Shown in pieces: positions 1 through 64,000 of a stretch of DNA of 64,000 bases. The notes under the pieces were generated by a model, which saw nothing but the letters and a program-made list of their open reading frames with translations, did no database searches and was not told the origin of the DNA. Numbering within the stretch: the stretch's first letter is position 1; each line of letters begins with the position of its first letter. This DNA comes from Sphingomonas bacterium (GTDB lineage Bacteria; Pseudomonadota; Alphaproteobacteria; Sphingomonadales; Sphingomonadaceae): the NCBI GenBank assembly GCA_030149245.1, contig JASBRX010000035.1:1-64000 (forward strand), in the 5' to 3' direction. The translations under genes and the position numbers were made by a program.

Positions 1-1
1 A

Positions 2-451
2 TCCGCAAAGAACCGTTCCAAAGCCCGTGCCGCTGCGCGCCTTGCCGCCGTGCAGGCGCTGTACCAGCAGGAGATGGAGAAGACCCCCCTGCCCCAGCTG
101 CTGACCGAGTTTCACCAGCACCGGCTGGGCGCGACGATCGAAGATGAGGAATATATCGACGCCGATCCGAATTTCTTCGACGATATCGTCAAGGGTGTCG
201 ATGCGCGCCGGGACGAGATCGACGCGCTGATCGCGTCGAAGCTGGCCGTGGACTGGAGCTTCGACCGGCTCGATCGCCCGATGCGCCAGATCCTGCGCGC
301 CGGCACCTATGAGTTGCTGGCACGCAAGGACGTGCCGGTGGGCGCCGCGATCAGCGAGTATCTCGACGTCACCGACGCATTTTACGACCGGCGCGAGAAG
401 GGGTTCGTCAACGGCCTGCTCGACGCGATCGCGAAGGTGGTGCGGGCTTAA
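2..451 (+). CDS. nusB: Transcription antitermination factor NusB (5' end outside window)
   Basis: Frame open from base 2 (SAKNRSKARAAARLAAVQALYQQ...); C-terminal NusB signature 'RQILRAGTYELL...VPVGAAISEYLDVTDAFYDRREKGFVNGLLDAIAK'. Confidence 0.93.
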   Translation, partial: SAKNRSKARAAARLAAVQALYQQEMEKTPLPQLLTEFHQHRLGATIEDEEYIDADPNFFDDIVKGVDARRDEIDALIASKLAVDWSFDRLDRPMRQILRAGTYELLARKDVPVGAAISEYLDVTDAFYDRREKGFVNGLLDAIAKVVRA

Positions 452-460
452 TTTGCTTAA

Positions 461-570
461 GCCCCTCCCCTTTAGGGGAGGGGTTGGGGTGGGGCCTATC
501 CTCTGGGCGCGTCGGTCTCGGTGAGACTGAGACGCCCCACCCCCAACCCCTCCCCTAAAGGGGAGGGGCT
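461..570. repeat. Inverted pair of palindromic intergenic repeats between convergent genes; possibly a bidirectional terminator
   Basis: gcccctcccctttaggggaggggttggggtgggg (461-494) and its near-perfect inverse ccccacccccaacccctcccctaaaggggaggggc (535-569); each arm is itself a hairpin. Confidence 0.85.
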
Positions 571-578
571 AAAAAGAT

Positions 579-2312
579 TCACTCCGGCCCCACATTCTTG
601 ACCCGGCCAAGCGCGGGCGGGGTAACCACCTGCCCCCGCGCGAACCACGCCTCCAGCGCGTCGACATCCAACACGCCGCCCGCGACGATCCGCCCGACCT
701 TCAGCGTGGTGAATGCATCGCCACCCCCGGCAAGAAACCCGTTCATCGCCACGCGATAGGTCGCCGCCGGGTCGAGCGGCTTGCCATCGACCAGCGGCGC
801 GATGATCCGCTGTCCCTCTGGTCGCGACGTGTCATAGCTGTAGGTCAGGCCCGACGGGAACAGCAGCTTCGGCCCGTCCGCATTGGTGAATTGCTGCTCC
901 AGCACCGCCAGCAATTGCGCGCCCGTATATTCGCGCACCTGCAGGTTGTTGCCGAACGGCTGGGTGGTGAAGAGGTCGCCGAACGTCACCGTGCCGTCCG
1001 CCGCCGGAGTAATCGACGCGCGAACCCCACCGGGGTTCATCAGCGCGATCTGTGCGCCGTCCTTCTTTGTGGCCGCCAATTGCGCATCGGCGATCAGCAG
1101 GCCGAGCGGCGATTCCACGATTTCGCTATCCTCGTCACGCAGGATCGGCGCGGACGCCTTGCCCACCGGGCGGCGGGCAAGCGGCGCTGCGGCGGCGGCA
1201 TAGCGCGCAACATGCGCGGCGACCGCCGGATCGGCGGGATAGACCGGGAATGCGAGGTTGCTCTTGACCGGGCCGCCCGCGCTCACCGCGCCATCGCCCT
1301 GCACGATCCGCTGGCTCGCCGAACGCTGCGACACCTTCTTCGATACCGGGTCAAAGGTCAGGTCGATCGCGGTCAGCATGACGCCGTTATTGCCTGCGCT
1401 GGTCAGCAACACGGGTTTGGCGGGATTAGTGACCGAATAATCGCAGATATAGGCGCGATGAGTGTGGCCAGAGACGATCACGTCCACCCCCGGGTCCAGC
1501 CGATCCATGATGTCGAGGATCGGCCCCGACAGCCCCTCACACCGGTTCGGCTGGTCCGACCGCGCGGGATAGCCGCCCTCATGCACCATCAGCACGATCG
1601 CGTCGGCGCCCTGTGCCTTCAATTGCGGGATCAGCTTGTTCGCGGTCTCCGCCTCATCGGCGAAGGAGTAGCCGACGATCCCCGCCGGATCGACATAAGT
1701 GCCGGTCATCCGCGTCGTCAGGCCGATAAAGCCGATCGTGATCTTGTTCTTGCCAGCGCCGAAGCTTTTGAGACCGGTCGCAGGCATCAGGCTCTTGCCC
1801 GAAGCGTCGAGCGTGTTGCCCGCGAGATAGGTGTAGGACGCGCCCTTGAACGGTTCGAGCTGGCACGGCTGTGCGACCGCGTTCTTGTCGCACCCGCCCT
1901 GTTGCAGCCGCAACAGTTCCCTGGTCCCGCGATCGAATTCGTGATTACCGGCAGCATTGAACTCAAGGCCCGCCATGCTCAGCGCCTTGACTGTGGGTTC
2001 ATCGAGGAACAGCGAGGAGACGAGCGGGCTGGCGCTGGTCAGGTCGCCCGCTGCAACGACGACATTGTTCGGGTTACCGGCCTTCAGCGCCTTTACCGCC
2101 GACGCGAAATAGGCCGCGCCGCCCGCGGGAACCTTCACCGTCTCGCCGTTTGCAGCCTGCACCTCAATCGGCCGTGCCGGGGTGTCGAGCGCGCCGTGGA
2201 AGTCGTTGAACGCGATGATCCGCACGCTGACTGGCGCGGCAGGCGTCGTCGCCCGCTGCGACGCGCAACCCGCAAGCGAAAGCCCGGCGAGCAATCCAAC
2301 GATCAGGCGCAT
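579..2312 (-). CDS. Bifunctional metallophosphatase/5'-nucleotidase family lipoprotein
   Basis: Lipobox MRLIVGLLAGLSLAGCAS; metallophosphoesterase motifs 'FNDFHGAL', 'AGNHEFDRG', 'VSGHTHRAY'; C-terminal 5'-nucleotidase domain. Confidence 0.9.
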   Translation of the reverse strand: MRLIVGLLAGLSLAGCASQRATTPAAPVSVRIIAFNDFHGALDTPARPIEVQAANGETVKVPAGGAAYFASAVKALKAGNPNNVVVAAGDLTSASPLVSSLFLDEPTVKALSMAGLEFNAAGNHEFDRGTRELLRLQQGGCDKNAVAQPCQLEPFKGASYTYLAGNTLDASGKSLMPATGLKSFGAGKNKITIGFIGLTTRMTGTYVDPAGIVGYSFADEAETANKLIPQLKAQGADAIVLMVHEGGYPARSDQPNRCEGLSGPILDIMDRLDPGVDVIVSGHTHRAYICDYSVTNPAKPVLLTSAGNNGVMLTAIDLTFDPVSKKVSQRSASQRIVQGDGAVSAGGPVKSNLAFPVYPADPAVAAHVARYAAAAAPLARRPVGKASAPILRDEDSEIVESPLGLLIADAQLAATKKDGAQIALMNPGGVRASITPAADGTVTFGDLFTTQPFGNNLQVREYTGAQLLAVLEQQFTNADGPKLLFPSGLTYSYDTSRPEGQRIIAPLVDGKPLDPAATYRVAMNGFLAGGGDAFTTLKVGRIVAGGVLDVDALEAWFARGQVVTPPALGRVKNVGPE

Positions 2313-2361
2313 GTCAGTCTCCCGGCGAGTCGGTTTCGCCGGTCAGGTAACAGCCTGCGCG

Positions 2362-3645
2362 TCAGCCGTCACCGACGCGTTCGATGTCGGCGCCGACGCC
2401 CTGCAGTTTCTCCTCCAGCCGCTCATAACCGCGATCGAGGTGATAGATGCGGCTGACCTGGGTCTCGCCCTCGGCGATCAGCCCCGCGAGGATCAGGCTC
2501 ATTGATGCACGAAGGTCCGTCGCCATCACCGGCGCGCCGACCATGCGATCGACGCCGCGCACCACCGCGGTACGTCCGCTGACGGTGATGTCCGCACCCA
2601 TGCGCGCCAGTTCGGGCACGTGCATGTAGCGGTTTTCGAAGATCGTCTCGGTCAGCACGCTGGCGCCATCCGCCTTGCACAGCATCGCCATGAACTGTGC
2701 CTGCATGTCGGTGGCAAAGCCGGGATAGGGCGCGGTTGACAGGGTGATCGGCTTGAGCGGGCCGTCGGCGGCGACGCGGATGCCGTTGGGCAGTTCCTCG
2801 ATCGTCACGCCCGCCTCGACCAGCGCGTCGAGCGTCGCGCGCATGTCGTCGGCCTTGGCGCCTTCCAGCACGACGTCGCCGCCGGTGATCGCAGCGGCGC
2901 AGGCATAGCTGCCCGCCTCGATCCGGTCGGGCATGACGCGATAGGTCGCGCCATGCAGCCGGTCGCGGCCCTCAATCGTCAGCGTCTCGCTGCCGATGCC
3001 GTGGATCGACGCACCCATTGCGACCAGCAGATTGCACAGATCGACGATCTCGGGCTCACGCGCAGCATTTTCGAGCACCGTCGTGCCGCGCGCGGTTGCA
3101 GCGGCCATCAGCGCATTCTCAGTCGCGCCGACCGACACCACCGGGAAGCGATAGCTGCCGCCGGGCAGGCGCCCGCCCGGCGCGGTCGCCTTCACATAGC
3201 CGGCCGCCAGCTCGATCTCCGCGCCCATCGCTTCCAGCGCCTTCAAGTGCAGGTCGATCGGCCGGTTGCCGATCGCGCAGCCGCCGGGCAGCGACACCGT
3301 CGCCACACCCTCACGCCCGAGCAGCGGGCCGAGCACCAGGATCGACGCGCGCATCTTGCGCACGATATCGTACGGCGCGACGGTCGAAGTCAGGCGCGAC
3401 GCGCGCACCGTGAGCACGCGACCGAAATCATTGGGCCGCGTCCCCTCGATCGCGGTCGATGCGCCCAGCTCATTGAGCAGATGCCCGAAGCTGTCGGCAT
3501 CGGCGAGACGCGGCAGATTGCGCAGCGTCAGCGGCTCGTCGGTTAACAGCGCGCACGGCATGAGCGTCAACGCGGCGTTCTTCGCGCCCGATATAGCAAT
3601 ATTACCGGATAGGCGGTTTCCGCCGCGGATGAGAATACGGTCCAT
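2362..3645 (-). CDS. murA: UDP-N-acetylglucosamine 1-carboxyvinyltransferase
   Basis: [41 protein letters not shown]..., full-length 427 aa. Confidence 0.96.
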
Positions 3646-3768
3646 CAGGGGCTTCTATCGCGTGAAAGGGCGCGCGCAAGTGCGGCCAACCGTTACGCGG
3701 CTTGATCGACTTTAATGCGCTGTTTTTTCAGGGCTGCTTTGCAGGAGGTAGTTGGGGGAAGGGACAGA

Positions 3769-4503
3769 GTGTCAGGGAGTTGTTTCGCGGAGATTCTGGA
3801 CGAGCTGGTCACGCTCGTGCCGGGAGAGAGGGCCGCGCTCGAGCGTCTGGAGGAACGTCAGCGCCATATCCGGCGTGGCGCGATCCTGCTGCGCGAGAAT
3901 GAGCCAGCGGATGAATTGTATATTCTGCGCAAGGGACTGGTGATGAGCTATGTCCTGCTCGACGATGGCAGCCGCCAGATCCTGCGCTTCCACTTTCCCG
4001 GTGACGTGCTGGGCATTTCCAGCATCGTCTATCGCGAGGCGCCCGAAACCTTGTCAGCCCTGTCCGACTGCGTGGTGTGCCCGTTCGATCGCCAGGCGTT
4101 CAGCGCGCTGTGCGTCGCGCATCCGCGCCTGTCGTCGCTGATTCTGGTGCTGTGCCAGATCGAGCGGGTGGCGCTGACCGACCGCCTCGCCGCGCTCGGC
4201 CGCACCTCGGCCAAGGCGCGCGTCGCGGCACTGCTGCTCGAACTGCGCAACCGGCTGCGCGGCACCGACAAGACGATCGACAAGGCGTTCAACCTGGGCC
4301 TGACTCAGGAAGAGATCGGCGACGCGACCGGCCTCACTTCGGTCCATGTCAACCGCATGCTGCGCCAGCTGGAGGAAGAGGGCATGATCGGCCGCGAATC
4401 GGGCCGGGTCACGCTGATCGACGAAGCGGCACTCGCGCGCGCGGCGAATTATGTGAACCGGTATGAAGGGCTGGATCTGAGCTGGCTGCCGGAACCGCGC
4501 TGA
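3769..4503 (+). CDS. Crp/Fnr family transcriptional regulator
   Basis: cNMP-binding domain followed by C-terminal HTH 'LTQEEIGDATGLTSVHVNRMLRQLEEEGMI'; GTG start at 3769 behind a purine-rich RBS is likely. Confidence 0.88.
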   Translation: MSGSCFAEILDELVTLVPGERAALERLEERQRHIRRGAILLRENEPADELYILRKGLVMSYVLLDDGSRQILRFHFPGDVLGISSIVYREAPETLSALSDCVVCPFDRQAFSALCVAHPRLSSLILVLCQIERVALTDRLAALGRTSAKARVAALLLELRNRLRGTDKTIDKAFNLGLTQEEIGDATGLTSVHVNRMLRQLEEEGMIGRESGRVTLIDEAALARAANYVNRYEGLDLSWLPEPR

Positions 4504-4510
4504 GCGGATC

Positions 4511-4593
4511 GTCGTCCCGGGCTTGACCCGGGACCGGGCTCCTCTTTCTACGGGCCAAAGGACAGCCCAGCCCGGGGTCGAGCCCGGGGCGAC
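4511..4593. repeat. Palindromic intergenic repeat family B, copy 1 (convergent gap)
   Basis: gtcgtcccgggcttgacccgggaccgggct ... agcccagcccggggtcgagcccggggcgac; similar to copies at 29978 and 47145. Confidence 0.8.
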
Positions 4594-4602
4594 GGTGGGA
4601 CG

Positions 4603-4971
4603 CTACGCCTTTTCCAGCGTGCATTGCAGCGGATGCTGGTTCTGCCGCGCGAAATCCATCACCTGCGCGACCTTGGTCTCCGCGACCTCATAGCTGAATA
4701 CGCCGCACACCCCGACGCCGCGCTGATGCACTGCGAGCATCACGCGTGTCGCCTCTTCCATGTCCATTTTGAAGAAGCGCTGGAGCACCAGCACGACGAA
4801 CTCCATCGGCGTGTAATCGTCGTTGAGCATCAACACGCGATAGGGCGTCGGTTTCTTGGTCTTGGCGCGCGTGCGGGTGACGACACCGGTGTTGGTGCCT
4901 TCGTCATCGTCGCGATCGGAATCGCTCATCGTGATCGGAGCCATCGAGTTGGTGGTGCGCAGCGCTGTCAT
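4603..4971 (-). CDS. clpS: ATP-dependent Clp protease adaptor ClpS
   Basis: '[59 protein letters not shown]'. Confidence 0.95.
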
Positions 4972-5087
4972 GAGACTTGCGAAAATATGGCAGCGGTGAG
5001 TCGAGGGCAAGGGGGGAGCAGCATCCGATTTGCGGATTCGAGTTTCGCTCAAATCTGGCGGCACCGGCCGCAACCCGGCGCAGACCG

Positions 5088-5119
5088 AAAAAAGGGCGGC
5101 CGCACGTGGCGACCGCCCC
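5088..5119 (-). terminator. Rho-independent terminator of the phasin gene
   Basis: Minus strand: ggggcggtcgccacgtgcggccgcccttttttcgg, GC stem followed by T tract. Confidence 0.75.
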
Positions 5120-5149
5120 AAATTTCGTCCGATCCGGACCGGCGCCTGA

Positions 5150-5884
5150 TCAGGCCGCGGTCTTGATCTTCTCCATCGCGACCGCGACGCGGTTCGAGAC
5201 GGGCTGCGCGGCGTCGCCAGCGAGCTTGATGAACGCTTCGGTGTTCTTCGAGGTTTCGGCGACCATCGAGTCGAACGCGCTGCGGACATAGTCGCTCTGC
5301 AGCTTGAAGAAGTCGGCCGGCGACTTGACCGCGGCCAGGCTCTTCATCGTGGCGGTCGCCTGCTCGAACTGCTTGCGGCTATATTCCGAAGCGTCCTGAC
5401 CCATGGTCTCGAGGCCCTTGGCAGCGATCTTGCCGCTCTCGACCAGCGCTTCGACATTGCCCTTGGCCAGCTCGGTCATTTCGCCGACCAGCTTGGTGTT
5501 CTTTTCGACAGCGGCCTTCGCCTTGTCGTTCAGTTCGGCGAACATCGCCTGGCTCTTTTCAATGGCTTCCATGGTGTAGATTCCCTTGCTTGCGGTGTCC
5601 GCCATCTGCGGGGCGGTCTCTTCGATAATCTCGGTTACAGGTGCGGCGACCGCCTCGACGGTTTCCGCGACAGTTTCGATGGCCGGTTCGACAATCTCTT
5701 CGATCACCGGTTTGGCCACTTCTGCGATCGGTTCGACCGGCGCGGCAACGGCCGCAACGACCGGCTCCACGACGGGTTCGGGCTTCGGCTCGACCACCGG
5801 CGCGGCGACCTTGGTTGCGACCTTTGCGACCGGTGCCTTGGCTACCGGCTTTTTCGCCCCGGTACGCGGACCCTTGCTGGCCAT
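5150..5884 (-). CDS. Phasin family protein with low-complexity K/P/A/V/E-rich N-terminus
   Basis: [37 protein letters not shown]...; phasin core '[53 protein letters not shown]'. Confidence 0.9.
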
Positions 5885-5974
5885 AACGACGTCCTCGCTG
5901 CGATTATTGCAATGCAGCATATACGCAGACGCCGGGCGGGTTTCAAGGGGTTTATTGTGCAGTGCACAAAAAAT

Positions 5975-7837
5975 TTAGCGCGTTCGAACGTAACGTCCCG
6001 GGGCAGCGCCAAGTTCCTCGTTGACGCTAGGGATTCTTGCCTTTTCTGCCGAAACCCGTGCAGCATCCAGCTGTTCGATCCACTTGACCCAATCGGGCCA
6101 CCAGCTACCCTTGGTCTCGGTCGCGCCTGCAACAAAATCGTCCAGATTTGCTGCACCTGCCTCATTGATCCAGTATTGATATTTCCCTGATGACGGCGGG
6201 TTGACCACGCCCGCAATATGCCCCGATCCGGCGAGGACGAAGCGGATCGGCCCGGCCAGATGCCGGGTCAGCTTCCACACGCTGCGCGGCGGTGCGATAT
6301 GATCCTCACGCCCCGCCTGGACATAAGCGGGCGTCATCACCTTGGTCAGGTCGATCGGCGTCCCTCCGATCGCCAGCGCGCCCGGCTGGATCAACAGATT
6401 GTCGCGATACAGGTCGGACAGATAGCTGGCATGCCACTTCGCGGGCAGATTGGTAACGTCCGAATTCCAGTGGAGTAGGTCGAACGGCGTATAATCCTCG
6501 CCCAGCAGGTAATTGCTGGTGACATAGTTCCAGATCAGGTCGCGCCCGCGCAGCAGGTTGAAAGTCGCGGCCATATAGCGTCCGTCGAGGAAGCCGTCGC
6601 TGGTCAGCGACTGGATCAGCGCCAATTGCTCGTCGTCGACGAACACGTTGAGGTCGCCCGCCTCGCTGAAATCGACCTGCGCTGTGAAGAAGGTCGCGCT
6701 CTTGACCTTCGCTGCCTCGCCCCGCGCGGCCAGCACCGCCAGCGTCGCGGCGAGCGTCGTGCCGGCGACACAATAGCCGATCGCGTGGACGCTCTCGACG
6801 CCCAGCAATTCGCGGATCGTGTCGATCGCATCGATCTGCCCGCGCTCGACATAATCGTCCCACACCACATCGGCCATGCTCGCATCGGCCGATTTCCACG
6901 AGACGACGAACACCGTCAGCCCCTGCTCCACCGCCCAGCGGATGAAGCTTTTCTCCGGCGTCAGGTCGAGGATGTAGAAGCGGTTGATCCAGGGCGGGAA
7001 GATCACCAGCGGGGTTTCGAACACCGTGTCGGTCGTCGGCGAATATTGGATCAGCTCATAGAGCGGGGTGCGCTTGACCACCCGGCCCGGCGTGGTCGCG
7101 ATATTTTCGCCGACCGCGAATGCGCCCTCGACCGTCTGGGTCATCTGCCCCTTGCCCATGTCCTTGAGCATATGCGCGAGGCCCTTGAGCAGATTCTCGC
7201 CCTTGGTCTCGATCGTCCGTTCGACCACCAGCGGGTTGGTCGCGGGGAAGTTGCTCGGGCTCATCGCGTCGATGAACCCCTGCGTTGCGAAGCGCAGCTG
7301 TTCCTTCTGCTTTGGGGCTAGGCCTTCGATCTGGTCAACGCCCTTGAGCAGATGGTTCGACAGCGTGAGGTAGCTCTGGCGGATGAAGTCGAACACGGGC
7401 TGTTCGCGCCATTGCGGCGCCTTGAAGCGTTTGTCGCGCGCCTGTTCGGGGGTTTCCTCGAACTTGGGTGCGGCGGCAGGGTCGAGGAAGCGCTGCCACA
7501 ATGTCATCGTATCGGCCCAGAACTCCGCGCCCGCGCGCATCGCTGCGGCGGGGTCGACTGGCGGCACGGTCGGCATCTGGGGCATCGCGGGCATGTGCAC
7601 GGGCATCTGACCAGCCAGATCCAGCCCCTGCTCCATCATCATCTGCTGCGCGCGCCCAAACACCCAGGTCCAGTGTTGGAGGTCCTCCAGAGCAGGCTTG
7701 GTTTCAGCTGCGGCCTCAGGGGCGGGCTTGGGATCGGGCTTCGGCTTTGCCGTGCGCTTCGCCTTTGGCTTTGCGGTGGCTGTGGTGGTGTCAGGCTTCG
7801 TCTTTGCGGTCGTCGTTTTTTTCTTTGCCGTCGCCAC
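5975..7837 (-). CDS. phaC: Class I poly(R)-hydroxyalkanoic acid synthase
   Basis: PhaC core '...[21 protein letters not shown]...' (lipase-box-like GYCVAG), '[12 protein letters not shown]', '[12 protein letters not shown]'; GTG start proposed at 7837 ([10 protein letters not shown]). Confidence 0.93.
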
Positions 7838-7925
7838 GCGCCTCTCCTCTGGCTTGCCGCCCCGCCCCCTGTATAACGAGGCATCGCGCGCAGCGCACCA
7901 CCCCGAGGAGCCGGAACCCAAGACG

Positions 7926-9131
7926 ATGTCCGAAGAATTCTACCGCATGAAGCGCCTGCCCCCCTATGTCATCGCCGAAGTCAACGCGATGCGGGCAGCG
8001 GCGCGCGCGGCGGGAGAGGACATTATCGACCTGGGCATGGGCAATCCCGACCTGCCGCCGCCCGACCATGTCATCGAAAAGCTGATCGAAGTCGCGCGCA
8101 AGCCCGACGCGCATGGCTACTCGCAGTCGAAGGGCATCCCCGGACTGCGCCGCGCCCAGGCGAACTAGTATGGCCGCCGTTTTGGCGTCGATATCGATCC
8201 CGATAGCGAGGTCGTCGTGACGATGGGGTCGAAGGAGGGGCTGGCCAGCCTTGCCACCGCGATCACCGCACCGGGCGATGTCGTGCTCGCGCCCAACCCC
8301 AGCTACCCGATCCACACCTTCGGTTTCATCCTTGCGGGCGCGACGATCCGCGCGGTGCCGACGACGCCCAACGAGGCCTATTTCGAGAGCCTGGAACGCG
8401 CGATCGCGTTCACCGTGCCGCGCCCGAGCATCCTCGTCGTCAACTATCCGTCGAACCCGACGGCGGAGACGGTCGACCTGGCTTTCTACGAGCGGCTGGT
8501 GGCGTGGGCGAAGGAGAACAAGGTCTGGATCCTGTCCGACCTTGCCTATTCGGAGCTGTATTTTGACGGCAAGCCGACGGTTTCGATCCTGCAGGTGCCG
8601 GGCGCGAAGGATATCGCGATCGAGTTTACCTCGCTCAGCAAGACCTATTCGATGGCCGGATGGCGGATGGGGTTCGCGGTCGGCAACAAGCAGCTGATCG
8701 CGGCGATGACGCGGGTAAAATCGTACCTCGACTATGGCGCCTTCACACCGATCCAGGCGGCGGCATGCGCCGCACTCAACGGCCCGCAGGATATCGTTGA
8801 GAAGAACCGCCAGCTTTACCACAAGCGCCGCGACGTGCTGGTCGAGAGCTTCGGCCGCGCCGGATGGGACATCCCGCCCCCGCCTGCCTCGATGTTCGCC
8901 TGGGCCCCGCTCCCGCCCGCGCTGGCGCACCTGGGCAGCCTTGAATTTTCCAAGCAGCTGCTGACCCATGCCAAGGTCGCGGTCGCGCCGGGCGTCGGCT
9001 ATGGCGAGAATGGCGAAGGGTTCGTGCGCATCGCGATGGTCGAGAATGAACAGCGGCTGCGCCAGGCGGCACGCAACGTGAAGAAGTATCTCCAGTCGAT
9101 GGGCGTCAACACCGGCGTGAAATCCGCCTGA
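7926..9131 (+). pseudogene. Class I/II PLP-dependent aminotransferase (AlaC / LL-diaminopimelate aminotransferase-like) interrupted by an in-frame TAG at 8166-8168
   Basis: Same frame on both sides: ...[47 protein letters not shown]...; family motifs intact downstream (SLSKTYSMAGWRMGFAVG). Confidence 0.85.
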
Positions 9132-9134
9132 GCC

Positions 9135-9854
9135 ATGGCGATACGTCGTCGCATCTCGGACGCGACCGCCCGACGGCAAAGGTGGCGAGAGTTTCTGGAC
9201 TTTGCTGATCGCCACGGCAGCCCGCATTGGCTGTTTCGGGGCGTCGCGGACAAAGAGAAGCATTTACTCGTGCCCAAGATCGGACGTGACAAGGCGCGAT
9301 ACGATGCCGGCATAGAACGGGTGCTGTTCCGCAACTTCGAGCGCCGTGCCCGTCAGTTCGTCGATGTCGGATCTCTTTCGCCCTGGGATTTGCTCGCGCT
9401 TGGCCAGCATCACGGTCTTCCGACGAGGCTCCTCGATTGGTCAACAAACCCGCTGGTCGCGGCATTCTTTGCGGTTAGCAGCGAGCCTCGCAAAGAGGTT
9501 GCGCGGGTCTATGCTTATCAGGCAGGCAACGTTATCGACCCGGCGATTGAGCATGATCCGTTCACGATAACCGATGTGGCTGTTCATATCCCTTCATCAA
9601 TCGCACCTCGGATCATCTCGCAACGTGGCGTGTTCACAGTCCATCCTGACCCGACAATTCCGCTTGCTCCCGCTGGCGGAGCGACAGGCGATCACTATTT
9701 TGATATTGAACCGATCGACCGGCCCTATTTCGAACGGCGGCTGTTCGGAATTGCGATCGATCCCAGCGTGATCGGCGCAGACTTGGATGGCCTGTGTCGC
9801 ACGTTGAATTGGCAGTACGAGCGCGGCGTCGCACTCGGAAAGGTAGTGTTCTGA
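9135..9854 (+). CDS. FRG domain-containing protein
   Basis: 'HWLFRGVADKEKHLLVPKIGR' and 'QHHGLPTRLLDWSTNPLVAAFFAV' are FRG-domain hallmarks; starts 4 nt after the aminotransferase stop. Confidence 0.88.
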   Translation: MAIRRRISDATARRQRWREFLDFADRHGSPHWLFRGVADKEKHLLVPKIGRDKARYDAGIERVLFRNFERRARQFVDVGSLSPWDLLALGQHHGLPTRLLDWSTNPLVAAFFAVSSEPRKEVARVYAYQAGNVIDPAIEHDPFTITDVAVHIPSSIAPRIISQRGVFTVHPDPTIPLAPAGGATGDHYFDIEPIDRPYFERRLFGIAIDPSVIGADLDGLCRTLNWQYERGVALGKVVF

Positions 9855-10195
9855 TGGCAAGCACGGCATTTCGCTCCGACCCCCGGCGCGAACAGATCGC
9901 TGAGGCGCTGCAGAATATTGAGATCAGTGACCTCGACATCTGGGACGATCTGGACATTCTTTCGACCCACACTCGGGTCGAGGCGTTCGAAGTCCCCGTC
10001 GAAGGAATTATCCTCGGTCCGGGCAACCGTTTCTCTGCGGTTCTGAACCTCTATCTTACGCTACAATATGGGAAGGACGACGACGATGGCTTCACGACGT
10101 CTGACAGTTTCGTCGCAATCGTCAAAGGTCAACTGGAGGGTGAGGCTCTCACGGTTGACTCTTCCAGCGTAGATACATCGTCATTCTACGAGTGA
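9854..10195 (+). CDS. Small acidic hypothetical protein coupled to the FRG gene
   Basis: ATG overlaps the FRG stop (TGATG at 9852-9856); MASTAFRSDPRREQIAEALQNIEISDLDIWDDLDILSTH...; no family recognised. Confidence 0.8.
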   Translation: MASTAFRSDPRREQIAEALQNIEISDLDIWDDLDILSTHTRVEAFEVPVEGIILGPGNRFSAVLNLYLTLQYGKDDDDGFTTSDSFVAIVKGQLEGEALTVDSSSVDTSSFYE

Positions 10196-10221
10196 TCGCC
10201 GAACCCGCTTTGGCTCTAAGC

Positions 10222-10257
10222 AAAAAAGGGGCGCCCCGGTCGGAGCGCCCCTTTCCT
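10222..10257. terminator. Bidirectional rho-independent terminator between convergent genes
   Basis: aaaaaaggggcgccccggtcggagcgcccctttcctt: stem aaaggggcgc/gcgccccttt with A/T-rich flanks. Confidence 0.8.
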
Positions 10258-10274
10258 TTACCGGTCCGCAGCGA

Positions 10275-10859
10275 TCAGAAGCGGAAGCCGAAACCGACCG
10301 ACGCCTGACGGCGCTGCAGGTTGAAGCCGGTGCCGTAGAAGTCGCCGAAATCGGCGTAAGCGCCTTCGACATTGATATAGGCATTCTTCGACACCGCGAT
10401 TTCGACGCCGAGCGCGCCATAGACGCCGCCCTTGCTGTCGGACGCGGTGGTCGCGCCGCTGGTCGCTTCGATCGTCAGCGAGGCATAGCCGAGCTTGCCG
10501 TAGAGCGCAGTGGTCGGGCTCAGTTCGACGCCGACGCGACCGCCAGCGGCCAGATTGCCCTTGACCTTAAGGCAGTCGGGGCCGTCGCACAGTTCGACGC
10601 CCGAAAATTCATAGTTCACGAACGGACCGACAGTGACCTTGTTGCTGACCGCGAGGTCGAAACCGATTTCGGCGCCATAGGACACCGCGCTGCCGATCTT
10701 GTAGATGTCGCCATCGCCGCTGACGGTCGGGGTTTCGTAGCCGAGACGTGCCTCGATGCGCGCGCCGTCGAACAAATTGCCGGCCGACGCTTCTTCCTGC
10801 GCGAACGCGACGCCGGGCAGGCACGACAATGCCGCCGCAGCGACCAGAAGCTTCTTCAT
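10275..10859 (-). CDS. Outer membrane beta-barrel protein
   Basis: Signal peptide MKKLLVAAAALSCLPGVAFAQ, alternating beta-strand pattern, C-terminal 'QRRQASVGFGFRF' ending in F. Confidence 0.85.
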   Translation of the reverse strand: MKKLLVAAAALSCLPGVAFAQEEASAGNLFDGARIEARLGYETPTVSGDGDIYKIGSAVSYGAEIGFDLAVSNKVTVGPFVNYEFSGVELCDGPDCLKVKGNLAAGGRVGVELSPTTALYGKLGYASLTIEATSGATTASDSKGGVYGALGVEIAVSKNAYINVEGAYADFGDFYGTGFNLQRRQASVGFGFRF

Positions 10860-11026
10860 AATTCCCCCTTATCGGTGGCCGGAGTGGCCTGAAATACCCG
10901 CCATAAGTGTTTGATTCGACGGGCGCGCCGCCGATATTGCGGCGTGACTTCGCCGTCCATCCGAATTTCTTGCGAACGTGGGAACGGGTGATTGAATTCG
11001 GGACAGTGTTGCGCCAGTGCAACGAC

Positions 11027-11443
11027 ATGACTCGTCCCGGCTTTGCCTTTTCTCACCGACTGCGCGTGCGCTATGCCGAAATTGACGGGCAGAAGGTCGT
11101 GTTTAACTCCCGCTACCTTGAATATGCCGATGTCGCGCTCAGCGAATATTGGCGCTGGCTGCGGCTCGCCGAGCTGGCCGAATGGCGCGATATGGAATTT
11201 CACGTCGCGCGCGCCACGGTCGATTACAAGGCGCCGTTCCGGTACGATGACGAATTCGACGCCTTTGCCCGCACCGCGCGGATCGGCACGTCGAGCGTGA
11301 CCAGCCTGATCGAGCTGGTGCATGCCCAAACCGGCGCGCTGCACACGGTGATCGAGCTGGTCCATGTCAATGTCGACCTGGCGGCTGGACGGTCGGCGCC
11401 GATCCCGCCCGATATCCGCCACCGCATGCTCGGAAGCGATTGA
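11027..11443 (+). CDS. Acyl-CoA thioesterase (4HBT/hotdog family)
   Basis: 'HRLRVRYAEIDGQKVVFNSRYLEYADVALSEYWRWL' is a 4HBT-type motif. Confidence 0.85.
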   Translation: MTRPGFAFSHRLRVRYAEIDGQKVVFNSRYLEYADVALSEYWRWLRLAELAEWRDMEFHVARATVDYKAPFRYDDEFDAFARTARIGTSSVTSLIELVHAQTGALHTVIELVHVNVDLAAGRSAPIPPDIRHRMLGSD

Positions 11444-11514
11444 TTTTGGGGGATACGCGCTCGCCCGCAGGCGCGGGAAACGCCCCGTTAACGGGTCGGG
11501 ACTAACCTCCCGCC

Positions 11515-13290
11515 ATGCGCCGCAGTCGCCTGTCTCAATCCAATTTCCTGGTCGTTGCCGCAGTCGCGCTGGCCTATTTCCTGTGCGCGGTCGGCGCGAT
11601 CGCCTTCACCCGGCTGAGCGGTCATGTCGCGCTGCTGTGGCTCGCTACCGCGCTGCTGGTCGGGGCGCTGTTGACGCGCCCGGCGACCGAGCGTCCGCTG
11701 CACATTGCGAGTTGCTTCGCGGCGTCGGTCGCGGCCTCGCTTGCCGTGTCGCCCTATGCGCCGCTCGCGCCCGTGTTCGGCGTGGCGAACATCGTCGAAG
11801 CGCTGATCGCCTGGGCACTGCTGCGCGGGCTCGGCGTGGATGCGCGCATGTTCCTTTCGTTGCGAGCGCTCGCCGTGTTCGTTGCGACGGCGGGCGTGGT
11901 GGCACCGCTCGCCAGCGGGGTGATCCCGGCCATCACACTCCCACTCTATCAGGGGGCTGACCCGTGGGCGGTTTGGCTGAGCTGGGCCATCGGCCATGGC
12001 CTGGGCGCGCTCATCGGAACCCCGATCGCTCTGCTCGCGCTGGCAGGAGCGACCTATCGCGACCGGTTCAGTGGCCCCGCCGCATTGCCGCGCTTTGTGG
12101 GGATCACGCTGCTGATGGGTGGAGTGACCGGCCTGTGCTTCGCGCAGTCACACCTGCCGCTGTTGTTCGTGCCGATCCTACCGCTGATCGCCGCCACCAT
12201 GGCGTTTCGCGTGGCCGGAGCGACGCTGGGCGTGTTCCTGATCGCGCTGATCGGGGCGGCCTTTACCGTCATGGGCATGGGACCGCTGGAGTTGATCGAC
12301 GGCAGCGACGCGTTCCAGCTGCAATTCTTCCAATTCTACCTCGCCGTGCTGTTCCTGATCGCGGTCCCGTTCGCGACGATGATCGCGCAGAATCAGCGCC
12401 TCGCCGCCTCGGTGGCGCTGAGCGAGGCACGCTACCGGCTTATCTCCGAACATGTGTCCGACGTCGTCCTGACACTCGATCCCAGGGGGGCGGTGCAGTT
12501 CGCCTCGCCGTCGATGCGTGAGGTGACCGGTCACGCCCCGGAATCGATCATTGGCAAAAGCCCTGCGGAGCTGGTCCACGAAGTCGATCGCGAACGGGTG
12601 CGCGAAGCCTATCGCCATGTGATCGCGGAGCCTGAACGGGTCCACCGGTTCGAATTTCGCGGCCATACCGCGACCGGCGGCATCCGCTGGTTCGAGACGA
12701 CCGCACGCGCCGTCCGCGACACCGACCAGGCGGTACTGAGCGTCGTCACGGTCGTGCGCGAGGTGAGTCAGCGCAAGGCGCGCGAAGCCGATCTGCTGCG
12801 CCAGGCGAATACCGATCCGATGACCGGCGTGCTCAACCGCCGCGCGTTCCAGGATCGGATCGACCAGTTTCGCAGCAACACGCCCGACCGGCCGGGCGCG
12901 CTGGCCTTGTTCGATCTCGACCATTTCAAGCGGGTCAATGACGGCCACGGCCATGACGCGGGCGACGCCGCGCTGCTGCATTTCGCGGATGTGCTCCGCG
13001 CCAATCTGCGCGTCGAGGACGTGATCGGGCGCCTGGGCGGTGAGGAATTCGCGGTGCTGTTCCCCGGCCTCTCGACCACCGCCGCGATGGTGGCGTGCGA
13101 GCGGGTGCGCAGCTCGCTGCAGGATGCGCGCATCCATGCCGGCGACACAACCTTCACGATTACGGTCAGCGCCGGGGTCGCGCCGATCCGCCCCGACCTG
13201 TCGTCGGACGAAGTGTTCCGCATCGCCGATGCTGCGCTCTATCGCGCCAAGTCGCGCGGCCGCAACCGCAGCGAACTCGCGGCGGCCTGA
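11515..13290 (+). CDS. MASE1-like membrane sensor, PAS domain and GGDEF diguanylate cyclase
   Basis: N-terminal multi-TM region, PAS ('SEHVSDVVLTLDPRGAVQFASPSMREVTGHAPESIIGKS'), GGDEF domain 'LFDLDHFKRVNDGHGHDAGD...IGRLGGEEFAVLFPG'. Confidence 0.9.
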   Translation: MRRSRLSQSNFLVVAAVALAYFLCAVGAIAFTRLSGHVALLWLATALLVGALLTRPATERPLHIASCFAASVAASLAVSPYAPLAPVFGVANIVEALIAWALLRGLGVDARMFLSLRALAVFVATAGVVAPLASGVIPAITLPLYQGADPWAVWLSWAIGHGLGALIGTPIALLALAGATYRDRFSGPAALPRFVGITLLMGGVTGLCFAQSHLPLLFVPILPLIAATMAFRVAGATLGVFLIALIGAAFTVMGMGPLELIDGSDAFQLQFFQFYLAVLFLIAVPFATMIAQNQRLAASVALSEARYRLISEHVSDVVLTLDPRGAVQFASPSMREVTGHAPESIIGKSPAELVHEVDRERVREAYRHVIAEPERVHRFEFRGHTATGGIRWFETTARAVRDTDQAVLSVVTVVREVSQRKAREADLLRQANTDPMTGVLNRRAFQDRIDQFRSNTPDRPGALALFDLDHFKRVNDGHGHDAGDAALLHFADVLRANLRVEDVIGRLGGEEFAVLFPGLSTTAAMVACERVRSSLQDARIHAGDTTFTITVSAGVAPIRPDLSSDEVFRIADAALYRAKSRGRNRSELAAA

Positions 13291-13785
13291 TTATTCGGCG
13301 GCCTCCGCCGGGCTTTCACCGACGACATCCTCGGGCAAGGACCAGAGCAGATCGTGCTTGCCCAGCACGCGTCCATCATGGCTCCGCACCTGCACCGGCG
13401 CGATCCGGCGATGGTCGCGCGCATCGACCAGCACCGGCGTCGCGGGCATGCCCGTCTCCCACCGCTCGCCCCATTGCCGCAGTGCAACCATGGTCGGGAG
13501 GAGCGCAAAGCCCTTTTCGGTCAGGCGATATTCCACCTTTCGGCGATCGTCGTCGCAGGTCTGTCGCGCCAAAATGCCATGATCGACCAGTCGCGTGAGC
13601 CGGTTGGCGAGGATGTTGCGCGCGATGCCGAGCTCCGACTGGAACTCCTCGAAATGATAAAGGCCGTTGAATGCGGCGCGCAGGATCAGGAAGGACCAGC
13701 GCTCACCCATCGCCTCCAACGCCGCCGGCAGGCTGCAATTGGTGGCGAGCTGTCGCAGGGGTTCTCGCAGTCCAGTATGACCCAT
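13291..13785 (-). CDS. HxlR-type winged-helix transcriptional regulator
   Basis: 'CSLPAALEAMGERWSFLILRAAFNGLYHFEEFQSELGIARNILANRLTRLVDHGIL...YRLTEKG'; internal ATG start (MGHTGLREP) assumed; ORF extends to 13848. Confidence 0.85.
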   Translation of the reverse strand: MGHTGLREPLRQLATNCSLPAALEAMGERWSFLILRAAFNGLYHFEEFQSELGIARNILANRLTRLVDHGILARQTCDDDRRKVEYRLTEKGFALLPTMVALRQWGERWETGMPATPVLVDARDHRRIAPVQVRSHDGRVLGKHDLLWSLPEDVVGESPAEAAE

Positions 13786-13930
13786 AACCGGCAAATCTAC
13801 CCTAATTTCACCGCCGCACAACGCGATAAGTTCCTTGCGGTGCAGCAACAGTTTTCCATTGCAACTGAATACCTATCGGAGTAAGTAGCGATTCGCAACC
13901 TTTGTTGCAGTGCACCCCAGGGAGAGTATC

Positions 13931-14233
13931 ATGATCCGCTTCGCCCCGATCGCCGCTGTCGCGCTCTGCCTCAGCGCCGCGACCCCCGCTCTGGCCCAGT
14001 CGGGCCACTACACCGCCACTCCGGCAGAAGCGCCGAAGAAGGCCAGCTTCATCACCCAGACCACTGTCTGGAAGTGCAAGGACGGGACCTGCGCCGCGCC
14101 CAAGTCGACGATGAGCGACAAGGTCATGTGCGAGCGGGTCGTGCAACGCGTCGGCACTCTCAGCACCTTCTCAGTCGGTGGTACCGCATTCGACGCAGAG
14201 GCGCTCGCCGCCTGCAACGCGCGCGCCAAGTAA
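13931..14233 (+). CDS. Small secreted CC_3452-like hypothetical protein
   Basis: Signal peptide MIRFAPIAAVALCLSAATPALAQ plus small conserved domain with WKC/C-rich core. Confidence 0.65.
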   Translation: MIRFAPIAAVALCLSAATPALAQSGHYTATPAEAPKKASFITQTTVWKCKDGTCAAPKSTMSDKVMCERVVQRVGTLSTFSVGGTAFDAEALAACNARAK

Positions 14234-14263
14234 GCCACACAGCCGTCACTTCAACGCAACACC

Positions 14264-14297
14264 AAACGGGCATCGGCCAACGCCGGTGCCCGTTTTG
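14264..14297 (+). terminator. Rho-independent terminator
   Basis: aaacgggcatcggccaacgccggtgcccgtttt. Confidence 0.7.
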
Positions 14298-14344
14298 CGT
14301 GAAACCTGTTGCAAAGCAGCAGCATCACCCCCCACATTCGGCGG

Positions 14345-16432
14345 GTGCTGCGTCAATATGAACTTGTCGACCGGGTCCTGTCCTACGACCCCGAAGCCAA
14401 TGAGGCGCTCCTCAACCGCGCGTATGTATTTTCGATGCACGCGCATGGCAGCCAGAAGCGCGCCAATGGCGACCCCTATTTCAGCCACCCGATCGAGGTG
14501 GCGGGCATCCTGACCGACCTGCACCTCGATGACGAGACGATCGCGACCGCGATCCTGCACGACACGATCGAGGATACGGTCGCCACGCCTGAGGAGATCC
14601 TCGCCAAGTTCGGACCGAGCGTCGCGCGGCTGGTCGATGGCGTGACCAAGCTGTCCAAGATCGAGGCGCAGACCGAGAGCGAGCGCGCGGCGGAGAATCT
14701 CCGCAAATTCCTGCTCGCCATGTCGGACGATATCCGCGTGCTGCTGGTCAAGCTGGCCGACCGGCTGCACAATATGCGCACGCTGCACCATATCCCGAAG
14801 CCCGAGAAGCGGCGGCGGATCGCGCGCGAGACGATGGACATCTATGCCCCGCTGGCCGAGCGGATTGGCATGTACGAGTTCATGAAGGAGATGCAGACGC
14901 TCGCCTTCCAGCAGCTCGAACCCGAAGCGCATGAATCGATCACCAAGCGGCTCGCGGCGCTGACCGTCGAGGGTGAGGACCGCATCGCCAAGATCGGATC
15001 GGGCCTCAAATTGCTGCTGTCGCGCGGTGGGGTCGAGGCCGAGATTTCGGGGCGCGAGAAACACCCCTATTCGATCTGGAAGAAGATGTCGGAGCGGCAT
15101 GTCAGCTTCGAACAGCTGTCCGACATCATGGCGTTCCGCGCGATCGTCGGCACCGAAGAGGAATGCTATCGCGCGCTCGGCATCATCCATCGCCGTTGGC
15201 CGATGGTGCCGGGGCGGTTCAAGGACTATATCTCGACGCCCAAGCGCAACGGATACCGTTCGCTCCACACCAGCATCATTCATGCCGGCGACACCCGCGT
15301 CGAAATCCAGATCCGCACGCGCGAGATGCACAGCCAGGCCGAACATGGCCTCGCCGCGCACTGGTCGTACAAGCAGAATGCGGTGCGCCCCGACACGCAG
15401 GTCAGCTGGATCCGCGATCTGGTCGACATCCTCGAACAGGCCGAAAGTCCCGAGGAACTGCTCGAACATACCAAGATGGCGATGTATCAGGATCGCATCT
15501 TCGCCTTCACGCCCAAGGGTGAGCTGATTCAGCTGCCCAAGGGCGCGACCCCGATCGACTTCGCCTATGCCGTCCACACCGACCTGGGCGATCAGGCGGT
15601 GGGCGCGAAGATCAATGGCCGCGTCGTCCCGCTGCGCACCGAAATCGCGCAGGGCGATCAGGTCGCGATCCTGCGCTCCAAGGCGCAGCGGCCGCAGGAC
15701 AATTGGCTGAACTTCGCGATCACGGGCAAGGCACGCGCCGCGATCCGCCGCCACCTGCGCCACAAGGAGCGCGACGAGACGATCGCGCTCGGGCGCAAGC
15801 TCTATGACGAGATCGTCGGTCGCCTGCCGGTGCCGATCGGTGAGGAGGCGCTGGGCGCCGCGCTGACCCGGCTCAAGCTCGAGGATGCCGATGCGCTGAT
15901 GGAGGCGATTGCGCGGCAAAAGGTCACCGACGCACAGGTGATGGAAGCGCTGATGCCCGGATCGACCGAGGATGAGGCGGCCCTGATGCCCGTCCAGCGT
16001 GTGCCGATCTCAATCAAGGGCCTCACCCCCGGCGTCGCCTTCACCCTGGCCGCCTGCTGCCACCCGGTTCCCGGCGACCGCATCGTCGGCGTGCGCCATC
16101 CCGATGCTCCGATCGAAATCCACCAGATCAGCTGCGCCAAACTCGACGCGGTCGAGGATCAGGACTGGGTCGATATCGGCTGGGGCGACAAGGCCGAGGG
16201 CGGCACCGCGCGCATCGCGGTGACGCTCAAGAACGAACCCGGCGCGCTCGGCGCGGTCGCGACGCTGCTGGGTCAGCACAAGGCGAACATCCTCAACATC
16301 CGCTTCGACACGCGCGACACCACATTCCACACCAACATGATCGACGTCGAAGTGCGCGACGCGGCGCATCTGATGAAGCTGATCGCGGCACTGCGCGCGG
16401 CGGATGCGGTCAGTTCGGCGGAGCGGGTTTAG
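14345..16432 (+). CDS. Bifunctional (p)ppGpp synthetase/hydrolase (RelA/SpoT homologue)
   Basis: HD domain 'HAHGSQKRANGDPYFSHPIEVAGILTDLHLDDETIATAILHDTIEDT', synthetase domain, TGS, ACT; GTG start at 14345 (VLRQYELVDRVLSYDP) preferred over upstream TTG. Confidence 0.95.
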   Translation: MLRQYELVDRVLSYDPEANEALLNRAYVFSMHAHGSQKRANGDPYFSHPIEVAGILTDLHLDDETIATAILHDTIEDTVATPEEILAKFGPSVARLVDGVTKLSKIEAQTESERAAENLRKFLLAMSDDIRVLLVKLADRLHNMRTLHHIPKPEKRRRIARETMDIYAPLAERIGMYEFMKEMQTLAFQQLEPEAHESITKRLAALTVEGEDRIAKIGSGLKLLLSRGGVEAEISGREKHPYSIWKKMSERHVSFEQLSDIMAFRAIVGTEEECYRALGIIHRRWPMVPGRFKDYISTPKRNGYRSLHTSIIHAGDTRVEIQIRTREMHSQAEHGLAAHWSYKQNAVRPDTQVSWIRDLVDILEQAESPEELLEHTKMAMYQDRIFAFTPKGELIQLPKGATPIDFAYAVHTDLGDQAVGAKINGRVVPLRTEIAQGDQVAILRSKAQRPQDNWLNFAITGKARAAIRRHLRHKERDETIALGRKLYDEIVGRLPVPIGEEALGAALTRLKLEDADALMEAIARQKVTDAQVMEALMPGSTEDEAALMPVQRVPISIKGLTPGVAFTLAACCHPVPGDRIVGVRHPDAPIEIHQISCAKLDAVEDQDWVDIGWGDKAEGGTARIAVTLKNEPGALGAVATLLGQHKANILNIRFDTRDTTFHTNMIDVEVRDAAHLMKLIAALRAADAVSSAERV

Positions 16433-16453
16433 GGCGCAAGTCAGGCCTACACC

Positions 16454-16537
16454 GCCGTTTGTGCTGAGCTTGTCGAAGCACCACTCCCGCGCTCACAGAG
16501 CGCAGCCCCTGCCCTTCGACAGGCTCAGGGCAAACGG
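16454..16537. repeat. Palindromic intergenic repeat family C, copy 1 (convergent gap)
   Basis: ccgtttgtgctgagcttgtcgaagcac ... cccttcgacaggctcagggcaaacgg. Confidence 0.8.
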
Positions 16538-16601
16538 CTGTAGAGCTACGCGCGACGTTCCCGCCAACCTCAACACTGCGCCATATCCGCAACCACCAAA
16601 A

Positions 16602-16635
16602 TGCCCGCCCCGGGGGCTGAAGTCCGGGGCGGGCA
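16602..16635 (-). terminator. Rho-independent terminator of the DUF6607-like gene
   Basis: tgcccgccccgg gggctgaagt ccggggcgggca: 12-bp perfect stem; on minus strand followed by TTTTGG. Confidence 0.75.
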
Positions 16636-16671
16636 GGAACCGGCACGTTTGCGCGGCCGGAGGGTCTGGTT

Positions 16672-17655
16672 TCAGTTCGCGGCCTTGGTCGCCTGATCCA
16701 TCAGCGCCTTCGCCGTCTTGATCGCATCGGCTTCGGTGAGTTTGCCGCTCTGGATCTCGCCCGCAATCTCCAGCAACCGGCTGGCGATCACCGTACCGGA
16801 CTCCGCCGCTTCGGTGATGCGGATGCCGTTCTTCGCCGCGGCGATGCGGTCCCATTCGGCGCGCACTGCGGCCCAATAGCCCCTGGTCGCGGCCCAGTAA
16901 TCGTCCGCCGCCTTGACCGCATAGCCGTCGAACCGGGTGTAGGTGTTCAGCACATATTCCTGCACCACCGGCTCCAGCTTGCCGCCGAAATCGCCCATTT
17001 TGGTGTTGTCCTGCCAATGGACCCAGCCGCCGGGGAAGCTCTGGTGGCGGTTGATGCCGAGATAGCGGTCATAGACTGGCCCGCGCACCGCATCGCGGCG
17101 GGCGAGCGGGCGCCAGGTCCAGTTGGAGCGCCAGCGCCGCACCCCCGCCTCGGTCGTCCACTGGCCCCAGCCACCATAGCGCGGGCTGTCGTCGACCTGA
17201 TACACCGTCTGCGACCAGCGGCCCGGGCGCATCCGCTCCGGCACTTCCTCCCAGGTCCAGCTGTCGGGGCCGGAATAGACCAGCACCTTGGCGGGCTCAT
17301 ATTCCCAGTCCTGCCGCCAATGCTTGATGACGTGATCCTTGCCCTCATGGGTCACGACCAGCAGATGCTGGAGCCGGATCACGCGGCCGGTATCCTCGAT
17401 CACGCGGACCGATTCATGCCCGCCCGAAATCTTGGCATCGATCGGCACATAGCCCTCACGCCACGGCGTCGATTCGCGCATGTCGAAGCGGACCTTGTAG
17501 TTCCCCGCCATCGCCAGGATGTCGCGGCGGTCGGCCTCGAACGACGCCTTCTCTTCCTCCGGCGTGCGCACCCGTACCGGGCCATCGGCCAACGCCGGGG
17601 CGGCGGTCGCGGTCATCAGCGCGGCGGCGATGCTCAATCGAATCCACTGTTTCAT
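16672..17655 (-). CDS. DUF6607-like secreted protein
   Basis: Signal peptide MKQWIRLSIAAALMTATAAPALA; 'VIKHWRQDWEYEPAKVLVYSGPDSWTWEEV' pattern recalled for DUF6607; family assignment from memory. Confidence 0.7.
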   Translation of the reverse strand: MKQWIRLSIAAALMTATAAPALADGPVRVRTPEEEKASFEADRRDILAMAGNYKVRFDMRESTPWREGYVPIDAKISGGHESVRVIEDTGRVIRLQHLLVVTHEGKDHVIKHWRQDWEYEPAKVLVYSGPDSWTWEEVPERMRPGRWSQTVYQVDDSPRYGGWGQWTTEAGVRRWRSNWTWRPLARRDAVRGPVYDRYLGINRHQSFPGGWVHWQDNTKMGDFGGKLEPVVQEYVLNTYTRFDGYAVKAADDYWAATRGYWAAVRAEWDRIAAAKNGIRITEAAESGTVIASRLLEIAGEIQSGKLTEADAIKTAKALMDQATKAAN

Positions 17656-17678
17656 CTTACCCTCCGTGTTTTCGTTGT

Positions 17679-19835
17679 TCAGAAGCGGAAGCTGACCGAC
17701 ACGCTACCGTTGCGCCCCGGCTGGGTGTAGGCGTCCTTGATGGTCGAAGTCGGCGACAGGCCGCGCACATCGCTCCACCAGGCATAGGTCTCGTCGGTCA
17801 GGTTGAAGACGCCGCCGCGCAGCGTGATGCTGTCGGTGACCTTCGCGAAGGCGGTGACATCGAGCGTGGTGAAGGCGGGCGGGGTGTACCCGCCGCCGGC
17901 GCGGTCGGTCTCCTTTTTCGCACTATGCGTGGCGATCAGCTGGCCGCCGAAGCGCCCGCCCGGATCGCGCCAGCCCGCGCCGATCACGACCTTGAGCGGA
18001 TCGACCGTCAGCAATGGCGAACGGGTACCGCCGGGCGCGATCTCGTCGCCGGTTGCGTAGGCGATGGACAGCCGCCCAGTGAAGCCGGTGTCGCTCCACG
18101 CCTCGAACTTCGCCTCGATCCCTTCGACCTCGGCCTTGTCGATATTGATGAACTTGTAGATCGCCGGGTCGGTCGGAGTGAAGCTGCCGCCGACCACCTC
18201 CTGCGAGATGAAGTCATCATAATCGGCGTGGAAGGCGGTCAGGTCGAGCCGGACATTGTCGCCGAGGAAACGCACCCCGGCCTCAAAGCTCGCGCTGGTT
18301 TCGGGGCGCAGGTCGGGGTTCGGCGCGGCGACATAGCCAAAGGCGAGGTTGCCGAAGAACTGGTTCACCTGGCTCGGCTCAGGCGCCTTGAACCCCTGCG
18401 CATAGTTGGCGAACAGGCGCACGCGCTCGCCCAGCTTCGCGACCGCGCCGATCTTGGGCGACACACGCGATCCACTCTGCGCGACCGGGGTGATGCCGGG
18501 GAAGGTCTGGCTCATGTCGGGCGACAGGTCATAATGATCGAAGCGCAGCGCCGGGTGGAACGTCACCGGGCCGAGCGTCACCTCACCCGCCGCGAACAGG
18601 CCGACCAACGTGTAATCGGTGTCGGGAAAGGCGCGGGTCGGGAAGGTCTCGCCCGCCGGGGGCACGGTACCGTCGCGCAGCCCCTGTTGCTCGGTCCGGC
18701 TGATATCGCCGCCGACGATCAGCCGCAGCGGCAATTCGGGGGTGCCGAAGTTGAACCGTGCCTCGCCCGCCGCACCATAGACGCGGTTCTTGAAGATGTT
18801 GAGCCGGGTGCGGTCGACTGCCGGATTGCGGTCCTCGAAGGTGAACTGGCTGTCCTCCGAATCCTGGAGATAGACGGCAAGGCGCGCCGACTCGACCAGC
18901 CCCTCCCCGCTCAGCGTCCAGTCAAGCGCGGTACGCCAGCGATGACCCGTGTCGGTCGCGTCGAGGTTGAGTACGCTGGCGCTGTGTCCGGTCAGCACAT
19001 CGGTGGTCAGGTGCGTGTCGAGATACTCTCCGGTCAGGCGGATGCGATGCCCGCCGCTCTCCCACACCAACCGCCCCAGCGCGGCATTCGAGCGCCCGTC
19101 CTGCGGATTGGGCTCGGTCCGCGCCGAACCCGTTCCGCCGACCGTGCCCTGGTTCTCATATTCGTGGAAGTCGCGGCGGGTATAGGCCGCCATTGCGGAC
19201 CAGTCGCCCGACCGGCCCGCGACGATCGCGGTCTCGCTGAACTCGTCATCGGCGGAGGAATAGGCGGCGCGCAGCAGGCCACCGAAATCCTGCCCCGCGC
19301 GCAGCAGATCCTTGGGGTCGCTGGTGATGAAGCTGACCGCGCCCGCGAGGCCGTCGCTTCCGTACAGCGCCGAGGACGCGCCGCGCAGAATCTCGACCGA
19401 CTTGATCAAGCCGAGGTCGACATAATCGCCACGCCCCACGCCCTGCGCGCCGAAGCTGAAGCCATCAGGGACGCGCACGCCATCGACCTGGATCAGCACG
19501 CGGTTGCCGCCAAGCCCGCGGATGGTGAAGCCTTCATTACCCGCGCGGCCGGTGGTGCCGAGCGCCGCGCCGAAGCGGGTCGGCTGGCGCGTGACGCTGA
19601 CACCCGGTTCGAACCGCACCAGTTCCTTGATGTCGGTGACCAGTTCGTCGGCGATCTGTTCTTCGTCGATCACGCTGACGGTGGCCGGCGCGTCCTGCGT
19701 CGCGACCGGGGTGCGGGTCGCGGTGACAGTCACCGTGTCTTTGGGATCGGTTTCCGCGTCGTTCGCCCAGGCGGGCAAAGCGAGTAGCGCGGCGAGCGCG
19801 ACTCCCGAGACAAGAACGATGCGTTGCGACTTCAT
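17679..19835 (-). CDS. TonB-dependent receptor (hemoglobin/heme-transferrin receptor type)
   Basis: Plug 'TRTPVATQDAPATVSVIDEEQIADELVTDIKELVRFEPGVSV...RGLGGNRVLIQVDGVRVPD', C-terminal 'NGSVSVSFRF'; start MKSQRIVLVSGVALAAL assumed (longer ORF to 19874). Confidence 0.92.
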   Translation of the reverse strand: MKSQRIVLVSGVALAALLALPAWANDAETDPKDTVTVTATRTPVATQDAPATVSVIDEEQIADELVTDIKELVRFEPGVSVTRQPTRFGAALGTTGRAGNEGFTIRGLGGNRVLIQVDGVRVPDGFSFGAQGVGRGDYVDLGLIKSVEILRGASSALYGSDGLAGAVSFITSDPKDLLRAGQDFGGLLRAAYSSADDEFSETAIVAGRSGDWSAMAAYTRRDFHEYENQGTVGGTGSARTEPNPQDGRSNAALGRLVWESGGHRIRLTGEYLDTHLTTDVLTGHSASVLNLDATDTGHRWRTALDWTLSGEGLVESARLAVYLQDSEDSQFTFEDRNPAVDRTRLNIFKNRVYGAAGEARFNFGTPELPLRLIVGGDISRTEQQGLRDGTVPPAGETFPTRAFPDTDYTLVGLFAAGEVTLGPVTFHPALRFDHYDLSPDMSQTFPGITPVAQSGSRVSPKIGAVAKLGERVRLFANYAQGFKAPEPSQVNQFFGNLAFGYVAAPNPDLRPETSASFEAGVRFLGDNVRLDLTAFHADYDDFISQEVVGGSFTPTDPAIYKFINIDKAEVEGIEAKFEAWSDTGFTGRLSIAYATGDEIAPGGTRSPLLTVDPLKVVIGAGWRDPGGRFGGQLIATHSAKKETDRAGGGYTPPAFTTLDVTAFAKVTDSITLRGGVFNLTDETYAWWSDVRGLSPTSTIKDAYTQPGRNGSVSVSFRF

Positions 19836-19858
19836 ACCAAACCCCTTCAATCTGCGAA

Positions 19859-19873
19859 TGCTAGTGATTCTCA
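19859..19873 (-). promoter_or_regulatory. Putative Fur box upstream of the TonB receptor
   Basis: Minus strand TGAGAATCACTAGCA versus 7-1-7 consensus TGATAATnATTATCA: 11 of 14 defined positions match. Confidence 0.55.
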
Positions 19874-19967
19874 TTTGCGAATCGGTTAGGCGGCGTCGTT
19901 TCGGGTGTCAACCGCGTCGGCACAAATCCCGCATGACGAGGGCCGCGCGGCGCGCTAAGACCGCGCC

Positions 19968-21047
19968 ATGCAACGTCCAAAGCTCTCGGTCGTCGTGCCG
20001 TGCTACAATGAGGAAGGCTGTCTCGAACTGCTGCACGCCCGCGTGTCGGCGGCGGCGCGCGCGGCGGTCGGCGACGATTATGAAATCGTCCTGGTCAATG
20101 ACGGGTCGCGCGACGGCAGCTGGTCGGTGATGCAGCGGCTGTCGGCCAGCGACCCGCATCTGGTCGCGGTCAATCTGTCACGCAATCACGGGCATCAGCT
20201 CGCGCTGACCGCCGGGCTCGATCTGTGCGCGGGCGACGAGATTCTGGTGATCGATGCCGATCTTCAGGACCCGCCCGAACTGCTCTCTGACATGCGCGCG
20301 ACGATGCGCGAACAGGGTGCGGACGTGGTCTATGCCGTGCGTCGCAAGCGCGATGGCGAGACGTTCTTCAAGAAGGCGACGGCTGCGCTGTTCTATCGCA
20401 TGCTCGACCGGATCACCGACACGCCGATCCCGCTCGACACCGGCGATTTCCGCCTGATGAGCCGCCGCGCGCTCGACGCGTTCCTGTCGCTGCCCGAACA
20501 GGCACGCTTCATCCGCGGCATGGTCGCCTGGGTCGGCTTCCGCCAAGTGCCGTTCGTCTATGACCGGCATGAGCGGCACGCGGGCGAGACGAAGTATCCG
20601 CTGGCCAAGATGGTCCGCTTCGCGCTTGACGCGGTCACCGGCTTCTCGACCGCGCCGCTACGCTTCGCCAGCCATGTCGGCCTTGCGCTGACCGGCCTGT
20701 CGGTGCTGCTGTTCCTCTACATCGTGGTCGGCTGGCTGTTCGGCAATGCGGTGCAGGGCTGGACTTCGACCATGCTGGTGGTCGTGTTCCTCGGCGCGGT
20801 GCAGATGTTCGTGCTCGGCATGATCGGCGAGTATCTTGGCCGGCTCTATGTCGAATCGAAACGGCGCCCGCTCTACCTCGTCGCCGATGTCGCTGGGCCG
20901 GTAAAGGGCCATGCCTCGCTCGGCTATCGCTTCCGTGATTCGGGTGAGGTCACCGTGTCCCCGTTCGCGCCGCCCCGCGCCGATGCGGACGAACCCGTCC
21001 AGGCCAAGGCCCCCAAGCGCAAGCCAGAGCCGCCCACCTTGCTGTGA
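19968..21047 (+). CDS. Family 2 glycosyltransferase (polyprenyl-phosphate hexosyltransferase type)
   Basis: 'KLSVVVPCYNEEGCLELLHARV', 'VLVNDGSRDGSW', 'DADLQDPPELL', two C-terminal TM segments. Confidence 0.92.
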   Translation: MQRPKLSVVVPCYNEEGCLELLHARVSAAARAAVGDDYEIVLVNDGSRDGSWSVMQRLSASDPHLVAVNLSRNHGHQLALTAGLDLCAGDEILVIDADLQDPPELLSDMRATMREQGADVVYAVRRKRDGETFFKKATAALFYRMLDRITDTPIPLDTGDFRLMSRRALDAFLSLPEQARFIRGMVAWVGFRQVPFVYDRHERHAGETKYPLAKMVRFALDAVTGFSTAPLRFASHVGLALTGLSVLLFLYIVVGWLFGNAVQGWTSTMLVVVFLGAVQMFVLGMIGEYLGRLYVESKRRPLYLVADVAGPVKGHASLGYRFRDSGEVTVSPFAPPRADADEPVQAKAPKRKPEPPTLL

Positions 21048-22486
21048 GGGCCACGCTCGCCCTCATCGCGCTTGCGCTCGCCGCGCCGGTTCGGGCGCAG
21101 GATGCGCCGCCATTGCGCGATCGGGTCGTGGCGGAGTTCGCCAAGGCACCCGTTGGCGCGCGGTTCGGTCTGGTGGTTAGCGACGGCAATGGGCGTGAGA
21201 TCGTCGCGATCCGCCCAGACGAGCGATTCATCCCGGCGTCCAACACCAAGATCGTCACTACTGCCGCCGCTTGGTGGTCGATGCCCGACGCGATGACCGC
21301 GCCCGATGCGACCGGCGGTGCGGCGGTGCGGGTGGAGGGCAAGGATGTGATCCTCACCGGACGCGGCGACGCGCGGCTGTCGAGCGCGGCGGATTGCGTC
21401 ACCAACTGCCTGAGCCAGCTCGCCAACGCCATTGCCGCAGGCATCCGGCGCGTTCGCAACATTACCGGCGACGCGACCCTGTTCCCCGACGAGCGCTGGA
21501 GTTCGGGGATGAGCTGGAACAACATCCCGTCGCGCTCCGGCACCGCCAATTCGGCCCTGAGCCTCGATGACAATGAGCTGGTTGCGACGCTGACGCCGGG
21601 CACACCGGGCGCGACACCGAAGATCGATCATCTTGGCTATGTCACGATTGACAATCGTGTCGTCACCGTCCCGTCGGGCGGTAAGACCGATATCGGGTTC
21701 GATCGCCTGCCATTCGACCGCACGATCCGGGTCACCGGCACGATCGCCGCCGATGCACCGCCCCGGATACTGCGTTTCGGCATCGACGATCCGGCACACT
21801 ATGCCGCGTGGCGACTGGCGGCGCTGCTACGCGAGCGTGGGGTGAAGGTCGGCGGCACGGTGACTTCCCGCTACCGCACGCTCGATCCCGCGACCGACGA
21901 TTCAATCAAACGCACCGCCCCACCGCCCCGCCCACCCGAACCTACATGGCTCGCCGCGCTCACCCCGCCCCCGCTGGCGGACGATGTGAGCACGATCAAC
22001 AAGGTCAGCCAGAACCTGCACGCCGAACTGCTGCTGCGCCGCACCGGCCTGATCGATGGCACCGGATCGGTTGCCGATGGGCAACAGCGCGTCGCCGCGA
22101 TGTTCGTCGCCGCCGGGGTACCGCGCGCCGCATTCGACTTTTCCGACGGGTCGGGCATGTCGACCTATAACCGCATCGCCCCGCGCGGCATGGTGACGTT
22201 GCTCGACTGGATCGCGCGCCAGCCCTGGGGCGCGGCGTGGCGCGATACACTCCCCATAGGCGGCGTGGATGGCACGCTCGCCCGTCGGTTCAAGGGAACG
22301 GCGCTGGAAGGCCGCATCTTCGCCAAGACCGGATCGATCAACGCCACCAACGCGCTCGCCGGCTATATGCGCGCAAAGAGCGGGAAATTGCTCAGCTTCG
22401 CCGCCTATGCCAATGATGTGCCGGGGGATGCGTCGGGCACACCGATGATCGACGCGGCGCTGGTGGCAGTCGCCGACGCGAACTGA
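21044..22486 (+). CDS. dacB: D-alanyl-D-alanine carboxypeptidase/endopeptidase (PBP4)
   Basis: SxxK 'PASNTKIVTTAAA', SxN-like 'SVADGQQ...FDFSDGSGMSTYNR', KTG 'FAKTGSINATNALAGYM'; GTG start overlapping the upstream stop. Confidence 0.9.
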   Translation: MRATLALIALALAAPVRAQDAPPLRDRVVAEFAKAPVGARFGLVVSDGNGREIVAIRPDERFIPASNTKIVTTAAAWWSMPDAMTAPDATGGAAVRVEGKDVILTGRGDARLSSAADCVTNCLSQLANAIAAGIRRVRNITGDATLFPDERWSSGMSWNNIPSRSGTANSALSLDDNELVATLTPGTPGATPKIDHLGYVTIDNRVVTVPSGGKTDIGFDRLPFDRTIRVTGTIAADAPPRILRFGIDDPAHYAAWRLAALLRERGVKVGGTVTSRYRTLDPATDDSIKRTAPPPRPPEPTWLAALTPPPLADDVSTINKVSQNLHAELLLRRTGLIDGTGSVADGQQRVAAMFVAAGVPRAAFDFSDGSGMSTYNRIAPRGMVTLLDWIARQPWGAAWRDTLPIGGVDGTLARRFKGTALEGRIFAKTGSINATNALAGYMRAKSGKLLSFAAYANDVPGDASGTPMIDAALVAVADAN

Positions 22487-22516
22487 AGCCACGCCGCCCC
22501 GACCGGGGGAAAGGCC

Positions 22517-23617
22517 ATGCTGCTCGCCGCGATGATGCTGGTTCAGGACGCCGCCACGCTGGAGGCGGCGGGTCGCTATGCCGATGCCGAGCGCGCGCGG
22601 CGGACGCAATACGAACAAGCGCTGCGGCGCGGCGCTGGCACCGTGGCGACGGCGGACGCGGCGGAGAAGCTGGCGGACAATCTGGCGATGCAGTTGCGCC
22701 TTGCCGATGCCGAACCCTTTTATCGCCGCGCGTTCGAGATCCGGCTGGCAAAGCGCGGCGAGAAACATGGCGACACCGCGCGCAGCCTGCGACAACTCGC
22801 CTCGCTGGCGATGGCGCGGGGTGCATTGGGCGAGGCTGAGGCGCTCGCAAGACGGTCGCTCGACATCCAGCGCGGGCTGGCCCCGGCGGGCGGGATGGAA
22901 CTGGCCTGGGCGCTCAACACGCTCGCCGAAGTCCTCGCGGCACAGGGCAAGGCGTTCGACGCCGATCCGCTGTTCGCTGAGGCGGTGACGATCGCACGCG
23001 CGCAGGGCGATGCCGACCTCGCCATCCTGCTCAACAATCGCGGCAATAATTTCTACCGCATGGCCACCGCGACGGTGATTCCGCCGATGTTCCGGCGGCG
23101 CGCGGGCGCGACGCGTTCGGTGGTTGCGCCGACCGATCAGGACGCAAGCAACGGGCTCGACCCGCTGCGCAAGCGCGCCTTCCTCGCCCAAGGTCGCGAC
23201 CTGTTGAATGAGGCGATGCGGATGTTCGTTGCCGCGTCAGGGGCCGACCATCCCGATGTCGCCAATCTGCTCAACGGTCTCGCCGCCAATTACCGCGCCG
23301 ACGGGAAGCCGGTCGAGGCCGAAGCGCGCTACCGTGAGGCGCTGGCGATCAAGGCGCGCTTCCTGCCGCCCGACAATCGCGACCGGATCGTCGGCGAGTG
23401 GAGTCTCGGCGACCTGCTCGCCACCCGACCGGGACGCGAGGCGGAGGCGCGGACGCGACTACGCGCGGCGATGGGCGGGGCGATGGCATCACAGACGCGC
23501 TTCCGCACCTTCGACGCGGCGGCGAGCAGTGAGCTGCGCAGCTATGCTCCGGTCTTCGCGACCAGCATCCGCGTGGCGTGGCGTTTGTCGGCTACTTCGG
23601 CTGCGCCAGCACGATGA
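22517..23617 (+). CDS. Tetratricopeptide repeat protein
   Basis: Repeated TPR-like helices (AEPFYRRAFEIRLAKRGEKHGDTARSLRQLASLAMARGALGEAEALARRSLDIQ...). Confidence 0.82.
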   Translation: MLLAAMMLVQDAATLEAAGRYADAERARRTQYEQALRRGAGTVATADAAEKLADNLAMQLRLADAEPFYRRAFEIRLAKRGEKHGDTARSLRQLASLAMARGALGEAEALARRSLDIQRGLAPAGGMELAWALNTLAEVLAAQGKAFDADPLFAEAVTIARAQGDADLAILLNNRGNNFYRMATATVIPPMFRRRAGATRSVVAPTDQDASNGLDPLRKRAFLAQGRDLLNEAMRMFVAASGADHPDVANLLNGLAANYRADGKPVEAEARYREALAIKARFLPPDNRDRIVGEWSLGDLLATRPGREAEARTRLRAAMGGAMASQTRFRTFDAAASSELRSYAPVFATSIRVAWRLSATSAAPAR

Positions 23618-24320
23618 TCGAAAGGCCGGGCGGCATCGGCACGCGGCCGAGCAAATGGCGTTCCAGCCCGAAAATCTTCTCGAACGCCCAGTTGAGCGGC
23701 CCGGGCGGCGGCGAATCGTCGCTGTCGTCCTTGCCGGTCAGCTTGCCCGCGAGACGCGCGGCGACTGCAGCGGGGAACAGCAGCGAGTTGAACCAGCGCA
23801 GCTTGCGCCATTTGAGCCCAGCCTTGTCCAGAGCCGCGGTCAGGCTCGCCTTGGAGTAGCGGCGCTTGTGGTGGTTCACCACGTCGTGCGCGCTCCACAT
23901 CCATTGATGCGCGGGCACGGTAATCAGGATCGTCCCGCCCGGCTTCAGCCGCTTCGCCATCCCGGCGAGTGCCGCAACATCGTCCTCGACATGCTCGACC
24001 ACATCGAGCACCGCGATCAGGTCATATTGCCCCTCGGCGACGCCACTCAGTTCGGGCAGCGGCGCGGTGCCGACCTCCTTGCCCAGCCGCGCGCTGGCGA
24101 CGGTGCGCGCGGCTTCGTCGATCTCGATCGCGTCGACCTGCCCGAATGCGCCGAGCATCGGCAGGTTGTGGCCGGTGCCGCAGCCGATCTCCAGGATCCG
24201 GGCGTCCTTTGGCGGCTGAACATAGCGCGCGATATAATCGGCGAGGATGTCGCGGCGCGCCACATACCACCAATGGGTGGAATCATGCTCGGCCATGCGG
24301 TCGTAAACGATGCGGTCCAT
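23592..24320 (-). CDS. Class I SAM-dependent methyltransferase
   Basis: MDRIVYDRMAEHDSTHWWYVARRDILADYIARYV...ARILEIGCGTGHNLPMLGAFG; ORF reads further upstream but overlaps GtrA. Confidence 0.88.
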   Translation of the reverse strand: MDRIVYDRMAEHDSTHWWYVARRDILADYIARYVQPPKDARILEIGCGTGHNLPMLGAFGQVDAIEIDEAARTVASARLGKEVGTAPLPELSGVAEGQYDLIAVLDVVEHVEDDVAALAGMAKRLKPGGTILITVPAHQWMWSAHDVVNHHKRRYSKASLTAALDKAGLKWRKLRWFNSLLFPAAVAARLAGKLTGKDDSDDSPPPGPLNWAFEKIFGLERHLLGRVPMPPGLSIIVLAQPK

Positions 24321-24321
24321 A

Positions 24322-24750
24322 TCAGCGGAATACCAGCCAGCGATTGAGGATGAAGGTAAAAATGGTGGCGAGGCCGACGGCGGGCAGCAGCGGCACCCAG
24401 CCGGGATAGCCGAGCACGGCCGTGCCGAGCCAGGTGATAATCGCGTTGAGCGCAACGCCCGATCCCTGCACCGCCACGAACTGCACCTTCTGCCGCGGGC
24501 CGGGGTCACGCGTGCCATGCCCTTTGAAGCTCCAGCGGCTGTGCAGGAAATAGCCCGCCGTGACCGCAACGGCAAAGGCGAACGGCACGGCGTACACGGC
24601 ATCCTTGCGCGCGAAGACCCAGAAGGTCAGCGGCAGATAGACGGCCGAATAGATCACGGTGGAAATGCCCCCCGCGATCCCGAAACGGATCAGCTGGCCG
24701 AGCACCCCGCTCCGCCGCAAATCGTCCAGTCGATGATTGAGTGAAGCCAC
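24322..24750 (-). CDS. GtrA family membrane protein
   Basis: 'QLIRFGIAGGISTVIYSAVYLPLTFW...AGYFLHSRWSFKGHG...TFILNRWLVF'. Confidence 0.9.
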   Translation of the reverse strand: MASLNHRLDDLRRSGVLGQLIRFGIAGGISTVIYSAVYLPLTFWVFARKDAVYAVPFAFAVAVTAGYFLHSRWSFKGHGTRDPGPRQKVQFVAVQGSGVALNAIITWLGTAVLGYPGWVPLLPAVGLATIFTFILNRWLVFR

Positions 24751-24821
24751 GCCCGCCTTGCCCTGAAGTCGCGCGCCGCCCTAATGCTCGCGCTGCAGAA
24801 GGGGAAGCGGTTTTGAGTTCG

Positions 24822-26618
24822 ATGCGATTCGCGGGGTTCGACCTCGAACGGGAACTGCGGACGCGCTGGGTGCGCTGGACCCTGCTCATCTGGGCGGCGA
24901 TCGCCATCTGGTATCTCTGGTACCGCTGGGGGCCGATCAACGGCCTCGCGCTCAGCGACACCGACGACAATATGCGGATGATGCAGGTGCGCGGCCTGCT
25001 CGCAGGGCAGGATTGGTACGACCTGCGCCAATATCGGCTGAGCCCGCCCGGCGGCCTCGACATCCACTGGTCGCGGCTGGTCGACCTGCCGATCGCGGGG
25101 CTGATCCTGTTGTTCCAGCCGTTCGTCGGCACCGCGATGGCCGAGCGGCTGGCGGCGGGAATTGCGCCGTTGGTTCCGCTCGCTGTGACAATGCTGGCGA
25201 TGGGCGCAGCTTTGCGCCGCCTGATCGCGCCCGTCGCCTGGCCGCTCGCCATCCTGATCCTGCTGGGGTGCACCGCCACGATGGCGCAGTTCGTGCCGCT
25301 GCGGATCGACCATCATGGCTGGCAGCTCGCCTTCCTCGCTCTCGCCGTCATGGGCATCGCGGATCCGCAGCGCACGCGCGGAGGGCTCACCGTCGGGCTT
25401 GCCAGCGCCGGGTCGCTGACCATCGGGCTTGAGCTGCTGCCCTTCTGCGCCATGGCCGGGGCGATCGTCGCGCTGCGCTGGGTGTGGGACCGTGACGAAA
25501 TGCCGCGGATGCGCGCCTATGGGCTGAGCCTGGCGGGTGGAATCAGCGCGGGGTTCGCGCTGTTCGCGTCCAATGCCAATTACGCGATGCGCTGCGACGC
25601 GCTGACCCCGGTGTGGCTGTCGGTGATGGTGACAGCCGGCGCGCTGGTGGTGGTGCTGAGCCTGCTCAACCCCGCCAGCCGTCTGGTCCGTCTGGGCGCG
25701 GCGGCGGCTGCGGGAGGGATCGTCGTCGGCGGCTTTGCCGGGCTGTTCCCGCAATGCCTGCAACGCCCCGAAGGCGTGTCGGACGAGCTCGCCAACACCT
25801 GGCTCAACAATGTCCGCGAAGCGCGGCCGATCTACCGGCACAGCTTCGGCATGGCGTTTCCGATGGCGGTGCTACCAGTGATCGGGATCATCGGCGCGGG
25901 GTTCGCGGCGTGGCGCGCAAAGACCGCCGACACCCTCGTCGCCTGGGTCGCGATCGGGTTGTTCACGGCGTTCGCCGGGGCGATGCTGCTGTGGCAAGTC
26001 CGGGTGGGGCCGGCGGCACAGCTGCTGGCGGTGCCCGGCGCGGCATGGCTGGCCTGGACGATCGTGCCCTGGTTCCTGGGCCAGCGCTGGATGCTGGTGC
26101 GGGTGTTCGGATCGGTGTTGGCGTTTCTGCTGGTGTCGGGGCTGTTCGCCGGGTTCGTGGTCAAATATCTGCCCGTCAACGACCCGCCGTCCAAATATCG
26201 CAGCACGGTGAGCCGGGCCAATAGCCGGTGCATGAGCGGGGCAGGCATGCGGATGCTCGACCGCGCGCTGCCGCCATCGACGCTGTTCACCCATGTCGAC
26301 CTTGGCCCGCGCCTGATCGTGATGACGCGACACAAGGGGATTGCCGGGCCGTATCACCGCAACGAACGCGCGATCCTCGACGTGCACCATGCCTTCACCG
26401 GTAAGCCCGAAGCGTTCCGCGGGATCGCGCAGCGCTATGGCGCGCAATATCTGCTGGTGTGCCCGAACATGGCCGAGACCACCGTCTATCGCGCGCGGGA
26501 GAAAAACGGCTTCTACGGTCAACTCGCCAAGGGCAAGGTGCCGGCCTGGCTGGAGCCGGTGCCGCTGCCCAAGGGCGCACCCTACCGGCTGTGGCGAATC
26601 CGGTACGCGCCGCGCTAG
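24822..26618 (+). CDS. Polytopic membrane protein, GT-C/oligosaccharyltransferase-like
   Basis: Multi-TM; N-terminal 'LSDTDDNMRMMQVRGLLAGQDWYDLRQYRLSPPGGLDIHWSRLVDLPIAG' resembles GT-C catalytic loop. Confidence 0.72.
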   Translation: MRFAGFDLERELRTRWVRWTLLIWAAIAIWYLWYRWGPINGLALSDTDDNMRMMQVRGLLAGQDWYDLRQYRLSPPGGLDIHWSRLVDLPIAGLILLFQPFVGTAMAERLAAGIAPLVPLAVTMLAMGAALRRLIAPVAWPLAILILLGCTATMAQFVPLRIDHHGWQLAFLALAVMGIADPQRTRGGLTVGLASAGSLTIGLELLPFCAMAGAIVALRWVWDRDEMPRMRAYGLSLAGGISAGFALFASNANYAMRCDALTPVWLSVMVTAGALVVVLSLLNPASRLVRLGAAAAAGGIVVGGFAGLFPQCLQRPEGVSDELANTWLNNVREARPIYRHSFGMAFPMAVLPVIGIIGAGFAAWRAKTADTLVAWVAIGLFTAFAGAMLLWQVRVGPAAQLLAVPGAAWLAWTIVPWFLGQRWMLVRVFGSVLAFLLVSGLFAGFVVKYLPVNDPPSKYRSTVSRANSRCMSGAGMRMLDRALPPSTLFTHVDLGPRLIVMTRHKGIAGPYHRNERAILDVHHAFTGKPEAFRGIAQRYGAQYLLVCPNMAETTVYRAREKNGFYGQLAKGKVPAWLEPVPLPKGAPYRLWRIRYAPR

Positions 26619-27238
26619 ACCCCGAAGCTCTGCTTCACCCCGTCGATCACGAACTGGATCGCCAGCGCGGCGAGCAGCACGCCGAGCAAGCGGGTGATGA
26701 CCGATTCGATCTTCGCCCCCAGCACGCGCATCAGCGGCCCGGCGGCGAGCAACGCGCCGAGGGTCAGCACCAGCACCAGCGCGAGCGCACCGAACACCGC
26801 CGCCGTCTCGCCCGGCCCGTCGGCGCGTGAGACGAGCAGCATGATCGTCGCGATCGATCCGGGCCCCGCGATCATCGGCATCGCCATCGGGAAGACCGAA
26901 ACATCCTCGACCGTCGGCGCCTGCATCACCTTTTCGGCGCGGTCCTCGCGCCGCTCCTGACGCTTCTCGAACACCATTTCGAGCGCGATGATGAACAGCA
27001 TGATCCCGCCCGCGATGCGAAATGCGCTGAGGCTGATGCCGAGCGTGCGCAGCAACGCTTCGCCGACCAGCGCGAACACCAGCAGGATCGCGGTCGCGAT
27101 CATCACCGCGCGCATCGCCATCGCCCGCTGCTGCGTCGGCCGCGCGCCCTTGGTCAGTCCGGCATAGATCGGCGCGCAACCCGGCGGGTCGATCACCACG
27201 AAGAGCATCGCGAAGGCGGACAGGAACAGCTCGATCAT
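26615..27238 (-). CDS. MarC family integral membrane protein
   Basis: MIELFLSAFAMLFVVIDPPGCAPIYAGLT...IAGPGSIATIMLL. Confidence 0.9.
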   Translation of the reverse strand: MIELFLSAFAMLFVVIDPPGCAPIYAGLTKGARPTQQRAMAMRAVMIATAILLVFALVGEALLRTLGISLSAFRIAGGIMLFIIALEMVFEKRQERREDRAEKVMQAPTVEDVSVFPMAMPMIAGPGSIATIMLLVSRADGPGETAAVFGALALVLVLTLGALLAAGPLMRVLGAKIESVITRLLGVLLAALAIQFVIDGVKQSFGV

Positions 27239-27242
27239 TGCT

Positions 27243-28355
27243 TCAGCTACCCCGCCGCGGTGGTTTAAGTCCAGCATCCTGCGGGGTTCGGGTCGCACCG
27301 GCCAATGCCCAGTTCGCACGCACCAGGCCGATGAACGCGGGACGGCGCGAGCGCATCTCGCGCTCGGCTCCACCGTCGAACTTCTCGAATGCGGCAACGG
27401 CGCGCTGTGCCGACGCCGTTCCGATCCGATAATAGGTGCGCGCCTCGGCCCATTTCCGCTGCCCTGCCAGCGCGTCGGCCAGATCGGCATGGGCATGGTA
27501 CCACATGTTCGAATCGGGCACATATTGCGCAACCCGCATTCGCAGCACTTCGCGCTGAACCTGCTCCATCTCCGCGAACTTTCCCTGCCGCCGCAGGTTA
27601 TAGGCCAGGCTGCTGCGATGCGACTGGCGGTCAAACGCGGCCGAGGCGCCGACCCCGCTGTCGGCGAGCAGGACGAGCTTGCGGCGATAACGTTCGGCGA
27701 GGTCGTAAAGCCGATATTTTTCGAGATTGAGCGCCAGCGCGCTGAGATTATAGGCCAGCGTCCCGCCGCTATCGAGTTCGGGGCAGCGTTCGATCAGGCG
27801 GATCGAGCGATGCAACAGGGTGGCGCCGCGCGACGCTTCTGTGGGGTGCCGATAGATGAGGTGGCGACCGAGATCGCCATAGGCAACGCCTGCAGCGACG
27901 CTGTCCGGGCCATGTTTGGAAACCGCCGCGAGCACCGCGAGCTGGTACATTTCCTTTGCGCGCTGATTGTCGTCGCCGGTACTATAGCTGGAGGCCCGGT
28001 CGGCAAAGCGCCGCCAGCGCGCATTCGCCCGCGCCAGGCTCTTGCTTTTGTAATCGATGCCGAAGCTGTCATAGACCTTGCCGGCATAGGCCCCCAATGT
28101 CTGGTCGCCCGCACTATAGGCTTGGCTGCTGAGCGTTACCCACAGAGTGGCGCATGGACGCTCGTCCGTCGGGTTCGCCTCGCGGCAGCGGGCGAGCGCG
28201 GCCTGCGCCAGGCTGAGCGCCTTGCGATATTCGCCGGCGAGCGACGCGTCATAGATTTCCCGCGGCACCTCCCAGCGTTCCGGTTCTTGCGCGGCCGCGG
28301 TCGCCGCGCCCGCCAGCGCCAGCACGGCCAACACCCGGAACGCTGCGCGCCGCAC
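27243..28355 (-). CDS. Secreted tetratricopeptide-like hypothetical protein
   Basis: Signal peptide VRRAAFRVLAVLALAGAATAAAQ; helical repeats; GTG start 28355 lies just behind galE stop. Confidence 0.7.
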   Translation of the reverse strand: MRRAAFRVLAVLALAGAATAAAQEPERWEVPREIYDASLAGEYRKALSLAQAALARCREANPTDERPCATLWVTLSSQAYSAGDQTLGAYAGKVYDSFGIDYKSKSLARANARWRRFADRASSYSTGDDNQRAKEMYQLAVLAAVSKHGPDSVAAGVAYGDLGRHLIYRHPTEASRGATLLHRSIRLIERCPELDSGGTLAYNLSALALNLEKYRLYDLAERYRRKLVLLADSGVGASAAFDRQSHRSSLAYNLRRQGKFAEMEQVQREVLRMRVAQYVPDSNMWYHAHADLADALAGQRKWAEARTYYRIGTASAQRAVAAFEKFDGGAEREMRSRRPAFIGLVRANWALAGATRTPQDAGLKPPRRGS

Positions 28356-28359
28356 CGCG

Positions 28360-29355
28360 CTACCCGCGCTCTGCCAGTTTGCGCTCCCAGGCGAGGGCAT
28401 CGCGGACGATGCGCTCAAGATCGTCATATTGCGGCCGCCACGGCAGCGCCGCCAGGATCGCGCGATTGTCCGACACCAGTTCGTCAGGATCGCCCGCACG
28501 GCGTCCTTCCAGCCTGCGCTCGATCGTGACGTTGGTGACGCGATCGACCGCGTCGAGCACTTCGAGCACCGAATAACCCCGGCCATAGCCGGCGTTGAGC
28601 GTGTGGCTCGCGCCCGGATCGGCGATCAGCAGGTCGAGCGCGTGGACATGCGCGGCGGCGAGATCGCTGACATGAATATAGTCGCGCACCCCGGTGCCGT
28701 CGGGCGTCGCAAAGTCGGTGCCGAACACCGAAACGCCGTCGCGCTTGCCGGTCGCGGCCTCGACCGCGACCTTGATCAGGTGCGTCGCGCCCGCCGTGCT
28801 CTGGCCGCTGCGGCCCTGCGGATCGGCGCCGGCGACGTTGAAATAGCGCAGCGCGCAATAGTTGATCGGGTGGGCGGCGGCGACGTCCTTCAGCATGATC
28901 TCGGTCATCAGCTTGGACATGCCATAGGGGTTGATCGGCTGCTTCGGGGCATCCTCGCGCACCGGAACAACCTCAGGAATTCCGTAGGTTGCGGCGGTGG
29001 AGGAGAAGATGAAGTGCTTCACGCCTTCCGCAACCGCGCTCTCGATCAGGCTGCGGCTGGCGGCGGTGTTGTTGCGGTAATATTTGAGGGGGTCGCTGAC
29101 CGATTCCGGCACCACCACGGACCCAGCGAAGTGCATGATCGCGGTCACCTGATGCTCGCGGAGCGCGGCGCGGACCTTGTCCTCATCGGCGATATTGGCG
29201 ACGATTAGCGCTGCACGCGGGTCAACCGCCCAGTCGAAACCCGTGACCAGATTGTCCAGAACGACGACGCGCCAGCCCGCATCGAGCAGCGCGAGCACCG
29301 CATGGCTGCCGATATAGCCCGCCCCGCCCGTCACCATCACCGTGCCGTCGCGCAT
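28360..29355 (-). CDS. galE: UDP-glucose 4-epimerase
   Basis: 'VMVTGGAGYIGSHAVLALLDAGWRVVVLDNLVTG', YGMSK active site, 331 aa. Confidence 0.95.
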   Translation of the reverse strand: MRDGTVMVTGGAGYIGSHAVLALLDAGWRVVVLDNLVTGFDWAVDPRAALIVANIADEDKVRAALREHQVTAIMHFAGSVVVPESVSDPLKYYRNNTAASRSLIESAVAEGVKHFIFSSTAATYGIPEVVPVREDAPKQPINPYGMSKLMTEIMLKDVAAAHPINYCALRYFNVAGADPQGRSGQSTAGATHLIKVAVEAATGKRDGVSVFGTDFATPDGTGVRDYIHVSDLAAAHVHALDLLIADPGASHTLNAGYGRGYSVLEVLDAVDRVTNVTIERRLEGRRAGDPDELVSDNRAILAALPWRPQYDDLERIVRDALAWERKLAERG

Positions 29356-29417
29356 TCCCGTCGATCCCCCTAGTTAGCCGTGCCGCTCAACCCCATCTTG
29401 CCGTTCGTAGCAAGGAG

Positions 29418-29972
29418 TTGAAGCGCATGACTACCGAAACCGCAATCCTCGCGGGTGGTTGCTTCTGGTGTGTGGAAGCGGTGTTCAAGGACCTGATCGG
29501 GGTCGAGACGGTCGAAAGCGGCTATATCGGCGGGCATGTCGACAACCCGACCTACAAGGCGGTGTGCGGCGGCGATACCGGCCATGCCGAAGCGCTGAAG
29601 GTGACGTTCGACCCGACGCAGATCCGCTATGACGACCTGCTCGACATTTTCTTTGCGACGCATGATCCGACGACGCTGAACCGTCAGGGCGGCGATGTCG
29701 GGACGCAGTACCGCTCGGCGATCTTCCCGCAGTCGCCCGAACAGGAAGCGGCGGCGCGCGCGGGGATCGAACGCAATGCCAGCGAATGGCCCGCGCCGAT
29801 CGTCACCACCATCGAACATGCCGACACCTGGTGGCCGGCCGAGGAGTATCACCAGAATTACTGGGAAGGCGAAGGCCAGCGGAACCCGTACTGCCTGGGC
29901 GTCATCCCGCCCAAGCTTAACAAGCTGCGCAAGAGCTTTGCCGAGCGGCTGAAGGCGAAAGCGGGGGCATGA
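29418..29972 (+). CDS. msrA: Peptide-methionine (S)-S-oxide reductase
   Basis: 'AILAGGCFWCVEAVFKDLIGVETVESGYIGG' with GCFWC active-site motif; 'EEYHQNYW'. Confidence 0.96.
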   Translation: MKRMTTETAILAGGCFWCVEAVFKDLIGVETVESGYIGGHVDNPTYKAVCGGDTGHAEALKVTFDPTQIRYDDLLDIFFATHDPTTLNRQGGDVGTQYRSAIFPQSPEQEAAARAGIERNASEWPAPIVTTIEHADTWWPAEEYHQNYWEGEGQRNPYCLGVIPPKLNKLRKSFAERLKAKAGA

Positions 29973-29977
29973 GCCCA

Positions 29978-30059
29978 TCGCCACCCCGGGCCTGACCCGG
30001 GGCCCAGCTGCCTTGGCCGGTCGAAGAAGCGGGGCTCCGGGTCAAGCCCGGGGTGACGA
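29978..30059. repeat. Palindromic intergenic repeat family B, copy 2 (convergent gap)
   Basis: tcgccaccccgggcctgacccggggcccagct ... gcggggctccgggtcaagcccggggtgacga. Confidence 0.8.
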
Positions 30060-30064
30060 TTAGG

Positions 30065-31003
30065 TCAACGCGCCGCCGCCCGCGTCAACCGGTCGTTGAT
30101 CGCGAGGCCGATCCCGTCCTCCGGCACCGGCGCGACAGCGATGGCCGCCCGATCCGATGCATCCGCCCGGTGCAGCGCGTCGAACAGGCGTGCGGCGGCC
30201 TCGATCAGGTCGCCTGCCTTCGACAGCGTGTCGTCGCCCGCGACCGCGCCGAAGCCGATCAGCCACTCCCCGTCCCGCGCCTCGGTCGCGTTCAGGCGCA
30301 GCGGCTTGCGCGGGGCATAGTGGCTGGCAAGCTGGCCGGGGGCTTCAACCTTGTCGCCAGCCGCGCCGAGCCAGCGACCGATCTCCCGCTCGATCGCCTC
30401 CGCCGATACCGGACCGGGGCGCAGCAGGCGCGGTTGCGGGCCGACCGCGACGATGGTCGATTCGATCCCGCCGCTGGTCGCGCCATCGTCGATGATCAGC
30501 GGGATGCGGTCTGCGAGCGAGGCCGCAACATGCGCGGCGCGGGTGGGGCTGATGCTGCCGCTGGCATTGGCCGAGGGTGCGGCGAACGGTTTGCCGGTCG
30601 CCGCCAACAAAGCCTGCATCGCGCGGTTCTGCGGCACCCGGATCGCGACGGTGGACAGCCCGGCGGTCACCAGACCCGCAATCGGCGCATCGGGGCGCAG
30701 CGGCAGCACCAGAGTCAGCGGACCCGGCCAGAAGGCATCGGCGAGCGCGCGCGCGTCGCGGTCAAACATCGCGATGGCTTCGGCCGCGCGGCGATCCGCG
30801 ACATGGACGATCAGCGGGTTGAAACTCGGCCGCCCCTTGGCAGCATAGATGCCCGCCACTGCTTCGGCATTGGTGGCGTCGGCGGCGAGGCCATAGACCG
30901 TCTCGGTCGGAGTCGCGACGCATCCGCCCGCTGCAATGATCGCGGCGGCTTCGGCAATGGCCGCCTCGCCGTAGGGTAAGATGCGGGGATTTGGCGCGGT
31001 CAT
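30065..31003 (-). CDS. L-threonylcarbamoyladenylate synthase (Sua5/YrdC family)
   Basis: 'CVATPTETVYGLAADATNAEAVAGIYAAKGRPSFNPLIVHV', C-terminal Sua5 domain. Confidence 0.94.
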   Translation of the reverse strand: MTAPNPRILPYGEAAIAEAAAIIAAGGCVATPTETVYGLAADATNAEAVAGIYAAKGRPSFNPLIVHVADRRAAEAIAMFDRDARALADAFWPGPLTLVLPLRPDAPIAGLVTAGLSTVAIRVPQNRAMQALLAATGKPFAAPSANASGSISPTRAAHVAASLADRIPLIIDDGATSGGIESTIVAVGPQPRLLRPGPVSAEAIEREIGRWLGAAGDKVEAPGQLASHYAPRKPLRLNATEARDGEWLIGFGAVAGDDTLSKAGDLIEAAARLFDALHRADASDRAAIAVAPVPEDGIGLAINDRLTRAAAR

Positions 31004-31051
31004 TTGCCATCGCTATAGCGCGGACAAAAGCGCCGCAAGAGAGAGGACGAC

Positions 31052-32743
31052 ATGAGCTTCACCCCCGCCATCGCCGAACAGCGTTTCGTGCTGGAGCATG
31101 TCGCGCAGATTGCCGATCTGGGCGTCGAATCCGACATTCTCGACGCCGTGCTGGAAGGCGCGGGCGCGTTCGCCGCGGGCGAGTGGGCGCCGCTTGACCG
31201 CGCAGGCGACACGGTCGGCGCGAAATGGTCGCCCGAGGGCGTGACCATGCCCGACGGCTATCGCGCGGCGTATCAGGCCTATGTCGAGGGCGGCTGGGGC
31301 ACGATCGGGTCGCCGGAAGCGTTTGGCGGACAGGGCCTGCCCTTCGCGCTGTCGACCGCGGTGCTGGAGACGCTGGGCAGCGCGAATATGGGCTTTGCGC
31401 TGTGCCCGACGCTGACCGTCGGCGCGATCGAATCGCTGATGCACCACGGCACGCCCGAGCAGCAGGCGGCGTATCTGCCCAAGCTCGCGACCGGCGAATG
31501 GACCGGCACGATGAACCTGACCGAACCGCAGGCCGGATCGGACGTCGGCGCGCTCAAGACCAAGGCCGAGCCGCGCGCGGACGGCAAGTGGAGCATCAGC
31601 GGGACGAAGATTTATATCAGCTTTGGCGACCATGATCTGGCCGACAATATCGTCCATTTGGTGCTGGCGCGCACGCCGGGGGCGCCAGCGGGGACCAAGG
31701 GCATTTCGCTGTTTCTGGTGCCGAAATACCGGCTGAACGCCGATGGCACGCCGGGCGACTTCAACGATGTTCGCGTGGTATCGATCGAGCACAAGATGGG
31801 CCTCCATGCCTCCCCCACCTGTGTCTTGTCGTTCGGCGACAATGGCGATTGCATCGGCGAGCTGATCGGCCCGGAAATGGGCGGCATGCGCGCGATGTTC
31901 ACGATGATGAACAATGCGCGGCTCAACGTCGGGCTGCAGGGCGTACAGGTCGCCGAGCGCGCGACCCAGCGCGCCGTCGCCTATGCCCGCGAGCGGGTGC
32001 AGGGTGTGCGCGAAGGCAAGCCCGCGACGATCGTCGAATTCCCCGATGTCCGCCGCATGCTGATGCGGATGAAGGCGCAGACGATGGCGGCGCGCGCCCT
32101 CGTCTACCTGGCGGCGGCGCAGGTCGACCGCGCCAATGCCGGCGACGCAGCGGCGCGCGCGCTGCTCGACCTGCTCACCCCGCTCGCGAAGGCGCATGGC
32201 ACCGATATCGGGTGCGAAGTGACCAGCATCGGCATCCAGGTGCATGGCGGCATGGGCTATATCGAGGAGACCGGCGCGGCCCAGCATTTCCGCGACGCGC
32301 GCATCACCCCGATCTATGAAGGCACCAACGGCATCCAGGCCGCCGATCTGATCGGGCGCAAGCTCAACATGGATGGCGGCGCGACGCTGATGACGCTGCT
32401 CGCGCGGATGAAGGCCGACGCGCAGGATTCCGGGCTGATCGCACTGATCGATGCGTGCGCTGAGGTAACGCAGCATATGCTTGCGAGTGAGATGGATGAC
32501 CGGCTGGCGGGCAGCTACCCGTTCCTGACGATGCTTTCGGTCGCGGTATGCGGCTGGCTGATGGAAACGCAGGGCCGGATCGCGGCCGGGGCCGAGGGCG
32601 ACCCCGCATTTCTGGCGATGAAGGCCGCGGCGGCGCGCTTCTATGTTGCGCAGGTGGTGCCGGAGGCGATGGGGCTGAAGGCTGCGGCGATGGCGAGCGC
32701 GGAGGTCCTGTATGTGGTTCAAGCGGACACCTTCGCCGCCTAG
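31052..32743 (+). CDS. Acyl-CoA dehydrogenase
   Basis: 'MNLTEPQAGSDVGALKTKAEPRADGKWSISGTKIYIS', 'QVHGGMGYIEETGAAQHFRDARITPIYEGTNGIQAADLIGRKL'. Confidence 0.95.
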   Translation: MSFTPAIAEQRFVLEHVAQIADLGVESDILDAVLEGAGAFAAGEWAPLDRAGDTVGAKWSPEGVTMPDGYRAAYQAYVEGGWGTIGSPEAFGGQGLPFALSTAVLETLGSANMGFALCPTLTVGAIESLMHHGTPEQQAAYLPKLATGEWTGTMNLTEPQAGSDVGALKTKAEPRADGKWSISGTKIYISFGDHDLADNIVHLVLARTPGAPAGTKGISLFLVPKYRLNADGTPGDFNDVRVVSIEHKMGLHASPTCVLSFGDNGDCIGELIGPEMGGMRAMFTMMNNARLNVGLQGVQVAERATQRAVAYARERVQGVREGKPATIVEFPDVRRMLMRMKAQTMAARALVYLAAAQVDRANAGDAAARALLDLLTPLAKAHGTDIGCEVTSIGIQVHGGMGYIEETGAAQHFRDARITPIYEGTNGIQAADLIGRKLNMDGGATLMTLLARMKADAQDSGLIALIDACAEVTQHMLASEMDDRLAGSYPFLTMLSVAVCGWLMETQGRIAAGAEGDPAFLAMKAAAARFYVAQVVPEAMGLKAAAMASAEVLYVVQADTFAA

Positions 32744-33184
32744 CCCAGCGTTCGAGATCGGTGCCGCGCCGCTGGAGCGGCTGCGGCGCTGGTTCGAGCG
32801 GGAGGATATATCGGTCGCACCCGCAACGGCTGACCAGATTGCCGATCTGGAGCGGCGGTGCGACGTCGCGCTGCCGGACTCATTCCGCACCTATCTCAGT
32901 ACGCTCGCCCCGCTGAGGAGAACTGGGATGCAGAGATGGGCAATTGGTGGCCGATCGAGCGAATCCGGACCGTGCCCCAGGAGGTCGACTGGGGTGAGGC
33001 TGCGCACGCCCAATATCTGGTCTTCGCCGATTACAGCATCTGGTGCTGGGCCTGGGCGATCGCATGCACCGATGACGCGAATCGGGGTCGCATCATCGTC
33101 CTTGGCGCGGGCGAGAAGTTTGTCGCCGACAGCTTTGACGCGTTTGTCGACAAATACCTGACCGATAACATCTCGGTCTGCTGA
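32712..33184 (+). pseudogene. SMI1/KNR4-like protein with a 1-nt frameshift near 32908-32911
   Basis: Frame 1: ...RRWFEREDISVAPATADQIADLERRCDVALPDSFRTYLSTLAP; frame 2 continues AEENWDAEMGNWWPIERIRTV...VFADYSIWCWAWAIA...; adding one C to the CCCC run joins them. Confidence 0.75.
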
Positions 33185-33187
33185 TCC

Positions 33188-33544
33188 TTACGCGATCTCG
33201 CGGTCCAGCAGTTCGTGGGCGCTAAGGCCCAGCAGCGCGATATGGTCGCGCACCTTGGGCCAGTAGCCGGTCAGGAAACGCTCACGCTCGGCCAGTTTCA
33301 GCCGTTCGACCGCGCCGGGCAGGACGAACATGCCGACGCCGCGGCGCACCTCGACATAGCCGTCGTCCTGAAAGCTCTGATACGCCTTGGCCACCGTCAG
33401 CGGGTTGGCGCCATGTTCGGCGGCGAGCGCGCGCACCGATGGCAATTGGTCCCCCGCCCGATACTCGCCACGCAGAATCGCGGTCGCGATGCTGGCGCGC
33501 AGCTTCAGGTAAACCGGGCTGTCTTCGTGTTCGAGTGCTGTCAT
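33188..33544 (-). CDS. GntR family transcriptional regulator (short, YtrA-like)
   Basis: 'PVYLKLRASIATAILRGEYRAGDQLPSVRALAAEHGANPLTVAKAYQSFQDDGYVEVRRGVGMFV'. Confidence 0.9.
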   Translation of the reverse strand: MTALEHEDSPVYLKLRASIATAILRGEYRAGDQLPSVRALAAEHGANPLTVAKAYQSFQDDGYVEVRRGVGMFVLPGAVERLKLAERERFLTGYWPKVRDHIALLGLSAHELLDREIA

Positions 33545-33614
33545 GCTGCCTTAATACAGCACGGGGGATTAAAGTTCCACCCCCAATGCGGTTTCTACTG
33601 AAACCGTCCGGCGC

Positions 33615-34196
33615 TTAAGCTACCCAATTCGACACGATTGCGTCGAGATCGGGACGAGGGCGTTCCTCCAGCGGCTTGGACTGGGTGCCGATATAGACGA
33701 AGCCCGCGATCCGTTCCGGCTCCGCTCCAAACAGGTTGCGCACCGCATCGCTGAACGTGGGCCAGCCGGTCAGCCAATTCGCCGCGAACCCATGCGCATG
33801 CGTAGCGTGGAGCAGGTTCATCGTTGCCGCACCCACCGACAATTCCTGTTCCCATAGCGGGATATGGCTACCGACCTTGGGCGAAAAGAGGACGACCACC
33901 AACGTCGGGGATTGCCGTGCAAACTGTTCCATTGTCTGGATTTCGAGCGCCGAGGCGGTCGGTCGCTCGGCGCGATAGGCATCGACCAGCCGCGCAGCAA
34001 AGGCGTCGCGCGCCTCGGTCGGCACCACCACGAAGCGCCACGGGGCGAGCTTGCCATGATCGGGCGTGCGCGCTGCGATCGCGAGGATGTCGCGCAGTTG
34101 CGCCGCGTCCGGGCCGGGCGCGATCAGGTCGCGCGCCTTGCCCGAGCGGCGCGTGCGCAGCAGCGACAGCGGGGTGGTGGTGTCGTTGAAGGTCAT
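33615..34196 (-). CDS. Nitroreductase family protein
   Basis: 'LLRTRRSGKARDLIAPGPDAAQLRDILAIAARTPDHGKLAPWRFVVV'. Confidence 0.9.
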   Translation of the reverse strand: MTFNDTTTPLSLLRTRRSGKARDLIAPGPDAAQLRDILAIAARTPDHGKLAPWRFVVVPTEARDAFAARLVDAYRAERPTASALEIQTMEQFARQSPTLVVVLFSPKVGSHIPLWEQELSVGAATMNLLHATHAHGFAANWLTGWPTFSDAVRNLFGAEPERIAGFVYIGTQSKPLEERPRPDLDAIVSNWVA

Positions 34197-34407
34197 GACC
34201 GCCCGTTAGCCGCTCCAACCCAGCGCGCCAAGCATTTTTGCGAACGGTTCGCAACTCTGTGGGGCACAAGTCTGGTTACCTATGTGACAATCAGGCTTCA
34301 CATGCGGGTGTTTGCCGCTAGTCTCCCGGCCCAGCCATCGGCCCTGCACGCATGGGGCCGAACCGAAGATCGACATAAGGGGTTCGACCTTGCCGTATTT
34401 TAAAGAC

Positions 34408-36021
34408 ATGGCCCTGTGGGCCGAGGCCGAATGGATCGCCGTCATCGCGACGGTGCTGCTGTTCGTGTTCCTCGGCGCGGGTGCGCTGATCGCCGCCAGC
34501 AAAAAGCCGGAATTCGCGGGCCATCCCAAGGGCCTGTACATGCTGTTCTTCGCCGAGATGTGGGAGCGTTTCTCCTATTACGGCATGCGCGCCATCCTGA
34601 TTTTCTACCTGACCCAGCACTGGCTGTTCAGCGACGGCAAGTCGAACCTGATCTATGGTGCCTATACCTCGCTGGTGTACATCACGCCGGTGCTCGGCGG
34701 CTATATCGCCGACCGCTATCTGGGTCAGCGCAAGGCGGTCGTGTTCGGCGGCCTGCTGCTCGCTGCGGGCCATACGCTGATGGCGGTTGAAGGTACTGGC
34801 GGCCAGAGCGACCCGACGATCAACGTCTTCTGGGCCGCGCTCGCCTTCATCATCGTGGGGTCAGGCTTCCTCAAAGCCAACATCTCGGTGATGGTCGGCC
34901 AGCTCTACAGCCTGACTGACACTCGCCGCGACGCGGCCTACACGATCTTCTACATGGGCATTAACGTCGGCGCCGCGCTCGGCACGATCATGGTCGCCTA
35001 TCTCGGCCAGACAATCGGCTGGGGCTATGGCTTCGGCCTTGCCGGTATCGGCATGCTCGCCGGCCTCATTGTGTTCGTGCTCGGCAAGGCGTCGCTCAAG
35101 GGCGCGGGCGAAGCCCCTGCCCCGCTCGCACGCTCGAAGGAAATGCTGCTTTATGGCGTCGGTCTGGCGTCGGTGGCGGTGATCTGGGCACTGGTCCAAT
35201 ATCAGGACGTGATTCAGGGCCTGCTCGCCGTGTCGGGCGTCGCGCTGCTTGGCTATGTTCTTTACGAGAGCTTCAAGCTGGAAAAGGAACCGCGCGAGCG
35301 CATGTTCGCGATCCTGTTCCTGATCTCGCTCAACCCGCTGTTCTGGGGCCTGTTTGAACAGGCGGGCGGGTCGATGAACCTGTTCACCAACGCCTATGTC
35401 GATCGCGGCGGGGTGCCGGCCGGCATCTTCCAGTCGATCAACCCGATCTACATCATCCTGCTCGCACCGCTGTTCGCGGGGCTGTGGCAGTGGCTGGGCA
35501 AGCGCAACATGGAGCCCTCGGCTCCGGCCAAGTTCGGCCTGGCGCTGGCGCAGATGGGTCTCGCCAATCTCGTCCTTGTCTGGGGCGCGCAGGCGTGGGG
35601 AATCGCGGCGATGACGCCGGTGTTCCTGGTGTTCGCCTATTATTTCTTCGCCACCACCGCTGAGCTCTGCCTCTCGCCGGTCGGCCTGTCGGCGATGAAC
35701 CGGCTTGCGCCCAAGTTCCTCGCCTCGCTGATCATGGGTGCGTGGTTCTACATGACCGCGGTCGGCAATTTCGTCGCGGGCAAGATCGGCGAAGCCACCG
35801 GCGGCCATGACGGCCAGATGACCAAGGACGGGCTGCTCGACATCTATGGCCTGTTCGGCTGGATCTCGATCGGAGCCGCGGTCGCGGTGCTGCTGGTCTC
35901 GCCGCTGGTGAAGAAGTGGATGCACCTCGACACATTGCGCAACGATGACGATCTGGCGGGCACGGCGGAACTCGCTGAGCCGCAGGCGCCGGGCGTGCAT
36001 CTGGACGGCGAGAAGCGCTGA
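34408..36021 (+). CDS. POT-family proton-dependent oligopeptide transporter
   Basis: 'GHPKGLYMLFFAEMWERFSYYGMRAILIFYLTQ', multi-TM, 'FYMGINVGAALG'. Confidence 0.94.
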   Translation: MALWAEAEWIAVIATVLLFVFLGAGALIAASKKPEFAGHPKGLYMLFFAEMWERFSYYGMRAILIFYLTQHWLFSDGKSNLIYGAYTSLVYITPVLGGYIADRYLGQRKAVVFGGLLLAAGHTLMAVEGTGGQSDPTINVFWAALAFIIVGSGFLKANISVMVGQLYSLTDTRRDAAYTIFYMGINVGAALGTIMVAYLGQTIGWGYGFGLAGIGMLAGLIVFVLGKASLKGAGEAPAPLARSKEMLLYGVGLASVAVIWALVQYQDVIQGLLAVSGVALLGYVLYESFKLEKEPRERMFAILFLISLNPLFWGLFEQAGGSMNLFTNAYVDRGGVPAGIFQSINPIYIILLAPLFAGLWQWLGKRNMEPSAPAKFGLALAQMGLANLVLVWGAQAWGIAAMTPVFLVFAYYFFATTAELCLSPVGLSAMNRLAPKFLASLIMGAWFYMTAVGNFVAGKIGEATGGHDGQMTKDGLLDIYGLFGWISIGAAVAVLLVSPLVKKWMHLDTLRNDDDLAGTAELAEPQAPGVHLDGEKR

Positions 36022-36044
36022 ACATCTGAAACCGGGAGGGGGAA

Positions 36045-36740
36045 ATGGGACTGTTGATCGCGGCCTGTGCGGCGTTTCTGGGCACCCATTTCCTCCTCTC
36101 CCACCCGTTGCGAAAGCCGCTGGTCGACGCTGTCGGCGAGCGGCTTTTTCTTGGGATCTACTCGCTGGTCGCGTTCGCCACGCTGGGCTGGATGGCGCAT
36201 GTCTATGGGCGGATGCCCGACGCAGCCCCGCTCTGGGCGGTCGGTGACGGCCTGTGGGGCGTGGCGAGCGCGATCATGTTGCTCGCTTCGGTGCTGTTCG
36301 TCGGATCGCTGATCGGCAATCCCGCTCTTCCGGACCCGACCGGCAAACCCAAGGCCGTGCCGCGCCCGCGCGGGGTGTTCGCGATCACCCGCCATCCGAT
36401 GATGTGGAGCTTTGGCCTATGGGCGGTGGCGCACATCCTGGTCTTTCCGCAGCCGGCGCAGATCGTGCTGGCGGGCAGTATCGGCCTGCTCGCTTTGGTC
36501 GGCGCAGCGTTACAGGATGGAAAGAAACGGCGGCTCCAGCCCGATTTCTGGCCGCGCTGGCAGGGGGTGACGAGTTACTGGCCGTTCGTCGCGGTCGCAC
36601 AGGGCCGTGCGCAGGGCGCTGCGGCATGGCCCGGCACCATCGCCACCGTCGGGGGCTCGCTCCTGTGGCTCGGCGCGACCTGGGCGCATCTGCCGCTGGC
36701 GGATATGCCGGCCGGTATCTGGCGCTGGGTCGGCGGCTGA
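36045..36740 (+). CDS. NnrU family membrane protein
   Basis: 'FLGTHFLLSHPLRKPLVDAVGERLFLGIYSLVAFATLGWM...RGVFAITRHPMMWSFGLWAVAHILV'. Confidence 0.88.
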   Translation: MGLLIAACAAFLGTHFLLSHPLRKPLVDAVGERLFLGIYSLVAFATLGWMAHVYGRMPDAAPLWAVGDGLWGVASAIMLLASVLFVGSLIGNPALPDPTGKPKAVPRPRGVFAITRHPMMWSFGLWAVAHILVFPQPAQIVLAGSIGLLALVGAALQDGKKRRLQPDFWPRWQGVTSYWPFVAVAQGRAQGAAAWPGTIATVGGSLLWLGATWAHLPLADMPAGIWRWVGG

Positions 36741-36854
36741 TCGGTTAGATTCCCCGCGCAACCAATTCGTTTCGCGTGTGTTCCAACACGGATGCTTACA
36801 ATTTGCGACACTCTTTTGGTGGACGCGCCGAAGGGCGCTGGCCATTTTCGGGGC

Positions 36855-38345
36855 ATGATGGTTCGTCCCCTTCTGATGCTCGGCATCGCCGCGCTTTCGC
36901 TCGCCGGGTGCGCTGCGGGTCCCGATTACCGGCCGAGCACGGCTACCGAACTCGGCGTCCCGCCCGCTTTCTCGGTCGCGGCGGACCAGCAGGCGCAGGC
37001 TGACCTCAAGCGCTGGTGGACCGCGTTCAACGATCCGATGCTGACCGGGCTGGTCGAGCAGGCGGCGGGCCAGAATCTCGACGTGGCGCAGGCGGTCACA
37101 CGGCTGCGGCAGGCGCGTGAGGCGTTGGTCCAGTCGCGCGCGTCGCTCCTCCCGTCGGTCAGCGCAGGCGGCAGCGCGTCGCGCAGTGAACCGATCCGCG
37201 GCACGAGCACGCAGGTCACCCTTCCCGACGGCACCGTCACGACGGTATCGCAGGGCGGCAGCACCAGCTTCTCGCTCGGCGGCGACGTAAACTATCAAGT
37301 TGACCTGTTCGGCGGCGTGCGGCGCGGGGTCGAGGCGAGCCGCGCGCAGCTCGAGGCGTCGGGCTACAGCTATGCCGCGACATTGGTGTCGATTCAGGGC
37401 GAGATCGCGCGCAACTACATCCTCGCCCGCGCCGCGCAGGCACAGCTCGCCAATGCGCGCGAGAGCCTGACCATTCAGGACGACAATCTGGAGATTGCGG
37501 GCTTCCGGGTGCAGGCGGGTCTCGTCTCCTCGCTCGATCAGGAACAGGCGCGCGCAACCCGCGCTCAGACCGCCGCGTCGATCCCGTCGATCGAGGCGAG
37601 CTATAACAGCGCCGTCTCGCGCCTCGGCGTGCTGACCGGACAGGCACCTGGCGCGCTCAAGGCACAGATGGAGGCGGTGCGCCCGATCCCGCAGGGGCCG
37701 GAGCGGATCACCGTCGGCATCCCCGCCGATACGCTGCGCCAGCGGCCCGATGTGCGCCTCGCCGAACGCAACCTCGCCGCCGCCGTGGCGCAGATCGGGG
37801 TGTCGGAAGCGCAGCTTTTCCCGCAGCTGTCGCTCGGCGGCAGCATCGATGCCGGGGCGGGCAGCATCAGCAGCCTGTTCGACGTCATCACCGGCCGCGT
37901 CTTCGCCAGCATCGCCCAGACAATCTTCGACGCCGGGCGCTCCCGCGCGCAGGTCCGATCGGCCCAAGCGGCGGCGGATGGGGCTTTCTACGCCTATAAG
38001 CAGACCGTGCTGATCGGGATCGAAGAGGTCGAGAACGCCGTCGTCGCGCTCCAGGCCGCGCAGGCGCGCGAACGCGAATTCGCCATCGCGCTCGACGCTG
38101 CCAATAACAGCGCGATCCTGTCGCGCAGCTCGTACCGCGCCGGCCTCGCCGATTTCCTGACGCTGAGCCAGGCAGAGGCGTCGCTGGTGTCCGCGCGCAA
38201 CGGCCTCAATCAGGCGCGATCGGACAAGGCGAATGCGCTGATCCAGCTGTACCTCGCGCTCGGCGGCGGCTGGGACGCCGCGACCGCGCCGACGCCTGAC
38301 ACCGTCACCGCCCCTCCCCCTGTTTCTGGAACCGGAACCGATTGA
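36855..38345 (+). CDS. Outer membrane efflux lipoprotein (NodT/OprM-type)
   Basis: Lipobox 'LGIAALSLAGCAAGPDYRPS'; OEP domains 'LRQRPDVRLAERNLAAAVAQIGVSEAQLFPQLSLGG'. Confidence 0.93.
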   Translation: MMVRPLLMLGIAALSLAGCAAGPDYRPSTATELGVPPAFSVAADQQAQADLKRWWTAFNDPMLTGLVEQAAGQNLDVAQAVTRLRQAREALVQSRASLLPSVSAGGSASRSEPIRGTSTQVTLPDGTVTTVSQGGSTSFSLGGDVNYQVDLFGGVRRGVEASRAQLEASGYSYAATLVSIQGEIARNYILARAAQAQLANARESLTIQDDNLEIAGFRVQAGLVSSLDQEQARATRAQTAASIPSIEASYNSAVSRLGVLTGQAPGALKAQMEAVRPIPQGPERITVGIPADTLRQRPDVRLAERNLAAAVAQIGVSEAQLFPQLSLGGSIDAGAGSISSLFDVITGRVFASIAQTIFDAGRSRAQVRSAQAAADGAFYAYKQTVLIGIEEVENAVVALQAAQAREREFAIALDAANNSAILSRSSYRAGLADFLTLSQAEASLVSARNGLNQARSDKANALIQLYLALGGGWDAATAPTPDTVTAPPPVSGTGTD

Positions 38346-39727
38346 TGGCCGACGCTGCAACTCCGAAGCTCGACGAATTTCTGGGCGCCAAGACCGTGCC
38401 CGCGTGGCGGCGTTATCTGAAATGGATCGTGCTTGGCGTGATCGCGATCATCGCAATCTTCGCCCTGTCGCGGCTGTTCGGCGGTGATGCGGAAGCCGGT
38501 TATGCGACCCGCGCGGTGGAGCGCGGCGCGCTGACCGTCACCGTTTCGGCCACGGGCAAGCTGACCCCGACCAACCAAGTGCAGGTCGGTTCCGAACTGT
38601 CCGGCCTGATCACGCGCGTGCTGGTCGACGTCAATGATCGCGTCACGGCGGGTCAGCCGCTCGCACTGATCGATCCCGAGCGGCTCGACGATGCCATTAC
38701 CCAGGCGCGCGCATCGGTCGCGGCGGCACAGGCGACGGTCGCACAGAATCAGGCGACCTTGGTCGAGGCGCAGAGCCAGCTCGCACGGTTCGAGGAAGTC
38801 AGCCGCCTGTCCGGCGGGCGCGTCCCGGCCAAGACCGAACTCGACAATGCCCGTGCGGCGGTTGCCCGCGCGGTCGCGACGGTGCGCGCCAGCCAGGCGC
38901 AGGTCACCTCGCAACAGGCGGCGCTCCGCTCGGCCGTGACGCAGCGGAACAAGGCGATCGTCCGCTCGCCGGTCAACGGCGTGGTGCTCGCGCGCCAGGT
39001 CGAACCGGGCCAGACCGTCGCGGCATCGTTCAATACGCCCACGCTGTTCGTGATCGCCGAAGATTTGAGCGCGATGGAGCTGGAGGTCGCGATCGACGAG
39101 GCCGATGTCGGTCAGGTCAAGCAGGGCCAGCGCGCCAGCTTTACCGTCGACGCCTTTCCCGGTCAGACCTTCCCGGCGGTGATCCAGCGCGTCGATGTCG
39201 GATCGAACCTGTCGGCGCAGACTAGCACGACCACGACCACCAGCACCACGGCGCAGGTCGTGTCCTATGGCGCGACGCTGTCGGTCGCCAATCCGGAGCA
39301 GAAGCTGCGTCCCGGCATGACCGCAACGGCGGAGATCGTGACGCTGCAGAAGAACAACGTCCTGCTCGTCCCCAATGCCGCGCTGCGCTTCACGCCCAGC
39401 ACGGGCGGGCAGGAGGCCGCGAAGGGCGGCATCTCGGGCGCCCTTGTTCCCAGTCGTCGACGCCGCGGCGGGGACAATGAGAAGGCTGCGACGATCTCCC
39501 GCGGCGCCAAGCAGACGGTGTATGTGAAGGGCGAGGACGGCCAGCCGCGTGCGATCGAGGTCACCACCGGCGACACCAACGGCCAGGTCACCGAAATACT
39601 GTCGGGCGATCTGAAGCCGGGCATGGAGGTCATCACCGGCCAGTTCGCGGGCGAGAGTTCGGGCAGCAGCAAGCGCTCCGGCGGCGGTTCGGGCGGACAG
39701 CGCAAGGCGGGGGCATCGGGTGGCTGA
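38345..39727 (+). CDS. MacA-like periplasmic adaptor subunit
   Basis: 'LTVTVSATGKLTPTNQVQVGSELSGLITRVLVDVNDRVTAGQPLALIDPERL'; start overlaps upstream stop (TGATG). Confidence 0.92.
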   Translation: MADAATPKLDEFLGAKTVPAWRRYLKWIVLGVIAIIAIFALSRLFGGDAEAGYATRAVERGALTVTVSATGKLTPTNQVQVGSELSGLITRVLVDVNDRVTAGQPLALIDPERLDDAITQARASVAAAQATVAQNQATLVEAQSQLARFEEVSRLSGGRVPAKTELDNARAAVARAVATVRASQAQVTSQQAALRSAVTQRNKAIVRSPVNGVVLARQVEPGQTVAASFNTPTLFVIAEDLSAMELEVAIDEADVGQVKQGQRASFTVDAFPGQTFPAVIQRVDVGSNLSAQTSTTTTTSTTAQVVSYGATLSVANPEQKLRPGMTATAEIVTLQKNNVLLVPNAALRFTPSTGGQEAAKGGISGALVPSRRRRGGDNEKAATISRGAKQTVYVKGEDGQPRAIEVTTGDTNGQVTEILSGDLKPGMEVITGQFAGESSGSSKRSGGGSGGQRKAGASGG

Positions 39728-40430
39728 TCCGATCATCCGCCTGCGCGGCGTCACCAAAACCTATGGCGAGGGGCCGACCGCGTTTCAGGCGCTGAAGCGC
39801 GTCGATCTCGACATCGAACAGGGCGATTTCGTCGCGGTGATGGGGCCGTCGGGATCGGGCAAGTCGACCACGATGAACATCCTGGGTTGCCTCGACGTGC
39901 CGACGCGCGGGCAATTCCTGTTCAAGGGCGTGCATGTCGAGGCGCTCGACCGCGACCAGCGCGCATTGCTGCGGCGCCGCTATCTCGGCTTCGTGTTTCA
40001 GGGCTTCAACCTGCTCAGCCGCACCAGCGCGCTGGAGAATGTCGAACTGCCCCTGCTCTATCGCGGCGAGGACAAGAAGACGCGGCACAAGCTGGGCATG
40101 GCGGCGCTGGAAAAGGTCGGGCTCGACCGCTGGTGGGATCACACCCCCGCTGAGCTCTCGGGCGGGCAGCAACAGCGCGTCGCGATCGCCCGCGCGATCG
40201 TGACCAGTCCCGACGTGCTGCTCGCCGACGAACCGACCGGCAACCTCGATTCGGAGCGGTCGGTGGAGATCATGAAATTGCTCACCCAGCTCAATCAGGA
40301 AAGCGGGATCACCGTGCTGATGGTGACGCACGAGCCGGACATGGCCGCCTTTGCCCGCACCATCGTCCATTTCAAGGATGGACTGGTCGAGCGGATCGAG
40401 TCCGGTGCGCGGGCGGGGGTTGGCGCCTGA
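39720..40430 (+). CDS. MacB/LolD-type ABC transporter ATP-binding protein
   Basis: Walker A '[15 protein letters not shown]', signature '[15 protein letters not shown]', Walker B '[12 protein letters not shown]'. Confidence 0.95.
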
Positions 40431-41638
40431 TGCTCGGCACCACCTTCACCCTCGCGATCCGCTCGATCCTGCGGCACAAGCTGCGCTCGTTCCTGACGAC
40501 GCTCGGCATCATCATCGGCGTGGCGGCGGTGGTGGCGATGGTCACGCTCGGCAACGCGACCACGGCGGCGGTGCAGCAGCAGATCGCCAGCCTGGGCACC
40601 AACATCCTGCAGGTGCGTCCGGGCCAGGGCTTTGGCCGCGGCGGCGGCGGCCCGCGCCCGCCCGATTTCGAGGAACAGGATGTCGAGGCGATCCGCGAGC
40701 AGATCGCCGGGGTCACTGCCGTCGCGCCCCAGGCGCAGGCGACCGGCACCGCGATCTATAACGGCGCGAACTGGTCGACCACGATCAACGGCACCGGCAA
40801 CGCCTATTTTCAGGTCCAGCCCTGGCCGCTGACCGGCGGGCGCACCTTCTCTCCGGCGGAGGAAGCGGCGGGCAAGGCGGTGTGCATCATCGGCAATACC
40901 GTGCGGCAGAACCTGTTCCGCGGGGGCGAGGCGATCGGGCGGCGCATCCGCGTCAACGACGTGTCGTGCGACGTGATCGGCACCCTGTCGACGCGCGGAC
41001 AGGCCGGTTTTGGCGGCGATCAGGACGACGTCATCCTCATGCCGATCAAGACGGTGCAGCGCCGCTTTTCTGGCAATCGCGACATCCGGCTGATGCTGGT
41101 CGGGGTCGATGCGGCCTATGACACCGCGACGGTGCAGGCGTCGCTGAGCGACCTGTTGCGCGAGCGGCGCGGGATCGAGCCGGGCGAGCAGGACAATTTC
41201 AACATCTTCGACACCGCGCAGATCAGCGCGACGCTGACCGGGACGACGCAGCTGCTGACCAGCATCGTCGCGACCGTCGCGGCGATCAGCCTGATCGTCG
41301 GCGGCATCGGCATCATGAATATCATGCTGGTCAGCGTGACCGAACGCACACGGGAGATCGGCATTCGCCTGGCGATCGGCGCGGTCGCGCGCGAGGTGCT
41401 GATGCAGTTCCTGGTCGAGGCGATCGTGCTGTCGATGCTGGGCGGTGTCATCGGCCTGTTGGTGGCGCAGCTTGTGATCGCGATCCTGACCCCGGTGATG
41501 CAGGTCCCGTGGACGTTCGATCTTCAGATCAACATCATCGCCTTTGCCATCGCGGCGGCGATCGGGGTGATCTTCGGCTTCTTCCCGGCCCGGCGCGCGG
41601 CGAGTCTGAACCCGATCGACGCGCTGCGACATGAGTAA
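40430..41638 (+). CDS. MacB-type ABC transporter permease
   Basis: '[52 protein letters not shown]', FtsX C-terminal '[14 protein letters not shown]'. Confidence 0.94.
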
Positions 41639-41640
41639 GA

Positions 41641-42498
41641 CTAGCTGAACTGGAGCAGGATGAGGCCGAAGGCGAGCACCACCGCCGCAGCGATGCGGCG
41701 GCCGCCAAAGCCTTCGCCGAGCATCCATGCGCCCATCAGCGCCGCCCACACTACGGCGGTCTCGCGCAGCGCCGATACCTTCGCCACCTCCATCAGCGAG
41801 AAGGCGTAGAGCGCCGAGCCGAACGAAACGCTCGACAGCGCCCCCGCCGCAACGCCGTGCTTCCACGTCGCCTTGACCGCCCGACCAAGCTCGCGACGGC
41901 GGAGCAGCAGCGCGGTGGTGGTGATGCAGACGCTGTCGAGCATGAACAGCCACACGATATAGGTGAACGGGCTCGGCGCGACGCGCACCCCGCGCGCGTC
42001 GGCCATGTTGTACAGCGCGACCCCGATTGCCGTCGCAAAAGCCCAGCCCAGCGCCACCTTGTCGGGGTGCGCGGCAAGCGTCACGCCGCGCGCGGGCAAT
42101 GCGAACACGATCACCGCGCCGGTCGCAATCACCAGCCCGATCCAGCCGATCAACGGCAGCTGCTCGCGCAACACCAGCACCGCGAACCCGGCGGTAAGCA
42201 GCGGAGCGACCCCGCGCATGATCGGGAATACCAGGCTCAGGTCGCCGCGCTGCATCGCGCGGACCAGGCAGATCTGATAGGCGAAATGCGCCGGCACCGC
42301 CCAGGCAAGCGCGGACCAAGTCTCCGCATCGGGCAGCGGCACGATCAGCGCGAAGGGCGCGATCACCACCGCCGCGCTCGACGACAGCAGCGCCCGCGCG
42401 ACGAGAATGTCGTCGCCGCGCTTCACCACCAAATTGGTCAGCGCGAGGCTGAAGGCCGAGATCAGGCCAAGCGCGATGGCGAGCGCCTGATCACCCAT
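41641..42498 (-). CDS. EamA/DMT family transporter
   Basis: 10-TM DMT-like pattern, two EamA halves. Confidence 0.85.
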   Translation of the reverse strand: MGDQALAIALGLISAFSLALTNLVVKRGDDILVARALLSSSAAVVIAPFALIVPLPDAETWSALAWAVPAHFAYQICLVRAMQRGDLSLVFPIMRGVAPLLTAGFAVLVLREQLPLIGWIGLVIATGAVIVFALPARGVTLAAHPDKVALGWAFATAIGVALYNMADARGVRVAPSPFTYIVWLFMLDSVCITTTALLLRRRELGRAVKATWKHGVAAGALSSVSFGSALYAFSLMEVAKVSALRETAVVWAALMGAWMLGEGFGGRRIAAAVVLAFGLILLQFS

Positions 42499-43063
42499 GG
42501 ATCAGCCGTTCCAAATCCTCCGGCGTATCGACATCGACCAGCTCGGCGGGCGGGACGACGATATGATGCCCCCGCCGCACCAGGTCGCGCGCGCCCATAT
42601 CGCCCTGCGCGGCGAGCAGGTCGGGGAGGTGCGCGCGGCCGAATAGCGCGGGCGGGCGCGGGACCACCCCGTCGCTCGACGCCACGATCGCGTCCTCCCC
42701 CGCTGCATGGTCGAGCAGCCGGTAGATCTGCGTCGCGGTGACGCGCGGCATGTCGGCCAGCGCGATCACCACCGCATCGGGATCGCTGTGCAGCGCCGCC
42801 TCTACCCCCAGCCGCAGCGATCGGCCCATCCCCGCCGCCGGATCGTCATTGACCACGACGTCATAACCGCAGCTGGCGAGGTCGAGCGCGGTTTCCGCAA
42901 CCACGCCGATCCGCGCGGCGAACGGCACCGCCTCCAGCGCCACCACGACATGCAGGCCGAGCGGGCGGCCGAGATACGGGATGGTCAGCTTGTCCGCCGC
43001 CCCGAACCGGCGCGAGCGTCCGGCGGCGAGCAGCACCAGCGCCGTGCGTTCAGCGCGGATCAT
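42491..43063 (-). CDS. MobA-like nucleotidyltransferase (MocA/CoxI-associated type)
   Basis: 'VLLAAGRSRRFGAADKLTIPYLGRPLGLHVV...VIALADMPRVTATQIYRLL'. Confidence 0.9.
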   Translation of the reverse strand: MIRAERTALVLLAAGRSRRFGAADKLTIPYLGRPLGLHVVVALEAVPFAARIGVVAETALDLASCGYDVVVNDDPAAGMGRSLRLGVEAALHSDPDAVVIALADMPRVTATQIYRLLDHAAGEDAIVASSDGVVPRPPALFGRAHLPDLLAAQGDMGARDLVRRGHHIVVPPAELVDVDTPEDLERLIHG

Positions 43064-43964
43064 GCAGCGCCCGCACCATGCCCGCAGCGATCGACAGCGC
43101 GATCTCCGCCGGGCCGACCGCGCCGATATCGATCCCCGCCGGCCCCTCGATCCGGTCGATCTGGTCGGTCGTCAGGTCAGCGGCAAGCCGCTCGCGCCGC
43201 GCCGCATGGCTTTTTCGCGATCCCAGCGCCGCAACATAGCCCGCCCCGCCGTTCAGCGCCGCGATCAGCGCGGGATCGTCGATCTTCGGATCGTGGCTCA
43301 GCGTGACCACCGCGGTCGCGCCGTCGGGACGCAGCGCCGCTATCGCCTCGTCCGGCCAGCGATCGTCCAAGGTGACGCCGGGGAAGCGTTCGGATGTAAG
43401 GAATCGCCCGCGCGGATCGATCACCACCGTCGCGATGCCGAGTTCGCGGGCGAGTCCGGCGAGCACCTGCGCGATCTGCACCGCGCCGACGATCAGCAAC
43501 CGGCGCGGCGGCTCGTAGCGGTTGATGAAGGCGCCGGGCAGCGGCTCTGCGCGGCTGCGCCCGGTCGTCAGGTCGGTCGCCACCTCCAGCGCCCTCCCCT
43601 CGCCCCGCGCCGCCGCAATCGCATCGAACAGCGCCGGGTCGAAGCCTTCCGCCGAGACCGGCTGCACCATCACCTCGATCTCGCCACCGCACGGCAGGCC
43701 GACTTCCCATGCCGCCGCATCGGCGACGCCATAGCGGCGCAGTGCGAACGGCGCGCCCGCAATCACCTCTGCCGCCACCGCCATGATATCGGCCTCGACG
43801 CAGCCGCCCGACACCGATCCTTCGAACCGGCCGTCTTCATGCACCAGCAAATGGCTGCCGCGCGGACGCGGGGCCGATCCCCAGGTCGAGACGACGGTCG
43901 CCAGCGCCATGCGCGCCCCGGCCCAGCCGCGCGCGGCGGCGATCACGCTGTCATTATCGGCCAT
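43050..43964 (-). CDS. XdhC/CoxI family protein
   Basis: 'MALATVVSTWGSAPRPRGSHLLVHEDGRFEGSVSGGCVEADI', 'VTLSHDPKIDDPALIAAL'. Confidence 0.93.
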   Translation of the reverse strand: MADNDSVIAAARGWAGARMALATVVSTWGSAPRPRGSHLLVHEDGRFEGSVSGGCVEADIMAVAAEVIAGAPFALRRYGVADAAAWEVGLPCGGEIEVMVQPVSAEGFDPALFDAIAAARGEGRALEVATDLTTGRSRAEPLPGAFINRYEPPRRLLIVGAVQIAQVLAGLARELGIATVVIDPRGRFLTSERFPGVTLDDRWPDEAIAALRPDGATAVVTLSHDPKIDDPALIAALNGGAGYVAALGSRKSHAARRERLAADLTTDQIDRIEGPAGIDIGAVGPAEIALSIAAGMVRALHDPR

Positions 43965-44010
43965 GGTGCCTCCATAATGTCATCCGAATCACCTAGCCGG
44001 GCCGTGGTAG

Positions 44011-44095
44011 CGGCACCAGCCCGCTCCCCCACCCGGCCACCCATCGGCAGGATATTCTGAAATGGGTGGCCGGGTGGGGGAGCGGGCTGGTGCCG
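44011..44095. repeat. Perfect 34-bp inverted repeat with 17-nt loop between divergent genes
   Basis: cggcaccagcccgctcccccacccggccacccat (44011-44044) / atgggtggccgggtgggggagcgggctggtgccg (44062-44095). Confidence 0.95.
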
Positions 44096-44132
44096 GACCC
44101 GCCGAGAGGCGGACAGGTTTGGAGATAAGACG

Positions 44133-45185
44133 ATGACAGGGATGTTGCGAGCGGCGCTGGTGCTGGCCATGATCGCGACACCCGCGCTTGCCAAGGAGGC
44201 CGTCATCGCGTCCAAGCCGATCATCATCGCGCATCGCGGCGCCAGCGGCGAGCGGCCCGAACACACGCTTGCGGCCTATCAACTTGCGATCGAACAGGGC
44301 GCCGATTTCATCGAGCCCGATCTGGTGATGACCAAGGATGGCCAGCTCGTCGCACGGCACGAAAATGACATCACCAGCACCACCGATGTGTCGCGCCGCA
44401 AGGAATTTGCCGACCGCAAGCGCACCAAGACGATCGACGGGGTCAGCTACACCGGCTGGTTCACCGAGGATTTCACGCTCGCCGAGCTCAAGACGCTGCG
44501 CGCCAAGGAACGGCTGCCATTGCTGCGCCGGGGGAACACCAAGTTCGACGGCCAGTTCGAAGTGCCGACGCTGCGCGAGATCATTGCGCTGGCGAAAGCG
44601 GCGAGCGCCAAGACCGGACGCACCATCGGCATCTATCCTGAAACCAAACACCCCAGCTATTTCGCCTCGATCGGCCTCCCGATGGAGGCGCTGCTGGTCG
44701 CGGAGCTGAAGGCCGCGGGCTGGGACCGCGCCGACGCACCGGTGTTCATCCAGTCGTTCGAGGTCAACAACCTGAAGGCATTGAAACAGCTCACGCAGGT
44801 GAAGCTGATCCAGCTGATGGCGGCCGAAGGCGGCCCGGCGGACGGCGCGCAGCCCAGCTACAAGGCGATGGCGACGCCCGAGGGACTGAAGGCGATCGCC
44901 GCCTATGCCAGCGGGGTCGGCCCGCAAAAGGACATGGTGGTGGCGGGCGACGGCACCGTCTCCGCGCTGGTCGCCGATGCGCATGCGGCGGGCCTCAAGG
45001 TCCATCCCTGGACCTTCCGCGCCGAAAACTACTTCCTCCCATCCGACCTGCGCAAGGGCATCAACCCCGCCGGCCATGGCGATATCGGCGCGGAGATTGC
45101 GCGTTTCCTGGCGGCGGGCGTGGATGGTTTATTTACCGATTACCCTTATCTGGGGGTGCAGGCGCGCGATCGGCATTCCCGCTGA
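44133..45185 (+). CDS. Glycerophosphodiester phosphodiesterase (periplasmic, GlpQ-like)
   Basis: Signal peptide; 'IIIAHRGASGERPEHTLAAYQLAIEQGADFIEPDLVMTKDGQLVARHE'. Confidence 0.95.
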   Translation: MTGMLRAALVLAMIATPALAKEAVIASKPIIIAHRGASGERPEHTLAAYQLAIEQGADFIEPDLVMTKDGQLVARHENDITSTTDVSRRKEFADRKRTKTIDGVSYTGWFTEDFTLAELKTLRAKERLPLLRRGNTKFDGQFEVPTLREIIALAKAASAKTGRTIGIYPETKHPSYFASIGLPMEALLVAELKAAGWDRADAPVFIQSFEVNNLKALKQLTQVKLIQLMAAEGGPADGAQPSYKAMATPEGLKAIAAYASGVGPQKDMVVAGDGTVSALVADAHAAGLKVHPWTFRAENYFLPSDLRKGINPAGHGDIGAEIARFLAAGVDGLFTDYPYLGVQARDRHSR

Positions 45186-45207
45186 ACGCCCGTTGAGGGA
45201 CTGCGCG

Positions 45208-45459
45208 ATGCGCAAGGGACTGATTATCGCCGTCGTCACGCTGCCGTTGCTGTCGGGCGGCTGCATCGCCAAGACCGCACTCGACGTCGTCACAGCACCG
45301 GTCAAGGTCGCGGGCAAGGCCGCCGACTGGGCGACCACCAGCCAGGACGAAGCCGACCGCAATTACGGCCGCAAGATGCGCGAGAAAGAGGCCAAGGAAG
45401 GCCGCGAGCGCAAGAAGCGCGACGAAAAGTGCCGCAAGGACCCCGACGACTGCGATTGA
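45208..45459 (+). CDS. Small lipoprotein-like protein, charged C-terminus
   Basis: MRKGLIIAVVTLPLLSGGCIAKTALDVVTAPVKVAGKAADWATTSQDEADRNYGRKMREKEAKEGRERKKRDEKCRKDPDDCD; lipobox LSGGC. Confidence 0.75.
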   Translation: MRKGLIIAVVTLPLLSGGCIAKTALDVVTAPVKVAGKAADWATTSQDEADRNYGRKMREKEAKEGRERKKRDEKCRKDPDDCD

Positions 45460-45469
45460 TGCGCGGTCG

Positions 45470-46186
45470 TTAGGCGCTCCGACCCAGTGTCTGCGCGATC
45501 GCGCGCAGCACCTCGGGCTTCATCTGCACCCATAAATGGCTCGAATCGACCTCGATCGATCGCGCGGTTTCGCACTCCGGCTCGTGACAGATCGCGCCAT
45601 TGACCAGCCCGTCGCTCGCGCTCCAGATCGCGGTCGCGGGAACCGGCAGCGGCGTGGCCGCCTCCTCCAGCATCGCGCGCACGGCCGGGTCGTCGGCGCG
45701 CTGCCCGCTGACCAGTTCAAACACGCGCCAGACATTGGTCGCGGTGGGCAGGCCTGCAAATGGCGAACTGACCGTAATCACCTCGCGCACCAGATCGGGG
45801 CTGCGATGCGCCGCGATCCGCGCCATGATGCCGCCTAGCGACACGCCGACCAGCGTCACCTTCTCCCCTGTCTCGCCATGCACCTGTGCGATCCGCTCGA
45901 TCAGCCGCTCGCCCTCCGCCCCGATCGCGCGCGCGCCGAAGTTGCGACCGAGCGCCCAGGGGTAGGCGCGATAGCCGAGCGCATCGAGATAGCGGCGCAT
46001 CACGATGTTGCTCATGTCGCTGTTGACCAGTCCCGGCAGCGTCATCACGGGTCGCCCGTCGCCGCGCGGCTCGGCCAGCAACTCCTTCCACGCGAACGGC
46101 AGCGACCCCAGCGACAATGCCGCGCGCGGCCATTCGGCGAGCAGAGCCGAAGCGGGGGGAGCCTTGGCTTCGACATTTACGGGCAT
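45470..46186 (-). CDS. Alpha/beta hydrolase (lipase/acyltransferase-like)
   Basis: 'VTLPGLVNSDMSNIVMRRYLDALGYRAYPWALGRN...KVTLVGVSLGGIMARIAAHRSPDLVREVITVSSPFAG' with GxSxG. Confidence 0.85.
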   Translation of the reverse strand: MPVNVEAKAPPASALLAEWPRAALSLGSLPFAWKELLAEPRGDGRPVMTLPGLVNSDMSNIVMRRYLDALGYRAYPWALGRNFGARAIGAEGERLIERIAQVHGETGEKVTLVGVSLGGIMARIAAHRSPDLVREVITVSSPFAGLPTATNVWRVFELVSGQRADDPAVRAMLEEAATPLPVPATAIWSASDGLVNGAICHEPECETARSIEVDSSHLWVQMKPEVLRAIAQTLGRSA

Positions 46187-46263
46187 CGCATCACTCCTCA
46201 CCGACACAAGCTCCGGCAAACCCCTCGGTTCCGCACGTCGCGCGCCCATGCTATGCTGCGGAC

Positions 46264-47133
46264 ATGATGAGTGAAACCCATGTTTTGGAGCGTCCCCCGG
46301 AAGGCGCGGGCGCCGATTGGACGATCCCGCAGAATTGGGACGCCTTCACGGCCGAAGAACATGCCGTGTGGGACACGCTGTACGAACGGCAGATCAAGCT
46401 GTTGCCCGGTCGCGCGTCGAAGGCGTTTCTGCGCGGGCTCGACCTGCTCAAGCTCTCCGAAAGCGGCATCCCCAATTTCGAGGAGCTGTCGGAGCGGCTG
46501 ATGAAGGCGACGGGGTGGCAGGTGGTTGCCGTCCCCGGCCTGGTCCCCGATGACGTGTTCTTCGATCATATGGCCAATCGCCGCTTCGTCGCAGGCAATT
46601 TCATCCGCCGCGCCGACCAGCTCGATTATCTGCAGGAACCCGACGTCTTCCACGACGTGTTCGGCCATGTCCCGCTGCTCGCCGACCCGGTGTTCGCCGA
46701 TTATATGGAAGCCTATGGCCGCGGCGGGCTGCGCGCGCTGGAACATGGCGCGCTCAAGCAGCTCTCGCGCCTCTATTGGTACACGGTCGAGTTCGGCCTG
46801 ATAGAGGAAGGTGACGATTTGCGCATCTATGGTGCGGGGATCGTGTCCAGCCATGGCGAGAGCCGCTACGCGCTCGACAGCGACAGCCCGAACCGGATCG
46901 GCTTCGACCTCAAGCGCGTGATGCGGACCGAGTATCGCATCGACGATTTCCAGCAGAATTACTTCGTCATCCCGAGCTTCGACGAACTGCTGCGGGTGAC
47001 GGTGGAGACCGATTTCGCGCCGCTTTACGAGGAAATCCTGGCCCAGCCGGATATCGCCATTGCCGCGATCGAACCGGGGGATCGGGTGATCACGCTGGGG
47101 ACGCAGGACTATGCGCGCGGGCGGGATGGGTGA
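46264..47133 (+). CDS. phhA: Phenylalanine 4-monooxygenase
   Basis: 'RRADQLDYLQEPDVFHDVFGHVPLLADPVFADYM', 'YWYTVEFGLIEEGDDLRIYGAGIVSSHGES'. Confidence 0.96.
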   Translation: MMSETHVLERPPEGAGADWTIPQNWDAFTAEEHAVWDTLYERQIKLLPGRASKAFLRGLDLLKLSESGIPNFEELSERLMKATGWQVVAVPGLVPDDVFFDHMANRRFVAGNFIRRADQLDYLQEPDVFHDVFGHVPLLADPVFADYMEAYGRGGLRALEHGALKQLSRLYWYTVEFGLIEEGDDLRIYGAGIVSSHGESRYALDSDSPNRIGFDLKRVMRTEYRIDDFQQNYFVIPSFDELLRVTVETDFAPLYEEILAQPDIAIAAIEPGDRVITLGTQDYARGRDG

Positions 47134-47144
47134 TCTTATTTTAC

Positions 47145-47228
47145 CGTCACCCCGGGCTTGACCCGGGGTCCCGCTTGTTCACGCGGCGGACAAGGCAGCG
47201 GGACCCCGGCTCAAGGCCGGGGTGACGA
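47145..47228. repeat. Palindromic intergenic repeat family B, copy 3 (convergent gap)
   Basis: cgtcaccccgggcttgacccggggtcccgct ... agcgggaccccggctcaaggccggggtgacg. Confidence 0.82.
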
Positions 47229-47239
47229 GGAATATTGCC

Positions 47240-48217
47240 TCACCAGCTCCCGAACCCCGGTGCCAGCCCCTGCCCGTCCGGGCCCGGCCGCGTGGTGCGG
47301 CCCCAGCCATAGCGCGTCCGCTTGCGCAGCCGCAGCGTCGGCCAGTCGCCCATCGGGGTCTTGCCCGCGAGGCGCAGGCCGTGGCGGCGATACGCCCCGG
47401 CGACGCGCTCCGCCTGCGTCTCCAGCAAGCCCGCCAGGATCAGCGTCCCGCCCTCCGCCAACACCGCGCTGATGCTCGGCGCCAGCTCGATCAGCGGCCC
47501 CGCCAGCACATTGGCGATGACGAGGTCATAGGGCGCGCGGCCGGTGAGCAGCGGATGCTCCAGCCCGGCGGCGGCGGCGAGCGCAAGCTGGCCCTGCATC
47601 ACCCCGAGCGGCACGCCGTTGATCGCCGCATTCTCCGCGGTCACCTCGACCGACACCGGATCGATGTCCGATGCGGTGGCATAGGCACGCGGCCACAAAT
47701 GCATCGCGGCAAAGGCGAGGAGGCCAGTGCCGGTGCCGATATCGATCAGGTTATCGACCCGCTCCCCGCGCGCGCGCATCGCGTCGAGCGTGCGCAGGCA
47801 CCCGGCGGTGGTCTCATGCGTGCCCGTGCCGAAGGCCCGGCTCGCTTCGATCTGGAGGGTTTTCGCGCCCGCTGGCACCTCGCCCCGATTGGTCGAGGTG
47901 TGGACATAGAAGCGCCCGGCATGGACCGGCGCGATCCCCTGCTGGCTCAGCGTCACCCAATCCTCGTCCGGGATCTGCTCGACCACTTCCTTCGCCTTCT
48001 TCGCGCTCGGCACCAGCGTGCGGACCGCCGCGATGTCGGCCTTGCCCGGCTTCGCCTCGAAATAAGCCTCCAGCTGCCAGGCGAGCGGATCGTCGGGGAT
48101 CGTCTCGCTGGTCAACAGCACCGGCGCGGGGTCAATGCCGAGCAGCTCCGCCCCCTCGAAATCGATCGCTTCGGCCTCGTCACGGGTGCACGGCAGGGTG
48201 AGTTTCCACGAACTCAT
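47240..48217 (-). CDS. prmA: Ribosomal protein L11 methyltransferase
   Basis: 'EASRAFGTGTHETTAGCLRTLD...NLIDIGTGTGLLAFAAMHLW...YDLVIANVLAGPLIELAP'. Confidence 0.93.
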   Translation of the reverse strand: MSSWKLTLPCTRDEAEAIDFEGAELLGIDPAPVLLTSETIPDDPLAWQLEAYFEAKPGKADIAAVRTLVPSAKKAKEVVEQIPDEDWVTLSQQGIAPVHAGRFYVHTSTNRGEVPAGAKTLQIEASRAFGTGTHETTAGCLRTLDAMRARGERVDNLIDIGTGTGLLAFAAMHLWPRAYATASDIDPVSVEVTAENAAINGVPLGVMQGQLALAAAAGLEHPLLTGRAPYDLVIANVLAGPLIELAPSISAVLAEGGTLILAGLLETQAERVAGAYRRHGLRLAGKTPMGDWPTLRLRKRTRYGWGRTTRPGPDGQGLAPGFGSW

Positions 48218-48915
48218 CGCACGTAACTCGCGCCGTTCACGTCGAGCACCGCGCCGGTCATCGACGCGGGGGCCTCAAGCGCGCAGAAGCGGGCCATGGT
48301 CGCCACCTCATCGGGCATGGCGACGCGGCCCAAGGGGATGTCGGCGAGCAATTTGTCGCCGCCGCGGCTGGCCAGATAGTCCTCGGCCATGCCGGTCATG
48401 GTGAAGCCGGGGCAGATCGCGAAGGCGAGGATGTTCTCCTTCGCATAGCCGCGCGCGATGCTCTTGGTCATGCCGACCATGCCCGCCTTCGACGCGGCAT
48501 AGTGCCAGTGCGCCGGCGAATCGCCGCGATAGGCCGCGCGGCTGGCGATGTTGACCAGACGACCGCCCTCCCCGCGCTCCTGCCAGTGTTTGACGGCGAA
48601 ACGGCTGAGCTGCGCCGAGGCAGTCAGATTGACCTGCATCGTCCGCTCCCACGCCGCGAGCCAGGCATCGTCGTCCATGTCGATCGGGGCCGCCTCGAAA
48701 ATCCCGGCATTGTTGATCAGCACATCGATCCGCCCGTCGAGCTGGTCGAGCGCCATCTGCCACAGGGCGGCGGGGGCCGCAGGATCGGTGAAGTCGGCGG
48801 GGATGCCGCTCGCCGTCCCCTGCCCCACCGCGCGCACGTCGCGGCCGTCGAAGCTGGCGAGGATCGCGGCGCCGATACCGCGGCTGGCACCGGTCACTAG
48901 GATATGGGTGGTCAT
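48214..48915 (-). CDS. SDR family oxidoreductase
   Basis: 'HILVTGASRGIGAAILASF', 'YAASKAGMVGMTKSIARGYAKENI'. Confidence 0.92.
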   Translation of the reverse strand: MTTHILVTGASRGIGAAILASFDGRDVRAVGQGTASGIPADFTDPAAPAALWQMALDQLDGRIDVLINNAGIFEAAPIDMDDDAWLAAWERTMQVNLTASAQLSRFAVKHWQERGEGGRLVNIASRAAYRGDSPAHWHYAASKAGMVGMTKSIARGYAKENILAFAICPGFTMTGMAEDYLASRGGDKLLADIPLGRVAMPDEVATMARFCALEAPASMTGAVLDVNGASYVR

Positions 48916-48952
48916 GGCGACCCGGTTAGTCGGAACGCCCCGCATGTCAAAT

Positions 48953-49123
48953 CTCCCCTCCTGCTTGCGGGAGCAGAGCGCAACGCCCGTTCGCCCTGAG
49001 CTTGTCGAAGGGCCAACGTACAACAGATGTTTGGAACCGCCCTTCGACAAGCTCAGGGCAAACGGGCTTTTGGTCGCCTGTGGACAGGCCCTCCCCTAGC
49101 CCCTCCCGCAAGCGGGAGGGGGA
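48953..49123. repeat. Composite intergenic repeat: family C copy 2 (48985-49067) flanked by inverted gcgggag/ctcccgc arms
   Basis: gcccgttcgccctgagcttgtcgaaggg ... cccttcgacaagctcagggcaaacgggc, bracketed by ctcccctcctgcttgcgggag and ctcccgcaagcgggagggg. Confidence 0.75.
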
Positions 49124-49132
49124 CTAGAAAGG

Positions 49133-50497
49133 TTACGCCGCCACGCTGGACGAAAAGCTGGTGGCCGCGTCGCTGAGCTGCCCCAGCCGCGCGTCGATCT
49201 CGCCAAAGGCCGTTTCCAGCGAGTCGATCTCGCCCGCCACCGCATGGCTGTCCGCGCGGATCGCGCTGATCGTGTCGGACATCGAATCCGCCGCCAGCGC
49301 GGTTTCGTCAACTGCTGCGGTGATCGCGGTCACCGTTTGCGCCTGCATCGCCATTGCATCGCGGATGCGGTCGGCGCTCGCCTGAACCTCGCTCACCGTC
49401 GCGCGGATCGTGGTGCTGGTGGCGACGGTCTGGTCGGTTGCCGACTGGATCGCGGCGATCTTGGCCGCGATGTCGTCGGTCGCGCGCGCGGTCTGGCTGG
49501 CGAGGCTCTTCACTTCCTGCGCCACCACGGCAAAGCCGCGTCCGGCATCGCCAGCCCGGGCCGCTTCGATCGTCGCATTGAGCGCGAGCAAATTGGTCTG
49601 CCCGGCGATCTCGCGGATCAGGCCCAGGATCGATTCGATCGACTGGGCATGCCCGGCCAGCGTCGCGCTCATCAGCACCGCCTCGCTCGCATGCGCGCTG
49701 GCGCGTTGCGCCACGTCGCTCGCCCCCTCGACCTGTGCGCGGACATCCTCGATCGCGCGGATCAGGCCAGCGGCGGTGGACGCTGCCTCGCGCATCGCCA
49801 GCGCCGATTGCTCGGCAGCGGCGGCAACCTCGTTGGTCTTGCCCTGCATCCCGCGCGCCGCGTTCGCCGCGCCGCGCGCCTGATCGCGGACGCGCGCGCC
49901 CAGCCCGCTGGTCTCGTCGATGGTGCTGGCGATATCGGCGCGGAAGCGATCCGACTGGGTCTGGCGCGCACGGCGGGCGAGCTGCGCGTCGCGCACGCCC
50001 AGCTGCGACGCCATCAGGTCCGCCTCCAGCATCGCCATCCGGGTCATCACGTCGCTCAGCTGGCGCAGCGTCGTCACATCATCGCCCAGCCGCTCGGCCA
50101 GCAGCTCATAGGTCCGCGCGTGCGCACAGGCGAGCGCCGAGAGCAGCGCCGGCAGCGGGATGCGCGCGCGATGCGTATCGTCGGCATGCTGGAGCGCCAT
50201 GTCGACCCAATCGCTCTCGAACGTCCTGGAATATTTGGCGCGGGTATAGCGCGTGCTCTCGACGATGCGCTGCTCCAGCCGCTCGCCCACGAAGAATGAC
50301 CGCACATGCGCAGTCGCGGGCAGCGCCAGATAATGCGTCCAGAATGCCCGCGCGATCGTCTCACAGTCGTCGCCGATCAGTGCGCCGATCCGCTCCGCAT
50401 TCTGCGTGATCGCGCCGTCCCAGTCATAGTCGCGAATGCGCGCGGCAAAGGGGCGGTCATCGCCGCTCCATTGCCCGAGCTCCTTGGCTCCGGCCAT
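49133..50497 (-). CDS. Globin-coupled, soluble methyl-accepting chemotaxis-like protein
   Basis: N-terminal globin-like helical domain '...[35 protein letters not shown]'; C-terminal MCP hairpin '[47 protein letters not shown]'; no TM segment. Confidence 0.85.
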
Positions 50498-50509
50498 CCA
50501 ACCCCTCCA

Positions 50510-51880
50510 TCATGCAGCGACTTTTGCGACGAATTCGCCCGCGCTGTTCTTGAGTGTGCCGAGTTCGGCGTCGAGTGCGGCAAAGCCGGCTCCGACCCGC
50601 TCGATATCGCTGGCGACGCTTTCGGTTTCCTCGCGGATCGCGCCGATCGTCGCGGACATGGAGTCCGCCGCGAGCGCGGTTTCGTCGACCGCCGCAGTGA
50701 TCGCGGTCACCGTCTGCGCCTGTACTTCCATCGCGCCGCGGATGCGGTCGGCGCTCGCCTGAACTTCCTGAACCGTGTTGCGGATCGAAGCGTTGGTTTC
50801 GACCGTGCCGCGCGTCGCCGACTGAATCGCGGCGATCTTGCCCGCGATATCGTCGGTCGCGCGCGCGGTCTGGTTGGCCAGGCTCTTCACCTCCTGCGCC
50901 ACCACCGCAAAGCCGCGCCCGGCATCGCCCGCACGCGCCGCCTCAATCGTCGCATTGAGCGCCAGCAAATTGGTCTGCCCGGCAATGTCGCGGATCAGGC
51001 CAAGGATCGATTCGATCGACTTGGCATGTTCCGACAGCATCTCGCTCATCGCCACCGCTTCGCCGGCCTGTGCCGATGCGCGCGTCGCGACATCAGCAGC
51101 CACCTCGACCTCGGTCCGGGCATCCTCGATTGCGCGGATCAGTCCTGCCGCAGTGTGCGCCGCCTCGCGCATCGCCAGCGCGGATTGTTCGGCAGCGGCA
51201 GCGACCTCGCTCGCCTTGCCCAGCATGCCGCGTGCGGCCGACGAAGTGTGGTTTGCCTGCGCGCGCAACGCCCCGCCCTCGCTCGACGCGCGCTCGACCG
51301 TGGTGCCGATCGAGTCGCGGAACTGGCTGGCGAGCCGGTCGCGTGCCACCTGCGCGCTATATTCGCGGTAGAGATTGTAGATTTCGACCGTGATGTCGCT
51401 CTCCAACGCCGACAGGCGCATCAGCGTGTCGATCAGCGTGGACAGCCGGACATCGCCCGGCTCCACGCGACGCACCAGCACGTCGAGCGCGGCCCGGTCG
51501 CTGGCGTTGATCATCGACAGCAACGCCGTCGGCGCGACATCGGCGCCATAGGCGGCGGCGACGGACCGCTCGATCGATTCGATCCAGGCCCGGCCACGCG
51601 TGTCGAGAAAGCGGTTGCGCAGGAAGACGATGCCCACATCGATCATCTTCTGCGTATCGTCAGGCGCCCAGTCGCGCTCATCGGCGAAGCAACGCAGCCA
51701 TTGCTGCCAATAGGCTTCGGACACCGAGCGAATGTCGGATTCGAGCAGCTCCCACACATCGCGACTCAGCCGGTCCATCGACCCGTCAAAGTCAAAGATT
51801 CGCAGCCGTTGGGCTATGTCGATCCGCGCGCTCATCGCTCCAGTTGCGGGCATATCGGTCTTCGCACGCGTTCCAGTCAC
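50510..51880 (-). CDS. Globin-coupled-like, soluble methyl-accepting chemotaxis-like protein (paralogue)
   Basis: Near-identical MCP hairpin to the neighbour; divergent N-terminal domain '...[33 protein letters not shown]'. Confidence 0.83.
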
Positions 51881-52058
51881 GGAAACAGTCCCCCATCATT
51901 CCGGACGCACTTCGCTCCGGACCTTACTCATATCGCTACAAGCAAAGTGGTTAAGGGTCGGTTAGGGACACGGGGATTTGCTGGCTGGCGCCAATTCTAG
52001 CTTCTTGCATCGTTGGCGGCGGCGGCTATTTGGAGGCGCAAATCATAGGGGACACGCC

Positions 52059-52523
52059 GTGGCCAAGGCCCGCAATATCAACCGCCCGCTCTCACCACAC
52101 CTGCAAGTGTGGAAATGGGGCCCGCACATGCTCGTATCGATCCTGCACCGCGTGACGGGCAGCGGCATGGCGACGGTTGGGGTCGGCGTGTTCCTGTGGT
52201 GGCTGTGCGCGCTGGCGTCCGGGCCGGAGAGCTACGCCAAGTTTCTCGACTGTCTGACGGTCGACAGCGGCGCGCCGAACGCCATCGGCTACATTCTTGG
52301 CGTTGGGCTCACGCTCAGCTTCTTTCAGCACATGATGACCGGCATCCGCCACTTCTTCCTGGATGCGGGCGCGGGCTATGAGCTGAAAACGAACAAGAGC
52401 TTTGCGGTGCTGACCATGGTCGTGTCGGTCGCGCTGACCGCGGCGCTGTGGGGCTGGATGGTCTATGGCGAACTGGCCAAGGCACCGAAGGCCGAAACCC
52501 CGATCGCGGTGGAGACGAAGTAA
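52059..52523 (+). CDS. sdhC: Succinate dehydrogenase cytochrome b556 subunit
   Basis: 'RPLSPHLQVWKWGPHMLVSILHRVTGSGM' SdhC signature; GTG start. Confidence 0.94.
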   Translation: MAKARNINRPLSPHLQVWKWGPHMLVSILHRVTGSGMATVGVGVFLWWLCALASGPESYAKFLDCLTVDSGAPNAIGYILGVGLTLSFFQHMMTGIRHFFLDAGAGYELKTNKSFAVLTMVVSVALTAALWGWMVYGELAKAPKAETPIAVETK

Positions 52524-52924
52524 TGGGTACCGGAACCAGCATCGGTCGCGTCCGCGGCCTCGGCTCGGCGCATGAGGGCACGCATCACTGGTGGCACCAA
52601 CGCATGTCGGCGGGGTCGAACCTGCTGCTGATGACTTGGCTGATCGTCAGTCTGATCCGCCTCCCCGACCTCGGCTATGAAACCGTGCAGGCGTGGCTGT
52701 CCGCACCGGTCGCCGCCGTGCCGATGATCCTGCTCGTGCTCAGCGTCTTCTATCACCTCAAGGCCGGCCTTCAGGTCGTGATCGAGGATTATGCGCGCGA
52801 CGCCGGCCGCATCGTGCTGATGACGCTACTCAACTTCTTCGCCATCGGCGGCGCGGTCTTCGCGATCTTCGCGATCCTCAAGATTGCCTTCACCACCGTC
52901 ACCACCGGAGCGCCCGCAGCATGA
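52523..52924 (+). CDS. sdhD: Succinate dehydrogenase hydrophobic membrane anchor subunit
   Basis: '[36 protein letters not shown]...[15 protein letters not shown]'. Confidence 0.94.
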
Positions 52925-54723
52925 CCGCCGCCTACAAGATCATCGACCACAGCTATGACGCCGTCGTCGTCGGCGCGGGTGGTTCGGGCCTGCGCGCGAC
53001 CATGGGCTGCGCCGAAGCGGGCCTGAAGACCGCATGCATCACCAAGGTGTTCCCGACGCGGTCGCACACCGTCGCGGCCCAGGGCGGCATCGCCGCCTCG
53101 CTCGGCAACAATTCGCCCGACCACTGGACCTGGCACATGTTCGACACCGTCAAGGGGTCGGACTGGCTGGGTGACCAGGACGCGATCGAATATATGGTGC
53201 GCGAAGCCCCGGCAGCGGTGATCGAGCTGGAACATGCCGGCGTGCCGTTCAGCCGCAACGACAATGGCACGATCTATCAGCGCCCGTTCGGCGGCCATAT
53301 GCAGAATATGGGCGAAGGCCCCCCGGTGCAGCGCACCTGCGCCGCGGCCGACCGCACCGGCCACGCGATGCTGCACGCGCTGTACCAGCAGTCGCTGAAA
53401 TATGACGCGGACTTCTTCATCGAATATTTCGCGCTCGACCTGATCATGGAAAACGGCGCGTGCCGTGGCGTGATCGCCATGTGCATGGAGGATGGCAGCA
53501 TCCACCGCTTCCGTTCGCACGCCGTGGTCCTCGCCACCGGCGGCGGCGGGCGCGTGTACCAGTCGGCGACGTCGGCGCACACCTGCACCGGCGACGGTAA
53601 CGGCATGGCGCTGCGTGCCGGCATCGCGCTGCAGGACATGGAGTTCGTCCAGTTCCACCCGACCGGCATCTACGGCGCGGGCGTGCTGATCACCGAGGGC
53701 GCGCGCGGTGAAGGCGGCTACCTCACCAACTCCGAGGGTGAGCGCTTCATGGAGCGCTACGCCCCCTCGGCCAAGGACCTTGCCAGCCGCGACGTCGTCG
53801 CGCGTTCGATGGCGATGGAAATCCGCGAAGGCCGCGGCGTCGGCAAGGACAGCGACCATATCTTCCTGCACCTCGATCATATCGATCCCAAGGTGCTGGC
53901 ACAGCGGCTGCCCGGCATCACCGAAACCGGCAAGATCTTTGCCGGTGTCGACCTGACGAAGAAGCCGCTGCCGGTGGTCCCGACCGTCCACTACAATATG
54001 GGCGGCGTTCCGACCAACTATCATGGCGAAGTCGTGCAGCTGCGCGACGGCAACCCGGATGCGGTCGTCCCCGGCCTGTTCGCGGTCGGCGAAGCGGCGT
54101 GCGTGTCGGTCCATGGCGCCAACCGCCTCGGCTCCAACTCGCTGATCGATCTGGTCGTGTTCGGCCGTGCGACCGGCTTGCGGCTCAAGGAGCTGCTCAA
54201 GCCCAACACGCCGCACAATCCGCTGCCCAAGGGGTCGGAGGAGTTTGCGCTCACCCGCCTCGACCATTTCCGCAATGCCAAGGGCGGCACGCCGACGGCG
54301 AAGATCCGCGCCGAGATGCAGCGCACGATGCAGCGCAACGCCGCCGTGTTCCGCGACACCGCGCTGCTGGCCGAGGGCGTGACGAAGATGGACGCGGTGT
54401 ATCAGAGCATGAACGATGTCGGCGTGACCGACCGGTCGCTGATCTGGAACACCGACCTGATCGAGACGCTGGAGCTGGACAATCTGATCAGCCAGGCCGT
54501 CGTCACCATCCGCAGCGCCGACAACCGCAAGGAATCGCGCGGCGCACACATGCACGAGGACTTCCCCGAGCGCGACGACGCGAACTGGATGAAGCACACC
54601 GTGGCGAGCTTCGAAGGTTGGGGCGGCAAGGGCGGCGCGGTCGCGATCGACTACCGCCCGGTCCACGACTACACGCTCACCGACGAGGTCGAGTATATCA
54701 AGCCGAAGAAGCGGGTGTATTGA
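52921..54723 (+). CDS. sdhA: Succinate dehydrogenase flavoprotein subunit
   Basis: '[49 protein letters not shown]'; ATG overlaps sdhD stop. Confidence 0.97.
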
Positions 54724-54730
54724 GGGATTT

Positions 54731-54766
54731 AAGGTCGGTTTCGTTGTAATGAGCGAAACCGGCCTT
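54731..54766 (+). terminator. Stem-loop after sdhA
   Basis: aaggtcggtttcg ttgtaatgag cgaaaccggcctt; no clear T tract. Confidence 0.5.
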
Positions 54767-55101
54767 CATCCCCCCGGACGATACTCCATCGCCGGACTTT
54801 GCAAGGTAGCGCGCGCACTGAGGACATCCATGCGGGCGTGCAGGATGCGGACGATCAGCACGACATCGCCGCGGATGCGATAAAAGATATTGTGCGAACC
54901 GCTGCGCCACTTGCGCAGTCCGGGCGACACATCCCCGTGATCGCTGCCAGCGAGCGGCATTTTCAGAATCTGCTCCAGGCTGTCGGCAATTGCGTCAAGA
55001 TAGCGCCGGGCCTGATCGCTCCCCCACCGCTCGTCGGAATAATCACCGATAGCGCGGACATCGGCCCGCGCGCGAGGGCGCATCTCAAGCAGGTAGGTCA
55101 A
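54766..55101 (-). CDS. parE: ParE/RelE-superfamily toxin
   Basis: 'LEMRPRARADVRAIGDYSDERWGSDQARRYLDAIADSLEQILKMPLAG...GSHNIFYRIRGDVVLIVRILHARMD'; start ambiguous (ATG 55128, TTG 55101 or ATG 55083). Confidence 0.9.
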   Translation of the reverse strand: MTYLLEMRPRARADVRAIGDYSDERWGSDQARRYLDAIADSLEQILKMPLAGSDHGDVSPGLRKWRSGSHNIFYRIRGDVVLIVRILHARMDVLSARATLQSPAMEYRPGG

Positions 55102-55340
55102 GCCTCGGAATACCGTTCGGCGATCCACGCCCGCATATCGAAGGGCTCGGGATCACCGCTCTCGTCCCCTTCCCGAATCGCCGCGCGCAATTCGGCAAGC
55201 CGCTGCTCCTCATCCTCCAGCAGCCTCAGCCCGGCGCGGATCACCTCGCTCATGGACCCATAGCGGCCCGACGCCACCTGCTGAGCGGCGAAGGCGGTGA
55301 AGTGGACGCCCAGGGCGACGCTGGTGTTCTTGGCTGCCAT
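55098..55340 (-). CDS. parD: ParD-type antitoxin
   Basis: 'SVALGVHFTAFAAQQVASGRYGSMSEVIRAGLRLLEDEEQRLAELRAAIREGDESGD'. Confidence 0.92.
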   Translation of the reverse strand: MAAKNTSVALGVHFTAFAAQQVASGRYGSMSEVIRAGLRLLEDEEQRLAELRAAIREGDESGDPEPFDMRAWIAERYSEA

Positions 55341-55436
55341 GGCACCACATTACCAAAATCCGGTACCGGCAGCAATGCCCCCCGACGCTTGACCTGAGCG
55401 TCTGCGCCACGCACCTTCCGCTGAGGGGGTGATTTG

Positions 55437-56420
55437 ATGCGTTCGATCCTGCCATTTGCGTTGGCGCTGCTCGCGCTTCCCGCCGCGTCGGCGCAGCAAC
55501 AGCCCTATACACCGCCTAAGCACACCGCCCCGCCCCCGCCGGGTATCGCGCGCTCGACGCCCGAGGAGGTGGTGCAGCAGGCCGATGGCGGCACCCAGAT
55601 CGAACGCGACCGGCCCGCCACCTATGCGCTCGCCGAACACCGTCGCCTCACCCGCGCGCTCGGCACCCTGCTCCCGCAGCGCAAGGGGGTGGTCGATGCC
55701 TATGTCCTGTCGGTCGCGCTCGACAGCGATCCCGTCTTTGGGCGGGAGGCGCGCGAGGCGGGCAAGGTGCTCGCGCGCCGCTACGACGCCGTCGGGCGGA
55801 CGATCACGCTCGGCGGTAGCGACGGTAAGGCACCGTCGCCCCTCCCGATGGGATCGCCTGCCAACTTGGAAGCCGCACTCGCCCGCATCGCAGAAGTGAT
55901 GGACGAGCAGGAGGATGTGCTGGTCCTCTACGCCACTAGCCACGGCGCGCCGTTCGGGGTGGTGTATAACGACGGCAATGAAGGGTTCGGCGCGATCTCC
56001 CCGCGCCGCCTCGCCGCATTGCTGCGCGCGCACGGGATCGAGCGGCGGCTGCTGATCATCAGCGCCTGTTATTCGGGCGTGTTCGTCCCGCCGCTGTCCG
56101 GGCCGCAGAGCGCGGTGTTCAGCGCCGCAGCGTCGGACCGGTCCTCGTTCGGCTGTGCGGCGGAGAATGACTGGACCTTTTTCGGCGACGCGCTGGTCAA
56201 CCGCGCGCTGCGTAAGCCGCAGCCGCTGGAGGCAGCGGTGACCGCCGCCATCGCCGAGATCGCCACTTGGGAAACGCGCGGCAAGCTCAAGCCCTCGCTG
56301 CCCCAGCAAAGTATCGGGGTCGAGGTGCAGGCATGGCTGAAGCCGCTGGAAGCGCGGATGCCCAAGGTTGCGACCGCGCCGGTGGGCAAGCCGTCGGTGG
56401 ATAGCCTGCAGGCTCCGTGA
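55437..56420 (+). CDS. C13 family (caspase-like/legumain-like) peptidase, secreted
   Basis: Signal peptide MRSILPFALALLALPAASA; His motif 'VLYATSHGAPFG' and Cys motif 'LLIISACYSGVFVP'. Confidence 0.87.
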   Translation: MRSILPFALALLALPAASAQQQPYTPPKHTAPPPPGIARSTPEEVVQQADGGTQIERDRPATYALAEHRRLTRALGTLLPQRKGVVDAYVLSVALDSDPVFGREAREAGKVLARRYDAVGRTITLGGSDGKAPSPLPMGSPANLEAALARIAEVMDEQEDVLVLYATSHGAPFGVVYNDGNEGFGAISPRRLAALLRAHGIERRLLIISACYSGVFVPPLSGPQSAVFSAAASDRSSFGCAAENDWTFFGDALVNRALRKPQPLEAAVTAAIAEIATWETRGKLKPSLPQQSIGVEVQAWLKPLEARMPKVATAPVGKPSVDSLQAP

Positions 56421-56456
56421 CGCTGATCCTTTTGCCCGCTGGCGGGTTGAGGCGGC

Positions 56457-57215
56457 GTGGAACCGCTCATCCCGCTCGCATTCCTGGCACTGATCGCGGC
56501 CGGCCTCGCGCTGATCGCGATCGGCGTGCGCGACGCTCTGCGACGACGGCGTCGGGAACCTAGTCCCCGGCCGATGGTTGCGCGGGCGATGACCCAGACA
56601 TTCGACATCCCCGCCCCGGCCTCCGACGCGGCGCCCGCGCCCGCCGCGCCAGCCCCTCACAGCACGCGCTATCCGCTGCTTGCGACGCCGCATATCTGCC
56701 TGTCCGGCCCGGTGGACCATGCGATGTATCAGAGCTTTCGCGACCAGCTTGCCACCGCCCCGACCGACGGGACGCTGGTCATCGCGATCTCCACATTGGG
56801 TGGCGACCCGGAGGTCGCGCGGCTGATGGGCGACGAGGTGCGGCTGCTGCGCGAATATACCGGGCGCGAGATCCTGTTCCTGGGCAAGGTCGCGGTCTAT
56901 TCGGCCGGCGCGACGTTCATGGCGCATTTCCCGGTCGACAAGCGCTTTCTGACCCAGGGCACGCGCCTGATGATCCATGAGCGCAAGCTGACCGCCGACA
57001 TCCATCTCGAAGGCCCACTCAAGACGCTCGTCCCGATCCTGCAGGCCAAGCTGCACGAGATCGAGGAATCGATCCGCATCGAGGAAGAGGGGTTCCGCGA
57101 CATCGTCGCCGGATCGAAGCTCGGTTTTGACGAACTATGCCAGAAGGCCCCGTCGAACCTGTATCTGGAGGCGGAGGAAGCGCGCGATCTGGGCCTTGTT
57201 CTCGACGTCATCTGA
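56457..57215 (+). CDS. Membrane-anchored ClpP-fold (SDH/ClpP-like) serine protease family protein
   Basis: N-terminal TM 'LIPLAFLALIAAGLALIAIGV'; 'VIAISTLGGDPEVARLM', 'KVAVYSAGATFMAHFPVDKRFL', 'LMIHERKL'; GTG start. Confidence 0.8.
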   Translation: MEPLIPLAFLALIAAGLALIAIGVRDALRRRRREPSPRPMVARAMTQTFDIPAPASDAAPAPAAPAPHSTRYPLLATPHICLSGPVDHAMYQSFRDQLATAPTDGTLVIAISTLGGDPEVARLMGDEVRLLREYTGREILFLGKVAVYSAGATFMAHFPVDKRFLTQGTRLMIHERKLTADIHLEGPLKTLVPILQAKLHEIEESIRIEEEGFRDIVAGSKLGFDELCQKAPSNLYLEAEEARDLGLVLDVI

Positions 57216-57299
57216 CCCGCTCAGGAAAAGCTCACCGATCGCTCATGCCGGACCGACTGCGGCGCGCTACACCGGCGACTTCACTGACAGGAGTCGCTC

Positions 57300-58685
57300 A
57301 TGGACGTGCCCGCACCCAACCGTTCGCCGGGAATGAAAATGCTGCTCGCGCTGCTCGTCGGCGCGGTACTGACCATCCCGCTCTTCGCGGTCTATCTGCT
57401 TGTCTATGATCGCCAGAACCAGTCGGAAACCGCGCGCAGCAGCATTGCGGAGGGCTGGGGCGGGCCGCAGACATTGGCCGGCCCCTTGCTCGTCATCCCC
57501 TATGCGCTGCCGGTGACCGAGACGGTGCAGGAGAACGGCAAGCCGGTGACCCGCACCACCACCCAGCGGCGCGAGCTGTTCATCGCCCCCGACACGCTCG
57601 ACCTCGACACGCGGATCAAGCCCGAGCGGCGCACGCGATCAATCTATGAGTCGGTGGTGTATGACGCCGACATTTCCGGCAGCGCGTCGTTCCGCCTGCC
57701 ACCCGACGCGGCGCGTATCGTCGATCTCGCGACTCTTGAGTTCGACAAGGCCGAACTGCGCTTCGGTGTCGCCGACCCGCGCGGCCTGAAGCCTGCCAAC
57801 CGCATCACCATCGACGGCCAGCCCGCTCCGGCCCAGCCCGGCAATGGCGTCGCCGCCACCGGCGGATCGGGCTTCTTCGCCAATCTCGACGCGTCCGCCC
57901 TGCGCGAGCGCGCCATCACCGCCAAATTCGCCTTTGCCCTGCGCGGCCATTCGGTCGTCGCGCTCGCCCCGCGCGCCGGCGCGACGCGCTGGACCGTCAC
58001 GTCGCCCTGGAAGCATCCGAGCTACACTGGCGGCTTCCTGCCCGAAACGCGCGAGAACACGGCCGGGGGGTTTAGCGCGACCTATCGCATCTCAAACCTC
58101 GCGCTCGGTACGACGCTGGTGACGACCAGCGACTCGCCTGCAGCCACGCCCGACGCCCAGCCTGCTTATGACTCGCGCACGCCCGTCGCGGCGCCATCGT
58201 CCGCAGCGCAGGTCGGCCTGATCCAGCCCGTCGACCTCTACGCGCAGGTCAATCGCAGCGTGAAATACGGGTTCCTGTTCATCGGCTTCACCTTCATGGC
58301 GTTCCTGCTGTTCGACGTCGTCGCGGGCGTGTGCGTGTCGGCGGTGGAGTATCTGCTGGTCGGCGCGGGACTGGTGCTATTCTTCGTCCTGCTGCTCGCC
58401 TTTGCCGAAGTGATCGGCTTTGCTCCCGCCTATGCGGTCGCGGCTGGCGGGGTTATCGCGCTGCTGACCGCCTATAGCGCCGCGGTGCTGGGCAGCCGCC
58501 GCCGTGCCGGGTTCATCGCCGGACTGCTCGTGGCGCTCTATGGTGTGCTCTATATCCTGCTCAGCCTCGAAGCCTATTCGCTGCTGATCGGATCGCTGCT
58601 GCTGTTCGCGGCGCTGGCAGCCGTGATGTATCTCACCCGCAATCTCGACTGGAGCGGCCGCAGCGCCGACCCGTCCGAAGCCTGA
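57300..58685 (+). CDS. creD: CreD family inner membrane protein
   Basis: N-terminal TM, 'AGPLLVIPYALPVTE', 'RSVKYGFLFIGFTFMAFLLFDVVAG...VEYLLVGAGLVLFFVLLLAFAEVIGF'. Confidence 0.92.
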   Translation: MDVPAPNRSPGMKMLLALLVGAVLTIPLFAVYLLVYDRQNQSETARSSIAEGWGGPQTLAGPLLVIPYALPVTETVQENGKPVTRTTTQRRELFIAPDTLDLDTRIKPERRTRSIYESVVYDADISGSASFRLPPDAARIVDLATLEFDKAELRFGVADPRGLKPANRITIDGQPAPAQPGNGVAATGGSGFFANLDASALRERAITAKFAFALRGHSVVALAPRAGATRWTVTSPWKHPSYTGGFLPETRENTAGGFSATYRISNLALGTTLVTTSDSPAATPDAQPAYDSRTPVAAPSSAAQVGLIQPVDLYAQVNRSVKYGFLFIGFTFMAFLLFDVVAGVCVSAVEYLLVGAGLVLFFVLLLAFAEVIGFAPAYAVAAGGVIALLTAYSAAVLGSRRRAGFIAGLLVALYGVLYILLSLEAYSLLIGSLLLFAALAAVMYLTRNLDWSGRSADPSEA

Positions 58686-58696
58686 CCGGCACACAC

Positions 58697-58729
58697 GGCG
58701 TGGGAGCGGGTCGTTCCCCCTCCCACGCC
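58697..58729 (+). terminator. Stem-loop after creD
   Basis: ggcgtgggag ... ctcccacgcc, 10-bp stem; no T tract. Confidence 0.5.
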
Positions 58730-58782
58730 ATCGCCGCGCGTCGACATTTGCGACCCTGCTCCGATTGAGATCGGTTCTGCGT

Positions 58783-58872
58783 CAGCTTATATTTGCAGCG
58801 CGGGCGGCGGTTATGTATCTGGCCTGCAATCTGGGCTGGAGCGGCTGCGTCGTCGCCCCGTCTGCGGTGTAG
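58783..58872 (+). pseudogene. Remnant partial duplicate of the creD 3' end
   Basis: QLIFAARAAVMYLACNLGWSGCVVAPSAV* aligns without gaps to the CreD C-terminus LFAALAAVMYLTRNLDWSGRSADPSEA*; 58/81 nt identical by hand (58605-58685 vs 58792-58872). Confidence 0.8.
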
Positions 58873-58887
58873 TTTAAGAGGTTCCCG

Positions 58888-59670
58888 ATGGCCGATTTCG
58901 TCCTGCCGAAGAACAGCAAGATCACGAAGGGCAAGGCGCATCCGGCGCAGGCGGGCGCATCGCGGAAAAAAACCTTCACCATCTATCGCTACGATCCGGA
59001 TTCGGGGAAAAACCCGCGCTACGACAGCTTCACCATCGACCTCGACGAGTGCGGGCCGATGGTCCTGGACGCGCTGATCAAGATCAAGTCCGAGATAGAC
59101 CCGTCGCTCACCTTCCGCCGTTCGTGCCGCGAGGGGATTTGCGGGTCGTGCTCGATGAACATGGACGGCAAGAACGGCCTCGCCTGCACCACCGCGATCG
59201 AGGATATCAAGGGCGACATCAAGATCACCCCGCTGCCCGCGATGGACGTGATCAAGGACCTGGTGCCCGACTTCACCCATTTCTACGCGCAATATGCCTC
59301 GATCAAGCCGTGGGTGCAGACCGTCACCCCGCCGCCTTCGGGCAAGGAGCGGCTGCAGTCGCCCGAGGACCGCGCGAAGCTCGACGGGCTGTACGAGTGC
59401 ATCCTGTGCGCCTGCTGCTCGACCAGCTGCCCCAGCTATTGGTGGAACAGCGACCGGTTCCTGGGCCCGGCGATCCTGCTTCAGGCCTATCGCTGGCTGG
59501 CCGACAGCCGCGACGAAGCGACCGGCGAGCGGCTCGACGAGCTGGAGGATCCGTTCCGCCTGTATCGCTGCCACACGATCATGAACTGCGCGAATGTCTG
59601 CCCCAAGGGCCTGAGCCCGGCCAAGGCGATTGCCGAGATCAAGAAGATGGAAGCCGAGCGGGTCGTCTGA
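58888..59670 (+). CDS. sdhB: Succinate dehydrogenase iron-sulfur subunit
   Basis: '[30 protein letters not shown]', '[28 protein letters not shown]', '[17 protein letters not shown]'. Confidence 0.97.
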
Positions 59671-59691
59671 TCCGCCTCGGCGCCCCCTGAC

Positions 59692-60147
59692 TTGTCGCAG
59701 GCCGACACGCATTTCGTCTATCTGGACGATCCCGACCATCCGGGGTGGAAGCACTGGGAGCTGCGCGACCCGACCCGGTTCAACGCGTTCCTGGGCCCGA
59801 TCCTGACCCGGATCGAGGACGGCAAGGCGCTGGTGCGGATGGTGCCGGGCCGCGAACATTCGAACCTGCGCGACTCCACCCACGGCGGCGCGCTGCTCGG
59901 CTTCATGGACGTCGCGCTGTTCGCCGCCGCGCGGACGTTCGGTGTGCTGAGCGCGGGCGGCGCGGTGACGCTCGACCTGTCGGCGCAGTTCATCGGCACC
60001 AGCCGGATCGGTGAGCCGATCGTGGCGGAGGTCGAGCTGCTCCGAGAAACCGGGCGGATGCTGTTCATGCGCGGCCTCGTGCGGCAGGAGGACAATGTCC
60101 TCGCCAGCTTCTCCGGCACCGTCCGCAAATCATCGCCGGTGCCATGA
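59692..60147 (+). CDS. PaaI family thioesterase
   Basis: 'HSNLRDSTHGGALLGFMDVALFAAARTFGVLSAGGAVTLDLSAQFIG'; TTG start. Confidence 0.87.
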   Translation: MSQADTHFVYLDDPDHPGWKHWELRDPTRFNAFLGPILTRIEDGKALVRMVPGREHSNLRDSTHGGALLGFMDVALFAAARTFGVLSAGGAVTLDLSAQFIGTSRIGEPIVAEVELLRETGRMLFMRGLVRQEDNVLASFSGTVRKSSPVP

Positions 60148-61256
60148 CCGGCGTCCTCGAACGCTATCAGGCGCTCGTCGCCGCCGGCGAACTGCGCGCC
60201 GACCCCGATCAGGCCGCCGCCGCACGCCGCCTCGCCCATCTCGCCCACGAACTCGAACAGGGACCGCGCAAGGGCAGCGTGTTGTGGCGCCTTGCCCGCC
60301 GCGCGCCGGAAGCTCCGCGCGGGGTGTACATGTGGGGTGGCGTCGGGCGCGGCAAATCGATGCTGATGGACCTGTTGTTCGGCTGCGTTAGGATCGAGCG
60401 CAAGCGCCGCGTCCATTTCCACGAGTTCATGATCGAGGTGCACGCGCGGATCGCTGAGGAGCGCAAGAAGGAGGCCGGCGACCCGATCGTGCCGGTCGCC
60501 AAGGCGCTGGCCGAGCATCTCCGCCTGCTCGCGTTCGACGAGATGGTCATCAACAATACCGCCGACGCGATGATCCTCTCGCGCCTGTTCACCGCGATGA
60601 TGGCCGAGGGGCTGACCGTGGTCGCGACATCGAACCGCCCGCCCGACGACCTGTACAAGGACGGGCTTCAGCGCGACAGCTTCCTGCCCTTCATCGCGCT
60701 GCTCAAGGACCAGCTCGACGTCCTGCCCCTCAACGGCCCGACCGACTATCGCCGCGACCGGCTTGGCACGATGGACATGTGGCTGACCCCCAACAGCCCC
60801 GCCAACACCGCCACCCTGTCCGCCGCCTTCTTCCGCCTGACCGATTACCCGGTCGAGGATCGCGCGAACGTGCCGAGCGAGGACCTGTCGGTCCAGGGCC
60901 GCACGCTGCACGTGCCCAAGGCGCTGAAGGGCGTTGCCGTCTTCTCGTTCAAGCGCTTGTGCGAGGAAGCACGCGGCGCATCCGACTATCTCGCCATCGC
61001 GCGGCGCTATCACACCGTCATCATCGTCGGCATCCCGCGCCTGGGTCCGGAAAACCGCAACGAAGCCGCGCGCTTCGTCACGCTGATCGACGCGCTGTAC
61101 GAACATAAGGTCAAGCTGCTGGCGATGGCCGACGCGGCGCCGACCGATCTGTATGCCGAGGGCGACGGCAAGTTCGAATTCGAACGGACGGTGAGCCGTC
61201 TGATGGAGATGCAGTCTGAAGACTATCTGGCGCAAGGGCATGGGACAGTCACCTGA
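60144..61256 (+). CDS. zapE: Cell division protein ZapE (AFG1-like ATPase)
   Basis: 'PRGVYMWGGVGRGKSMLMDLLFGCV', 'RVHFHEFMIEVHARI', 'LLAFDEMVINNTADAMILSRLF'. Confidence 0.95.
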   Translation: MTGVLERYQALVAAGELRADPDQAAAARRLAHLAHELEQGPRKGSVLWRLARRAPEAPRGVYMWGGVGRGKSMLMDLLFGCVRIERKRRVHFHEFMIEVHARIAEERKKEAGDPIVPVAKALAEHLRLLAFDEMVINNTADAMILSRLFTAMMAEGLTVVATSNRPPDDLYKDGLQRDSFLPFIALLKDQLDVLPLNGPTDYRRDRLGTMDMWLTPNSPANTATLSAAFFRLTDYPVEDRANVPSEDLSVQGRTLHVPKALKGVAVFSFKRLCEEARGASDYLAIARRYHTVIIVGIPRLGPENRNEAARFVTLIDALYEHKVKLLAMADAAPTDLYAEGDGKFEFERTVSRLMEMQSEDYLAQGHGTVT

Positions 61257-61269
61257 CCCTGCACAACCT

Positions 61270-61346
61270 CCGTTTGCCCTGAGCTTGTCGAAGGGCCGCA
61301 AGCGAGTCGCGCGTGACCGTGCTTCGACAAGCTCAGCACCAACGGC
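61270..61346. repeat. Palindromic intergenic repeat family C, copy 3 (convergent gap)
   Basis: ccgtttgccctgagcttgtcgaaggg ... gcttcgacaagctcagcaccaacggc. Confidence 0.8.
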
Positions 61347-61356
61347 CCCTTAGCCC

Positions 61357-61911
61357 TCACCCCGCCACCGCCTCCGCCAACTCCGCCCCCCGCCCTGTGA
61401 GGCCATAGAGCGCCACCGGCGGAAACCGGTCCTCCAGCCGCCGCTGCACCAGATCCTGCCCGATCATCGCCTGCAGCGTCAGCGACAGCGCGCGCGGAGT
61501 CACCGGGGCCAGCCGCGACTGGAGCGCGTTGAAGCGGGTCCAGTCGTCGCCCAGCCCGCCCGCCACCGGCAGCGTCCAGCGCGACAGATCCGGCGCCTCC
61601 AGCCCCAGCCGCACGCGCACCGCCTCAATCCGCTCGCACGCCGCGCCGATCGCACGGCCGCTATCGGTCAGCACATATTCGGGGCGCAGCGGGTGGCCGT
61701 GACCGGGATTGGGCATCACCCAGCCCTGCTCGCACAGATACGCCAGCGTCCGCGTCAGGCTGTTGCGCGACAGGTTGAAGCGCCGCTCGATCACCGCAAA
61801 GCGCGACCCGCTCTCGCGGCTGAGCAGCGCCAGCACGGGAATCGTCCACCGCCCCGCCGCCAGCCGTTGCAACACCGCGCTTGTCAGAACCGGATCATTC
61901 ACGCGCTTGAC
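61357..61911 (-). CDS. Winged-helix (HxlR-type) transcriptional regulator
   Basis: 'LTSAVLQRLAAGRWTIPVLALLSRESGSRFAVIERRFNLSRNSLTRTLAYLCEQGWV...YVLTDSGRAI'; start approximate (ORF extends to 61995). Confidence 0.8.
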   Translation of the reverse strand, partial: VKRVNDPVLTSAVLQRLAAGRWTIPVLALLSRESGSRFAVIERRFNLSRNSLTRTLAYLCEQGWVMPNPGHGHPLRPEYVLTDSGRAIGAACERIEAVRVRLGLEAPDLSRWTLPVAGGLGDDWTRFNALQSRLAPVTPRALSLTLQAMIGQDLVQRRLEDRFPPVALYGLTGRGAELAEAVAG

Positions 61912-61960
61912 CAAATCACAATCTACTATACAAATGGAACCATAGAGTCGGGAGGACGAT

Positions 61961-62377
61961 ATGGCAAGCGAAGCTACCCTTGAGGCGACCAACACCGCGA
62001 TCAGCTATGACGGCGGACTGACCTGCGCACTCAGCGTCACCAGTCTCGACCGCTCGATCCCATGGTACGAAAACGTGCTCGGCATGACGCTGATGTACCG
62101 GATGGACGAGATCGCGTGGTGCGAACTGGCCTCGTCGGTCGCGCGCGTCAGCATCGGGCTGTCGCAGGTCGAAAGCGCGGGCGGACCCGGTGGCGCGACG
62201 CTTACCTTCGGCGTCACCGATCTCGACGCGGCCAAGGCGGCGCTGGATGCAGCGGGCGTACGGCAGGATGGGCCGATCAACGAAATCCCCGGCATGGTGC
62301 GCCTGCTCACCTTCTACGACCCCGACGGCAATGCGCTGATGTTCTATCAGGACCTCTCCGGCGGCGGTGAGGGTTGA
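61961..62377 (+). CDS. VOC (glyoxalase/bleomycin resistance) family protein
   Basis: 'LTCALSVTSLDRSIPWYENVLGMTLMYRMDEIAWCEL...FYDPDGNALMFYQDL'; RBS ggaggac upstream. Confidence 0.92.
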   Translation: MASEATLEATNTAISYDGGLTCALSVTSLDRSIPWYENVLGMTLMYRMDEIAWCELASSVARVSIGLSQVESAGGPGGATLTFGVTDLDAAKAALDAAGVRQDGPINEIPGMVRLLTFYDPDGNALMFYQDLSGGGEG

Positions 62378-62420
62378 GCCGGGTCTAGCTCTGCACGTGG
62401 AGGCGGCGTAGCATCACCCG

Positions 62421-63851
62421 ATGCTGCGCCGCCTGCTCTTCCTGACCCTCGCCGTAGCAGCATTGCCCGGCGCGCGTCAGGCCGATCCTGCGCCGCAGAA
62501 CTGGTACGTCATCGCCGACAATGCCGGCGCGGTGCTCGGCCATGCCAGCACCGCCAGCCGCACACTCCCGGACGGACACGAGACGATCGAACGGCGCGAA
62601 CTCCGGCTGGCCGATGGCGAACGGCCAGCCACTACGCTCACCGACACGACCACCACCCGCTTCGACGCATCGGGCCGCCCGCGGCTGATCGTCACCGAAT
62701 CGCGCGACGGTCGCACCATCCGCCGACTCGAAACCCGCATCGCAGCGACCAGCGCCACCGTCACCCGCCAGAGCGAGAGCGGCCGCCACGTCGCCCGCAT
62801 CGCGCTGCCGCCCGGCACGCGCTTCGACAATGGCGAGGGGCTGATGCGTGGCTGGACGGGCGATGCGCCGCTCGCCTTCCTCAACCTCAACCCCGCCGCC
62901 GGGCTGGTCGAGCGCATGACGATCGAACGCGCACCGACCCAGCGCCCCGGCACGCTGACCGTCCTGCGCAAACGCTATGACGGGACCGAGCTGCGCGGGA
63001 TCATGCGGCTCGATCTCGACGCATCGGGGCGCATCGTCGCGGCGATCCAGCCGATGTTCGGCGTCGCGGTCACCACGCGCCCCGCCGACCGCGACACCGC
63101 ACTCCGCCCGCATCCGCCCTATCGCCTGCTGCACAATGTCTTGGCCAAGTCGCCGGTGCGGATCGGCCCCGCCGCCGCACAGGGCCATATCCGCTACCGC
63201 TTCGGCTTTATCGACGGCATCGCCTTTGCCCCACCCGTAACGGGCGAGCAGCGGGTCAGCGCCGACGCCACCGGCGTGACACTCGATATCTGCACCAGCT
63301 GCGGCCCCGGCCTGCCGAGCGATCCGGCCAGCCTTGCCGATGCGCGCCGCGCCACCGCCTGGCTGCAGCATGACCATCCCCGCGTCATGGCGCTCGCCCG
63401 CCCGGTGATCCGCCGCAAGCTATCGCCCGCGCGCACGATGGAGGAGTTGGCGGTGCGTGCCCGGACGGTGATGCAGCGCATCGACTTTACCGGGCATCGC
63501 AGCGCCGCCGACGCGCTGGCCCATGGCGCGGGGGATTGCACCGAGGATGCGGTGGTGCTTGCGGCACTCGGGCGCGCGGCGGGCATCCCGACCCGTGTCG
63601 CCAGCGGCCTCGTCTATTCGCGCGAACGCTATCACGGCGTCAGCAACGTGTTCATGCCGCACAGCTGGACGCTGGCTTATGTCGACGGCGCCTGGCGCAG
63701 CTTCGACATGTCGCTCGACGGGTTCGATGCGACCCATATCGCGCTCACCATCGGCGATGGCGATGCGCGCTCGATCACGGCGGCGGGACAGCTCGCCAGC
63801 CTGCTCGACTGGCAATCGCTGGCAGAGGTCAGGACACGGGCTTCACCGTGA
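62421..63851 (+). CDS. Secreted transglutaminase-like domain protein
   Basis: Cys 'HGAGDCTEDAVVLAALGRAAGIPTRVASGLVY', His 'MPHSWTLAYVDGAWRSFDMSLD'. Confidence 0.88.
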   Translation: MLRRLLFLTLAVAALPGARQADPAPQNWYVIADNAGAVLGHASTASRTLPDGHETIERRELRLADGERPATTLTDTTTTRFDASGRPRLIVTESRDGRTIRRLETRIAATSATVTRQSESGRHVARIALPPGTRFDNGEGLMRGWTGDAPLAFLNLNPAAGLVERMTIERAPTQRPGTLTVLRKRYDGTELRGIMRLDLDASGRIVAAIQPMFGVAVTTRPADRDTALRPHPPYRLLHNVLAKSPVRIGPAAAQGHIRYRFGFIDGIAFAPPVTGEQRVSADATGVTLDICTSCGPGLPSDPASLADARRATAWLQHDHPRVMALARPVIRRKLSPARTMEELAVRARTVMQRIDFTGHRSAADALAHGAGDCTEDAVVLAALGRAAGIPTRVASGLVYSRERYHGVSNVFMPHSWTLAYVDGAWRSFDMSLDGFDATHIALTIGDGDARSITAAGQLASLLDWQSLAEVRTRASP

Positions 63852-64000
63852 CCGGCTGCGGCGCATCGTCATAGACCACCGGCAGTTCGGGGAGCGTCGC
63901 ATCGGCCGGATCCTCGACCATCGCCACCGACTTGGGATCCTTGATCCCGCCGACGATGATCATGTCATAATCCTCGTCCGGGGTCGCGACCTCGATCGGA
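63829..64000 (-). CDS. Hypothetical protein, truncated by window edge
   Basis: Open frame ending ...PIEVATPDEDYDMIIVGGIKDPKSVAMVEDPADATLPELPVVYDDAPQPVTVKPVS*. Confidence 0.55.
   Translation of the reverse strand, partial: PIEVATPDEDYDMIIVGGIKDPKSVAMVEDPADATLPELPVVYDDAPQPVTVKPVS

What the first reader, a model, noticed from the sequence alone, without database searches (positions are those of the whole stretch)
9135..10198. Compact two-gene FRG-domain module: possible undescribed defence or toxin-antidote pair
Seen: an FRG-domain protein (LFRG and HGLPTRLLDW motifs) is followed by a 113-aa acidic protein whose ATG overlaps the FRG stop (TGATG), closed by a strong bidirectional terminator at 10222-10257. 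Hand-counted GC in sample lines is lower here (9541-9600 about 48%, 10081-10140 about 55%) than in the adjacent aminotransferase (8461-8520 about 67%), suggesting later acquisition. Established: FRG domains are poorly characterised and recur in accessory genome regions. Inference: FRG is the effector and the acidic protein its partner, neutraliser or sensor.
Basis: partly seen in the sequence, partly recalled or inferred. Interest (0 to 1): 0.66.

Follow-up and report, generated by a model that had tools for sequence, protein, structure and literature searches.

The report
Mobile FRG effector and partner cassette
A two-gene cassette, probably an NAD-using defence enzyme plus a small non-enzymatic partner, was dropped cleanly behind a housekeeping gene; the pair is conserved across alphaproteobacteria, but its partner and its defence role are uncharacterised.

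Summary
An FRG-domain gene (9135-9854) and a 113-aa acidic gene (9854-10195) overlap by one base. Fifteen alphaproteobacterial loci carry the same pair in the same order, gap -1 to +14 nt. Both genes are under purifying selection and co-diverge (r=0.89). The FRG tree puts the partner in one well-supported clade, with one loss (Methylobacterium, L007).
A near relative (L048) has an exact empty site. The cassette is 9132-10220 (1,089 bp, GC 57% against 66%), inserted between the aminotransferase stop and its terminator. That terminator therefore belongs to the site, not to the module.
The FRG protein matches PADLOC candidate PDC-S15, and its model's nearest folds are ADP-ribosyltransferases (weak scores, one kind of answer). 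The partner is Pfam PF18166, named 'pPIWI-associating nuclease', but it has no catalytic signature and models as a small alpha+beta domain.
Elsewhere the pair ends a QueC/deoxyribosyltransferase operon (four loci), next to SIR2-HerA (two), or near a type IIG restriction enzyme (one).
Best reading: a mobile two-gene NAD-consuming effector whose partner sets its activity. Strict toxin-antidote is less likely, because L007 keeps an FRG without partner. New variant of a known kind; function untested.

The parts
9132..10220 (+). Whole inserted cassette (1,089 bp) carrying both genes
   Evidence: Relative L048 aligns to window 7001-9131 and then directly to 10221-11702; none of the 29 relatives' loci L048-L076 holds either gene here
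9135..9854 (+). FRG-domain gene, 239 aa; predicted ADP-ribosyltransferase-like effector
   Evidence: PF08867 E 9e-23; PADLOC PDC-S15 E 4e-64; model pLDDT 92; nearest solved folds are ADP-ribosyltransferases at weak E-values
9854..10195 (+). Partner gene, 113 aa, acidic, PF18166 domain
   Evidence: PF18166 E 8e-10; matches the last 95 residues of PADLOC Aga_Nuclease E 9e-6; model pLDDT 85, two helices plus antiparallel sheet
9852..9856 (+). TGATG stop/start overlap of the two genes
   Evidence: short gaps in all relatives measured (-1 to +14 nt)
10222..10257 (.). Inverted-repeat terminator, part of the insertion site rather than of the cassette
   Evidence: Directly behind the aminotransferase stop in L048
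7926..9131 (+). Upstream class I/II aminotransferase behind whose stop the cassette sits; carries an in-frame TAG at 8166-8168

Best explanation
A horizontally moved two-gene defence-type module. The FRG protein is the effector: an ADP-ribosyltransferase-superfamily enzyme that, when triggered, uses NAD+ to modify a cell component or to deplete NAD+, stopping growth and phage multiplication. The partner is a non-enzymatic subunit, made by coupled translation, that binds the FRG protein and sets its activity, by holding it in check until a trigger arrives or by coupling it to a sensor. Shown here: gene structure, conserved linkage, co-divergence, purifying selection, clean insertion, domain matches. 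Inferred: enzyme activity, physical complex, trigger, defence.
For: Pair in 15 alphaproteobacterial loci, same order and strand, gaps -1 to +14 nt. One supported FRG clade holds all of them (97/95). Distance matrices correlate at 0.886, 0 of 5000 permutations. dN/dS 0.05-0.28 in close pairs for both genes. FRG: PDC-S15; the first 29 solved-structure neighbours are ADP-ribosyltransferases; published placement of Frg in the ART superfamily as a likely immune NADase (PMC9503650). Partner: no conserved catalytic residues, no nuclease-like fold. FRG proteins with partner are basic (median pI 8.8 against 6.25 without) and most partners acidic. Defence neighbours: SIR2-HerA, type IIG enzyme, QueC operon. 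Sporadic: partner in 1 of 201 family genomes, 2 of 385 class genomes. Empty site.
Against: No experiment. The ART fold matches all have E above 0.01 and TM about 0.2-0.3, so superfamily membership rests on consistency plus literature. The window copy and L003, L012, L041 sit among core genes, not in defence islands. The acid/base contrast is confounded by descent and fails in the Microvirga branch, where partner pI is 5.5-6.2. No co-complex could be modelled.
Confidence: 0.55

Rival explanations
1. Classical toxin-antitoxin pair: FRG is a toxin always neutralised by the partner; the pair persists by addiction, defence being secondary.
For: Tight coupling, small acidic second gene that diverges faster than FRG (42% against 59% identity to L003), solitary insertion among core genes. 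RES-Xre, another ART-type toxin pair, is an analogue (general knowledge).
Against: L007 keeps an FRG with all the invariant residues and no partner within 5 kb. FRG genes outside the clade, including 80 loci of viral contigs, have no recognisable partner. The partner's domain matches the C-terminus of pAgo-associated nucleases, so it is not an FRG-specific antidote fold.
Confidence: 0.22
2. The pair is an accessory ADP-ribosylation or nucleotide-modifying enzyme with its specificity subunit, acting on nucleic acid or base metabolism rather than as a suicide effector.
For: In four loci the pair ends an operon with a glycosylase-like protein, a PfkB-nucleoside deoxyribosyltransferase and a QueC-family enzyme.
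Against: The pair also stands alone in at least four places (window, L003, L012, L041), and QueC-family enzymes themselves occur in antiphage systems (PMC13279940).
Confidence: 0.12
3. The partner is the catalytic part, a nuclease as its Pfam name says, with FRG as its regulator.
For: PF18166 is named 'Predicted pPIWI-associating nuclease'.
Against: No invariant acidic, Lys or His residue in 16 homologues; only W30 and F60 are invariant. Modelled fold is two helices plus an antiparallel sheet, unlike PD-(D/E)XK. FRG holds the invariant polar residues R35, H92, R159, Q163.
Confidence: 0.03
4. A decaying passenger of no present function in this strain.
For: Very rare in relatives; no promoter-like site in the cassette; the upstream aminotransferase carries a nonsense codon.
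Against: Both frames intact, with all conserved residues; purifying selection across the family.
Confidence: 0.08

Closest known systems
PADLOC phage defence candidate PDC-S15 (single-gene FRG)
   Same: FRG protein matches at E 4e-64 over residues 13-229
   Different: PDC-S15 is listed as one gene and is uncharacterised (PMC12482510); here a second gene is a fixed part of one clade
FRG clade of the ADP-ribosyltransferase superfamily (PMC9503650)
   Same: Same domain; reported as a likely immune effector or NADase; our model's nearest folds are ARTs
   Different: In the three passages where that paper names Frg, no PF18166 partner is mentioned
PF18166 pP_pnuc_2 / PADLOC Aga_Nuclease
   Same: Partner equals the PF18166 domain and the last 95 residues of Aga_Nuclease
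   Different: Stand-alone and non-catalytic here; no Argonaute gene seen in the window
QueC-cluster-4 operons with PfkB-deoxyribosyltransferase (PMC13329287)
   Same: Four pair loci sit at the 3' end of such an operon
   Different: A search of that paper for FRG and ADP-ribosyl found neither; the window copy has no QueC operon
Two-gene ART toxin pairs such as RES-Xre
   Same: NAD-using effector plus small neighbour gene (general knowledge)
   Different: Effector first, unrelated partner fold, partner dispensable in L007

Membership tests
FRG domain family (PF08867) | Profile match over the curated cut-off | tested here: met
   81.4 bits against cut-off 25
PADLOC PDC-S15 | Full-length match to a PDC-S15 model | tested here: met
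   E 4e-64, residues 13-229
PADLOC PDC-S15 | Antiphage activity | not testable with these tools
   Needs phage challenge; described as uncharacterised in PMC12482510
ADP-ribosyltransferase superfamily | ART fold | tested here: inconclusive
   First 29 PDB neighbours are ARTs, but best E 0.018 and TM about 0.3
ADP-ribosyltransferase superfamily | Catalytic triad (R/H, S/Y, E) | tested here: inconclusive
   R35 in the first strand and the TRLLDWSTNP motif fit; the third position looks like Gln163, not Glu; mapping is inference, no superposition at hand
PF18166 pP_pnuc_2 | Profile match over the curated cut-off | tested here: met
   39.4 bits against 25; four other partners also pass
PD-(D/E)XK nuclease | Conserved D...(D/E)XK residues and alpha/beta/alpha core | tested here: not met
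   Only W30 and F60 invariant; antiparallel sheet
Prokaryotic Argonaute system | Argonaute gene next to the effector | tested here: not met
   None among the PADLOC hits of the window's ORFs
Type II toxin-antitoxin | Effector not found without partner | tested here: not met
   L007 has an intact FRG without partner
Type II toxin-antitoxin | Partner binds and neutralises the effector | not testable with these tools
   Needs expression and binding assays

The most novel reading that the evidence does not exclude
FRG plus PF18166 is an undescribed two-component ART immune module in which the small domain is an interchangeable activation or sensing adaptor, used both by FRG enzymes and, as a fused C-terminal domain, by Argonaute-associated nucleases.
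Probability: 0.3. Interest if true: 0.7.

Novelty: new variant of a known kind. Interest (0 to 1): 0.5.

Why it matters
FRG proteins are widespread, listed as phage-defence candidates, and biochemically unproven. A clade with a fixed, small partner and an exact empty site gives a compact two-gene construct and a clean with/without comparison, and hints that a domain named a nuclease is really an adaptor shared by unrelated defence effectors.

Tried and rejected
Partner as nuclease: rejected on conservation and fold. Partner in plasmids by tblastn with the window's own protein (the Microvirga plasmid copy L010 is too diverged for that search) and in viral contigs: none found. Solved relatives by sequence: none meaningful. 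NTF2/cystatin-like fold for the partner: only weak matches (best E 1.6e-3, TM up to 0.5), so not claimed; viral fold library uninformative. Defence island in the window: none; the PADLOC hits of the other ORFs are isolated single matches among housekeeping genes. Wider PF18166 census: only the window's own copy in 329 phylum genomes. Target-site duplications at the insertion: none seen by eye. Literature on an FRG/PF18166 pair: none in the held papers, but the library lacks most subscription journals.

Full report
Observation. FRG runs 9135-9854 and the partner 9854-10195, with TGA and ATG sharing one base.

What the genes are. The first protein is FRG (PF08867, E 9e-23) and matches PADLOC candidate PDC-S15 at E 4e-64. 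The second passes the cut-off of PF18166, 'Predicted pPIWI-associating nuclease' (E 8e-10), and matches the last 95 residues of PADLOC Aga_Nuclease.

Linkage. The genome collection gave 29 FRG loci. The gaps measured are -1 to +14 nt, always FRG first. In a 35-row tree all partner-bearing FRGs fall in one clade (97/95), with one exception inside it, L007, and one undecidable locus at a contig end, L040. More distant FRGs, including those of Bacteroidota, mycobacteria and 80 loci of viral contigs, have no detectable partner. Distances of the two proteins correlate (r 0.886, 0/5000 permutations), and close pairs show dN/dS of 0.05-0.28 for both genes. The small ORF is therefore a real gene, and the pair is inherited as a unit.

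Acquisition. In relative L048 the aminotransferase stop is followed at once by the terminator and the outer-membrane gene. The window aligns to it through 9131 and again from 10221. The cassette is thus exactly 9132-10220. None of the 29 neighbouring-species loci L048-L076 has either gene here. Insertion in this lineage is more parsimonious than loss in all the others. No promoter-like site was found in the cassette, and FRG starts 3 nt after the aminotransferase stop. In L012 the FRG start overlaps the stop of a DUF885 gene, and in L004/L008/L009 the stop of a 396-aa gene. Riding on an upstream gene recurs, though not in L041.

Distribution. The partner was found in 1 of 201 family genomes, 2 of 385 class genomes and 1 of 329 phylum genomes by PF18166; in the first and last the one is the window's own. 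That sporadic pattern fits defence or selfish modules, not core genes.

Neighbourhoods. In L004, L005, L008 and L009 the pair ends a compact operon: Ogg-HhH glycosylase, PfkB-nucleoside deoxyribosyltransferase, QueC-family, two orphans, FRG, partner (domains named from L004; the same gene layout seen in the others). L004 and L005 also have SIR2-HerA genes downstream: two flanking ORFs match SIR2 and two match HerA models, which I assign to the ORFs at L004 7589-10466 and L005 6372-9249 from their sizes and order. L016 has a type IIG restriction enzyme upstream. The window copy and L003, L012, L041 sit among core genes.

Structure. The FRG model is confident (pLDDT 92). Its first 29 solved neighbours are ADP-ribosyltransferases of several kinds, but every E-value is above 0.01. 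This agrees with the published placement of Frg in the ART superfamily (PMC9503650). Invariant residues include R35 of the FRG motif, H92, TR and DW of TRLLDW, R159 and Q163. The match of R35 to the ART arginine and of Q163 to the usual glutamate is inference. The partner model (pLDDT 85) is two helices and an antiparallel sheet with only weak NTF2-like matches. Its 16-row alignment has no invariant acidic, Lys or His residue, so the Pfam name 'nuclease' should not be read as its function.

Mechanism. Most likely the FRG protein is the effector and the partner a binding subunit that sets its activity. FRG proteins with a partner are more basic than those without (median pI 8.8 against 6.25) and most partners are acidic, which suits a complex but is confounded by descent. 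A strict antitoxin role is less likely, because L007 carries an intact FRG without partner and because the same domain is found at the C-terminus of Argonaute-associated nucleases. Enzyme activity, complex and defence remain unshown.

Novelty. FRG as a candidate effector is known. The fixed PF18166 partner, the single clade, the precise insertion and the QueC-operon association were not found in the papers searched, a library that lacks most subscription journals.

Noticed in passing
window 8166-8168: In-frame TAG in the upstream aminotransferase; four relatives checked have a tyrosine codon (TAT) there. Either a real nonsense mutation or an error of this 83%-complete assembly.
   Followed up: yes
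L004 424-6003, same layout in L005, L008, L009: Tight operon of an Ogg-HhH glycosylase, PfkB-nucleoside deoxyribosyltransferase, QueC-family protein, a 115-aa and a 396-aa orphan, then FRG and partner; it spans Rhizobiales, Roseibium and Pseudoruegeria and may be a larger unreported system.
   Followed up: partly
L014 5673-6614 and 6678-7016: Two copies of the partner domain behind one FRG; the first is fused to a LuxR/GerE-type DNA-binding domain.
   Followed up: no
L010, L011, L013, L014 about 3816-4897: A 305-350 aa gene lies directly upstream of the FRG gene in all four Microvirga loci; no Pfam or PADLOC match for those of L010 and L014.
   Followed up: partly
L012 3232-7672 and L041 11-2265: In two sphingomonads the pair lies next to gcvPB (glycine dehydrogenase subunit 2, named by eye), possibly a second preferred insertion site.
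   Followed up: partly
L007 3676-5663: Partnerless FRG orthologue follows what looks like a PfkB/deoxyribosyltransferase-like gene by eye; no Pfam hit at 1e-5.
   Followed up: partly
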